Shown here: positions 1 through 45,380 of the stretch, piece after piece
Layout: every line of letters begins with the position of its first letter
Position numbering within the stretch: position 1 is the stretch's first letter
Source: Bacteroidota bacterium
GTDB taxonomy: Bacteria > Bacteroidota > Rhodothermia > Rhodothermales > UBA10348
NCBI GenBank assembly: GCA_029262835.1
Contig: JAJCYQ010000073.1
Span: 1-45,380 of the forward strand
DNA: 45,380 bases
Reading direction: 5' to 3'
Notes under the pieces: generated by a model
The model's input: the letters and a program-made list of their open reading frames with translations, nothing else
Database searches by the model: none
What the model was told of the DNA's origin: nothing
Program-made: the position numbers and the translations under genes

Positions 1-366
1 GCGCCGCGGGTGCCCTAAGACCAAATCACCGCCGCGCGCGCCCCAGGCTTTGGCCACCAACTCCGCTACGCCCCGGTCACGACCGCCATGGGCGAGGTGC
101 GCGTGGCCATGGGCGCCCTGTCGGGCGGCCTCACGTCGCTGTGGGAAGGGCGCCGGTTCATCACGTCCGACGAATCGAGCTGGCTCGCCGGATACCACGT
201 GATGGAGGCCGATCTGCGTGCTAGCGGAGACCTCCTCGGTTCGCGCACGTCGCTCTGGCTTCGCATCCACAATATCACAGATACCGCATACGAAAGCATG
301 CGCCTGTATCCCATGCCCCCCAGGCACATACAGGTGGGTATCCACATCCGAAATAACGCACCATGA
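1..366 (+). CDS. TonB-dependent outer-membrane receptor, C-terminal fragment (BtuB-like)
   Basis: This is the last part of an outer-membrane beta-barrel receptor that imports a ligand with TonB energy; the 5' part lies outside the window. The readable frame runs from base 19. It contains the motif GHQLRYAP, then alternating amphipathic strands, and it closes with a terminal strand (NITDTAYESMRLYPMPPRHIQ) typical of BtuB/CirA-type receptors. An in-frame TAA sits at 16-18. One base back, frame 3 reads AAGAL, and joining it to DQITAARAPGF would give a natural barrel sequence, so a one-base shift near 17 (real or sequencing) is likely. The stop overlaps the next start as ATGA, so the two genes are translationally coupled. 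The downstream beta-propeller lipoprotein hints at cobalamin or a similar cofactor as ligand, but the substrate is not shown by the sequence. Confidence 0.75.
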
Positions 367-1484
367 GACATACCAGGCTCCCCTTCAGACTTGCACTTTT
401 TCTTTTTCTCGTACTCTCCGTTGCGGCGTGCGACCTTTCCGACTCGGATGCGGGCAGCGCTCGGCCCGATGTCGTGGTCGGCAACGGCGGTAACTTCTCG
501 GACCAGAACGGATCGGTCAGCCTTGTCGATCGGGAAGCCGGTACCGTCACATCCGGCGCCGATCTGGGCGGGTTCGTGCAGGGGCTGGAGGTACATGAGG
601 GGCGACTCCATGTCCTCATCAACACGTTTTCAGAGGGCCGCGTGGACGTGTTCGAGCGGCAGAATGGCGCGCTGGAGCGCGTGGGACAGTGGACTGGACT
701 GACGGCGCCGCGCGACGTGGCATTTTTTGAGGGGCTGGCCTACGTCACGGGCTTCGTATTTGGCGCGCCGGGAAGTGTTCAGATCGTCGATCCTGAAACG
801 GGTGCGGTCCAGGGGGACGTCTCGGTTGGAGAGGTTCCGGAGGGTATTCTTGCGGTCGATTCGGGGCTGCTCGTAGCCAACAACGGAGTGCTCGGGGCAG
901 GCCGGACGCTGAGTCACATCCGTGCGGCGGACCAGTCCGTGACGTCCATCCAGGTGCCGTGCGACGGACCCCGGGATCTGGCGCGTGTGCCGGGCGAGAG
1001 GATTGTCGTCGTGTGTACGGGAAAGACCGTCTTCAATGACGACTTCTCGGCCGTTCTTGAGCAGACTGGCGGTCGTCTGCTGCTCCTTGATGGGCGCTCA
1101 TTTGACATTCTGGGCGAAGCGGATTTGCCGGAGCAGGCCGGGAGCGCGAATGGCACGGCGACGCTCGCGGCGGCACCGGCGTCCGATGAGGTGTTCGTGA
1201 CGCTGACAGATGGCAGCATCCAGTCGGCTTCGGTAAATGGCCTGGCGTCCGGCCTGCTCTCGGTCCGCATTGTGCCCGATGCGGCCGATGGCGTAACCGG
1301 GACGAGCGGCGTAGCCTATGACGCGGACCGGGATGTGCTGCTCGTCGGGCGGTTGGCGCGCGCCGCGGGGGGCGGCTTTCCTGACTTCACGGCGGCCGGC
1401 GAGCTGCATGAAGTAACGCGTACGGGTGCGGTCACATCCCGCTTTACGGTTGGACCCGCCCCGTCGGCCGTCGCCCTCTTCTGA
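363..1484 (+). CDS. Beta-propeller lipoprotein, DUF5074/YncE-like, possibly BtuG-like
   Basis: A 373-residue surface or periplasmic lipoprotein. The N-terminus has a basic start, a hydrophobic core and a lipobox ending VAAC, so Cys23 would be lipidated. The rest is blade-like: repeated short strands with motifs such as GNGGNFSDQNGSVSLVD, GLAYVTG and GGRLLLLDG, as in seven-bladed YncE/DUF5074 propellers. In Bacteroides, BtuG is a propeller lipoprotein that sits on BtuB and captures cobalamin (established knowledge). Here the gene follows a BtuB-like receptor with a 4-base overlap, so a capture role for that receptor is a reasonable inference. No signature residue proves the ligand, and a generic propeller lipoprotein is the alternative. 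Confidence 0.65.
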   Translation: MRHTRLPFRLALFLFLVLSVAACDLSDSDAGSARPDVVVGNGGNFSDQNGSVSLVDREAGTVTSGADLGGFVQGLEVHEGRLHVLINTFSEGRVDVFERQNGALERVGQWTGLTAPRDVAFFEGLAYVTGFVFGAPGSVQIVDPETGAVQGDVSVGEVPEGILAVDSGLLVANNGVLGAGRTLSHIRAADQSVTSIQVPCDGPRDLARVPGERIVVVCTGKTVFNDDFSAVLEQTGGRLLLLDGRSFDILGEADLPEQAGSANGTATLAAAPASDEVFVTLTDGSIQSASVNGLASGLLSVRIVPDAADGVTGTSGVAYDADRDVLLVGRLARAAGGGFPDFTAAGELHEVTRTGAVTSRFTVGPAPSAVALF

Positions 1485-1498
1485 AAACAAGCCCCATC

Positions 1499-1717
1499 AT
1501 GCGAATAGATCGCTGCGTATGTCACAACGTATTTTTTTCGGCGCTGGCCGACACGGCGCGCAGGAATGAATGCGAGTCGCTGGAGCAGCTCATGTCGTGC
1601 GCGAGCTTCGGTCAGGGGTGTGGCTATTGCCATGCCTATGTTGAACAGATGCTCGAGACGGGAGAGACGGTGTTTACCGAGCTCCTGCCCCGCCGTCAGC
1701 CCTGGAAACGCTCCTGA
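1499..1717 (+). CDS. Small BFD-like [2Fe-2S] protein
   Basis: A 72-residue protein with the cysteine pattern of bacterioferritin-associated ferredoxin-like [2Fe-2S] domains: Cys-x-Cys near the start (C6, C8) and a later GQGCGYC motif about 35 residues on. Such domains bind one 2Fe-2S cluster with four cysteines and act in electron transfer, for example in iron release from bacterioferritin. It starts 14 bases after the propeller lipoprotein stop and is probably co-transcribed with it. Its last 22 bases overlap, tail to tail, the end of the permease gene on the other strand. The extra cysteine in SCASFG may be the third ligand or may be spare. The partner protein is unknown. Confidence 0.65.
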   Translation: MRIDRCVCHNVFFSALADTARRNECESLEQLMSCASFGQGCGYCHAYVEQMLETGETVFTELLPRRQPWKRS

Positions 1718-3795
1718 AGCATGGAAATGCCGTCCGGCTCGCCGATCACTGTCAGCCGATCGTCTTTCTCAAGCACGGTGTTTGCACCCGGGACGGCGCT
1801 CTGCGTGCCGCGGCGAATGAGCGCCACGATCGTGCCCGTCGGGAATCCGGCCTCGCGCAGGGGGCGGCCAACAAGTTCGGCTGTCTTGCCGCGTCCGTCG
1901 ATCGTGAGCGTGAAGTAGCGGTCGTGGCGCAGCAGCGTTTCGCGCAGTTCCTGATCGCCGCCGGCCGCCTTCCACTGCTCCAGGAAATCCGTCTCGTCTA
2001 TGCGGCCAGCGATGTTGGCCAGCGTTCGAAGGTGCTTTCCGGGCGGGGTTTCCGGGCTGACAAGAAAGAAAATCGCGTGTACCGGATCCTTCTTCTGATC
2101 GCTCGCCAGGTCAAGGCCGTGTCGGGAGCGGACCATGAGCAGGCGCGGCTCGTCAATGCTTGCAAGGCGCTGATGAGGAAGAGCGGCGCCCTGGCTTACC
2201 GGCGTGAGCCCATAGGCATACCCTTCCATGAAGTTGGCAGCCAATTCCCTGGACGTCAAAGGCACGTGGGGAGCCAGGAGGTCGGAGGCGCGCGCCACGA
2301 TGTCCTCGTAGTCCACGGGTTCGTCCAGGTCGAGTACGATAGCGTCGGTGACGAGCTTTTCGAAGGGCGATTCATCCGTAATACCTTTCTCCTTCAGAAT
2401 GGAGCGCAGTTCGCCGTCAAGGCCCTCGTAACGGTACTGTCCGAGCCGGGCGAACAGGTGGTATATCGCGCCTTCGCGCTCGACCTTGATGTTGTCCCGG
2501 ACGTAATAGCGGTACCAGACGATTCCAAGAAGGACTATTCCGAGACTGACCACGATGGCCAACCACCCCATCTGACTGATGAGAATGAACGGTGTTATGA
2601 CCCCCACGATCTGCACCCACGGATAAAGCGGGCTCCGGTAGCCAGGCACGTACGATGGTATATGGCTTTCGCGCATTACGATCACCGCCACGTTTACGAG
2701 CGAGAATATGAGCAGTTGGAATGCACTGGCCAGTTTGGCGATTCCCTGGACGTCCAGCGCAACGATCACAAAAACCATCAACGCTGACGTAATGACAATG
2801 GCCCGCGTCGGCGTGCCAAAACGACCTATGGTCGCCAGGCGCGGAGTGACCAGATTATCGCGTGCCATGGCGAGCGGATACCGCGAGGCCGACATGATAC
2901 CCGCGTTTCCGGTGGAGGCGAACGCCGCAACGGCCGCAATCACGATGATCAACAGACCGATGGGCGATGGCAGCCAGTCGAAAAAGCTCTCCGCCGCGGT
3001 AGCGACGGGGGTCAGATCACTTCGGAGTTCATTTGCATCCAGAACAGCGACCATGATAAACACGCCCACGACATAGATGAACGTGGCCGTGGCGAGCGAG
3101 AGCATCATGCCGAGCGGAATATTGCGATCCGGGTTACGAACCTCTTCGGCAACGCTCGAGACCTTTGTAAGCCCGGCGTAGGACACGAACACAAGTCCGA
3201 CGGTTGCCAGAAGGCCGCTCGTTCCAAAGGGCGCAAACGGCGTGAACTGACGAGAAAGCGTCTCATTTCCGAGCGAAAAAACTTCCGCGAGTCCCTGCAC
3301 AATGAAGAAGGACAACACGCCGACCATGATGATGACCAGAATGCGTTGCAGTCCACTGGTCTCCTTCGCCCCCATGATATTCAGTGCGGCGAACATTACC
3401 GTAAGCGCCACGGCCAATGGTTTGACGGGTATGTCCACGAAAAACACCAGGTAGGCTCCCATCCCGACGAGCGCAAAGGAGCTTTTCAGTACCAGCGCGA
3501 GCCACGTGCCCATACCTCCGATTGTGCCCGCCATGGGGCCCAGGCTGCGATCCAGGAAATAGTACGTGCCTCCTGCGCGTGGCATGGCCGTACTCAGTTC
3601 GGCCTTCGACAGCATGGCTGGCAGAATCAATATGCCTGCAATCAGATATGCGAGCACGGTGGATGGTCCTGCACTGGCGGTGGCAATCCCGGGCAACAGG
3701 AAAAACCCCGAGCTGAACATGGCACCCGTGCAGATGGCATAGACGTCGAACAGGCGGAGGTCCTTCTTGAGCTTCTCCTTGGGCAGTTTGGGCAT
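1696..3795 (-). CDS. APC-family amino-acid permease with C-terminal EIIA-like and RCK_C domains
   Basis: A 699-residue inner-membrane transporter of the amino acid-polyamine-organocation family. The start is MPKLPKEKLKKDLRLFDVYA at 3795, chosen because it precedes the usual APC helix 1 (AICTGAMFSSGFFLLPG); a longer frame from 3876 reads into low-complexity sequence. About twelve hydrophobic helices fill residues 15-425. Residues about 480-610 resemble a PTS EIIA type-2 domain with a GAALPHQR motif where the phospho-histidine would lie. Residues about 625-695 resemble the TrkA/RCK C-terminal ligand-binding domain (ELVGRPLREAGFPTGTIVALIRRG). The cytoplasmic tail therefore probably senses a nucleotide or a phosphorylation state to gate transport. 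Substrate unknown. It is convergent with the ferredoxin gene. Confidence 0.85.
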   Translation of the reverse strand: MPKLPKEKLKKDLRLFDVYAICTGAMFSSGFFLLPGIATASAGPSTVLAYLIAGILILPAMLSKAELSTAMPRAGGTYYFLDRSLGPMAGTIGGMGTWLALVLKSSFALVGMGAYLVFFVDIPVKPLAVALTVMFAALNIMGAKETSGLQRILVIIMVGVLSFFIVQGLAEVFSLGNETLSRQFTPFAPFGTSGLLATVGLVFVSYAGLTKVSSVAEEVRNPDRNIPLGMMLSLATATFIYVVGVFIMVAVLDANELRSDLTPVATAAESFFDWLPSPIGLLIIVIAAVAAFASTGNAGIMSASRYPLAMARDNLVTPRLATIGRFGTPTRAIVITSALMVFVIVALDVQGIAKLASAFQLLIFSLVNVAVIVMRESHIPSYVPGYRSPLYPWVQIVGVITPFILISQMGWLAIVVSLGIVLLGIVWYRYYVRDNIKVEREGAIYHLFARLGQYRYEGLDGELRSILKEKGITDESPFEKLVTDAIVLDLDEPVDYEDIVARASDLLAPHVPLTSRELAANFMEGYAYGLTPVSQGAALPHQRLASIDEPRLLMVRSRHGLDLASDQKKDPVHAIFFLVSPETPPGKHLRTLANIAGRIDETDFLEQWKAAGGDQELRETLLRHDRYFTLTIDGRGKTAELVGRPLREAGFPTGTIVALIRRGTQSAVPGANTVLEKDDRLTVIGEPDGISMLQERFQG

Positions 3796-3902
3796 GCGGG
3801 CAGCTGTAGGTGAGCGGACGGTGCGCAGGCCGATGGCCTGTTGGTGGAACAGCGTGGGAGCGGGGGCATTTCCCACAGTGGTTGCAACGAACCAAGATAC
3901 GC

Positions 3903-5972
3903 ATGAACCGGGTCGTCAGAATCGGATGTGACGCTACAGGCGACGGCATGTTGCCGCCCGTGCTGCAGATGGGCCTGGTTCTGGCATTCGCGACCTTTTT
4001 TCCACTATCCCCTCTTCCACTATCCCCTCTTCCGCTCGCCGCGCAGTCGCTTGCTACGCCGTTGCACACGAGGCAGTCGCTCGTCGCGCCGCCTCACACC
4101 GCCCGCGCCCCGGTGGCGAGTAGCGGCCTGGCCGACCTGTTTGACGTCACGTGGTATGATCTGGACCTGGATGTGGATCGTGCCCGCGCTGCTCAGCAGC
4201 AGGAAATCCGGGGCCGCGTCGTCATCCACGGCCGGGCCGCCATGGCGCTCGATTCCATCCGTCTTGACCTGGCATCGAATATGGTCGTCTCGAGCGTCGA
4301 CAAAGCCACCGGTGGCGCACCGCTCGAATTTCGTCACGAATCGGATGTCCTCTGGATACGGTTGGCTGTGGCGCCGCAGGAAGAGGTCCAGATAGCCGTC
4401 TCGTGGACTGGAACGCCTGTTCCAACCGGTTTCGAGTCGTGGGCATCGGGCACGCGCCTGGGCGAGCCATGGTACTGGACACTCAGCGAACCGTACGGGG
4501 CACGCTCGTGGTGGCCAGCCGACGACCACCCGGCCGATCGCGCCGATTCCGCGCGGGTCCGCGTGCGACTGCCGGTGCCAACACGCGTCGGGTCGAACGG
4601 TCTGTTGACCTCGCACGAAGAGCACGGCGACGGAACGGCGACCTGGGAGTGGACGCATGGCTACCCCATTGCACCGTATTTGATTTCAGTCGCAGCGGGA
4701 ACGTACGACGTGTATGAGCAGCGCTACGAACGTCCGGATTCCCTGGCCGCCGAACTGGGGTCCCTGTCACTGCCAGTCGTGCACTATGCCTACGCCGGAT
4801 CTGACGCATTCGAAGGAATCGACGCGTTCTCGGGCTGGAAGCGCGTCCTGGACGTGTTTCCGGAGCTGGAGTGGTGGTATGGCGCCTATCCCTATCCGGA
4901 CGAGAAATACGGCCATGCGCACGTCACGTTTGGCGGAGGCATGGAGCATCAGACCATGAGCTCGATGGGCAACATCGGTCTCAATCTGGTGGTCCACGAA
5001 CTGGCGCACCAGTGGTTCGGAAATGCCCGCACGCTCGGCAGTTGGCGCGATCTCTGGCTGAATGAGGGTTTTGCCACGCAGGCCGAAATCCTGTATCTCG
5101 AGGCCCGGCAGCCGGCCTTCCGGAGTGAATACGAGTTCCTGCTTCCGCTCTACCGGGACCGCGCCCTGCGGGCCGAAGGGACGCTCACGCTGCAGGACAC
5201 CACGCATGTTGCCAGCATGTTTGCTTTCCCCCGGGTCTACGGCAAGGGGTTCATGGTGCTGCGCATGCTGCGCACGCTCCTTGGCGACGCGGCCTATCGG
5301 CGCGCGCTGAACGCGTACATGGATGAGGCCAGTCGCCCGGCAACCCCGGACGACTTCCAGCGCGCGCTCGAGACCGAGTCCGGCCTGGATCTTGCGCCGT
5401 TTTTCGACGCATGGATTCATACCGGATGGGGACATCCCGAGATCGACCATGACTGGCAGGTGGTATCGGGCGCCGGGGCCTGGGCCGTCGACCTCACCGT
5501 CCGGCAGGTGCAGCCGCTCGATGCATCGAACATACCGGCCTTTTTCATGCCATTGCCGGTCCGAATTGCGCTCGCGGACGGGCCAGCCGGATCTGCGGCC
5601 TTCGTCGACACGCTCCTCACCCTCACGCGCGAGACGGAGACGTTCCATATTTCACTCCCCGCCGAGCCGGTCTCGCTCGCGCTCGATCCCGAACGCCGAG
5701 CCCTCTGGGTCGATGCGGCCGCCGCGACATTTACCACCACCGAACCCGCTGCGCAGGAGCCCATGCTTGAGGTGTTTCCCAATCCGGCGAGGGATGTCAT
5801 TTCCGTGCGGGTCAATGCGCCCGGCGAGGTGCAGATTATCTCGATGCTCGGGCGCGTGGTCCTCAGGCAGCGGCTGCCGTCCGGCACGACGCGGCTCGAC
5901 CTGTCCCACCTGCCGTCTGGGACGTACGCCGTACGGTTCGGCTCCCGGATACGACCATTCAATCTTTATTAG
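3903..5972 (+). CDS. Secreted M1-family metallopeptidase (aminopeptidase) with T9SS sorting tail
   Basis: A 689-residue zinc aminopeptidase that trims N-terminal residues from peptides outside the cell. Zinc motif HELAHQW (H365, H369) is followed at the usual distance by LNEGFA, giving the third ligand. The exopeptidase motif normally read as GAMEN is GGGMEHQT here. The N-terminal beta-sandwich domain is at about residues 50-250. The last 75 residues form a type A T9SS sorting domain (FPNPARD, then GRVVLRQ, ending SGTYAVRF), so export and surface attachment by the type IX system are expected. Starts at 3903 and 3948 are both possible: the latter gives a cleaner signal peptide (MLPPVLQMGLVLAFATFF). 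A short repeat PLSPLPLSPLPL sits at the end of the signal peptide. No Shine-Dalgarno sequence is obvious. Confidence 0.88.
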   Translation: MNRVVRIGCDATGDGMLPPVLQMGLVLAFATFFPLSPLPLSPLPLAAQSLATPLHTRQSLVAPPHTARAPVASSGLADLFDVTWYDLDLDVDRARAAQQQEIRGRVVIHGRAAMALDSIRLDLASNMVVSSVDKATGGAPLEFRHESDVLWIRLAVAPQEEVQIAVSWTGTPVPTGFESWASGTRLGEPWYWTLSEPYGARSWWPADDHPADRADSARVRVRLPVPTRVGSNGLLTSHEEHGDGTATWEWTHGYPIAPYLISVAAGTYDVYEQRYERPDSLAAELGSLSLPVVHYAYAGSDAFEGIDAFSGWKRVLDVFPELEWWYGAYPYPDEKYGHAHVTFGGGMEHQTMSSMGNIGLNLVVHELAHQWFGNARTLGSWRDLWLNEGFATQAEILYLEARQPAFRSEYEFLLPLYRDRALRAEGTLTLQDTTHVASMFAFPRVYGKGFMVLRMLRTLLGDAAYRRALNAYMDEASRPATPDDFQRALETESGLDLAPFFDAWIHTGWGHPEIDHDWQVVSGAGAWAVDLTVRQVQPLDASNIPAFFMPLPVRIALADGPAGSAAFVDTLLTLTRETETFHISLPAEPVSLALDPERRALWVDAAAATFTTTEPAAQEPMLEVFPNPARDVISVRVNAPGEVQIISMLGRVVLRQRLPSGTTRLDLSHLPSGTYAVRFGSRIRPFNLY

Positions 5973-5999
5973 TCGTCTTCCGTGAGCGTCACCTATATT

Positions 6000-6248
6000 T
6001 CACCGATCCCCTGGAATCGGTACAATGTTGCCCATGCAATCCACTGTCTGTCCCGGCTCGGGCCGCTGGGTCGGCGCATCGGACACAGGGAGCGGTGGCT
6101 CGCAGTCCTTGGGTACGTAATGGGAGTGGTTCCCGTGTGGCACCTCCATCCAGGGGTCGGAATTGAAGGCGCTCAGGGAGTCCATGAGGACAAAGAGTAG
6201 AAACAGGCCCAGAAGGGCCAGTAACCAGTACCGGGTTTTTCCAGGCAT
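6000..6248 (-). CDS. Small single-pass membrane protein, conserved unknown
   Basis: An 82-residue protein: MPGKTRYW, one strong transmembrane segment (LLALLGLFLLFVLMDSL), then a short soluble tail with EVPHGNHSHYVPKDCEP and ending in MGNIVPIPGD. The Pro/His-rich tail is the kind of sequence seen in short conserved proteins of this bacterial group (from memory), and composition supports coding despite its size. The ATG at 6248 is preferred over an upstream start at 6338 because the extra residues are basic and disordered and overlap the TonB receptor. The start codon overlaps the divergent receptor start within one CATG. Function unknown; the histidines and cysteines could bind metal, which is a guess. 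Confidence 0.55.
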   Translation of the reverse strand: MPGKTRYWLLALLGLFLLFVLMDSLSAFNSDPWMEVPHGNHSHYVPKDCEPPLPVSDAPTQRPEPGQTVDCMGNIVPIPGDR

Positions 6249-8619
6249 GATCAGATACACAGGCAGTAAATGGATCCACACGCCGAGAAGGCGCCGGGTG
6301 TTCCTTTGCCTGCTGGTGGCCGGGTGGTTCCTGTCCATGATTTCACCAGCGCTTTCTGGCGCTTCACATACCGTCCGCGCGCAGGAGGTGCCCGATCCAA
6401 CACCGGCCTATACCGTCCGGGGGGTGGTTCGTGACGCCGATTCCGGGGGTACACTTCCCGGTGCCAACGTGATCCTGACCGACAGCCTGGGCCAGGCAGC
6501 GGCCGCGGCTTCCACAGGAGAGGACGGTCGGTACGCGCTGCGCGTCGCGGCGCCGGGACGCTACATCGTTCGCGCCACCTTTATCGGATATGCTGCGCAT
6601 AAGCGCACACTGACGGTCACCACCGAGAACACGACGCACGACATTCGGCTTCGCGCCGTGGCGGCCTTCCTGGACGAAGTAGTAATCGAGATGGCCGCCC
6701 GGAACGAGGAAAATTTCTCTGCGGGGCTCACGCGGGTCGATGCCCAGGACCTGCGGCGCGTCCCTACACCGGACGTGACGTTCGACCTGGCCGGATACCT
6801 TCAGACGCGCCCCGGCGTCGTAACGACGGGAGATCGTGGTGGGGGGCTGTTCATCCGGGGCGGGACGCCCACGCAGAACCTGATACTGCTCGACGGTATG
6901 CCTGTTTTCCAACCGTTCCACATCGTGGGGTTCTTCAGTGCCTTTCCAGCCGACAATATTGCCTGGGCCGATGTATACGCAGGTGGGTTTCCGGCGCAGT
7001 TCGGCGGTCGTATTTCTTCCGTCGTTGATATCACAACACGAAATGGCGATACCAGCGAGTACCAGGCATCGGCGTCCATTGCCCCCTTCCTGAGCGGCGT
7101 GCGCCTTGAAATACCCATGGCACGGGAACGGGCATCGCTCGTCGTGTCGCTCCGCGAATCGGTGATCGACATCGTATCGGAAGACCTGCTCGGCGAGGAC
7201 CTGCCGTTCCGTTTCGGTGACCGCTTTGCCAAATTCCACGGTCATCTGAACAGCACCTCATCGGTAAGCGTGACCATGCTCCAGACGTTCGATGAGGGCA
7301 ACCTGGACAGTTCCGACAGTGAACTCTCCCGCCGGTCGACGTGGAAGAATGATGCCTATGGAGCCCGGTACAGGTACATCCCGCCGGAGTCGGCCGTGAT
7401 GACGGAGATCATGTTCTACTACTCCCGACTCCGGAGTCGATTCCGGGCAACACCGGAGGATCTGCGCACTTCGGACATCGATGACCTGTCCATGAAATTC
7501 GATTTCGTGTACCTGCTCGGGCTTTCTGAAATCCGTTTCGGCATGTTCGGAACGGCCAACTCGTTCAGTTTCGATACCGGACGCAACAACCGGGCAAACA
7601 ACGGGGGCATGTCGAGCGGTGGGATGTTTTTCCAGACGCGTATTGCGCTCTCGGACGCCGTTCGCATTGAGCCGGGCGTGCGTATGGAGGCTTTCTCGCG
7701 CGGCCAGGGGACGTCGCTCTCGCCTCGGCTGAGAGCGTCCTGGCAGGTAGGTGGCGTAGGAGCGCGGCATCGCCTCAGTGCAGCCTGGGGCATGTACAAA
7801 CAGCAACTCGTCGGTCTCACCCGGGAGCAGGATATCTCCGACGTGTTTACGACCTGGACTCCCTCGCCCGATTCGGACCGGGTACCCGGCGCGACGCATC
7901 TCATACTGGGATGGCAGGGCGTGGCGGCGTCCTGGTTGGAGTTTTCGGTGGAGACCTACCGTAAATGGCTGAGCAATATCGCCTGGCCGGTGACGACCAG
8001 TGAACTGAACAGCCTCCCGGCGGCATCGAGGGTCGAGGGAACGGCGGAAGGCGTCGATGTCGGGGTATCCATACGGACGTCCCGGTACGGCGTGGATGTA
8101 GGCTACAGCCTCGCGCGCGTAGAGTACCGGCGCGATGCGCAGTTTTCGCGCAACTTTTTCCCGACAGGGCTGACGGAAACCATCCGCGTTGGTGCGGCCA
8201 CGTTCAATCCGCCACATGACAGGCGCCACCAGATCAACGCCACAGGGCGCTACGAAACGGATGGGTGGGCACTTTCGGCGCGCTGGCAATTCGGAACAGG
8301 CCTGCCCTTCACGCCGCTCAATGGGTTTTTCACGAGCGTTCCGGTGTCCAATCCTCAGTCCTCCACGCACCTGGACGAAGAGGGACGCACCTTCATTTCG
8401 CAGGGCGACCTCTTCACCAGCAGGCAGCCCACCTACCACAGACTCGACCTGACAGCCGAGCGCGTGCTGCGCCGGGCGGCCGCAGATATCACGCTCCAGG
8501 GGGGGCTGATCAACGTATACGACCGCGAAAACCTGTTTGAGTACAGCATATTCAGCGGCAGCCGGATTGACCAGTTGCCCCTTATTCCCACATTCGGTGT
8601 CCGAATTGACCTGCGCTGA
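6247..8619 (+). CDS. TonB-dependent receptor with CarboxypepD_reg-like domain (first of two)
   Basis: A 790-residue outer-membrane receptor. Start MIRYTGSKWIHTPRRRR at 6247 gives a basic n-region followed by a hydrophobic signal (VFLCLLVAGWFLSM). Residues about 55-140 are a carboxypeptidase-regulatory-like beta-sandwich (VRGVVRDADSGGTLPGANV, then GEDGRYALRV, FIGYAAHKRTL). The plug follows with GDRGGGLFIRGGTPTQN, LILLDGMPVFQPFHIVGFFSAFP and YAGGFPAQFGGRISSVVD, then the 22-strand barrel ending FGVRIDLR. It is followed directly by a DUF4249 lipoprotein, the usual partner of this receptor subgroup. The next gene pair (9583-12761) is a paralogous copy. Ligand unknown. Confidence 0.9.
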   Translation: MIRYTGSKWIHTPRRRRVFLCLLVAGWFLSMISPALSGASHTVRAQEVPDPTPAYTVRGVVRDADSGGTLPGANVILTDSLGQAAAAASTGEDGRYALRVAAPGRYIVRATFIGYAAHKRTLTVTTENTTHDIRLRAVAAFLDEVVIEMAARNEENFSAGLTRVDAQDLRRVPTPDVTFDLAGYLQTRPGVVTTGDRGGGLFIRGGTPTQNLILLDGMPVFQPFHIVGFFSAFPADNIAWADVYAGGFPAQFGGRISSVVDITTRNGDTSEYQASASIAPFLSGVRLEIPMARERASLVVSLRESVIDIVSEDLLGEDLPFRFGDRFAKFHGHLNSTSSVSVTMLQTFDEGNLDSSDSELSRRSTWKNDAYGARYRYIPPESAVMTEIMFYYSRLRSRFRATPEDLRTSDIDDLSMKFDFVYLLGLSEIRFGMFGTANSFSFDTGRNNRANNGGMSSGGMFFQTRIALSDAVRIEPGVRMEAFSRGQGTSLSPRLRASWQVGGVGARHRLSAAWGMYKQQLVGLTREQDISDVFTTWTPSPDSDRVPGATHLILGWQGVAASWLEFSVETYRKWLSNIAWPVTTSELNSLPAASRVEGTAEGVDVGVSIRTSRYGVDVGYSLARVEYRRDAQFSRNFFPTGLTETIRVGAATFNPPHDRRHQINATGRYETDGWALSARWQFGTGLPFTPLNGFFTSVPVSNPQSSTHLDEEGRTFISQGDLFTSRQPTYHRLDLTAERVLRRAAADITLQGGLINVYDRENLFEYSIFSGSRIDQLPLIPTFGVRIDLR

Positions 8620-8644
8620 CAACATACCGTGTGCTCCTCGAGGC

Positions 8645-9496
8645 GTGCGTGGCTCCGGTCTGGTAGCACTCTTCGCGCTCGTCGTCGTGCTGGTTCCTGG
8701 CGGCTGCTCCACGAACATCGACCCGTTCACGGAGGCATCCGACGAGCGGTTTGCCGTTACCGGCTTTCTGACCATGCTGGAGGATGTGCAGCGCGTGCGG
8801 GTCGAACAGCTGCGCCGGACGGTAAATGCCGACGAGGTGGACCTGGAGGGGGTCCGCGTCATATCCATTCACGAGGAAAGCGGTTCGCGACAGACATGGG
8901 AGGTGGCCGCCGATCAGCCGGATGACATCCAGGGACTGGTCTATGAAGCCCGGTTCCGGCCTTTCCCTGGGACGTACAGGCTCGAAGTTGGACGTGCTGC
9001 GACGGAAAATCCGCTCATCGCCCGAACAACGTTTCCGAGCGCACCCTCCGTTCAGGTAGGGAGCACGGTGGGTGTGGGCGCGGGCACCCAGGTGCCACTC
9101 CGACTGTTGGGCGTGGCCGACACGCCGGTTGAGCTGGGTCTGCGCTACACCGTCCTTCTACCGGGAGCTTCCGGAGGCACAGGGCCTGAACGCGAGTTCG
9201 ACATCCGATACGGCCAGGCCGGAGACGCTGTCTCCAACGGCTGGGAATTCCTTGTTTTTGTTCGCAATGATCACAGGATCATGCTGCGCGAATCTGGACT
9301 TCGGGTCGATGCCGATTCGCTTACACTCGTCGGCACGGCTGTGATCGCGGATCTGGCAAGCCGGGAGTGGAGCGATCCGGAGGCCGTCGATATCCGCAAT
9401 GGCGAAGGTTTTTTTGCTTCCGTGGCCCGCTATATCCTGCCCTGGGACCCTCCGCGCCAACCGTTTGAGACAGGTGGGTACAAATTTTTACCCTGA
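8645..9496 (+). CDS. DUF4249-type lipoprotein (partner of first receptor)
   Basis: A 283-residue lipoprotein predicted to sit on the outer membrane with its upstream TonB receptor. No ATG lies between the receptor stop and the signal peptide; GTG at 8645 yields MRGSGLVALFALVVVLVPGGC, with lipobox VPGGC. After the Cys, STNIDPFTEASDERFAVTGFL resembles the DUF4249 opening (C..E.DP...E..YVVEG.L). The middle holds VARAATENPLIARTTFPSAPSV-like strands, and it ends WDPPRQPFETGGYKFLP. An in-frame start at 8537 would overlap the receptor by 83 bases and spoil the signal. Role inferred only from pairing: ligand capture or plug of the receptor. Confidence 0.75.
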   Translation: MRGSGLVALFALVVVLVPGGCSTNIDPFTEASDERFAVTGFLTMLEDVQRVRVEQLRRTVNADEVDLEGVRVISIHEESGSRQTWEVAADQPDDIQGLVYEARFRPFPGTYRLEVGRAATENPLIARTTFPSAPSVQVGSTVGVGAGTQVPLRLLGVADTPVELGLRYTVLLPGASGGTGPEREFDIRYGQAGDAVSNGWEFLVFVRNDHRIMLRESGLRVDADSLTLVGTAVIADLASREWSDPEAVDIRNGEGFFASVARYILPWDPPRQPFETGGYKFLP

Positions 9497-9582
9497 ATCC
9501 GGCTTTCAGAACACTCTTCTGATTCGTACCATTCGGCGCCCCTTGTGGTCAGCCGCCGGTTCAAACACCCTTTTTTTGCCCG

Positions 9583-11868
9583 ATGCCCATATTTCGTATT
9601 TCCCACGCCTGGGTCCTTGTCGGACTGTTCCTGTTCACCACAGCCCATGCCCAGGCACAGACGACGACCATCAGGGGGTTCGTGAACGATGCGGCCGATG
9701 GCCAGCCCATCCCGGGCGTCAACGTGACGCTCGTTGCGGCGGACGGCGCCCTTTTCGGAAGCGCCACGAATACAGATGGGTTCTACGCCGTGTCGCGCGT
9801 ACCTGTGGGTACATACACGTTCCGGGTGACCTTCATTGGATATGAGACTATTGAGGACACCGTGACGCTCGAAGCCGACGTGATCGTTACGCGGAACGTT
9901 GACCTGGCCGTTGCCAATACGGAGCTGGACGAAGTGGTGGTGGAAGTCGAACGCGAAACTGCCGGGGCGGCCAATGTGACCGCCGGCCTGCAGACCGTGC
10001 GCCCGGCTGACATTGCCCTCGTTCCCTCGCCCGACATCTCAGCGGACCTGGTGAACTACCTGACGGCATTGCCCGGCATCGTCTCCCAGGGAGACCGGGG
10101 GGGGCAGCTCTTCATCCGAGGTGGCGAACCCACGCAGAACCTGGTGCTGCTTGACGGGATGATCCTGTTCCAGCCCTTCCACGTGGTCGGGTTTTTCTCG
10201 GCGTTTCCGTCAGACATCATCAACACGGCCGATGTCTACGCCGGTGGCTATGGCAGCGAGTTTGGCGGACGGCTCTCCTCGGTCATGGATATCACCACGC
10301 GAACCGGCAACAAGCGGCGGTTCGTGGGCGCGGCGTCTGTCGCGCCATTCGTGAGTACGCTCCGTCTCGAGGGGCCGCTGGTACCGGGAAAAGTGTCATT
10401 CCTCGCATCCATCCGGGAGTCCGTCATTGAACAGGGCGCTGAGCAGATCATCAATGAACCCCTGCCCTTCTCTTTTGGAGACCTCTTCGGTAAAATCCAC
10501 GCCACGCTTGGACCGAGCGCTCAGCTCTCAATTACGGGTATTTCGACCGACGATACGGGCCGGCTCGGCGTCAACCCGCTCAACGAGGACAGCGACGGCA
10601 TTACGCAGGACGAGGTCAACTATTCGAACACGGCTGTCGGCGGGCGGCTCTTCTTCCTGCCCTCCTCGCTCCCGCTGTTTGCCGAAATCACAGGTTCGTT
10701 TTCAAAGTTCGACAATGAATTCGGCTCGGTGGGCAAACCGGACCGGACAACGAGTGTCGAAATGACGTCGTTCGCCGCCGATATCACCTACTTCGTGGGC
10801 ACGACCGATGTCAACTGGGGGCTCTTTCTGACAAGCTCTACGCTGGAGGCCGATCTGGGTGGACTCTTCCAGAATGTGGACAAGAGTTCGGAGAGCCTGA
10901 CCGAAGTGGGAGCGTATATCGAGCCGGAGTTTTCATTCGGCAGCGGACTCCGGGTTCAGCCTGGCCTCCGTCTGCAGTCCTTCCCGAGCCTTGGCGAAAG
11001 CTTCGTGGAGCCAAGGCTGCGCATTGTGTGGAATACCGGCATGCATCGGTTCTCGTTGGCCGGCGGCGTATACCACCAGCAGGTGACGGGTCTCAACGAT
11101 CGGCGAGATGCCGGTGACATCTTCACAGCCTGGACGGCAGCCCCCAAGGGCGTGGTACCGACAGCGCAGCACGCCATTCTGGGATACCGGATAGCGCCCG
11201 TGGATGGCCTCGCCTTTTCGGCCGAAGGGTTCTACAAGAACCTGACCGACCTGCTCGTTCCCGAGTGGACGGCCTTTCCGCGATTCACAACGAACCTCGA
11301 GGAAGCGGACGGTACGGCCCAGGGCTTTGACCTGCGTGCGGAGGTGGGCAATGGCCGCGTTTTCCAGGGCTCCGTGTCCTATGCGTGGTCGGAGGTCGAA
11401 TACGAATCGACGTCCCGCGGCCTTCAAATTCTCACTGGAGAGGACGCTATTGACTACTCCCCGCCGCATGATCGGACCCACCAGCTCAACGCCATGGGCG
11501 CGCTCACGGTCAAGGACTTCCATCTCAATGTGCGCTGGCAGTTCGGCTCGGGGCTTCCGTTCAATGAATCGCTCGGGTTCGATCGTTTCATTCTGCTCGA
11601 CTCGCTCGTCAACGTGCTCGAGGAACCGGGCGACGAGCGCGTCCTGTTCAACCGGCCCTATACCGGGCGCCTGCCCACCTACCACCGTATAGACGTATCG
11701 CTTGACCGCGAGGTCCGTATTGGGCCAACGTCGTTCCTGACACTCCAGGCTGGCCTCATCAACGCCTATGATCGACGCAACCTGTTCTTCCTCGATCTAT
11801 TCACGTTGCGCCGCGTGGACCAGCTACCCGTGATCCCGACCTTCGGACTGAAATTGGAAGTGAAATGA
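9583..11868 (+). CDS. TonB-dependent receptor with CarboxypepD_reg-like domain (second of two)
   Basis: A 761-residue receptor closely parallel to the one at 6247. It has signal peptide MPIFRISHAWVLVGLFLFTTAHAQA, carboxypeptidase-regulatory domain (IRGFVNDAADGQPIPGVNV, then FIGYETIED), plug motifs GDRGGQLFIRGGEPTQN, LVLLDGMILFQPFHVVGFFSAFP and YAGGYGSEFGGRLSSVMD, and a barrel ending VIPTFGLKLEVK. Many barrel landmarks recur in both copies (YSPPHDRTHQLNA here, NPPHDRRHQINA there; INAYDRRNLFFLD here, INVYDRENLFEYS there), indicating tandem duplication. The stop overlaps the next DUF4249 start as ATGA. The ligand is not evident. Confidence 0.92.
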   Translation: MPIFRISHAWVLVGLFLFTTAHAQAQTTTIRGFVNDAADGQPIPGVNVTLVAADGALFGSATNTDGFYAVSRVPVGTYTFRVTFIGYETIEDTVTLEADVIVTRNVDLAVANTELDEVVVEVERETAGAANVTAGLQTVRPADIALVPSPDISADLVNYLTALPGIVSQGDRGGQLFIRGGEPTQNLVLLDGMILFQPFHVVGFFSAFPSDIINTADVYAGGYGSEFGGRLSSVMDITTRTGNKRRFVGAASVAPFVSTLRLEGPLVPGKVSFLASIRESVIEQGAEQIINEPLPFSFGDLFGKIHATLGPSAQLSITGISTDDTGRLGVNPLNEDSDGITQDEVNYSNTAVGGRLFFLPSSLPLFAEITGSFSKFDNEFGSVGKPDRTTSVEMTSFAADITYFVGTTDVNWGLFLTSSTLEADLGGLFQNVDKSSESLTEVGAYIEPEFSFGSGLRVQPGLRLQSFPSLGESFVEPRLRIVWNTGMHRFSLAGGVYHQQVTGLNDRRDAGDIFTAWTAAPKGVVPTAQHAILGYRIAPVDGLAFSAEGFYKNLTDLLVPEWTAFPRFTTNLEEADGTAQGFDLRAEVGNGRVFQGSVSYAWSEVEYESTSRGLQILTGEDAIDYSPPHDRTHQLNAMGALTVKDFHLNVRWQFGSGLPFNESLGFDRFILLDSLVNVLEEPGDERVLFNRPYTGRLPTYHRIDVSLDREVRIGPTSFLTLQAGLINAYDRRNLFFLDLFTLRRVDQLPVIPTFGLKLEVK

Positions 11869-12761
11869 GCAGACTGATTGGAGCCTTTTTGATTGCCGCC
11901 GCGCTGTTTGCCACCGGCTGCGAGGATGAGGTCAACCCCTTCATTGACGAAGACCGCTTCTACAGCGTGTTTGGATTTCTGGATACAGCGACCGACACCC
12001 AATACCTGCGGGTTGTCCCGCTGCGCAAGGAATTCGCCGATACGGGTGCCGCCGACATCGACGCCCGCGTATTTGCGACGGAGCGGGAGACGGGCCGCAC
12101 GTTCGAGTGGCGCGACTCTGTGATCACATTCAGCGACGGCAGTATTGGGCACGTATTTCTTGGCGACTTCCGTCCCGTCCCCGGATGGACCTACGATCTG
12201 GCTGTTGAGCGCTCCGATGGCGTGCGCGCTGAAGCGCACACGACCATCCCCATCCGGTCGAACGTGAACGTGGAGGAGCCGGTTTTCTCGGGGCCCGAGA
12301 TTGCGTTTCAGCGCGTGACCTGGTCGGAGATCGATGCGCGGCCGTTTCGCGTTGAGCTCTGGTACCGCGTTGCAGGCACCTCGCCCCGGGAGCCGTTTCG
12401 CGATGCTGTCGTTATCTACCCCGACGAGGGCACGCGTCTCGGGCAGCCACTCGGCAACGAGGAGTGGCAGATCGTGGTCTCCCTCACCGCGGATCGCGAG
12501 AAGGTGAATGAGCTGCTCGGGGCGTCGAGCGACGCCAGCCCACAGCTCTTTGGCGTGGGTATGCGACTCACCATGTCGGATGAGCAGTGGCGTCCACCCG
12601 ATGGCGTTTTTGATGAGGAAGTACTCGTGCAGCCCGGGACGTTTTCGAACGTGTCGGGAGGCTTTGGATTTTTTGGATCGGTCAATCAGTTTACGGTCGA
12701 ATGGGTACTCTCACCGGAGACGACGGAGCGCATGGGGTATTCGGTGCCCGGGACGCGATAA
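11865..12761 (+). CDS. DUF4249-type lipoprotein (partner of second receptor)
   Basis: A 298-residue lipoprotein with signal MSRLIGAFLIAAALFATGC (Cys19 lipidated), then EDEVNPFIDEDRFYSVFGFLDT, the DUF4249-like opening also seen in the paralogue at 8645. Residues about 60-110 form a strand-rich segment (FATERETGRTFEWRD) and the C-terminus reads [21 protein letters not shown]. It overlaps the receptor stop by 4 bases, so translation is coupled. Its end overlaps the glycosyltransferase start by 61 bases. Function is inferred from the pairing only. Confidence 0.8.
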   Translation: MSRLIGAFLIAAALFATGCEDEVNPFIDEDRFYSVFGFLDTATDTQYLRVVPLRKEFADTGAADIDARVFATERETGRTFEWRDSVITFSDGSIGHVFLGDFRPVPGWTYDLAVERSDGVRAEAHTTIPIRSNVNVEEPVFSGPEIAFQRVTWSEIDARPFRVELWYRVAGTSPREPFRDAVVIYPDEGTRLGQPLGNEEWQIVVSLTADREKVNELLGASSDASPQLFGVGMRLTMSDEQWRPPDGVFDEEVLVQPGTFSNVSGGFGFFGSVNQFTVEWVLSPETTERMGYSVPGTR

Positions 12762-13459
12762 CAGATGTCCTGATTCCGGCGCTGAATGAAGAGGCGTCCA
12801 TTGGCCATGTGCTGGCCGCGCTGCCACGCGGCACCCGGCGCGTTGTTGTAGCAGACAATGGATCGACCGATCGGACCGCCGAATGCGCCCGCAGCCATGG
12901 CGCACAGGTTGTTCACGAGCCCCGTCGCGGTTACGGCCATGCCTGTCTGGCCGCGATGGCCGCCATCGCAGACGATCCACCAGATATTGTTGTTTTTCTG
13001 GATGGGGATTTCAGCGACCACCCGGAAGAGCTTCCGCTGCTGACCGAGCCAATAACGCGCGGCGGGGCCGATTTCGTGGTCGGATCCAGAATTCGCGGCC
13101 ATTCCGAGCCCGGCGCACTGTTGCCGCAGGCCCGCTTCGGCAACTGGCTGGCCTGCTCGCTCATGCGTCTCATATGGGGCGTTCGGTATACGGACCTTGG
13201 ACCGTTTCGTGCCATCCGGTATGAGGACCTCGTCCGTATGGATATGACCGACACGACCTACGGGTGGACCATCGAAATGCAGATCAAGGCGGCGCTCATG
13301 GGGCTGCGCATGGAAGAGGTGCCCGTGTCCTACCGGAAGCGGATTGGCACATCGAAAGTGACGGGCACCATTCGCGGCTCCGTCGGCGCTGGCGTCTGGA
13401 TTCTCGGGACCATCGGGGCGTACGCCATGCGGCTTCGGGGAGGAGCCAACAAGCCCTGA
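12701..13459 (+). CDS. Glycosyltransferase family 2 (polyprenyl-phosphate sugar transferase-like)
   Basis: A 252-residue GT-A fold enzyme that moves a sugar from a nucleotide donor. Landmarks: [44 protein letters not shown] (DxD-like metal site), GSRIRG, and [33 protein letters not shown], typical of the DPM1-like/bacterial subgroup. One C-terminal hydrophobic stretch ([15 protein letters not shown]) may associate with the membrane. The only usable ATG is at 12701, inside the end of the DUF4249 gene; no ATG, GTG or TTG occurs in frame between it and the first conserved strand, so a 61-base overlap is likely real. Acceptor unknown. Confidence 0.85.
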
Positions 13460-13536
13460 TCCGAACGGGGCATCGTGACGGTTCCCTTCGTACTTTACGG
13501 CGTTACATTATTGTACCAACCAATCTCCATGCGCTC

Positions 13537-14445
13537 ATGAAAAAGCCCGATATCTGGGTGGACGGCTCATTTGTTCGCCACGAAGACGCCACATTCCACG
13601 TTCTGACACACGCCCTGCATTACGGTACGTCTGTTTTTGAGGGCACCCGTTGCTACAAGACCGAGAAGGGATCGGCCATTTTCCGGAACCCGGAGCACAT
13701 GCAGCGGCTGCTCGATTCAGGACGGATTTATCGGATGGACCTTGGTTACAGCCGGGAGGAGCTGGAAGAGGCCGCGGTCGAGACTGTTCGTCGAAGCGGG
13801 CTTGAGGCCTGTTATCTGCGGCCCATTGCATTCCGTGGGGTCGGACCGATGGGCGTCAATCCGCTTAACAACCCGGTCCGCGTCGTGATTGCCGTCTGGG
13901 AGTGGGGAGCATACCTCGGCCCAGAGGCGCTGGAGCATGGCGTTGATGTACACGTGTCATCCTGGAATCGCATGGCGCCCAACACGTTTCCGTCCATGGC
14001 GAAGGCGGGTGGCAACTACCTGAACGCGGGGCTTGTGAAGATGGATGCGGTGCTCAACGGCTATTCGGAGGGCATCATGCTCACGGTGAACGGGCACGTG
14101 GGCGAGGGCTCGGGCGAGAACCTGTTCCTGGTCAAAGATGGGGTCCTTCACACGGCGCCTGTGGCGCTGTCCATTCTGCCGGGTATTACGCGGCACAGCA
14201 TTATCCGCCTGGCGGAAGATATGGGGCTCACGGTCAAGGAAAGTCTTATTCCGCGCGAGGCCCTCTACATTGCAGACGAAGTCTTCTTTACGGGCACAGC
14301 GGCAGAGGTCACGCCCATTCGCAGCATCGACAAGCACGTCATCGGATCCGGAAAGCGTGGACCGATCACAGAGAAATTGCAGACGGCGCTCTTCGATATT
14401 CTGCACCGCGGACAGGATCCGCACGGCTGGCTGACGTTCGTATAG
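13537..14445 (+). CDS. ilvE: Branched-chain amino-acid aminotransferase
   Basis: A 302-residue class IV PLP enzyme that transfers amino groups between glutamate and 2-oxo acids of Leu, Ile and Val in the cytoplasm. The start is [18 protein letters not shown]. Seen: [16 protein letters not shown] (substrate loop), [12 protein letters not shown] with the PLP lysine at about K156, and the signature [25 protein letters not shown]. The C-terminus has [16 protein letters not shown]. Length and motifs match full-length IlvE. It is separated from the glycosyltransferase by 77 bases and convergent with the VCBS gene downstream. D-amino-acid or ADC-lyase relatives are unlikely given these motifs. Confidence 0.93.
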
Positions 14446-14478
14446 AAGCCTCCACTGGGCGAATGGGCGTGTCGAGGG

Positions 14479-15753
14479 TCAGAACTCCAGGACCTGGGCA
14501 ATCAGTTCGCCCGTGCGCTCTCCCATCAGGATGACGTCGGCGCGTCCATTGCCGTCGTAATCGATGATGCGGATGCGGCCACGGAGAATGCCGCTCAGGT
14601 CGGAAACGCGGACGAGCGCCGCGCCGCCCGTCCCGGCGTAGACGGCTATTTCATTCTGGTCATCAGCGAGGAGGCCGTTGAGACCATGTATGACGAGGTC
14701 GGTCGTACCGTCGCCCGTGAGGTCACCAAACGCACTGCTGCCGCGAAAAACGGCGGGTCGGGGTGCGCCGAAATCCCGAAGCAGGGCACTTCCATCGGAA
14801 AACGTCCCCGAGCCGTCGTTCTGGAGAACCTGAAGGGTACCTGAGAAGAGAAGTGGCCCTGGCCGACCACCCGTAACAATAAGCTCAGCAGCGCCATCGC
14901 CCGTCAGGTCGTGCGCATCGACTGACGCGAAATAGAGGGCATTGAGTGGCGAGGGTGCCTCGCTGAAGATCCGTCCGCCGTCGTTCCGAAAGTAGCGTGA
15001 CAGCGGGGCGCCTGTCTCGATGTCGGCGCCCGTCACCAGGATATCCGGAAGACCGTTGCCGGTGATGTCGGCCGCTGCCATGTCATTAACGACCATGGAA
15101 CCGAAGTCCACGTCGGCGAGCGCGAAGGACGTGCCGGCGCCCGTGTTCCAGTAAAGACCGGACGCATGGCCGTCACCCGTATTGCCGGAGAGCAGGACGT
15201 CGGGAGCACCGTCACCATCGAAATCCCGTACTTCGACATGACTGTCAAAAATTCCCGGGAGTCCCGTATTGCGCTCAATCTGTAGACTACCGCTTCGGCT
15301 CAGGTAGACGTCGCTGAAGGGCCTGAGTTCGGTCTGATCGGTCGTGACCTCGACGACAGACGTGCCGGTTGCAACGACGTCCTCCTGGCCATCGCCGTCG
15401 AAGTCAGCCCAGTCAACCGTTCCCCGCATGAGTTGTCGCGACGTGAAAGCCTGTCGTTCGTAGACCGCTTCGATTTTCGGACCCGTGTTCGGGCGGGGCG
15501 TCACGCGGCGCTCGACGAAGAGGTAGAGGCCCGTGAAGGGTTCGCCGTCCGGGCGCATGCCCGTCAGGAACAGGTCTGGTGCGCCATCGCCATTTACGTC
15601 TCCGCCGTCAAAGGCCGCGTGATCGAGCGTGGGCACGCCCAGGAACGAGAGGAAGTTCTGCTGTCGGGCTGACGCTTCGGGCGCCATGCAGGAGGCTGCT
15701 ACAGTGAGCACCAGGGCGGCTACAAGTGTGCCAGCCGTTGAACGTGGATTCAT
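14479..15753 (-). CDS. FG-GAP/VCBS-repeat lipoprotein
   Basis: A 424-residue protein with a signal peptide ending in a lipobox-like VAASC (MNPRSTAGTLVAALVLTVAASC), so it is probably a lipoprotein. The rest is a series of about seven FG-GAP/VCBS repeats, each carrying a calcium-loop pattern: GGDVNGDGAPDLFLTG, WADFDGDGQEDVVATG, RDFDGDGAPDVLLSG, DLTGDGTTDLVIHG, DYDGNGRADVILMG. Such repeats build an integrin-alpha-like beta-propeller used for surface binding. There is no T9SS tail at the C-terminus (ends IAQVLEF), unlike its upstream neighbour. It lies 21 bases downstream of that neighbour's stop on the same strand. Confidence 0.8.
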   Translation of the reverse strand: MNPRSTAGTLVAALVLTVAASCMAPEASARQQNFLSFLGVPTLDHAAFDGGDVNGDGAPDLFLTGMRPDGEPFTGLYLFVERRVTPRPNTGPKIEAVYERQAFTSRQLMRGTVDWADFDGDGQEDVVATGTSVVEVTTDQTELRPFSDVYLSRSGSLQIERNTGLPGIFDSHVEVRDFDGDGAPDVLLSGNTGDGHASGLYWNTGAGTSFALADVDFGSMVVNDMAAADITGNGLPDILVTGADIETGAPLSRYFRNDGGRIFSEAPSPLNALYFASVDAHDLTGDGAAELIVTGGRPGPLLFSGTLQVLQNDGSGTFSDGSALLRDFGAPRPAVFRGSSAFGDLTGDGTTDLVIHGLNGLLADDQNEIAVYAGTGGAALVRVSDLSGILRGRIRIIDYDGNGRADVILMGERTGELIAQVLEF

Positions 15754-15774
15754 GGTGATGGGTCTGCAGGTTTT

Positions 15775-17706
15775 TTACCTGGTGGGCAGGTAGGTAAACG
15801 AGCCGGTGCGGCGCTCCGAGTGGCCCTCTATTTCGAAAAAGTAAAGTCCCGGAGAGAGCGCACGTCCGGCGAGCGTTGCCGGGTCGAGGGCAATCTGCTG
15901 TGTACCGGCGCCGAGCGGACCGAGGGCGGAGCGGGCCACACGCGCGCCGCGCGCGTCGTAGAGCGTGAGGTTGAGCTGATCGGGTGCGGGGAGGTCGATG
16001 ACGAGGCGCCCGTGGCGCGACAGCGGATTTGGATAGACGGAGCGGACCGCAAATTCTGTGGGCAGCGCGACATCGGTATCGGTGTCCGTGACAAGCGCAG
16101 ACGTCACTGTGAACGTGCCTTCGCCAGAGAACGCCGAGGCATGGAAGGCATGCGAGACGGCCTGCACGGACCAGTAATACGTGCCTTCATCCACGTCCTG
16201 GAGCGTCCATGTCGACAGTGACCGGACATTTCCGGGTCTTGGTACCAGGCGCCGCCCGGACGTGGCGTCGGATTCGGCGGCCACAATGTCGCCGAGGCCC
16301 GGCGCCGTACCCACTCGCAGGTTGTAGGTTACATTCGCTGCAGCGGGATTCCAGGACAAATGAACGTCATTCCGGTCAACCTGGGCGGCGCTCGTCGATG
16401 GTGCTGCAGGTACGTCCGGGATGACCTGTTGCTGGTTCAGGTACAGGTTGGTCGCAGATAAGCCAGCGCTGGTAAAGCCCGTCGTGAGCAGATCCAAATC
16501 GCCGTCACCGTCCACGTCAGCCCATTCAGCACTTGAGAACAGGCTCCCATGCAGTAGCACGGCCTCCCGGTAGGTACCGTCCGGGAGGTTGACATAGACC
16601 GTGGCCGTACGCCTGCCCAGCGCGGTTTCGGCGCCCACGACAAGCAGGTCAAGATCTCCGTCACCATCGTAATCCCCGAGCGTGGCGGCTCCGGCAATGG
16701 ATCCGGCAAAAGCGCCGTCGACAGGACGGAACGTCCCGGCCTCGTTGTCGAACAGCCCGGTGCGGCCTGTCAGCAGGTCGCGACTGAGCTGGCCGCCAGA
16801 GACAAGCAGGTCCAGATCACCGTCGCCGTCGAGATCTCCGAGCTCCAGGCTTGAGAAGCCGACCCGGGGAAGGGCCGTCGCCTGCCGCGCAAAATTGCCA
16901 TCTTCCGTTCCCAGGAGGATGTCCGTCACGAAACCGGACTGGCCGGAGACGCCCGAAAGCAGTACATCGAGCCGCCCATCCCCGTTTACATCGCCCAGGC
17001 GGACTGCGCCGAGCGAAACGTCTGGAAGCGCGCTCGCTTGCGTTGTGAACGCGCCGTTGCCATCGCCAATGAGCACGGTCGTGCGGGGGGTATCTTCGGA
17101 CTCGAAGCCTGTCATGATGGCATCGAGGCGGCCATCGTTGTTGACGTCCCCCCAGTCGACCGCTGCAGAGTAGGCGGCCGGAATACCGTGGTCCGTAGCC
17201 GCCATGAAGGAGCCGTCCGTGTTGATGAACAGGTACGAAGCGGCCTCATAGGGGCGGTCCGCCGTCCGACTCCCGGCGAGCAGCAGGTCCAGATCGCCAT
17301 CGCCGTCCACGTCGGCCCAGGAAGCGGTGGAAAAGTAGAGCGCCGGGAATGCCTGCGAATGCGCCGAAAAGGACACGGAGTTTTCAGCGCCGCCGTCGTT
17401 GACGTACAGACCACTTGTGCCGCCATCCGTGGCTATTCCTGTCAGAAAGACGTCCAGGTCGCCGTCCGCATCGAAATCACCCCACGTGGCATCGCCGTGG
17501 CGAACGTGCGGCAGGTCATGCGCAACCAGATTGAACGTAAAGGGCTGCGTGACGACCTGGGCGCTGGCGGGCATGACTCCTGCCAGGACCAATGCCGCCA
17601 TCGCGACAGGAAGCAGCTGGGAAAGAGCTCGCCGAGGCGGACTGGGGCGCACGGTGGAGGTACGGCGCGCGGCTGAGTCGGGGCGCGCTGAAAGGGTGGA
17701 ACGCAT
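15775..17706 (-). CDS. FG-GAP/VCBS-repeat surface protein with T9SS sorting domain
   Basis: A 643-residue secreted protein. The start MRSTLSARPDSAARRTSTV at 17706 gives a long basic leader before the signal core (LLPVAMAALVLAGVMPASAQ); a frame from 17742 adds only 12 residues. Residues about 50-430 hold VCBS repeats with DxDxDG calcium loops (GDFDADGDLDVFLTG, DVDGDGDLDLLLAG, DVNGDGRLDVLLSG). Residues about 440-540 look like a fibronectin type III domain (PAAPSTSAAQVDRNDVHLSW). The last 80 residues are a type A T9SS sorting domain (SVYPNPLSRHGRLVID, then SPGLYFFEIEG). It probably forms a Ca-stabilised adhesive propeller at the cell surface and is co-transcribed with the VCBS lipoprotein downstream. 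Confidence 0.85.
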   Translation of the reverse strand: MRSTLSARPDSAARRTSTVRPSPPRRALSQLLPVAMAALVLAGVMPASAQVVTQPFTFNLVAHDLPHVRHGDATWGDFDADGDLDVFLTGIATDGGTSGLYVNDGGAENSVSFSAHSQAFPALYFSTASWADVDGDGDLDLLLAGSRTADRPYEAASYLFINTDGSFMAATDHGIPAAYSAAVDWGDVNNDGRLDAIMTGFESEDTPRTTVLIGDGNGAFTTQASALPDVSLGAVRLGDVNGDGRLDVLLSGVSGQSGFVTDILLGTEDGNFARQATALPRVGFSSLELGDLDGDGDLDLLVSGGQLSRDLLTGRTGLFDNEAGTFRPVDGAFAGSIAGAATLGDYDGDGDLDLLVVGAETALGRRTATVYVNLPDGTYREAVLLHGSLFSSAEWADVDGDGDLDLLTTGFTSAGLSATNLYLNQQQVIPDVPAAPSTSAAQVDRNDVHLSWNPAAANVTYNLRVGTAPGLGDIVAAESDATSGRRLVPRPGNVRSLSTWTLQDVDEGTYYWSVQAVSHAFHASAFSGEGTFTVTSALVTDTDTDVALPTEFAVRSVYPNPLSRHGRLVIDLPAPDQLNLTLYDARGARVARSALGPLGAGTQQIALDPATLAGRALSPGLYFFEIEGHSERRTGSFTYLPTR

Positions 17707-17820
17707 GGGCGTAGAGTGGCCAGGGTTGGATTGAGGTCCCAAAGTAACAAACTATGCGCCACCGGGTAAGGGAAAAATGGATACCCTGGAAGCGTATTGA
17801 AAACATCGCACGCTGGTAAT

Positions 17821-18552
17821 TCAACTTTCAGCCGCTGCCAGCATGCGCTCGGCCTGTTCCTCGCCGAGGTAGCGGTCCATGATCCAGTGCGCCAGGTAAA
17901 TGATGGGCGTGATCCCGACCGCAATGATGAACTTGTACCCGTAGTTGAAGAGCGTGATGGCCAGGATCTCGGCAAGCGCCAACTGACCGGCGAACGCTAC
18001 CGTCAGGACGACGAACGTATCGATGAACTGGCTCCCGACGGTCGATCCTGTAGCGCGCAGCCACAGGTGTTTCCCCTTCGTGAGCCCCCGGAGTCGGTGG
18101 AAAATGGCGATATCGGCCAACTGTCCAAGGCCATACGCGGTCAGGCTTCCGACAATGATTCGCCCTGTCGCGCCAAAGACCGTGTCGAAGGCTTCCTCCG
18201 GGACGGGCGAAATCGGCGAAGTGGGCACACCCATGGCGAGCTGAAGGAGCCCGAACTCGAAGATGATCATGACCATCCCGAGCCACGTCACAAAGCGGAT
18301 GCCAGGCTTGCCGAAATACTCGTTGACCAGGTCCGTGACAATGAACGTGATGGGAAAAGCGAGCACGCCAGCCGTCATCACCACTTCGTCAAACGCCATG
18401 CCCAGGATGTGCACGGTGAAGGGTAGCTCGAAGGCCGTGAAAAACTTGGAGGCCGTGGCCTCGGCAACGACGAGTGCCGTAATGAAAATGGCCGTACAGA
18501 CCACGTACAGCTTCTGAGGGCGCGTCAATGCATGGGGTGTGCGCAGGGACAT
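17821..18552 (-). CDS. Queuosine precursor transporter (YhhQ/VUT family)
   Basis: A 243-residue integral membrane protein of the VUT/DUF165 family that imports preQ0/preQ1-type queuosine precursors (established for E. coli YhhQ). Six hydrophobic segments are visible, with family landmarks VAEATASKFF, FPITFIVTDLVNEYFGK, GSLTAYGLGQLADIAIFHRLR, and GSTVGSQFIDTFVVLTVAF. Length and start (MSLRTPHALTRPQKLY) fit. A good TAnnTTTG promoter box lies about 27 bases upstream. No queuosine synthesis gene is nearby. Confidence 0.88.
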   Translation of the reverse strand: MSLRTPHALTRPQKLYVVCTAIFITALVVAEATASKFFTAFELPFTVHILGMAFDEVVMTAGVLAFPITFIVTDLVNEYFGKPGIRFVTWLGMVMIIFEFGLLQLAMGVPTSPISPVPEEAFDTVFGATGRIIVGSLTAYGLGQLADIAIFHRLRGLTKGKHLWLRATGSTVGSQFIDTFVVLTVAFAGQLALAEILAITLFNYGYKFIIAVGITPIIYLAHWIMDRYLGEEQAERMLAAAES

Positions 18553-18578
18553 GGTCGACAGGAGGTGACGAGAGCGCC

Positions 18579-18586
18579 CAAAGTTA
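18579..18586 (-). promoter_or_regulatory. Candidate -7 promoter box for the queuosine-precursor transporter
   Basis: On the minus strand this reads TAACTTTG, a full match to the Bacteroidota sigma-A -7 consensus TAnnTTTG, 26 bases before the start codon at 18552. No clear TTTG -33 box is seen at the right distance, so support is moderate. The 5' UTR that follows contains CACCTCCT, the same as the 16S anti-Shine-Dalgarno core, most likely by chance. Confidence 0.4.
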
Positions 18587-18623
18587 CACCTCCCGCTACT
18601 ATATCACCTGCACTTCTTCGATA

Positions 18624-19049
18624 TCATGCATGCTCAAGCCGGTCCAGCAACTCACCCAGGTCCTCGCGCTCGGTCAGACTGAGCGCCGAGAGCAATTGTT
18701 TTTCAGCTTCCATTACGTGCGATGCGACCGTTTCGGCCAGCAACAGTCCCTCGTTGGTGAGCGAAACACGCCGGATACGGCGGTCCTCGGTACACTGCAC
18801 GCGGTCAACGAGTCGGCGCCGTTCGAGGCGAACCAGCAGCCGCGTGGTGTCGGGCATGCGCTCGAGCAGGCGGCACCCGACATCCGTGCACGTCAGCGGC
18901 TCCGGATGCGCCGCGTGCAACACGCGGAGCACGCCCCACTGTGACGTCGTCAGGTCGAACGCCTGCAGGGTCTCGGCAAGGACGCCCATCCAGCGGCCGT
19001 GTGCCGACTGGAGGGCGTGCAGGGTCGATACGATGGGTACGGGTTCCAT
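18624..19049 (-). CDS. MarR-family transcriptional regulator
   Basis: A 141-residue winged helix-turn-helix protein that binds DNA as a dimer. The order fits MarR: an N-terminal dimer helix (STLHALQSAHGRWMGVLAETL), LTTSQWGVLRVLHAA, a recognition region around CTDVGCRLLERMPDTTRLLVRLERRRLVDRV, the wing DRRIRRVSLTNEG, and a C-terminal dimer helix (LTEREDLGELLDRLE). It lies 32 bases after the histidine kinase stop on the same strand and may be transcribed with it. The target genes and ligand are unknown. Confidence 0.88.
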   Translation of the reverse strand: MEPVPIVSTLHALQSAHGRWMGVLAETLQAFDLTTSQWGVLRVLHAAHPEPLTCTDVGCRLLERMPDTTRLLVRLERRRLVDRVQCTEDRRIRRVSLTNEGLLLAETVASHVMEAEKQLLSALSLTEREDLGELLDRLEHA

Positions 19050-19081
19050 GACACAGGTAGGTAGCCCATGCGCCTCCCACG

Positions 19082-20128
19082 TTACGCTGCATCCACCTCG
19101 GCCGTCGTGGCTACAGGCAGGTTGAACCCGAACCGGGACCCCTGTCCGACGCGGCTCTCGACACGCAGGACCTCGTCATGGGCCGCCAGGATGTGTTTCA
19201 CAATCGAGAGTCCGAGCCCTGTGCCGCCGGCCGTGCGCGAGCGGGACTTGTCCACGCGGAAAAAGCGCTCGGTGAGTCGCGGGAGGTCTTCTGGAGCAAT
19301 CCCAATGCCGTCATCTTCGACGAAAATGGCAATCGTACCCTCCTCTCCGGGCGCGGCTGTCACCGTGATTTGTCCTCCGTCGTTCGTGTACTTGATGGCA
19401 TTGTCAACGAGGTTCACGAGCACCTGCCGGATCCGGGGCGCATCGCCCATGACCGGGCGTATGGCATCCGGCACGCGGCGCGACAGCGTAATGGATTTGG
19501 CGGCGGCAATGGATTCGAGCGATTCCACGACATCGGCCGTGAGCCGTCTCAGGTCGAACGGCTCGGCGGCAATGCGCTGCTCGCCCGTTTCCAGTTTGGA
19601 AATTTCGGACAGATCCTTCGCCAGGTTCGCCAGGCGGTCGGCGTTGCGCACAATTTTATCGACGAACGAACGGCTTACCGCAGCGTCTTCCAGCGCGCCG
19701 TTCATGAGCGTCTCAGCAAACCCCCGGATGGCAAAAATGGGCGTCTTCAGCTCGTGGCTGACATTCCCGACGAACTCCCGCCGGTAGTTCTCCATCGAGT
19801 TCAGCTCTTCGAACTCGCTTTCAAGGACCTGTCCCGTGCGGTAGACCTGGCGGATGAGGTCGTTGAGCTCGTCGCCCCGCCGGAGATTGGCCGCATCCAG
19901 ATTATCGAACCTGTGGCGCCGAATCTGCCGGAGCGTTTCGCGCGCCAGTTCCAGACGTCGGACGACGAGGTACCCTGTGGCTACATGGGCCGCGGCCGCG
20001 GAAACAATGGCGACCGAAAGAACGAGCCAGATGGAAAACGATCCCATGACGGCCAGGCCGGCGGCGGTGGCCACGCCGGTAAACAGGAAGACGGCTGCCG
20101 CCACCTTCGTTGCCAGTCTGTTCTTCAT
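19082..20128 (-). CDS. PhoR-like sensor histidine kinase
   Basis: A 348-residue membrane kinase. Two close transmembrane helices (AAVFLFTGVATAAGLAVMG and IWLVLSVAIVSAAAAHVATG) leave almost no periplasmic loop, so sensing is probably in the membrane or through partners, as in PhoR. A HAMP-like linker follows. The HisKA box is GNVSHELKTPIFAIRGF with phospho-His125. The ATPase domain has N box VLVNLVDNAIKY, DDGIGIAPEDL, the RFFRVD F box and GGTGLGLSIVKHI. No PAS domain is evident. It is 12 bases downstream of the response-regulator gene and forms a two-component pair with it. The signal is unknown; pst/phoU genes are absent here. Confidence 0.92.
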   Translation of the reverse strand: MKNRLATKVAAAVFLFTGVATAAGLAVMGSFSIWLVLSVAIVSAAAAHVATGYLVVRRLELARETLRQIRRHRFDNLDAANLRRGDELNDLIRQVYRTGQVLESEFEELNSMENYRREFVGNVSHELKTPIFAIRGFAETLMNGALEDAAVSRSFVDKIVRNADRLANLAKDLSEISKLETGEQRIAAEPFDLRRLTADVVESLESIAAAKSITLSRRVPDAIRPVMGDAPRIRQVLVNLVDNAIKYTNDGGQITVTAAPGEEGTIAIFVEDDGIGIAPEDLPRLTERFFRVDKSRSRTAGGTGLGLSIVKHILAAHDEVLRVESRVGQGSRFGFNLPVATTAEVDAA

Positions 20129-20140
20129 GTGCGCGGCCCG

Positions 20141-20854
20141 CTATTGAAACGTATCGATGAAGCGGTAGCCCACTCCTTTGATCGTCTCAATATAATGGTC
20201 GCCGATCTTTTCCCGGATTTTGCGCACATGGACATCGACCGTGCGGTCTACCACGTACACATCGCGACCCCAGACCCGATCCAGGAGGTCCTGCCGGGAA
20301 AACACTTTCCCCGGCCTGGAGGCAAAAAAGTACAGGAGGTCGAACTCCTTGCGCGCCAGGCGGACTGCGTTCTCCGACCCGGCGCGGCGAACCACATACC
20401 GGTCCCGGTCAATCTCAAGATCCAGAATCCGGATCAGGTCGGCGGGCGTGTCATAGCGCGACGAACCCCGCAGCAGCGCCTTGACCTGGCTCATGAGCAC
20501 AGGAAGCGATATCGGCTTCGTGAGATAGATATCGGCGCCCGTATCGAGCCCCACGACCTGGTCGGCCTCTTCGCTCCGGGCGGTGAGCATGAGGATGGGC
20601 ACCGTGCGCAGCGTCGCGTGCTCGCGCATGCGGGAGCACGCCTCCAGCCCATCCATGCGCGGCATCATGATGTCGAGAATAATGATATCCGGGAGCTCCC
20701 TGACGGCCAGATCAACCGCCTCCGCGCCATCGGCGGCCGAGAGCGTATCAAAGTTTTCCTGCTGCAGGTTATACTGCAACAGGTCAACGATATCCTCTTC
20801 GTCATCGACAATCAGGATGAGCGGGCGTTCGCGCGTTGGGACCTGTAAATTCAT
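20141..20854 (-). CDS. PhoB/OmpR-family response regulator
   Basis: A 237-residue regulator starting MNLQVPTRERP (a start 7 codons upstream at 20875 is also possible). The receiver domain shows acidic pair DDEED, phospho-Asp61 in IIILDIMMPRMDG, the conserved Thr/Lys in LMLTARSEE and LTKPISLPVLM. The C-terminal winged helix domain has VRLARKEFDLLYFFAS, VFSRQDLLDRVWG and VDVHVRKIREKIG. It is encoded just ahead of its kinase. The direct repeat at 20917-20934 upstream suggests autoregulation of the PhoB type. Confidence 0.93.
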   Translation of the reverse strand: MNLQVPTRERPLILIVDDEEDIVDLLQYNLQQENFDTLSAADGAEAVDLAVRELPDIIILDIMMPRMDGLEACSRMREHATLRTVPILMLTARSEEADQVVGLDTGADIYLTKPISLPVLMSQVKALLRGSSRYDTPADLIRILDLEIDRDRYVVRRAGSENAVRLARKEFDLLYFFASRPGKVFSRQDLLDRVWGRDVYVVDRTVDVHVRKIREKIGDHYIETIKGVGYRFIDTFQ

Positions 20855-20916
20855 ATCTGGAAAGGCGGCATGCACCGGGTGGCTGTGACAATAAAATACC
20901 GCGCTGGCCGACCGGC

Positions 20917-20934
20917 CATGTTACCTGCATGTTA
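20917..20934. promoter_or_regulatory. Pho-box-like direct repeat in the divergent promoter
   Basis: Two exact 7-base copies of CATGTTA are separated by 4 bases (CCTG). This 7+4+7 layout is the architecture bound by PhoB-type regulators, whose boxes are 11-base-period direct repeats. It lies 62 bases upstream of the PhoB-like gene and 23 bases upstream of the dehydrogenase gene, so it could control both. The sequence itself is not the E. coli Pho box (CTGTCAT), so binding is an inference. Confidence 0.4.
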
Positions 20935-20957
20935 ACCACAAAAAATTGGCAATACGA

Positions 20958-22112
20958 ATGTCCTCACGCATACGATATGGGATGATTGGCGGCGGCCCCG
21001 GGGCTTTCATCGGAGCCGTGCACCGTGCGGCCGCCGCGCTCGACGGTGAGTTCGAGCTCGTGGCCGGCGCGTTCTCCGCATCCGAAGAGAAGTCGCGCCA
21101 GCAGGGACGCGAGTTGGGTCTTGTAGATGCGCGCGTCTACGGCTCGTGGACGGACCTGCTGGAAGAAGAAGCCGGGCGGCCCCGCGGCGAGCGCATGCAG
21201 GCGGTCGTCATCGTGACCCCCAATGCGCTGCACTACGACATGGCGCGGCGCGCGCTCGAACTCGGCTTTGATGTCATCTGCGACAAGCCCATGACGACGA
21301 CGCTCGAAGAGGCCGAAGCGCTGTGCCGCCTGACGCGGGAAATGGACCGCATCTTCGTGCTGACGCACAATTATACCGGCTACCCGATGGTGAAAGAGGC
21401 CCGCGCGCTGGTGCGGGCCGGCGCGCTGGGGCGCGTGCGCAAGGTGGCCATCGAATACGCCCAGGGCTGGCTCGCGACGCGGCTCGAGGCGGAGGGCAAC
21501 AAGCAGGCCGCCTGGCGGAGCAATCCTGCGCTTGCCGGCATGTCCTCCGCGCTTGGCGATATCGGAACGCACGGCGAGAACCTGGCGCGCTACGTGACGG
21601 GCCTTGAGACAGAATCGATCATGGCGGACCTCGGAACGGTTGTCGCCGGGCGAGAAATGGAGGACGATGCGGCGCTTTTCGTGCGGTACGAGGGCGGCGC
21701 GCGCGGACTCATGCACGTCTCGCAGGTGGCCGCGGGCGAGGAAAACAATCTGTCGCTGCGCATTTACGGCGCGTGCGCCGCCCTCATCTGGCGGCAGGAA
21801 TCCCCGAACGAGCTGCGCATGCTCCGCGCCGAAGGGCCAGAGAAGGTGCTCAGGCGCGGCAATGCATACCTGTCGGCCGCCGCCCAGGAGGCGGCGCGCC
21901 TTCCGCCGGGGCACCCCGAAGGGTTCATCGAGGCCTTCGCGAACATCTACCGGGCGGCGGCCGCATCCATCAGAACCCGCATGCACGGAGATGCCCCAAC
22001 GGCGCAGGATGGCGCACGCGGCGTACATTTCATCCATACCGCCATCGCGTCGAGCCGCGAGCGCGCCTGGGTTGACGCCCGGTATACGCCTCCCACGGGC
22101 GCAGCCGGGTGA
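20958..22112 (+). CDS. Gfo/Idh/MocA-family oxidoreductase
   Basis: A 384-residue NAD(P)-dependent sugar or polyol dehydrogenase. The N-terminal Rossmann fold shows [17 protein letters not shown] (a GxGPG-type nucleotide loop), [18 protein letters not shown] and the family signature [31 protein letters not shown] and the C-terminal alpha/beta domain follow, and [13 protein letters not shown] carries the usual catalytic-histidine segment. ATG 20958 is preferred over an upstream TTG. The TIM-barrel isomerase 55 bases downstream suggests a two-gene pathway for a sugar or inositol-like compound, but the substrate cannot be read from sequence. Confidence 0.9.
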
Positions 22113-22167
22113 ATGGGCGAAATGCGCCGCGCCGACCCGTACCCCTCTCACCAGAAATCCACCCGAC

Positions 22168-23166
22168 ATGTCGCGACCTGTTACCCTTTTTACCGGCCAG
22201 TGGGCCGACCTGCCGCTTGAAACGCTCGCCGAGAAAGCCGCGGCCTGGGGCTACGATGGCCTGGAGCTCGCGTGTTGGGGCGACCACTTCGACGTCCAGC
22301 GCGCCCTCGCCGAGCCGGACTACTGCCAGGGCTGGCATGACCTCCTGGCGCACTATGGCCTGAAAGTCCACGCCATCAGCAACCATCTGGTGGGGCAGGC
22401 CGTGTGCGATCGGATTGATCGGCGGCACGAGGCCATTCTTCCCCCGCACGTCTGGGGCGACGGGTCCCCGCACGGCGTCCAGCAGCGGGCGGCAGATGAG
22501 ATGGCGGCGTCGGCGCGGGCAGCGGCCCGGCTGGGCGTTGGCGTCGTGAACGGGTTCACGGGATCGTCCATCTGGCACCTGCTCTACAGCTTTCCGCCCG
22601 TACCCGACGACATGATCGAGGCCGGGTTCGAAGACTTTGCGCGCCGCTGGATGCCCATTCTGGACGTGTTCAAGGAGGAGGGCGTGCGGTTTGCGCTCGA
22701 AGTGCATCCGACGGAAATTGCGTTCGATACCGCATCGGCGGCTCGGGCGGTGGAAGCCGTCGCGGGGCACGAGGCGTTCGGTTTCAACTACGATCCGAGC
22801 CACCTGGCCTACCAGGGCGTGGATTACGTGGGTTTCATTGGGCAGTTTGCCGAGCGCATTTTCCACGTTCATATGAAAGATGTCTGGTGGGCCTCTGAAG
22901 GAACGGCGGCGGGTGTGTTCGGAGGACACACCACGTTCGGCGACCGCCGCCGCCAGTGGGACTTCCGCTCGCTCGGCCGCGGAAACGTGGATTTCGAGGA
23001 AATCATACGCGCCCTCAACCGCGTCGGGTACGCGGGTCCGCTCTCCGTCGAGTGGGAAGACATTGGGATGGACCGCGAGCACGGGGCCAAAGAAGCCTGC
23101 GACTTCGTGCGCGCTGTCGACTTTCCGCCGTCCGGCGTGGCCTTTGACGCGGCTTTTTCAGAATAA
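22168..23166 (+). CDS. Sugar phosphate isomerase/epimerase (xylose isomerase-like TIM barrel)
   Basis: A 332-residue AP-endonuclease-2/xylose-isomerase-like TIM barrel. The start is [18 protein letters not shown]. Metal-site strands are visible: FALEVHPTE (Glu), [15 protein letters not shown] (Asp, His), IFHVHMKDV (His) and [13 protein letters not shown] (Glu). Such proteins epimerise or isomerise ketoses and inosose-like compounds with a divalent metal. It follows the Gfo/Idh/MocA gene, its common partner. A strong AT-rich hairpin ends the unit. Substrate unknown. Confidence 0.88.
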
Positions 23167-23186
23167 ACGCCCCCGTGACCACCCAA

Positions 23187-23217
23187 AATAAATGTAACAA
23201 TAAAAGTTACATTTATT
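23187..23217. terminator. Perfect 12-bp inverted repeat between convergent genes
   Basis: Arms AATAAATGTAAC and GTTACATTTATT are exact complements around a 7-base loop (AATAAAA). The element fills the gap between the isomerase (+) and the permease (-); its right arm contains the permease stop codon. It is A/T-rich and symmetrical, so it can act as a bidirectional terminator, ending in a T-rich stretch on either strand. Binding of a regulator is the alternative. Confidence 0.65.
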
Positions 23218-25831
23218 CGTGCTTCAGGCTTTCGACGGGGTTTTGTCCTGCTGCGCGGACGGCATGCCAGGAGACCGTCGCGAAGGCGAAGATGATCGCC
23301 AACCCGCCTGCTGCAATCCATGTCGCGGGGCCTAGTTCGACGCGATAGGCGAATGAGTCGAGCCAACGCGTCATGATCAGCCAGGAAACAGGGGTCGATA
23401 CGAGAAACGCGATTCCGACTGGCTTCAGAACGTCCTTTGACAGCAGAAACACGATGCGGCCGCTCGATGCGCCGAGTACTTTCCGAACGCCGATTTCCCG
23501 GGTTCGCTGCGTGGTCATGTGGGCGGAGAGCGCAAACAGGCCGAGACAGGCGAGGAAAATGGCCAGGCCTGTGGCAATCCCGACCATCCAGCCGAGGCGG
23601 GCTTCCCGTATATAGAAATCCTGCATGCGATCATCGAGGAAATTGTATTCGAATGGCGTCTCGGCGTCGTAGCGCTCGCCAACTGCCCTCAGGGCGGCAA
23701 TCGTATTCGGTACGTCCTGGCCATCTATCCGCACCGTGAAGTAGTCGATTACGTCGATCGGACTGCTGTGGAAGCCGAGCACCATGGGTCCAATGGGTTC
23801 GTGGAGTGATTGGAAATTGAAATCGTCCACGATTCCAACCACAGTGGGTTGAAACGTATTCTCAGCGAGGGAGCCGAACAGGGATGTTCCCGGTATTGTC
23901 AGCCGGTCTCCAATCCGTACGCTCAAGAGAGAGGCCGTTGTCCGGGTAATGAGGACGGAGAGCGAATCGGCGGCCGTTCGGTCATCCAGGTTGCGTCCTT
24001 CCAGTAAATCGATGCCGAATGTATCCAGAAAATCCGAATCGATGCCCAGAAATGACGATGTGACAAGGTCATCGGCTGACTGCCCTACATCGATCTGGGA
24101 GATGTTTTTCCAGTCCCCCGGGATATTGGACGACACGGAAACGCTCTCGACGGCTGGTATTTGTGCAAAATCAGCCTTCATGGATCGGAAGTTGGCCCTC
24201 GGTCCACCCGCGTTAATATCGACAACGACAAGGTGCTCCCGGTCGAACCCGAGGTCGGCCGTCTGGATGTGTTGCATCTGGCCATGGACTATGAGGCTCG
24301 CCACGATGAGCCCAATCGAGAGCGTGAATTGCGTAATGACCAGTCCCTCACGGACAAGGCTCCCCCCCTTGACCGAGAACGCACCTCCCTTGAGAACTGC
24401 TGCCGGACTGAGTCTTGACATCACCCATGCTGGCCACGCGCCGGACATTGTACCGAGGACGACAATGATGGCCAGGAGAAGGGAAACCAGGACCGGTGTC
24501 GGCTCGAGGAGCTTTCCTGTCAGATTATTGAATGACGAGAGGATGAGCAGGGCCGCCCCAAGTGCCATTGTGGCGGCAACGAGCGTCGACGCCAGCGACT
24601 CGCCCATGAATTGCCGGGCCAACTGGGAGCGCCACGCGCCCGAAGTGAGCCGGAGACCGACCTCCCTCGCACGTCCAAGAGATGCAGCCATCGTGAGATT
24701 GGTATAGTTGATACCAGCGATGAGCAGGATGAATACGCCGACAAGCAGCAGCATGAGTACGGTTGTTCGGGAAGCCGCATTTGCATTCCAGTCGAAGTCT
24801 ACGTGAGACGAACCGAAGTGGATGTCGGTCATGGGTTGAAGCCAGACCCTACGGTCCTCGCTCATGCGATCAACAAGCGCATCCACGCCGACCTGGACGG
24901 TTTCGAGGGACGCGCCGTCTCTGAGCAATACGTACGTAATGCTACTCTGCGTATCCCATTCCTCGAGCCTATCGGTGAAGCCGGGGAAGACGTGCATTGT
25001 GGACATGGAGACCAGCATACTGAAGTCCAGGTGGGTATTCGGAGGTGGATCTTCGATGACCGCCGAGACCGTCAATTCTCCCTGGCGCTGCAGAGTCAAC
25101 GTTTTTCCGAGTGGATCTTCGTCTCCGAAGTAGAGCTGCGCAGTGGACTCGGTCAGCACGACCCTGGCAGGACCATTCAAGGCAGACTCCGGGCTGCCGG
25201 AGAGAAAGCGGAAGTCGAAGAAGTCAAAGAACGTCGAATCGACGGTCAGATACCGGCCTTCGTAAAACCAGGTGTCACCGTGGCGGGCTGTCTGGCGCCC
25301 AAGCGTCCAGCGCGACAGCAGCCTGACCGATGATTCAACATCCGCAAGGTTGTCGGCCATGGACGGGCCGAGAGCATTCATGGTATAGACCTGGTGCTGT
25401 ACGTCCCCGGCATCGGTCGTCTGGATATCCACAATACGTGCAATCCGGTCCGACCTGGTGTGCATGCTGTCGAAGGTGAGTTCGTCATGCACATAAAGGA
25501 AAATGAGCAGACATGCGGCAATACCGACCGAGAGTCCCCCCACATTCACGACGGCCATGAAAGGCCGCTTGCGCATGGTTCGAAAGGCAACCTTGAGGCT
25601 GCCGAACAACATGAACATACTCCAGAGCGATTTTTCAATAAGCCGCCCGGGCAGCATGGCGAGAACCTGCCGGCGATACCATCGTCGGGCCCATTGCTCT
25701 CCGTTCGCCGCGACCATCTGATTGAAATACTCCTCGAAATCCCCGGCGGGCGTTTCCCAGTCGTCGTCAAGCAGCCAGGCAAGCAGGCGGGCTGAATACC
25801 GGGGTGGGCGAATGCGCTTGTGTGTGCTCAT
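23213..25831 (-). CDS. MacB/FtsX-like ABC transporter permease with N-terminal permease-prefix domain
   Basis: An 872-residue inner-membrane permease. The start is MSTHKRIRPPRYSARLL at 25831, overlapping the PadR stop as ATGA. Residues 1-75 (LLAWLLDDDWETPAGDFEEY, WARRWYRRQVLAMLP) match the small prefix domain often fused to such permeases next to padR genes. Then come a first transmembrane helix (AVVNVGGLSVGIAACLLIFLYV), a MacB periplasmic core domain, an FtsX domain with three helices, a second core domain and a final FtsX domain (GIATGLAIFLACLGLFALSAHM, TREIGVRKVLGASSGRIVFLL). No ATPase gene is adjacent. Members export or mechanically transmit across the envelope; substrate unknown. Confidence 0.88.
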   Translation of the reverse strand: MSTHKRIRPPRYSARLLAWLLDDDWETPAGDFEEYFNQMVAANGEQWARRWYRRQVLAMLPGRLIEKSLWSMFMLFGSLKVAFRTMRKRPFMAVVNVGGLSVGIAACLLIFLYVHDELTFDSMHTRSDRIARIVDIQTTDAGDVQHQVYTMNALGPSMADNLADVESSVRLLSRWTLGRQTARHGDTWFYEGRYLTVDSTFFDFFDFRFLSGSPESALNGPARVVLTESTAQLYFGDEDPLGKTLTLQRQGELTVSAVIEDPPPNTHLDFSMLVSMSTMHVFPGFTDRLEEWDTQSSITYVLLRDGASLETVQVGVDALVDRMSEDRRVWLQPMTDIHFGSSHVDFDWNANAASRTTVLMLLLVGVFILLIAGINYTNLTMAASLGRAREVGLRLTSGAWRSQLARQFMGESLASTLVAATMALGAALLILSSFNNLTGKLLEPTPVLVSLLLAIIVVLGTMSGAWPAWVMSRLSPAAVLKGGAFSVKGGSLVREGLVITQFTLSIGLIVASLIVHGQMQHIQTADLGFDREHLVVVDINAGGPRANFRSMKADFAQIPAVESVSVSSNIPGDWKNISQIDVGQSADDLVTSSFLGIDSDFLDTFGIDLLEGRNLDDRTAADSLSVLITRTTASLLSVRIGDRLTIPGTSLFGSLAENTFQPTVVGIVDDFNFQSLHEPIGPMVLGFHSSPIDVIDYFTVRIDGQDVPNTIAALRAVGERYDAETPFEYNFLDDRMQDFYIREARLGWMVGIATGLAIFLACLGLFALSAHMTTQRTREIGVRKVLGASSGRIVFLLSKDVLKPVGIAFLVSTPVSWLIMTRWLDSFAYRVELGPATWIAAGGLAIIFAFATVSWHAVRAAGQNPVESLKHE

Positions 25832-26160
25832 GCCTGCCTCCATTCCGGAATGAAGGAGAGTACACCGTCCCACATGGCGGTGCCGACCGTCTGCATGTCG
25901 ACAAGCGCCTGTTTGCCAAGCGGAGTCAGTGCATATATGCGTTTCTTGCGGCCTCCACGTTCCGGTGTCTCGTGGCTGAGCCGAGACGTCAGAAGCCGGC
26001 GCCGGGCGAGGCGCTCGAGCGGCGTGTAAATGGAGCCGAGAGACCACTCGTGTCCGGTGATCTCCGAGATTTGTTCGCGGATGCGAAGGCTATATGCATC
26101 CTCCTGGAGTCGCCAGACGGACAGCAGGACATATTCTTCGCTACGGGTCAGGAGTTTCAT
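25828..26160 (-). CDS. PadR-family transcriptional regulator
   Basis: A 110-residue winged helix regulator. Start MKLLTRSEEYVLLSVWRL at 26160 matches the usual PadR opening; ATG at 26175 would add five residues and run into the operator. Seen: YSLRIREQISEITGHEWSLGSIYTPLERLARRRLLTSRL, the wing RGGRKKRIYALTPLGKQAL, and a short C-terminal helix. It probably represses its own operon with the downstream permease, to which it is joined by a 4-base overlap. Two near-identical palindromes lie immediately upstream. Confidence 0.9.
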   Translation of the reverse strand: MKLLTRSEEYVLLSVWRLQEDAYSLRIREQISEITGHEWSLGSIYTPLERLARRRLLTSRLSHETPERGGRKKRIYALTPLGKQALVDMQTVGTAMWDGVLSFIPEWRQA

Positions 26161-26174
26161 GCGACAGCCGATCA

Positions 26175-26193
26175 TGTTTCACAAAATGAAACA
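26175..26193. promoter_or_regulatory. Candidate PadR operator 1
   Basis: A perfect palindrome: TGTTTCA, 5-base centre CAAAA, then TGAAACA. It starts 15 bases upstream of the padR start codon (minus strand). A second copy is centred exactly 42 bases away (four turns of B-DNA), on the same helical face. PadR proteins bind dyads of this size, so autoregulation is likely. Confidence 0.6.
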
Positions 26194-26216
26194 CGGTATA
26201 CGGACGTTGTCGTGCA

Positions 26217-26235
26217 AGTTTCACTTTATGAAATT
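26217..26235. promoter_or_regulatory. Candidate PadR operator 2
   Basis: AGTTTCA, centre CTTTA, TGAAATT: the same dyad as operator 1 with one mismatch between arms. The spacing of 42 bases between the two sites would allow two dimers to bind side by side on one face. The gap from 26236 to the end of the nucleotidyltransferase gene at 26284 shows nothing else. Confidence 0.55.
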
Positions 26236-26283
26236 CGCCTGTCATTCGGTGCGATGCCGTCCACGATGGCAGGAAGATTCCGC

Positions 26284-26787
26284 TCACTCGCGAGCGGTTC
26301 CGCTCAGATACTCGACGTCCATCAAATCTTTCGGTCGACCCGCTGACCGTTTGTTCTTAAGTAGTTCCACAAGGCCGATGAAGTGAACGGGAAGGTCGTC
26401 ATGGACTCCCCCAAGGACAACCGCTGCGGTATGGCGTCCCGTCCAGGCTTCCTCGAAACGTACGCCTGCAATTCCTCCCAGAAGGTCTATTCGATTGGGA
26501 GGGATACCATATTGAATGACCAGATTGGGTGACTGGAGATCTTCGGGTCGATCTGCCCCTGGTGCTTCACCGCCCCAGAACTCAGACAGCGCCGCGTGCA
26601 GTCGGACGACATTCTCCGACGACTGGTCAAAGAAGAAATCCACATCGCCCGTGAGTCGAGCATAGCCGTACAGTATGACGGCTTCCCCGCCGACGATAAG
26701 ATACCGGACAGTGTGCTTGTCCAGGATTCGAATGAAGTCGAGCGTGTCAGACGAAAAGTGGGCTGCGTCTATTTTTTTCGTTCCCAT
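26284..26787 (-). CDS. Nucleotidyltransferase-fold protein (DUF6036-like), possible toxin-antitoxin component
   Basis: A 167-residue protein starting MGTKKIDAAHFSSDTLDF. It shows the nucleotidyltransferase core RYLIVGGEAVILYGYARLTGDVDFFF (GG loop and DxD metal pair), and later VIQYGIPPNRIDLLGGI, ending RSAGRPKDLMDVEYL. Such proteins are found in AbiEii/MNT-like modules and in stand-alone pairs. It overlaps the end of the 63-residue ORF upstream by 19 bases, so the two are translationally coupled. A longer frame to 26817 is unlikely. Activity as toxin or antitoxin is inferred from context only. Confidence 0.7.
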   Translation of the reverse strand: MGTKKIDAAHFSSDTLDFIRILDKHTVRYLIVGGEAVILYGYARLTGDVDFFFDQSSENVVRLHAALSEFWGGEAPGADRPEDLQSPNLVIQYGIPPNRIDLLGGIAGVRFEEAWTGRHTAAVVLGGVHDDLPVHFIGLVELLKNKRSAGRPKDLMDVEYLSGTARE

Positions 26788-26960
26788 TCCCTCACATCCG
26801 GATGCTCGCCCGGCCAATGGCGTTTTTTAAGCTCCGCGGCGGCACGCATGCGTTCTTCGGGCGTCATGGCCCGATGCTGCGCGATGTCCCACGCATCGGC
26901 TTCTTCAAAACGCGTCGTTTTGTGGAAAACGCGTGGCATTTGGCGTTTTTCTTTCGGCAT
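26769..26960 (-). CDS. Small conserved partner of the nucleotidyltransferase
   Basis: A 63-residue charged protein, MPKEKRQMPRVFHKTTRFEEADAWD when read in two pieces (MPKEKRQMPRVFHK then TTRFEEADAWD), followed by IAQHRAMTPEERMRAAAELK and ending HPDVREWERKK. The segment DIAQHxAMTPEERxxxAxxLK recurs in short proteins encoded next to nucleotidyltransferases in Bacteroidota (from memory). It precedes and overlaps the nucleotidyltransferase gene by 19 bases, like an antitoxin or accessory subunit. No fold could be assigned. Confidence 0.6.
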   Translation of the reverse strand: MPKEKRQMPRVFHKTTRFEEADAWDIAQHRAMTPEERMRAAAELKKRHWPGEHPDVREWERKK

Positions 26961-27012
26961 ACAGAACCTACATCGGCGGGAATCGGCGGTTCCAGGTCAG
27001 GCCCGGAGGCGG

Positions 27013-27027
27013 GCGTACGCTGTACGC
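27013..27027. repeat. 15-bp inverted repeat upstream of the nucleotidyltransferase pair
   Basis: GCGTAC, centre GCT, GTACGC: perfect 6-base arms. It lies 53 bases before the 63-residue ORF and 6 bases after the VapC-like stop on the same strand, so it could be an operator for the downstream pair. It has no T-run and is short for a terminator. Confidence 0.3.
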
Positions 27028-27033
27028 GTGGCA

Positions 27034-27444
27034 TCACGGTCGTTTGCCAGCGAGTAACAGGGTGGTCGCCAGGTCCCGGCTCCGGCGGTCAAACGTTGCC
27101 GTCTTTGAGCAACCAGCGTTCTTATTGAGCTGGGCAATAATGCAGTCCGCGAAACCGGCCCGGGATGAGCGGAATGCGTCGACGGCCGCGGTGACAGTTT
27201 CCCTGTGCTGGATGACGACCTGCCGCGTCATGAGGAGCTGCTCGAGAACCTGGATAATGGCCTCCTTGTCTGCCCGATACGATGCCGTGAGTACCCACAC
27301 CAGCTCGCAAAGCACTACAATATTGATGTAGGCCGGGTGGCTTTCGGAGCACTCGTTTTCGAGGAGCGTCCGCGCCCGCTCGAACTGGTTCTCGTCGTCG
27401 CGCACGATGTAGCGCACCAGTACGTTCGTATCGATACCGATCAT
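27034..27444 (-). CDS. PIN-domain ribonuclease toxin (VapC-like)
   Basis: A 136-residue PIN-domain protein; VapC toxins cut tRNA or rRNA. Start MIGIDTNVLVRYIVRDDE at 27444. The acidic metal site is visible: D5 (IDTNVL), E47 (VVLCELVWVL), D100 (GFADCIIA) and D119 (TFDRR). Length fits. The antitoxin gene ends 16 bases upstream, in the same operon. A frame back to 27510 only adds antisense-like sequence overlapping the antitoxin. Confidence 0.88.
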   Translation of the reverse strand: MIGIDTNVLVRYIVRDDENQFERARTLLENECSESHPAYINIVVLCELVWVLTASYRADKEAIIQVLEQLLMTRQVVIQHRETVTAAVDAFRSSRAGFADCIIAQLNKNAGCSKTATFDRRSRDLATTLLLAGKRP

Positions 27445-27460
27445 GATGGATGGCGTCCGG

Positions 27461-27718
27461 TCAGCTATTTCTGGATGCGCCCCGCGCGGCCTCCCGGGCG
27501 ATGGCGTCATCCATGTCTTCGATGGATACGGGTTTCCTGGATTTGGCCTGCAGCATGCCCGCCAGCGCGCTTATCGGAGCCGTGAGGGGACGCAGCACCA
27601 CACGACCATCGTCCTCTACGACGTACTCTACACGGTCGCCTGTTTCGAGATGCAACCGGCTGCGGATCTCCTTCGGAATGGTGGTCTGGCCTTTACTGGT
27701 CAGCGTGGACGATGCCAT
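27461..27718 (-). CDS. AbrB/SpoVT-type antitoxin (VapB-like)
   Basis: An 85-residue antitoxin starting MASSTLTSKGQTTIPKEIR, the classic swapped-hairpin AbrB opening, with HLETGDRVEYVVEDDGRVVLRPL completing the DNA-binding domain. The tail (residues 50-85) is charged and should neutralise the VapC toxin. The upstream leader AACAAGGAT gives a plausible ribosome site. It is first in the operon with vapC and divergent from the glutamate-synthase gene, and probably represses the shared promoter region. Confidence 0.88.
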   Translation of the reverse strand: MASSTLTSKGQTTIPKEIRSRLHLETGDRVEYVVEDDGRVVLRPLTAPISALAGMLQAKSRKPVSIEDMDDAIAREAARGASRNS

Positions 27719-27722
27719 ATCC

Positions 27723-27750
27723 TTGTTATAATCTTGTTTCCTTACTTTTG
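27723..27750 (+). promoter_or_regulatory. Candidate promoter of the Rieske-glutamate synthase gene
   Basis: A TTG at 27723-27725 and TACTTTTG at 27743-27750 (full match to TAnnTTTG) are 17 bases apart. Transcription would begin near 27757, giving a 5' UTR of about 90 bases. The element overlaps the upstream region of the divergent vapB gene, so the AbrB antitoxin may also affect it. Confidence 0.4.
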
Positions 27751-27849
27751 TCCTTACCATGGTGCTTCTCGGCGGTTCCAAAAGTGGGCGGTGTCGCCTA
27801 TCATGGAGGCAAATGTTTCACCACTTCCTGATTGCCCGTGTCTGATTCC

Positions 27850-29466
27850 ATGCAGCGCCCGGTGGCCATTGCCAACTGGGCCGACCTTTCTGACCGCGAA
27901 CCCGCGCACGCCCTTGTTGAAAACGTCGACCTCGTTATTATTCCGTTCGATGACGACGTGTCGGTGCTCTACGGCCGCTGCCTGCACCGGGGCGCGCTGC
28001 TCGCCGACGGGTTTATTGACGGCCATAACCTGATCTGCGGCCTGCACTTCTGGGACTATCGGTTCGATACGGGCGTCTCGGAGTACAACAACGAGGAGGC
28101 GCTGGCCAAATTCCGCGCCGAGCATCGGGATGGCAAGGTCTGGGTCGATGCGGCCGAAATCGCTGCCTTCCACGACGCGCATCCACAGCCCTATGACCGG
28201 GAGGCGTACCTGGGCACGTACCAGGATCCGACGGGCGCGGCCGAGGAGCCCTTCAATGCGCGTATCCAGGAACTGGCCCGCAATGGCCTCTCGAAGACGG
28301 GGCACCACGGGCCGGTGTCGGCCATGGGCGTGGGGCTGAACACGTTGCCGCGGTGGGATGATATCCAGGTCCTGACGGCACAGATGGCGACGCGACCGCT
28401 CGCGGACAATGCCTCTGTCGATACGCGCCTCGTGATCGGCCCGCGGGCCAAGAAGCCGCTTACGCTCGATATCCCGATCTTCGTGTCCGACATGAGCTTC
28501 GGGGCGCTCAGCGAGGAAGCCAAGGTGGCGCTGGCTACCGGCGCCGAGCTCGCTGGGACGGGTATCTGTTCGGGCGAAGGGGGCATGCTCGAGGATGAAA
28601 AAGCGGCCTGCAGCAGGTATTTCTACGAATTGGCATCGGCTCGTTTCGGGTGGAGCCTGGAGAAGGCGGCCTCGTGCCAGGCGTTCCACTTCAAGGGCGG
28701 GCAGGGTGCGAAGACCGGTACGGGCGGGCATCTTCCCGGAAACAAGGTGCAGGGCAAAATTGCCGAGACGCGGGGCCTCGAGCCCGGAACGCCGGCCGTC
28801 AGCCCATCGCGCTTCGAGGACCTCGTGACGCCCGCCGGTTTCAGGCGCGTCGCCGACGAAGTGCGCCAGGCGAGCGGCGGCATTCCGATCGGCTTCAAGC
28901 TGTCGGCGCAGCACATCGAGGCGGACATTGATTTTGCGCTGGAAGCGAGCGCCGATTACATCATTCTGGATGGCCGTGGCGGGGGGACGGGCGCCGCGCC
29001 GAATGTCTTCAAGGACAACATTTCCGTGCCCACCATTCCCGCCCTTGCGCGTGCCCGGCGGCACCTCGACGCGCGCGGCGCCCGCGACATCACGCTCATC
29101 ATTACGGGCGGCCTGCGCACGGAATCGGATTTCGCGAAAGCGCTCGCGCTCGGCGCCGATGGCATTGCCGTCTCGAACAGCGCACTGCAGGCCATCGGGT
29201 GCCTCGGCATGCGGGCCTGTCACACGAACGACTGCCCGGTCGGCATTGCCACGCAGAAGGAAAAGCTGCGCCAGCGCCTCATTATCCAGGCATCGGCCGC
29301 CCGGCTGCGGAACTGGTTCGAAGCCACGACCGAACTCATGTCCGTGCTCGCGCGCGCCTGCGGCCACGACAGCCTGTCCGCCTTCGAGCACAGCGACCTC
29401 ACCACGTGGGACGTCGACATGGCCCGGCTCTCGGGCGTAGCGTTTGCGGGGGTGGGCAGTTTATAG
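27850..29466 (+). CDS. Glutamate synthase-family FMN/Fe-S protein with N-terminal Rieske domain
   Basis: A 538-residue fusion. Residues about 1-95 form a Rieske ferredoxin domain with CLH and CGLH motifs (C44, H46, C63, H66; 16 residues between the pairs), which bind a [2Fe-2S] cluster. The rest is the FMN-binding central domain of glutamate synthase: IFVSDMSFGALSEEAK, GEGGMLEDE, FHFKGGQGAKTGTGGHLPG, IGFKLSAQH, ILDGRGGGTGAAP, and MRACHTNDCPVGIATQ with three cysteines of a [3Fe-4S] site. There is no glutaminase domain. It probably accepts electrons through the Rieske cluster for reduction of an unknown 2-oxo-acid-like substrate. Starts at TTG 27832 or GTG 27838 are possible; ATG 27850 is chosen. 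Confidence 0.87.
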   Translation: MQRPVAIANWADLSDREPAHALVENVDLVIIPFDDDVSVLYGRCLHRGALLADGFIDGHNLICGLHFWDYRFDTGVSEYNNEEALAKFRAEHRDGKVWVDAAEIAAFHDAHPQPYDREAYLGTYQDPTGAAEEPFNARIQELARNGLSKTGHHGPVSAMGVGLNTLPRWDDIQVLTAQMATRPLADNASVDTRLVIGPRAKKPLTLDIPIFVSDMSFGALSEEAKVALATGAELAGTGICSGEGGMLEDEKAACSRYFYELASARFGWSLEKAASCQAFHFKGGQGAKTGTGGHLPGNKVQGKIAETRGLEPGTPAVSPSRFEDLVTPAGFRRVADEVRQASGGIPIGFKLSAQHIEADIDFALEASADYIILDGRGGGTGAAPNVFKDNISVPTIPALARARRHLDARGARDITLIITGGLRTESDFAKALALGADGIAVSNSALQAIGCLGMRACHTNDCPVGIATQKEKLRQRLIIQASAARLRNWFEATTELMSVLARACGHDSLSAFEHSDLTTWDVDMARLSGVAFAGVGSL

Positions 29467-29468
29467 AA

Positions 29469-29610
29469 CTCGCCGAGCTCAATTTTGTGAAGCACAAAAA
29501 GACGTTCGAAAGCGTCATCCAAGGTGGCGTCGTCGGGTAGCTCAGCTACTGCTCGAACAATATCTGATTTGGAAATGGGCTGATGTTCTGTTATTCGGAT
29601 GACTGTAGAT
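29469..29610 (-). pseudogene. Truncated antitoxin-like remnant
   Basis: The minus strand reads (in pieces) TVIRITEHQPISKSDIVRAV, AELPDDATLDDAFERLF, VLHKIELGE. This is the N-terminal half of a common small antitoxin family (pattern DIxxAVxxLPDDATxEDAxERLxxLxKIExG, from memory). The C-terminal half that should follow is absent: the frame runs on as antisense of the glutamate synthase end. No ATG precedes it and it overlaps the 3' end of the permease gene. It looks like a relic of a toxin-antitoxin pair left at the gene junction. Confidence 0.45.
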
Positions 29611-31993
29611 GCGCCGCCACGCGCTGGCGAGTGGTCGCTATGCCGAAGAGAACCACGATGCCTGCGACGAGAAGGGCGACAACGGCGATTCCTGGCGCGA
29701 AGAGGCCGGGGCTGAGCGCTACCCGGCTCGAGTAGTCGGACAGGAAGGCGCGCGCGAGCCAGATGGATGCAGGAACAGCCACGACAAGCGCACCGGCTCC
29801 CAGCACGACAAACTCGCGGCCGAGGAGCGAGACGACATCGCGCGATGAAGCGCCCAGTACGCGGCGGATGCTGACTTCGCGCAGCCTCCGCTCGGCGTTC
29901 TGAGCAGCGACGCCGACGACGCCGAGAACGGCAATGACGAGCGCGAGCACGGAAACGAGTCCCACGACGCGCAGGAGGTCCTGTATGTCCCGATTGACAA
30001 AATTGTCGGCAATCCGGTCCGAAAGGAGGGCGTGCTCAAACGGTCGTCCCGTTGCGAGCTGCGACCACGCCCCTTCGAGCCCAGCCAGGACGCGGTCCGT
30101 CGCGCCGGGCGTTGTGCGGATGAGCGCCCAGCGCAGGATCTCTGGCTCTCGTTGATAGATCATCGGAAACACATCCATGACCATGACATCGAGATGCACG
30201 TCAGGCGTGACGCCGACGATTTCGATTTGGGTTTCCTCCATCTTGAACCGGCGTCCAATGGCCTCCTGGGCGGACCCGAGGCCGAGTTGGGCAATGAGGG
30301 CTTCGTTTACCACGGCGACAGAGGAGGTATCGGCCAGGCGCTCGTCGTCCAGATACCGTCCGGCAACGAGGGGCACGTCGAGCGTCTCGAAAAACGACCC
30401 GGTGACGGCGTGCCAGTACGCGCGTCGCTCCTCGGGCTCGGCATCTGACGAAATGAACGTGTCCGAGCGGCTTCCGGTGGCTGGCAGGATCATGGTGCCG
30501 GCCAGGCCATCGACGCCGGGGACGGAGGCTGTGCTCTCGGCATACCGCTCCCACGGCACGCCGCTGATGGGAACAGCAATCACGTCGTCGTGAGAGAAGC
30601 CGTAGTCGGCCGAGCGGAGGTGCCCGGTCTGTGCGTAGATGACGCTTCCAACCAGCACGAAAAGGGTCGATATACCGAGTTGCAGCCCGACGAGCGAGCG
30701 GCGCAGCCACTGTCCGCCGCCCGCAGAGAGACCGGCGCGGCCCATGAGCGCGCGGCGGGGCTCAAACCGGGCCAGGTGTGCGGCCGGATAGACGCCAGCC
30801 AGCAGGCTGACGGCAGCAATGAAAAGGGTGAGCACAAGGTAGAGGCGCGGATCGGCCCAGTCTACAGCGACCTGCGTATCGAGCGCCTGTACGAACTGCA
30901 GCGCGTTGAAGGCGGGGAGCATCCATCCGAGCAGCACCAGGGCGAGCACAACGGCCAGGCTGGTTATGACGGCTGTTTCCAGGAAGAACTGCACTTTGAG
31001 GCGGCGCCGATCGGCGCCGAAGACCTTTCGGACGCCGATTTCGCGGGCGCGCCCGAGCGCGCGGGCTACGGTCAGTCCGGCGTAGTTGAAGCAGGAGGCG
31101 AGCAGCACAATGAGCGCCAGCACACCGAGCAGCCGTGCCTGTTCGCGGCCGAGAACGGGCCCCAACTGATTGTCGAGATCCGCTCCAAGGTCAATGCCTA
31201 CGACAGGCTGCAGCGTCAGGTAATCGAGTCGGTCCTCGCCCACGTCCGGGAAGTGCGGCGCGCGGAGACCGTTCACGGCCTTCTCCACGTCGGCTCGCCG
31301 CGCGCCCTCCTCCAGGCGCAGATAGGTATACGACACGTAAATGGAGTTGAACCACTCGTTGATGTTGACCGGGAAAGCGAGCGCGGACATGGTGGCCGCC
31401 GAGCCGACCAGTTCCAGCGGCACGTGGCTCGGCCACGCATCGCGATCGAAGACACCCGTGATGGTCCAGGCATTGCCGTCAATAACAAGCTCCTGCCCGA
31501 GCGCATTGGCGCTGCCCGTCAGCCGCACGGCTTCCGACGGGGTCACGACGAGCGAGAACGGCTCTGCGAGCGCGGTTTCGGGGTCGCCCGCGGCGAGCTC
31601 GAAGCGGAACAGATCAAAGAATTCGGGTCCGGCGAGGTAGCCGGAGATGGGCAGCCGCTCCTCGCCGCGCTCGACGCTGCCGCGCAGCGCTTCGACGAGC
31701 GACACGGCCACGTCAACGCCCGGCACCTCCCGGCGCGCCAGATCGGCGAGCGAGGCGGGCGACGTGGCGTAGTCGTGGGCGTCGGCGTTGAAGCGCGACT
31801 TGTAGGTCGATGTGGCGCGGTAGAGGCGGTCACTGTACTCGTGGAACGTATCGAGCGTCGCCCTGTCGATCAGGAACAGGATCAGGACCAGACACGCCGC
31901 GGCGCTGATAGCAAGACCGAGGATGTTGATGGCCGAGAAGAGCCGCTGGCGGCGCAGCGTGCGAAAGGCGACAAGAATGTAGTTACGAAGCAT
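29591..31993 (-). CDS. MacB/FtsX-like ABC transporter permease
   Basis: An 800-residue inner-membrane permease of the same overall plan as the one at 23213 but without the N-terminal prefix domain. Start MLRNYILVAFRTLRRQRLF, helix INILGLAISAAACLVLILFLI, MacB-like periplasmic domain, FtsX domain with GRAREIGVRKVFGADRRRL, second periplasmic domain, and a last FtsX domain (VSVLALVIAVLGVVGVAAQNA, REVSIRRVLGASSRDVVSLL). No ATPase or regulator gene is adjacent. Function unknown; such proteins take part in antimicrobial peptide or lipoprotein export. About 100 bases of G+C-rich sequence upstream show nothing clear. Confidence 0.87.
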   Translation of the reverse strand: MLRNYILVAFRTLRRQRLFSAINILGLAISAAACLVLILFLIDRATLDTFHEYSDRLYRATSTYKSRFNADAHDYATSPASLADLARREVPGVDVAVSLVEALRGSVERGEERLPISGYLAGPEFFDLFRFELAAGDPETALAEPFSLVVTPSEAVRLTGSANALGQELVIDGNAWTITGVFDRDAWPSHVPLELVGSAATMSALAFPVNINEWFNSIYVSYTYLRLEEGARRADVEKAVNGLRAPHFPDVGEDRLDYLTLQPVVGIDLGADLDNQLGPVLGREQARLLGVLALIVLLASCFNYAGLTVARALGRAREIGVRKVFGADRRRLKVQFFLETAVITSLAVVLALVLLGWMLPAFNALQFVQALDTQVAVDWADPRLYLVLTLFIAAVSLLAGVYPAAHLARFEPRRALMGRAGLSAGGGQWLRRSLVGLQLGISTLFVLVGSVIYAQTGHLRSADYGFSHDDVIAVPISGVPWERYAESTASVPGVDGLAGTMILPATGSRSDTFISSDAEPEERRAYWHAVTGSFFETLDVPLVAGRYLDDERLADTSSVAVVNEALIAQLGLGSAQEAIGRRFKMEETQIEIVGVTPDVHLDVMVMDVFPMIYQREPEILRWALIRTTPGATDRVLAGLEGAWSQLATGRPFEHALLSDRIADNFVNRDIQDLLRVVGLVSVLALVIAVLGVVGVAAQNAERRLREVSIRRVLGASSRDVVSLLGREFVVLGAGALVVAVPASIWLARAFLSDYSSRVALSPGLFAPGIAVVALLVAGIVVLFGIATTRQRVAAHLQSSE

Positions 31994-32092
31994 GGATAGA
32001 GCGGGTCAGATGAGGCCTGCGGCCTGCGCAACAACTGTGCCGCGACGCTCGGGGACGCCCCAGCACCCCGGGGTCGCCGCGCCGCGCGCCCT

Positions 32093-32251
32093 TCAGCCGC
32101 CCCGACCGTCCGCATCGGGACACCCGATGTCCGGTTTCGAACAGGTTTCCAGGCCGTCTCCGATCAGGCCGTCACTCCACGCCAGGGCTTCCGCCTCTCG
32201 TTCGGCGTCGGCTGCCATCTGGGCGTATGCAGTTTCAAGATTGTCGCACAT
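32093..32251 (-). CDS. Short antitoxin-like protein (52 residues)
   Basis: An ORF of 52 codons: MCDNLETAYAQMAADAEREA, then EALAWSDGLIGDGL, ending in a Cys/Gly-rich tail. The stretch AYxxMAADxEREAEALxWxxxLIGD resembles the C-terminal tail of short antitoxins encoded with MazF- or PIN-type toxins (from memory). The DNA-binding part is missing and a TAA stop lies 8 codons upstream of the ATG in the same frame, so it is either a very short gene or a remnant. It follows the DUF2335 gene by 45 bases on the same strand. Confidence 0.4.
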   Translation of the reverse strand: MCDNLETAYAQMAADAEREAEALAWSDGLIGDGLETCSKPDIGCPDADGRGG

Positions 32252-32296
32252 AACGGAATCTATGGGTGTGTCTTACCACCTGAAACGCAAGGCTTG

Positions 32297-32773
32297 TCAC
32301 TTCGATGTCGAAGTCTTTTTTCCTCCGTGGAGCATCGAGTTCCAGGCGCTTACCAATGCGAGAATCAGCGCAGGGGAGATTACAATTGTGCCGAATACAA
32401 TCAATTCCTGTTGGATGAGAAACACGCCGCAACCGATCATGGTCATTAGTAGCACGAACGGCAAAATCTGGGACCGCAGCACGACCTTACTAATTATTCG
32501 GTTGATGTAGGTCCGCTCCTGTATTTCATGAGCCTGTTGGTTTTCGGCCATTTTCATGATCCGATCGGCACCATTCGGAATGACCTTGTCGAATGCCGCC
32601 AACATTTCCGCAGGCGGGATGGGGCCTTTGTAGGATACACTCGAGACAATGCCCGTCTGACCGGATGGTGGAGCGAGGAAGCCTTCTGGCGTTTCCTCAC
32701 CCTTTGCAATCTTACCAGCTTGCTTGTCAGTACCGGATGGGCTAATACGCCTGCTATGTTGTCTTCTGCTCAC
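32297..32773 (-). CDS. DUF2335-family membrane protein
   Basis: A 158-residue protein. The middle holds the DUF2335 signature YKGPIPPAEMLAAFDKVIPN, GADRIMKMAENQQAHEIQER, followed by two transmembrane helices (ILPFVLLMTMIGCGVFLI and FGTIVISPALILALVSA). The N-terminal 45 residues are polar and probably cytoplasmic. The family is small, of unknown function and often found in accessory regions. A 74-residue ORF ends 15 bases upstream on the same strand. Confidence 0.72.
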   Translation of the reverse strand: MSRRQHSRRISPSGTDKQAGKIAKGEETPEGFLAPPSGQTGIVSSVSYKGPIPPAEMLAAFDKVIPNGADRIMKMAENQQAHEIQERTYINRIISKVVLRSQILPFVLLMTMIGCGVFLIQQELIVFGTIVISPALILALVSAWNSMLHGGKKTSTSK

Positions 32774-32788
32774 AAGCCAGCCTGCAAG

Positions 32789-33013
32789 TCAAAAGAGTTC
32801 GGGCTGTTCAAGGTCGATTTTTTCATTTTGCCCACGCTCCATAGCCGATTGTATCTGCTCTCCCGCACCATCGAACGCGTGTCGGATACCCTCTTCCATG
32901 CTTGGAGGTGCGATAAATCGTTCGACCACTCGTTCGTCCGCATTTACGGAGAAGATCTCGCTTATCTCGTCCAAAAGACGACGAATGGAAGACATTGGCC
33001 TGAGAACGTTCAT
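32789..33013 (-). CDS. Small protein upstream of the DUF2335 gene, unknown
   Basis: A 74-residue ORF starting MNVLRPMSSIRRLLDEISEI, then FSVNADERVVERFIAPPSME and a helical acidic tail ending NEKIDLEQPELF. I do not recognise it. The amino-acid make-up is that of a soluble helical protein, the stop lies 15 bases before the DUF2335 start, and no better gene covers the region, so it is probably real. A longer frame to 33088 begins with Cys/Tyr/Pro-rich residues and is less likely. Confidence 0.45.
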   Translation of the reverse strand: MNVLRPMSSIRRLLDEISEIFSVNADERVVERFIAPPSMEEGIRHAFDGAGEQIQSAMERGQNEKIDLEQPELF

Positions 33014-33066
33014 GAGACTTGATCTCGGATCGTGACTATACGGAATCGGTGAGTAGAGACAGTAGG

Positions 33067-33080
33067 GCATACAGGTATGC
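33067..33080. repeat. 14-bp palindrome in the upstream region of the small-protein/DUF2335 unit
   Basis: GCATAC, centre AG, GTATGC. It lies 54 bases before the start codon at 33013, a good place for an operator. The remaining gap to the oxidase gene (33081-33166) shows no other clear element. Confidence 0.3.
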
Positions 33081-33166
33081 TGACTCATAGGTTTCTGGCA
33101 TTGTTATTCTCGCGTGCACACCCTGAAGACACACGCCGGGCGCCAACATAACCTCTGATACACAAT

Positions 33167-34588
33167 TTACTCCGGCTTGTCTCCCAGAATCCGCCGTTCG
33201 CGCTTCGTGAACTGGTCCATGGCGAAGGTGACGAAGTCGTCCTCGCTCAGGCCGAAGGGCATGGGGTCGTAGGCGGCGAAGAGTTCGCTGATGGTGGTGG
33301 TCGCGAGCGGCAGGAGGGATTCCATGCGGGCGTGGAAGGTGCCCGCGAGCGACGCATCGACCCGAATAAGCCGCGTCAGAAGGTGCACCCCGTACGCGAT
33401 ATGGCGGCCCTCGTCGCGCTGCAGCAGTCCCACCCCCTCGCGCAGCGCGGGCAGTATGCCGCGGCTGTCGAGTACTTCGTAAAGGGCGCGGTAGCCTGTC
33501 TCGGCGAGCGTGCCCTCGACGACCATGTTGTATGTGGTCGATGCAACGACCTGCGCCTCCGCCGACCGGTCGGTGTCGAGCGCGGAGAGCGCGGCAGGCA
33601 GCTCCGCCTGAAACAGGCGCCGGTAGGCCGGGGTGTGGTAGGCCGACAGGTCATCGGTCCGCATGGCGACCTCATCGAGGAACCGCCGAAAGAACTCCGT
33701 ATGTTTGGCCTCTTCAAAAAGGAATGTTGTGAGGTACATGGCCTCCTCGGTGCGTCCCTCGAGCGAGATGACACGCATGAGCGGCAGGAGATCGAGCGTG
33801 ACGGCCTCTTCGCCGCCCTGGAACATGGCAATGAGGCGGACCAGAACGTCCTGCTCGTCGCTCGATAGCGCCGCCCAGTCCTCGCGGTCGCGCCCAAAAT
33901 CCAGATCCATGGGATCCCACACGCCGAGCCGTTTTGCCTTGTGGTAGAGCTGCATGGGAAAAGCGTCCTGCTGGAGGCCGCCAGCCGCCGTGGACCGGAA
34001 CCCGGCGTGGGAATGTGGCTTGTCGTTGGCAGACGGCGCGGCTTCGGCGTGTGGCGCGGTGTTGACAGTCGGAGCGGCTTCGTCTGGCGGCGCCGCTTTA
34101 AAATGTGGCTCGGCGGGATGCTCCGCACCCGCCTCGCCACTGCTTTCGAAATGGGCCCCACCCGGGCCCACAGCCGCAGCCGCCTCCAGCAGATCCCGCG
34201 CCGCCACCGCATACCGCGAGAGCTTGACGAGCGATCCGCTCTCGAGGCGGAGCTGTTTCTTGATGACGGCCATGAGGGGCGCCAGCTCTCCGCTCAGCAC
34301 GCGCTCCCACGTGCGGCGCGGCCCCGCCAGCACGAAGGGTGCACGGGCGGCACCCGATTCCTGGTTCCCCGCCGAATCCGGTTCCACCCAAGGAATGCGC
34401 TCGAGGCTCCGGCACACGCCTCCCGACAGATCCAGCAGAAACGACGGCCCGTCATCCATCCGTACGAGCAAACGGTCGTTCCACGAAGCCCCGGTCTCGC
34501 GGTACGGACTCTCGTTTATGGCGTGCATCCAGGCGCGCGCCCAGTCGTCCGAAAAAAGTTCAGGGGAGGAGGTTACGTTCTGGTTCAT
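33167..34588 (-). CDS. R2-like ligand-binding oxidase (R2lox) fused to N-terminal SCP2-like domain
   Basis: A 473-residue fusion. Residues about 205-473 are an R2-like ligand-binding oxidase, a ferritin-like Mn/Fe protein related to ribonucleotide reductase R2. Metal ligands are E260, E293, H296, E358, E393 and H396; the Val-Tyr pair that forms the ether cross-link is V263 and Y353. All fall at one constant offset (191) from the numbering of studied R2lox proteins as I remember it (E69, V72, E102, H105, Y162, E167, E202, H205). Residues 1-140 look like an SCP2 sterol-carrier domain (SFLLDLSGGVC, FVLAGPRRTWERVLSGELAP, LRLESGSLVKLSRYAVAARDLL). Residues 141-205 are an Ala/Pro/His-rich linker. 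It probably oxidises a lipid-like ligand delivered by the SCP2 part. Divergent from the cas operon. Confidence 0.85.
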   Translation of the reverse strand: MNQNVTSSPELFSDDWARAWMHAINESPYRETGASWNDRLLVRMDDGPSFLLDLSGGVCRSLERIPWVEPDSAGNQESGAARAPFVLAGPRRTWERVLSGELAPLMAVIKKQLRLESGSLVKLSRYAVAARDLLEAAAAVGPGGAHFESSGEAGAEHPAEPHFKAAPPDEAAPTVNTAPHAEAAPSANDKPHSHAGFRSTAAGGLQQDAFPMQLYHKAKRLGVWDPMDLDFGRDREDWAALSSDEQDVLVRLIAMFQGGEEAVTLDLLPLMRVISLEGRTEEAMYLTTFLFEEAKHTEFFRRFLDEVAMRTDDLSAYHTPAYRRLFQAELPAALSALDTDRSAEAQVVASTTYNMVVEGTLAETGYRALYEVLDSRGILPALREGVGLLQRDEGRHIAYGVHLLTRLIRVDASLAGTFHARMESLLPLATTTISELFAAYDPMPFGLSEDDFVTFAMDQFTKRERRILGDKPE

Positions 34589-34637
34589 GTCGGGTCATAG
34601 GGTAAGGGTTGTCGCCGTCGGTTGCGTTCGGGGTGGA

Positions 34638-34668
34638 TTTCCACACGAAAATGGGCCAATTGTGGAAA
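34638..34668. repeat. Inverted repeat between the oxidase and cas operons
   Basis: TTTCCACA and TGTGGAAA are exact complements 15 bases apart, about 50 bases upstream of the oxidase gene and 79 upstream of the first ORF of the cas operon. It could be an operator for either divergent promoter. The arms also resemble DnaA boxes (one or two mismatches from TTATCCACA), but only two are present. Confidence 0.35.
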
Positions 34669-34679
34669 AGTACCCCGTC

Positions 34680-34702
34680 GGTGTGAAGCTGTTTTGCACA
34701 CC
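34680..34702. repeat. Second inverted repeat before the cas operon
   Basis: GGTGTG, an 11-base loop, CACACC: perfect 6-base arms, 45 bases before the GTG at 34747. Together with the repeat at 34638 it makes the divergent promoter region rich in dyads. No TAnnTTTG box was found here. Confidence 0.3.
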
Positions 34703-34746
34703 ACCTGCTCTTTTTTGCCCAAAACTCAGTCCGCCCGTCACGACAT

Positions 34747-35022
34747 GTGAAACCGAATAAGCCCCCAATAACGCCACTGCGCAATAGAATATCCGTGTTC
34801 GCCGTCGAGCGCGGAGCCGTGGAGGTGAGCGGGAATGCGCTCGTCGTGTCGGACGTGGGTGGAATCAGAGCGCAATTGCCCGCGGGAGCCATGACAGTTC
34901 TCATGCTGCAGCCAGGGTCGACAATCTACAGACAATTGGCTGCAGCCTACGACGATGTTTCGTTGATATTTGCGGATAGACGGTTGCCTGCCGTACCCTC
35001 TCTGTCGCTTATTGACCGCTAA
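34747..35022 (+). CDS. Orphan Cas1 N-terminal-domain-like protein (type I-E-like)
   Basis: A 91-codon ORF with a GTG start, 13 bases ahead of cas6. Its sequence follows the N-terminal beta domain of type I-E Cas1: PLRNRISVF, GAVEVSGNALVVSDVGGIRA, LPAGAMTVLMLQPGSTIYRQ, AAAYDDVSLIF. E. coli Cas1 (from memory) has PLKDRVSMI, GQIDVIDGAFVLIDKTGIR, IPVGSVACIMLEPGT at the same spacing. The catalytic helical domain (Glu/His/Asp) is absent and there is no room for it before cas6. The intact cas1 of this locus (41712) belongs to a different lineage. It is either a relic of an older I-E system or a retained small protein; operon spacing and an open frame favour expression. Confidence 0.6.
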   Translation: MKPNKPPITPLRNRISVFAVERGAVEVSGNALVVSDVGGIRAQLPAGAMTVLMLQPGSTIYRQLAAAYDDVSLIFADRRLPAVPSLSLIDR

Positions 35023-35035
35023 AATCAAGTTGCCC

Positions 35036-35701
35036 ATGCGCCTAATTCTCAAATTATCACCGAATACAAAGCCAGTTCCGTTTGATCACCTACACCAGCT
35101 CACTGGGACAATTCATAAATGGCTGGGTGACAATGACTTGCATGACGGATTAAGTCTCTACAGCTTTGGCTGGCTGCGCCATGCAGTGCCGCAGAAAAAC
35201 TATCTCATGTTTCCACACGGCGCCACTTGGCGCATAAGCTTTCATGACACGGAGGCGACGAAGGTGCTGCTTGATAGGATTTTGCGTGATCCTGGCGTGG
35301 CGTATGGTATGCGTGTCCTCGAAGTAAAGGAGCCAGCCATGCCCACCTTCAATGGACATTTCCGCTTCTTAGCGGACGGTCCCATCATTGCGCGAATGAA
35401 GCGGGACGACGGTAGCCGAAAATATCTACTCTGGGACGATGTGAAGGCTGATGCGGTATTGACACATGTACTGCGCAGCAAGTTGGCAATGGCTGGACTT
35501 GCTGGGAAAGATATGGATGTGACCGTTGAATTCGACCGCACCTATTCAAAAGCCCGTAGCAAACTTGCAAAAATTAAAGGAATCGCCCACAAGGGGAGCG
35601 AGTGTCCAGTCTTAGTCACAGGTACACCGGCTGCTGTGCGTTTCGCGTGGCATGTTGGGGTCGGTGAACTGACCGGAAGTGGATTTGGTGCGCTGCAATA
35701 A
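35036..35701 (+). CDS. cas6: CRISPR pre-crRNA endoribonuclease Cas6
   Basis: A 221-residue RAMP protein that cuts pre-crRNA within each repeat and usually stays on the 3' handle. Start MRLILKLSPNTKPVPFDHLH. The N-terminal ferredoxin fold has HQLTGTIHKWLG, where H27 is a candidate catalytic residue. The C-terminus carries the glycine-rich loop GVGELTGSGFGAL, typical of Cas6. Base composition here is visibly richer in A+T than in the flanking chromosome, in keeping with transfer. It is followed by a 90-base A+T-rich gap before cas5. Confidence 0.9.
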   Translation: MRLILKLSPNTKPVPFDHLHQLTGTIHKWLGDNDLHDGLSLYSFGWLRHAVPQKNYLMFPHGATWRISFHDTEATKVLLDRILRDPGVAYGMRVLEVKEPAMPTFNGHFRFLADGPIIARMKRDDGSRKYLLWDDVKADAVLTHVLRSKLAMAGLAGKDMDVTVEFDRTYSKARSKLAKIKGIAHKGSECPVLVTGTPAAVRFAWHVGVGELTGSGFGALQ

Positions 35702-35763
35702 TAAATAATTTATGGTCTATCATTTTGGTCTACACCAGTGGAGAATGGAAGTCCTGACAAGAA

Positions 35764-35772
35764 GTATTGAAA
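35764..35772 (+). other. Repeat-handle-like 9-mer in the cas6-cas5 gap
   Basis: GTATTGAAA is identical to the last part of the CRISPR repeat (the Cas6 handle region), but the rest of the repeat is not present. The 90-base gap is A+T-rich and also holds a small palindrome (AATAAATAATTTAT, imperfect). The same 9-mer occurs at 17794 by chance, so this match alone is weak. Confidence 0.2.
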
Positions 35773-35791
35773 TTTAAATGTATGTAGAGCA

Positions 35792-36358
35792 ATGAGTGAT
35801 TTAATCTATACCGTTCGTTATACGGGAGCGTTTGGATTTATCAAACCTTGGACAGCTGTACGCGATGGGGAGACATATAGTCAACAGTTCCTGACGCCGA
35901 GCATAGTTGAAGGAATGCGGCAGAAGTTAGAAGTATCTTGCATAGTGCGACACAGGCTGTCGCATCAGGGGTTCGATAAACAACTCGAGCGTATTCAGTC
36001 AGGAGGCTGGAGCAAGAATGTACGTGATAAAAAAATGACGCGGGAATTGTCCATTCTGCATCGAGGTGTGTTGCTGCATCCAGTACTTCACCTTGCCTTC
36101 GTCACAAAAGAGGAAGCACTGCATGCAGCCGATCAGCATCTCTGTTTGTGTCGCAATGAGGATGTTGTGATGCCTCAGGAAGTCGAGCGAACTTCAATAG
36201 ATGCCTTCGATGAAATCCCAGGGTTTGAATTGTGTTTTGGCAAAGAGCGCCCAGGCGCTTTCCTCGTTGGCTATAACCGATTTGACGAAGGGCGCCCGAT
36301 GTATGGCACACTCACCGTCGCTGGCAATCCAACGGAAATCCCGCCCCTGGAACGATGA
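35792..36358 (+). CDS. cas5: Cas5 (PGING-type, Cascade subunit)
   Basis: A 188-residue RAMP protein that caps the 5' handle of crRNA in Cascade. The opening YTVRYTGAFGFIKPWTAVRD, then SQQFLTPSIVEGMRQKLEV is the Cas5 pattern (a strand with Gly-Phe-Ile, Arg, then S-x-x-x-LTPS-x-x-G). It ends GRPMYGTLTVAGNPTEIPPLER. It overlaps the cas3 start by 4 bases (ATGA). The sequence and gene order fit the Cas5p family of the PGING subtype as I remember it. Confidence 0.83.
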   Translation: MSDLIYTVRYTGAFGFIKPWTAVRDGETYSQQFLTPSIVEGMRQKLEVSCIVRHRLSHQGFDKQLERIQSGGWSKNVRDKKMTRELSILHRGVLLHPVLHLAFVTKEEALHAADQHLCLCRNEDVVMPQEVERTSIDAFDEIPGFELCFGKERPGAFLVGYNRFDEGRPMYGTLTVAGNPTEIPPLER

Positions 36359-38595
36359 CGTTGCTGGCAAAAAGCGAAAAACAAGGCGGATTGCTGCTCC
36401 ATGAGCATACCCGGCACGTAGTCGAAGCCATTGAACCAATGGCAAAAGCCTATGGCTTTGATGCCGAACTCGCCCGGAAGGGTGCCATTATTCATGACCT
36501 GGGGAAGGGGCACCCGGCATTTCAGGCCATGCTAATCGAAAAACCGAAGGAACGGCAGGAAGAATGGCTCGCACAGTTGCCTGCAGCGGGGGCCATTAGA
36601 AAGGAACTCTTTTACCGCGCCGACGGACGCAATCTGTTTCACCGCCACGAACTCTCATCGCTGCTTTTTCTGCCGCTTTTCCCGAAGGATGAATGGCCGG
36701 TGTTCATCGACATGGTCGTCGCGCATCACAAGTCAGTCGTGTCTGATGGGCGGCGGCTTGGATTATTGGATCTGGTGGAAGATGGCGATCTGGATGAGGT
36801 ATTCGAGCGGCACGCCGAAGCCTGGAATGATTGGTCGCCGGAGGCGCTCGGGATAGCAACTCAACTTGGCATTGATACGCAAGCGGTATCCTTGGAAGAA
36901 GCCTGCAAAGCATTTCAGTTCGCATACACGTATGCACGAGCAAAGCCAGACGGTTGGTCGCGTTGGCGTGGACTGCTCATGGGAGCCGACCACTTTGCCT
37001 CGGCCTATATGCACGAGACCATATCGCAAACCTCCGGTCTGTTCCAAGTACCAGACCTGACCTTCTACGATGAGCGGGCCCAATCTCCGCGAGCATATCT
37101 GTACCCGTTGACGAAAGTACGCACTAATTATGAATCAACTCACACGCTGGTCACGGCACCAACAGGGGCTGGGAAAACTGATTTCCTGATGCGTCGCTGC
37201 CAAGGGCGTGTGTTCTACACCTTGCCGTTTCAGGCTTCTATCAATGCCATGTATCGACGCATCGCCGAGGCGCTGCCTGAGGCGGATGTGCGCCGGCTTC
37301 ATTCGGCGTCACGACTGGAAATGGAAGATGAAGCAGAAGAAGACGTCGAGTTGCAGCGGCATCCGGGGGCCAGTGTCAAGGTAATGACTCCGCATCAGCT
37401 TGCCGCTATCGTTTTCGGCACACCCGGACATGAGGCCACAGCGCTGGACCTTGCCGGGAATGATGTGATTCTAGACGAGGTTCACACTTACGACGCGCTG
37501 GCGCGAGCGATGGTGGTTCAAATCGTGCGAACTCTTACCCGGCTCGGCTGTCGTGTCCACATCGGTACAGCTACGATTCCGACTGCTCTTGCTGATAAGC
37601 TCGTCGCTGTGCTGGGCGGGCCGAAACAGGTCTATCAGGTTCGCCTTGACGACGCAACGCTGGCTTCTTTCAACCGACATAACGTGCATAAGCTGCCCGA
37701 CGAGATGGCGGCGCGGGAGGTGATCGCAGAGGCTCTCGCGGCAGGCGAGCATGTCCTGTTCATTTCAAACCGAGTGGATGCGGCACAGGATCGGTTTCGA
37801 TGGGTCAAAGACACTTTCGGGGATGAGGTGTCCGCTCTTCTTATTCACAGTCGTTTCAAGAGAGGAGAGCGCAAAAAATTGGAAGAACAGGTTGAGGATT
37901 TTCAGCGGTTCGACGGCCCCTGCATTGTCTGTGCCACCCAGGTCATTGAGGTCAGCCTGGATATATCATTCGACCGTATGGTAACTGATGCTGCCCCGCT
38001 GGATAGCCTCGTTCAACGCTTCGGACGTATCAACCGCATCCGGGACACAACGACCCTCGGACAACTCAAATCTGTACATGTCATCGCGCCGCCAGAAGAA
38101 GACGGAGCTATTAAGCCCTACGATTCTGCCGAGGTCCGTGCCAGCTTCGCGGTGCTGCCTGATGGCGAGGTGCTGGATGAGCGCACCATCCAGCAACGCA
38201 TCGACACCGTGTTTCCCAATGTTGAGATTTCCGACGTAGCAATCCACTTCATTATGCAGGAGGAGGGCACCTACCGGATCAAGGAACTCCAGCATAACAA
38301 ACGATCTGTGATTATAGAAGCCCTCGATATTGACTCCGCAACGTGTATTCTCTACTCAGACGCCGAACGCTACAAAAAGGCGCGGTGGGATAACCGTGTG
38401 GCAATAGAAATCCCCGTTTCGCATCGGTTGCGCTACCGGCTCCGTGTCTTTGGTGAACCGCTGCCTTTTGGTTCTTACCCGTATGTGATCCCGGATGAGC
38501 ATTACCACCCGGATGGGGTGCCGTTGGGCCTCGTCGTTCCCTCATCGACTCCGCAGCCTGACACATCGACTTCCTTCAATCAACGAGCGCTGTAG
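36355..38595 (+). CDS. cas3: Cas3 nuclease-helicase
   Basis: A 746-residue fusion of HD nuclease and superfamily 2 helicase that unwinds and degrades target DNA after Cascade binding. HD residues: H16/H18, H47-D48 (IIHDLGKGHPAF), H124-H125 (VVAHHKS). Helicase: Walker A APTGAGKT (K274), DEVH box (D374-H377), TAT motif in IGTATIPTAL, and motif V/VI CATQVIEVSLDISFDRM, PLDSLVQRFGRINR. All catalytic motifs look intact and the length is normal. It is translationally coupled to cas5. Confidence 0.95.
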   Translation: MTLLAKSEKQGGLLLHEHTRHVVEAIEPMAKAYGFDAELARKGAIIHDLGKGHPAFQAMLIEKPKERQEEWLAQLPAAGAIRKELFYRADGRNLFHRHELSSLLFLPLFPKDEWPVFIDMVVAHHKSVVSDGRRLGLLDLVEDGDLDEVFERHAEAWNDWSPEALGIATQLGIDTQAVSLEEACKAFQFAYTYARAKPDGWSRWRGLLMGADHFASAYMHETISQTSGLFQVPDLTFYDERAQSPRAYLYPLTKVRTNYESTHTLVTAPTGAGKTDFLMRRCQGRVFYTLPFQASINAMYRRIAEALPEADVRRLHSASRLEMEDEAEEDVELQRHPGASVKVMTPHQLAAIVFGTPGHEATALDLAGNDVILDEVHTYDALARAMVVQIVRTLTRLGCRVHIGTATIPTALADKLVAVLGGPKQVYQVRLDDATLASFNRHNVHKLPDEMAAREVIAEALAAGEHVLFISNRVDAAQDRFRWVKDTFGDEVSALLIHSRFKRGERKKLEEQVEDFQRFDGPCIVCATQVIEVSLDISFDRMVTDAAPLDSLVQRFGRINRIRDTTTLGQLKSVHVIAPPEEDGAIKPYDSAEVRASFAVLPDGEVLDERTIQQRIDTVFPNVEISDVAIHFIMQEEGTYRIKELQHNKRSVIIEALDIDSATCILYSDAERYKKARWDNRVAIEIPVSHRLRYRLRVFGEPLPFGSYPYVIPDEHYHPDGVPLGLVVPSSTPQPDTSTSFNQRAL

Positions 38596-38635
38596 CAACG
38601 AGCGACCGCGTGCTGTTAAACCATCCTTGATATAC

Positions 38636-39961
38636 ATGTACACCGCATACATTGGTCGCCGCCTGCTTGAGCTCTATAACGAGCATCGCCACGACGGCCC
38701 GCCGCTAACGCCACGTCAGTTTTTCGACGAGGTCTTCTTTTCACTTGTTTTCGACGACGAGCGGTACCTGATGCTGGCGAATAACTCCAAATTTGATCAG
38801 ATCGCTAAGCAGAAAAAACACAAAGATCCTTCGGCACGTCGGATGGCATTGGCCTTGTTCCACGAAGATACCAGCACGTTGAATGAACCTCATGGACATC
38901 TATACCTCGGTGGGATGGCTCGTGGCGTTGAAGCGGCCACGTCCAGCCAGGTAACCGATGTAGTTATCCCCGTTTCACCGGATGAGGTATATCTCTCTTG
39001 GATAGGAGCAGCAGCGGGCATCGGTGTGAAAGGCGGATTGTCGATGCTGGTGGATTCCGATGCGGTAGTGCTGGCGCTTTATGATGGCTGGCTTCAGTAT
39101 CGTGCTTATATGACGCAACTGGAGACGTTAAAACCATACCAGATTGAGACATGGAATGGGTGGTGGCTTATTCATCGCTTCGGAGCAACGTACCGTGAAG
39201 ACGACCCGCTACGAGATTTTCCAAATGGCGAACAGGACGAGCCGGGAAAGAACAATAAAGGTCAACATGCCTTCGGAACGCCACCCTGGATACAGGTCAT
39301 TTTCGCCCTGGCCCGGCAAGAAGCTGCCGTTACCCAGATTAGCTATGTCTACTCGTTCGGTCAGACCAACACCACCATCGGCTTCATCCGCCTTGACCTG
39401 CCTGAAGTAAACCGGTTGCCGGTCTTGTATCAACGGCTTTTCGGGCAGCACGACCGACACGACCGGGACAACCTGGAAGCGATGTATGAGACGCAATTCG
39501 GGTTTGCCACCGCCTGCCAGCAGGGTGCCATCGGGCTGCACGCCATTGAGCCGAAGAATCTCCGCAAGTACATGCCTGTTCGGCGTGACCCTGGCACGTT
39601 GCCTAAGACGCCGAAAAAGGATACCGACGACATCACTTTCAAAATCTACCAGACCTGGATCATTGCCATGCTCAATAACGACGACCTCCTGCGGCAGGCA
39701 CAACAAGCCGCCGAAGCCCTCCATGACTTCTCAAAGCAAGCCAAGCGAGGTAAAAAGACCCACAAATCACTTGTCAATGACACGCTCGCTGCCGGAAGCA
39801 GCCGAGCGTTTGTGGAAGCCCTTACCCCGATTCTGGAAGAAGACGGCACGCATAAAGCATTGCTGAACGAACTTGTCCACAGCATCGTGAAGATGCCAGC
39901 GAGTAGCGTGCCGCTCTTTCTGGCGCTACTGCGCTTCAAATACGCCTATGTCTCCGCCTGA
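38636..39961 (+). CDS. cas8: Cas8 large Cascade subunit (Csp2-like)
   Basis: A 441-residue protein starting MYTAYIGRRLLELYNEHRHD. The N-terminal LTPRQFFDEVFFSLVFDDERYLM and the position between cas3 and cas7 point to the Cascade large subunit that reads the PAM. I match it to the Cas8c/Csp2 family of the PGING subtype from memory (GHLYLGGMARGVEAATSSQ, WIGAAAGIGVKGGLSMLVD). The family has no simple motif. A longer frame from 38495 overlaps cas3 and reads basic shadow sequence. It sits 40 bases after cas3. Confidence 0.8.
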   Translation: MYTAYIGRRLLELYNEHRHDGPPLTPRQFFDEVFFSLVFDDERYLMLANNSKFDQIAKQKKHKDPSARRMALALFHEDTSTLNEPHGHLYLGGMARGVEAATSSQVTDVVIPVSPDEVYLSWIGAAAGIGVKGGLSMLVDSDAVVLALYDGWLQYRAYMTQLETLKPYQIETWNGWWLIHRFGATYREDDPLRDFPNGEQDEPGKNNKGQHAFGTPPWIQVIFALARQEAAVTQISYVYSFGQTNTTIGFIRLDLPEVNRLPVLYQRLFGQHDRHDRDNLEAMYETQFGFATACQQGAIGLHAIEPKNLRKYMPVRRDPGTLPKTPKKDTDDITFKIYQTWIIAMLNNDDLLRQAQQAAEALHDFSKQAKRGKKTHKSLVNDTLAAGSSRAFVEALTPILEEDGTHKALLNELVHSIVKMPASSVPLFLALLRFKYAYVSA

Positions 39962-39991
39962 CCCATCAACTAACTCAGAGTTTACAGAACT

Positions 39992-41062
39992 ATGAAACCG
40001 TATCTATACCTTCGCGGTCTTCGTCAAGTCGATCACACCGTTTTCTGCGTCGAAAACGGACAGAAAACGTACTGGGATCCACAGTTTGGAACGCCGATGC
40101 CGTACTCCAGTGGCCAACAGGTGAAACGCTCTATTCTTGATACTCTGGTGGAAGTTATGCCGGACGAAGAGCGAGCACCTATCACGTTTACGTATGAGTT
40201 AAGTGCAGGTCGTGGTGGGAATGACGAACTAAGCCAGAAAGAGCCGTGGAATCCCTGTGATCCTGCGTATGCCGATCAACTCATAGGTGGCTGGATGCGG
40301 GCGCAATCCAATACCCTGACCATAAAGCGACGAAGCCCACTTTCCATCTCGGCAATGCGTCCGTTACATCCTACCTTGGCAGGGACCAGCAAGGAGAGTC
40401 TCACTTTTGATCGGAGCGAGGATCCTGATCATCACCCCGTGGAGGTTCGGAATGCGGCTGGTGAAAAGCTATCTTCGGACGAAGTCGATGCCTTCCTGCA
40501 ATCGAACGCCCGTGCGCTGCCGCGTCGGCACTGGATTCCAAAAGACAAGGTTGGACCACGGGCCGAGGGACTCTTCGTTTTCGACGTCGCCATCGACCTG
40601 CGGCGGCTGTTCAAGGTGTCAATGAACCAGCATGATCCGGAGTTGGAGCCGGAAAGGATTGAGGTATTAAAAGCCGCTGGTTGGCAGAAAAGCGCTGATG
40701 ACCTTTCGCTGACCTGTCCCAAAGAACGGCGGGACGAAATTATCCCCGCATTGGCCCACGCTCTTGTCAACTGGCGCGTGACGAGCAATCAGAGCCGTAC
40801 TTACAGTCCACAAACTACCCTGGCACTTGCTCTGTCCGATAACGCCAATCGACTCGCTAACATTATCCGCGCCGACCTTCGTGAGGACACAACCAATCCT
40901 AAAGCTGATCCGGTCCTGGACGAGAATGTCGACGGTGCCGACCTCTTTGTTTCACTGACAGCGAAAGGCTATGTATCTGGTGTAACCGGCGATGCCAATG
41001 CGATGGATGCAGCAGAGACGGCGTTGCGAAGTCGCCTTGCCGCTTTCAATTACGACGCATAA
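39992..41062 (+). CDS. cas7: Cas7 backbone subunit (Csp1-like)
   Basis: A 356-residue RAMP protein expected to polymerise along the crRNA spacer. The start MKPYLYLRGLRQVDHTVFCV is characteristic of the Csp1 family of the PGING subtype, as I remember it, and PLSISAMRPLHPTLAG in the middle is Cas7-like. The C-terminus (TAKGYVSGVTGDANAMDAAE) is variable. It lies 29 bases after cas8 and 8 bases before cas4. Confidence 0.82.
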   Translation: MKPYLYLRGLRQVDHTVFCVENGQKTYWDPQFGTPMPYSSGQQVKRSILDTLVEVMPDEERAPITFTYELSAGRGGNDELSQKEPWNPCDPAYADQLIGGWMRAQSNTLTIKRRSPLSISAMRPLHPTLAGTSKESLTFDRSEDPDHHPVEVRNAAGEKLSSDEVDAFLQSNARALPRRHWIPKDKVGPRAEGLFVFDVAIDLRRLFKVSMNQHDPELEPERIEVLKAAGWQKSADDLSLTCPKERRDEIIPALAHALVNWRVTSNQSRTYSPQTTLALALSDNANRLANIIRADLREDTTNPKADPVLDENVDGADLFVSLTAKGYVSGVTGDANAMDAAETALRSRLAAFNYDA

Positions 41063-41070
41063 ACGTCACG

Positions 41071-41637
41071 ATGGCCTCGACGACAAAGACGGCTGTAACC
41101 AATGTCCGCATCGGCGGTATGCTTGTAGGGTATTACCTGATCTGCCAACGCAAGGCCTGGCTCTCTATGCATGGTCTTTGGATGGAGCAGGAGTCCGAGA
41201 GTGTGGCAGTCGGGCGAATTATTGATCATAACAGCTACGCACGGAACAAAAAGGGTATGATGTTGACGGCTGAAGCCCCAGACGGCTCCTGCTTGGTCGG
41301 TCAGATCGACTGGGCCAACCTGCGTGAAGGTGTTCTACACGAGGTCAAAAAGGGCCGTTCATGCGAAGACGCACATGTTTGGCAGTTGCGCTTCTATCTG
41401 TGGCTCCTGAAGCGTTGCGGCGTCGTACGGGTCAATGGCTCAGCGATGCGCGGCCAGATCGACTATCCGAAGCTGCGTCGCACGGAGCCGGTTACTTTGA
41501 TGCCCGAACATGAGTCCCGCCTGGCCGAGATTGTTACTGCCCTGCGTACTCTGGCTGGTCAAGAGAAGCCGCCGCCTCGAATTGAGCGTAGAGCATTCTG
41601 CCGCCGGTGTGCCTTCGAGGAACTCTGCTACGGCTAA
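41071..41637 (+). CDS. cas4: Cas4 RecB-like nuclease
   Basis: A 188-residue Fe-S nuclease that trims prespacers and selects PAMs during spacer capture with Cas1-Cas2. One cluster cysteine is C25 (YYLICQRKAWL) and three are at the end (C177, C180, C186 in FCRRCAFEELC). The RecB-type active site shows GQIDWA, EVKKG and QLRFYLWLL. Complete and normal in length. The 74 bases after its stop carry the repeat-like hairpin described separately. Confidence 0.93.
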   Translation: MASTTKTAVTNVRIGGMLVGYYLICQRKAWLSMHGLWMEQESESVAVGRIIDHNSYARNKKGMMLTAEAPDGSCLVGQIDWANLREGVLHEVKKGRSCEDAHVWQLRFYLWLLKRCGVVRVNGSAMRGQIDYPKLRRTEPVTLMPEHESRLAEIVTALRTLAGQEKPPPRIERRAFCRRCAFEELCYG

Positions 41638-41657
41638 ACAGCGCTGCGAATACTCGC

Positions 41658-41687
41658 TTTTCAATTGCACCGCGTCGGTATTAAACA
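41658..41687 (+). ncRNA. Degenerate CRISPR-repeat-like hairpin in the cas4-cas1 gap
   Basis: The plus strand reads TCAATTGCACC, GCGTC, GGTATTAAAC. The locus repeat reads TCAATCGCACC, TGCT, GGTATTGAAAG. The left block matches in 10 of 11 bases, GGTATT is identical, and the one extra base lies between them. Folded, the repeat pairs TCAAT with ATTGA and ACC with GGT around a 4-base loop; here ACC/GGT is kept, four of five outer pairs are kept and the insertion falls in the loop. It lies 25 bases before the cas1 start. It could be recognised by Cas6 and yield a guide-like RNA of the CreA/CreR type, or be an array relic. Confidence 0.5.
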
Positions 41688-41711
41688 CGTCACTTTCGTC
41701 TGTTAAGTCCG

Positions 41712-42794
41712 ATGCGTCGAGCATTTTATATTTTCTCCAACGGCCGTCTGCGTCGCCGCCAAAACACGCTCTATCTCGAGCGTGCTACCGACGCCCGCAC
41801 CCCCGATGATGAGGCCGAAGACACCGGTGCCCCCAGCGGCGAACCAGTTGGTGACAGGGTGCCTTTTCCCGTCGAGCAGGTCGAGAGCCTCTACGTCTTC
41901 GGAGAGCTGGATATCAACACGAAGCTGGTCACGTTCTTGGCGCAGCATCACATCCCTGTTTTCTTTTTCGACTACTATGGGAACTATACGGCAACGCTCT
42001 ACCCCAGAGACTATCTGCTGTCCGGTCATCTGACCGTCAAACAGGTTCAGCATTATCTGAGTCGCAAGCGGCGGCTGAGACTGGCCCAGGAGTTCGTGGA
42101 CGCCGCCACGTACAATATCGGTCGGGTGCTCAAGTATTACATTCCCCGCCTATCACCGGATATGGCTCATCCGGTGTTGGCAGCCGTCCAGCTGATTGAG
42201 AAGGAGCGATCCCGCCTGGAAAGCGTTGCGGCAATTCCAGAGCTGATGGGCCTGGAGGGGCGCTGCCGGGAAGCCTATTATCGGACGTGGCCATCGTTGC
42301 TCGGAGAGCATGGGGAACGATTCCCGTTCGAACGTCGGGACCGTCATCCACCGTCGAATGAGTTGAACGCGCTCATCAGTTTTGGCAACGCGCTCTGTTA
42401 CAGTGCGGTGCTGCGCCAGCTCTATCGCACGGCCCTTGACCCGACGGTGTCGTTCCTGCACGAGCCTGGATACCGACGCTTCTCTCTTGCACTCGACCTG
42501 GCTGAGGTGTTCAAACCACTGCTTGTCGACCGGGCCATCTTCCGTCTAATCAAGACTGGCGCCATAACACCGAAGCACTTCGAACCGCGCCTGGGCGGGG
42601 TCTACCTGAAAGACACCGGGCGAAAGATATTCGTCGAGCACTGGGACGAACGGCTGCGCCAGACCATCAAGCACCGCCGCCTGAACCGGCAAATCAGCTA
42701 TGAGCGACTCGTCAGGCTGGAGTGTCATAAGCTGACGCGACACCTGTGCGACCCGAAACATGACGCCTACCTGAGCTTCAAGATGTGGTGGTAA
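41712..42794 (+). CDS. cas1: Cas1 integrase (type I-B-like)
   Basis: A 360-residue spacer integrase. Start MRRAFYIFSNGRLRRRQNTL, typical of the I-B lineage. The N-terminal beta domain (VESLYVFGELDINTKLVTFL, IPVFFFDYYGNYTATLYPRD) is followed by the helical catalytic domain with E182 (LMGLEGRCREAYY), H250 (SFLHEPGYRRFSLALDLAEV), D262 and E265. All are in place, so it should be active with cas2. Gaps of 74 bases before and 72 after it are longer than elsewhere in the operon. Confidence 0.95.
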   Translation: MRRAFYIFSNGRLRRRQNTLYLERATDARTPDDEAEDTGAPSGEPVGDRVPFPVEQVESLYVFGELDINTKLVTFLAQHHIPVFFFDYYGNYTATLYPRDYLLSGHLTVKQVQHYLSRKRRLRLAQEFVDAATYNIGRVLKYYIPRLSPDMAHPVLAAVQLIEKERSRLESVAAIPELMGLEGRCREAYYRTWPSLLGEHGERFPFERRDRHPPSNELNALISFGNALCYSAVLRQLYRTALDPTVSFLHEPGYRRFSLALDLAEVFKPLLVDRAIFRLIKTGAITPKHFEPRLGGVYLKDTGRKIFVEHWDERLRQTIKHRRLNRQISYERLVRLECHKLTRHLCDPKHDAYLSFKMWW

Positions 42795-42866
42795 CGTTCG
42801 GATGGACGTGTTATAGTGCAAAGACGGTCCGGCCCGTTCGTCATCCCTCTACAACCATTTTCGACC

Positions 42867-43133
42867 ATGCCCTACTACATCGCCGTATACGATATCAACG
42901 TGAAGCGAGGATCGAAGATGCTGAAACTCTTCCGGCGCTATCTGACTTGGGTGCAGAACTCGGTCTTCGAGGGCGAGATGACGATGGCGCAGTTCCAGGA
43001 ACTGCAGATCGAGGCACAACATTTGATGGAAGTTGACGAGGATAGTGTAATTTTCTACGAAATGCGAGATGAGCGCTATACAGAGCGCACGGTGCTTGGC
43101 AGCGAGTTTGGGAAACGGAGCCGGTTCCTCTGA
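42867..43133 (+). CDS. cas2: Cas2
   Basis: An 88-residue ferredoxin-fold protein that bridges two Cas1 dimers. Start MPYYIAVYDINVKRGSKMLK, with the conserved Asp9 after the first strand, then RYLTWVQNSVFEGEMTMAQF and a C-terminal strand ending GKRSRFL. A frame from GTG 42816 adds 17 non-conserved residues and is not favoured. It is the last cas gene; the leader begins right after it. Confidence 0.94.
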   Translation: MPYYIAVYDINVKRGSKMLKLFRRYLTWVQNSVFEGEMTMAQFQELQIEAQHLMEVDEDSVIFYEMRDERYTERTVLGSEFGKRSRFL

Positions 43134-43357
43134 TGTCGTCATCTCGGAACCCGTTTGGGCACCCGGGTACACAATCGAGGCATTGCGAAGTCGAAAAGGA
43201 GCTCCCAAAAGAATAATGTTCAACGACTTAGCGTCGGGTCGTCGCCCCCCCGGCACCTATGCACTACCGATGGTCGACGCCTTGCGAACGATCGGATTTG
43301 TTCTGTATTCCTTTCATCTAAGTAATTTTGAGCGATTATTTGTAGACTGGCCTGGGG
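43134..43357 (+). promoter_or_regulatory. CRISPR leader
   Basis: The 224 bases between cas2 and the first repeat hold no gene. The first half has short dyads (CCCGTTTGGG, ACCCGGGT) that may end the cas transcript. The last 60 bases are A+T-rich, as leaders are. A promoter candidate lies at 43297-43330. New spacers should enter at the 43358 side. Confidence 0.7.
43297..43330 (+). promoter_or_regulatory. Candidate pre-crRNA promoter
   Basis: TTTG at 43297-43300 and TAATTTTG at 43323-43330 fit the Bacteroidota -33/-7 pattern (TTTG, TAnnTTTG) with a spacing of 22 bases, slightly long. Transcription would begin about 20 bases before the first repeat. Confidence 0.45.
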
Positions 43358-45380
43358 GCCTCAATCGCACCTGCTGGTATTGAAAGGCCAGACTCGCAAG
43401 GTGAACGGCATGCGCCGCGCCGCCTCAATCGCACCTGCTGGTATTGAAAGCCGCCCAATGCTCCGGGACATAGCCCTATGATTCCGTGCCTCAATCGCAC
43501 CTGCTGGTATTGAAAGGATTCATTGCATCCAGCCTTGCACTTGGCAATCCTAGCCTCAATCGCACCTGCTGGTATTGAAAGGCTTGCACCACAGCCAGAT
43601 GAGATCGAAGCCCTCGGGCCTCAATCGCACCTGCTGGTATTGAAAGGTATCAGCAGGGTCCTCACTGGACCTGCCATCCTTGGCCTCAATCGCACCTGCT
43701 GGTATTGAAAGGAAAGACGGTTACTCAGCCCGCCGTCACGCGCGATGCCTCAATCGCACCTGCTGGTATTGAAAGTCATCAGCGGATCGTAATCAAAAAA
43801 GGGGAACACCAGCCTCAATCGCACCTGCTGGTATTGAAAGCTGCAGCCGCTCATTTCGCCGATGTGATATCAGAAGGCCTCAATCGCACCTGCTGGTATT
43901 GAAAGTCGCGGCAGATCAGCGAGGAGGCGCAGGCGGTGCACGGCCTCAATCGCACCTGCTGGTATTGAAAGGGCGAAAGGGGAGACTCACGGCGCACCGG
44001 GGCCTGGCCTCAATCGCACCTGCTGGTATTGAAAGGACGCGATCGCGCGAGGGACCTGCAGGAATGGGCGCAGGCCTCAATCGCACCTGCTGGTATTGAA
44101 AGCCCTGCAGGCCACGCACTGCCGCCCGGGACGCGTCGCCTCAATCGCACCTGCTGGTATTGAAAGCTGGCACCGACAACAGTACGGACGTTACGCTTGC
44201 TGGGCCTCAATCGCACCTGCTGGTATTGAAAGTCGTGGTCGGCGTCTGAAACACTCCGTCCTGCGCCCGCCTCAATCGCACCTGCTGGTATTGAAAGCAG
44301 TAAACGACCTCGCCACGCGGGACCTTGATCTTGGCCTCAATCGCACCTGCTGGTATTGAAAGGACGGCACGTTCGTCATGGTAGACATAGACCACATCGC
44401 CTCAATCGCACCTGCTGGTATTGAAAGGAAGAAAGTTGCCGGGTTGAGGGGCGAAATCAGGAAAGCCTCAATCGCACCTGCTGGTATTGAAAGGACTTTA
44501 TGATTTGAAACGACCGCGCTACGCCATCCAGCCTCAATCGCACCTGCTGGTATTGAAAGTTGTTGGTGCGCTCGCTACGGCTGGCTACGAGGGCACGCCT
44601 CAATCGCACCTGCTGGTATTGAAAGTCATGATCAAGGATGCATATGTAGGCGGAGCCTTCGCCTCAATCGCACCTGCTGGTATTGAAAGTAGATCTACCC
44701 CAAGGTCGGACGCGGCTGCGAACATGCCTCAATCGCACCTGCTGGTATTGAAAGGAAGAAGGTCGACAGCGTGCGCCTTCGTGCGTCCGGAGGCCTCAAT
44801 CGCACCTGCTGGTATTGAAAGTCCATCCTGACGCGGCCCGTGTCAAATATCCTCACCCCGCCTCAATCGCACCTGCTGGTATTGAAAGTAGCCCACACAG
44901 TACCGCCTGTGCTCTGCCACGTCCGCCTCAATCGCACCTGCTGGTATTGAAAGTTGTCGCGTCGTAATTGGGCGCCACGTACTCGGTGGGCCTCAATCGC
45001 ACCTGCTGGTATTGAAAGTGTACTTCGACGACAGGTCGGAAATGAACATAGAGCAGCCTCAATCGCACCTGCTGGTATTGAAAGGCTTTACAGACCTTTT
45101 CGGCGGATTCGCTCTCCCGGCCTCAATCGCACCTGCTGGTATTGAAAGGACGTATGATGAGATACTGGCAGACCTGCCACCGGGCCTCAATCGCACCTGC
45201 TGGTATTGAAAGTTGCGCAGGACGTAGCCAGGCAGGTCAACAGGTTCGTGCCTCAATCGCACCTGCTGGTATTGAAAGTTCTCGCGCTCACCTTTGTCGT
45301 GCATCGCATCGTGGCCTCAATCGCACCTGCTGGTATTGAAAGTCAAAGGCCAGCGTGTGAATCACAAGATGTGTCGGGGC
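43358..45380 (+). CRISPR. CRISPR array, 31 repeats visible, continuing beyond the window
   Basis: Thirty-one apparently identical 29-base repeats (first half GCCTCAATCGCACC, then TGCT, ending GGTATTGAAAG) start at 43358 and the last complete one ends at 45342. Spacers are 35-38 bases and all 30 complete ones are different. The repeat folds weakly (TCAAT with ATTGA; ACC with GGT) and ends ATTGAAAG, an 8-base 3' handle as in I-B systems. Bases 45343-45380 look like spacer 31, so the array goes on. No repeat decay is seen, which fits an active and growing array, with new units expected next to the leader. No spacer was seen to match the rest of the window by eye. Confidence 0.98.

Follow-up and report, generated by a model that had tools for sequence, protein, structure and literature searches.

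The 45,380-nucleotide stretch of DNA analysed here (referred to as the window) carries a CRISPR-Cas locus whose genes all lie on the plus strand, in the order cas6-cas5-cas3-cas8-cas7-cas4-cas1-cas2, with an array of 29-nt repeats downstream. The effector genes are cas6 (35036–35701, where the match to the Cas6b family begins at residue 23 of a longer open reading frame), cas5b (35792–36358), cas3 (36355–38595), cas8b, which encodes the large subunit (38618–39961), and cas7b (39992–41062), and the adaptation genes are cas4 (41071–41637), cas1b (41712–42794), and cas2 (42867–43133). PADLOC models called Cas5b, Cas7b, Cas8b, Cas1b, Cas2b, and Cas6b, and the locus is therefore assigned to type I-B. 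An earlier, sequence-only reading had referred it to a PGING-type system, which is at odds with these calls and with an NCBIfam search of the locus proteins, in which no PGING match was found. The array (43358–45342, plus strand; repeat GCCTCAATCGCACCTGCTGGTATTGAAAG) has 31 repeats in view and reaches the contig end. A second run of 30 repeats, the last of which is not degenerate, lies on another contig (G000:C57:22-1946) and probably represents the other end of the window's array, which is interrupted by the edge of its contig.

Within the cas operon, one ectopic degenerate CRISPR repeat (TTTTCAATTGCACCGCGTCGGTATTAAACA) lies at 41658–41687 on the plus strand; with one 3' base taken as deleted, its end is at 41686. 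Its core letters are TCAATTGCACC-GCGTC-GGTATTAAAC at 41661–41686, and it stands alone in the 74-bp gap between the end of cas4 (41637) and the start of cas1 (41712); in letters, place, and strand, the sequence-only reading of this degenerate repeat was confirmed throughout. On its 3' side is a spacer-like segment (41688–41711, plus strand) that runs into the cas1 start and for which no target was found. Across the whole genome, the pattern TCAATYGCACC-N3-7-GGTATTRAA is confined to this element and the two contigs that carry arrays.

The repeats of related loci are mostly 30 nt long, and the repeat of the window's own array is 29 nt long. The element aligns without a gap to the 30-nt family repeats, and its identity to those of Botryobacter and Rufibacter is 22/30 by the covariance-model path and 21/30 ungapped, as compared to 19/30 and 18/30, respectively, for the 29-nt repeat of its own array. 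A closer resemblance to the repeats of other genomes than to those of the adjacent array is expected of an old copy, or of a copy from a different array. The sequence-only reading had described an indel in the loop; one is indeed seen against the window's own repeat, but relative to the family the indel sits in that 29-nt repeat and not in the element. The changes in the element relative to the family are in the loop and in columns 26, 29, and 30, such that the 5' half is kept and the handle ATTGAAA has become ATTAAAC (altered handle ATTAAACA).

The extent to which this resemblance exceeds chance depends on the measure used. A position weight matrix of 18 relatives' repeats, from which the window's own repeat was excluded, gave the element 16.6 bits without an indel, as against 3.3 bits for the second-ranked site of the window. 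Simulated DNA (50 Mb) reached the element's score 0.08 times per Mb, and the expected number of chance matches is about 0.007 in the window (both strands) and about 6e-6 in the gap. A covariance model (cmsearch) ranked the element first in the 9.3-kb cas region (14.2 bits, E 0.026), although it was not significant genome-wide (E 9.7). One site on contig C84 scored higher in the genome-wide covariance search; it matches as two halves with a long insertion, lies inside an open frame, and was judged to be a chance match. Plain, indel-tolerant local alignment proved too weak as a significance test over 43 kb: the score of 13 against the window's own repeat was equalled elsewhere in the window (on the reverse strand) and in shuffles over 43 kb, and 5/3000 shuffles of the gap reached it. 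The equal plain scores and the genome-wide covariance-model E-value are what could be said for a chance resemblance, which is nevertheless extremely unlikely given the matrix score and its expectation in gap and window, and given that the element sits within the cas operon in the same orientation as the array. The element is repeat-derived.

A repeat copy need not come from an array at the same place. Off-target Cas1-Cas2 activity, or recombination with a different I-B array, might have placed it in the gap, and the closer similarity to repeats of the Rufibacter and Botryobacter type would agree with such an origin. However, the element has neither a duplicated flank nor a second repeat, and the adjoining segment has no significant phage match (E about 7), which makes placement of this kind quite unlikely. 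Solitary repeat units and Racr RNA anti-CRISPRs have been described in viral genomes, away from cas genes (PMC10651486). The element is likewise one solitary repeat, but it is not viral and lies within a cas operon, in a locus with a complete set of genes; viral contigs contained no copy of the exact element pattern and no Cas1 relatives.

The sequence-only reading attributed a conserved hairpin to the element. The repeat hairpin can still be drawn in it, with six of the seven drawable pairs surviving and one lost. However, minimum-energy folding predicts a different small hairpin, which is no better than those of shuffled sequences (z +0.46). When the element is folded in context, base pairs are predicted between its loop (CGCGUCGG) and the start of cas1 (CCGAUGCG), at a z-score that is also not significant (-1.3). 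Because the predicted folds differ and neither z-score is significant, "conserved hairpin" is an overstatement, and the hairpin is absent at this place in relatives. The loop letters CGCGTCGG (41671–41678) are complementary to CCGATGCG (41709–41716) over the cas1 start codon, in a fold that is itself not significant. In haloarchaeal I-B systems, a search for a hairpin shared by the repeats gave none, and the RNA recognised by Cas6 is believed to be unstructured (PMC9458426).

Conservation was assessed in the cas4-cas1 gaps of 31 other loci, with one locus present twice, once from each of two collections; 24 have a gap of more than 30 bp, and no close relative is among them. A repeat-like element was found in 0/31 of these gaps, with best matrix scores that were all negative except for one at 1.5 bits, so that the conservation in relatives that the sequence-only reading had named as a check did not emerge in this set. 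One repeat-like site in the cas4-cas1 gap of locus L129 was rejected, as it lies inside an open frame and is negative by the family matrix. The same-genus and same-family genomes examined had no related cas1, and an array between cas4 and cas1 was present in no relative examined.

Ectopic repeats in cas operons are taken as hints of regulatory RNAs. The sequence-only reading had proposed a CreA/CreR RNA with its spacer-like part from about 41688: Cas6 would free a handle from the element together with a guide starting at 41688, and this guide would direct Cascade to a promoter without cutting. The element resembles such crRNA-like RNAs in being an ectopic, degenerate repeat within the cas locus of a type I-B system (PMC8501985, PMC9458426, PMC12737573), and it too stands 5' of a spacer-like segment. 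Moreover, H. hispanica has a one-repeat creA in its cas6-cas8 intergenic region (PMC8501985). In known creA genes, degenerate repeats come as a pair, or a single repeat is combined with a terminator; for the creA that has been characterised in detail, the match to the target covers positions 1–5 and 7–11, adjoining a PAM (PMC8501985). The element differs from these RNAs in lacking a second repeat, a terminator, and a promoter target. Specifically, no second convincing repeat-like site was found in the window by the matrix or in the genome by the covariance model, and no terminator-like site was found in the cas4-cas1 gap. The first 20 nt of the spacer-like segment had no match elsewhere in the genome at three or fewer mismatches, and upstream of cas6 its best seed match does not exceed 6 nt. 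A guide at this position would, in addition, extend over the start of cas1. The spacers of the array were also considered as guides to the cas operon and were rejected, as their best scores were near those of shuffled spacers and none had a seed at the cas6 promoter. Together with the lack of conservation, these results leave a CreA/CreR-like RNA highly unlikely at this locus.

A different picture was obtained in one relative, G089. Its cas region (L088, G089:C1:319015-334091) has a divergent two-repeat mini-array at about 1850–1917 (minus strand), which lies upstream of cas6 and is accompanied by a terminator-like hairpin. In the cas6 upstream region, at 2067 (minus strand), 17/20 positions agree with the mini-array spacer (ATGGTTCTGCAGGCCAATAGG), with an 11-nt seed, as compared to the seed of at most 6 nt for the window's segment. 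By its sequence, this mini-array is a good candidate for a CreR-like regulatory RNA. Such a find in a relative lends the guide-RNA explanation some weight, and it also indicates that the guide-RNA test is able to give a positive result in this type I-B family. CreR-like pairs upstream of cas6 were sought in other relatives as well, but their repeat scores were negative and only that of G089 was convincing.

The same genome has a solo degenerate repeat in its cas operon (L088 8891–8920, plus strand), 3 nt after the cas7 stop. The 3' flank of this repeat, including the trailer (GTAACGTCCCAGGGCACTGGGAC) with its hairpin, is approximately a copy of the end of that genome's own array, and the solo repeat is therefore an array end. 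A third such array end lies downstream (L088 12757, plus strand) and consists of a degenerate repeat and a diverged copy of the trailer. The solo repeat and mini-array of G089 and the element of the window are all repeat-derived, lie in or beside a cas operon, and belong to the same type I-B family. They differ in that the G089 solo repeat is a recognisable copy of an array end, and in that the G089 mini-array combines two repeats with a terminator-like hairpin and has its target upstream of cas6. Arrays are also found near the boundary between effector and adaptation genes in other relatives. For instance, in S. ruber pSR66 (L140, NZ_CP030366.1) two arrays flank the adaptation genes, one between cas7 and cas4 (7676–8907) and one after cas2 (12669–about 14040), and these have similar leaders and slightly different repeats. 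Similarly, an array lies just upstream of cas4 in G069, and directly 3' of cas7 in G402 and G075.

The position of the element could alternatively reflect a cis-acting Cas6 site, in which Cas6 would bind or cut the polycistronic cas mRNA and thereby uncouple cas1-cas2 from the effector genes, or tune cas1 translation. The element is on the sense strand within the cas operon and near the effector/adaptation boundary, its 5' half matches the family, where nt 2–8 of the repeat are the reported primary Cas6 binding site (PMC9458426), and its loop can pair with the cas1 start in context. None of these features favours a Cas6 site specifically, however, and nt 2–3 of the element differ from those of the window's own array repeat, the handle is altered, and the fold in context is not significant. 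Furthermore, the 31 other cas4-cas1 gaps (with no close relative among them) hold no counterpart, and the sole analogous solo repeat, that of G089, is a copy of an array end. A site acting on the mRNA in this way is therefore considered unlikely. Somewhat less likely still is the specific proposal that a natural cis-acting Cas6 processing or binding site in the cas mRNA separates cas1-cas2 from the effector genes, with the demand of crRNAs for Cas6 tuning spacer acquisition. If there were such a site, crRNA load would be coupled to spacer acquisition.

By analogy with these relatives, the element is probably a relic, left by an array that lay at or near the boundary between effector and adaptation genes, an origin that the sequence-only reading had listed as an alternative and that is now the best supported. 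An array or array end at the boundary of the effector (cas6-5-3-8-7) and adaptation (cas4-1-2) genes would have been lost or rearranged, leaving behind one decayed repeat that need have no present role. The course would be the same as in the relatives but one gene further downstream, after cas4 and not after cas7. With neither a partner repeat nor a target, and with nothing corresponding to it at this position in relatives, the element is most likely an array leftover and not a regulatory RNA. Among the leader-distal repeats of 22 arrays, the final 8 nt carried 42 mismatches, as compared to 40 over the first 21–22 nt, and thus the decay of such repeats sits at the 3' end. Like the degenerate terminal repeats at the leader-distal end of type I-B arrays, and like remnants of such arrays, the element is a single repeat near cas genes and in array orientation, with the 5' part kept and the 3' handle decayed. 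It is significantly similar to the family repeats, and its changes are likewise concentrated towards the 3' end, although they are few and carry little weight on their own. In contrast to those terminal repeats, the element has no adjoining array or trailer and sits between cas4 and cas1. No trailer or leader similarity was found adjoining it; its 3' flank is unlike the end of the window's own array, whereas the G089 solo repeat does have such similarity. Since this flank differs and the cas4-cas1 interval is free of arrays in all relatives examined, the case for a relic here is one of analogy. More generally, a statistically solid ectopic repeat may carry no other mark of a regulatory RNA, and array ends left at the effector/adaptation boundary produce the same picture as the repeats of regulatory RNAs.

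One further observation concerns the 5' flank of the element, which follows cas4 (41638–41657, plus strand) and carries a near-palindrome (GCGAATACTCGC). By eye, the form GCGA(A/G)TACTCGC is seen just 3' of the cas4 stop both in the window (41646–41657) and in S. ruber pSR66 (L140 10034–10045, GCGAGTACTCGC).
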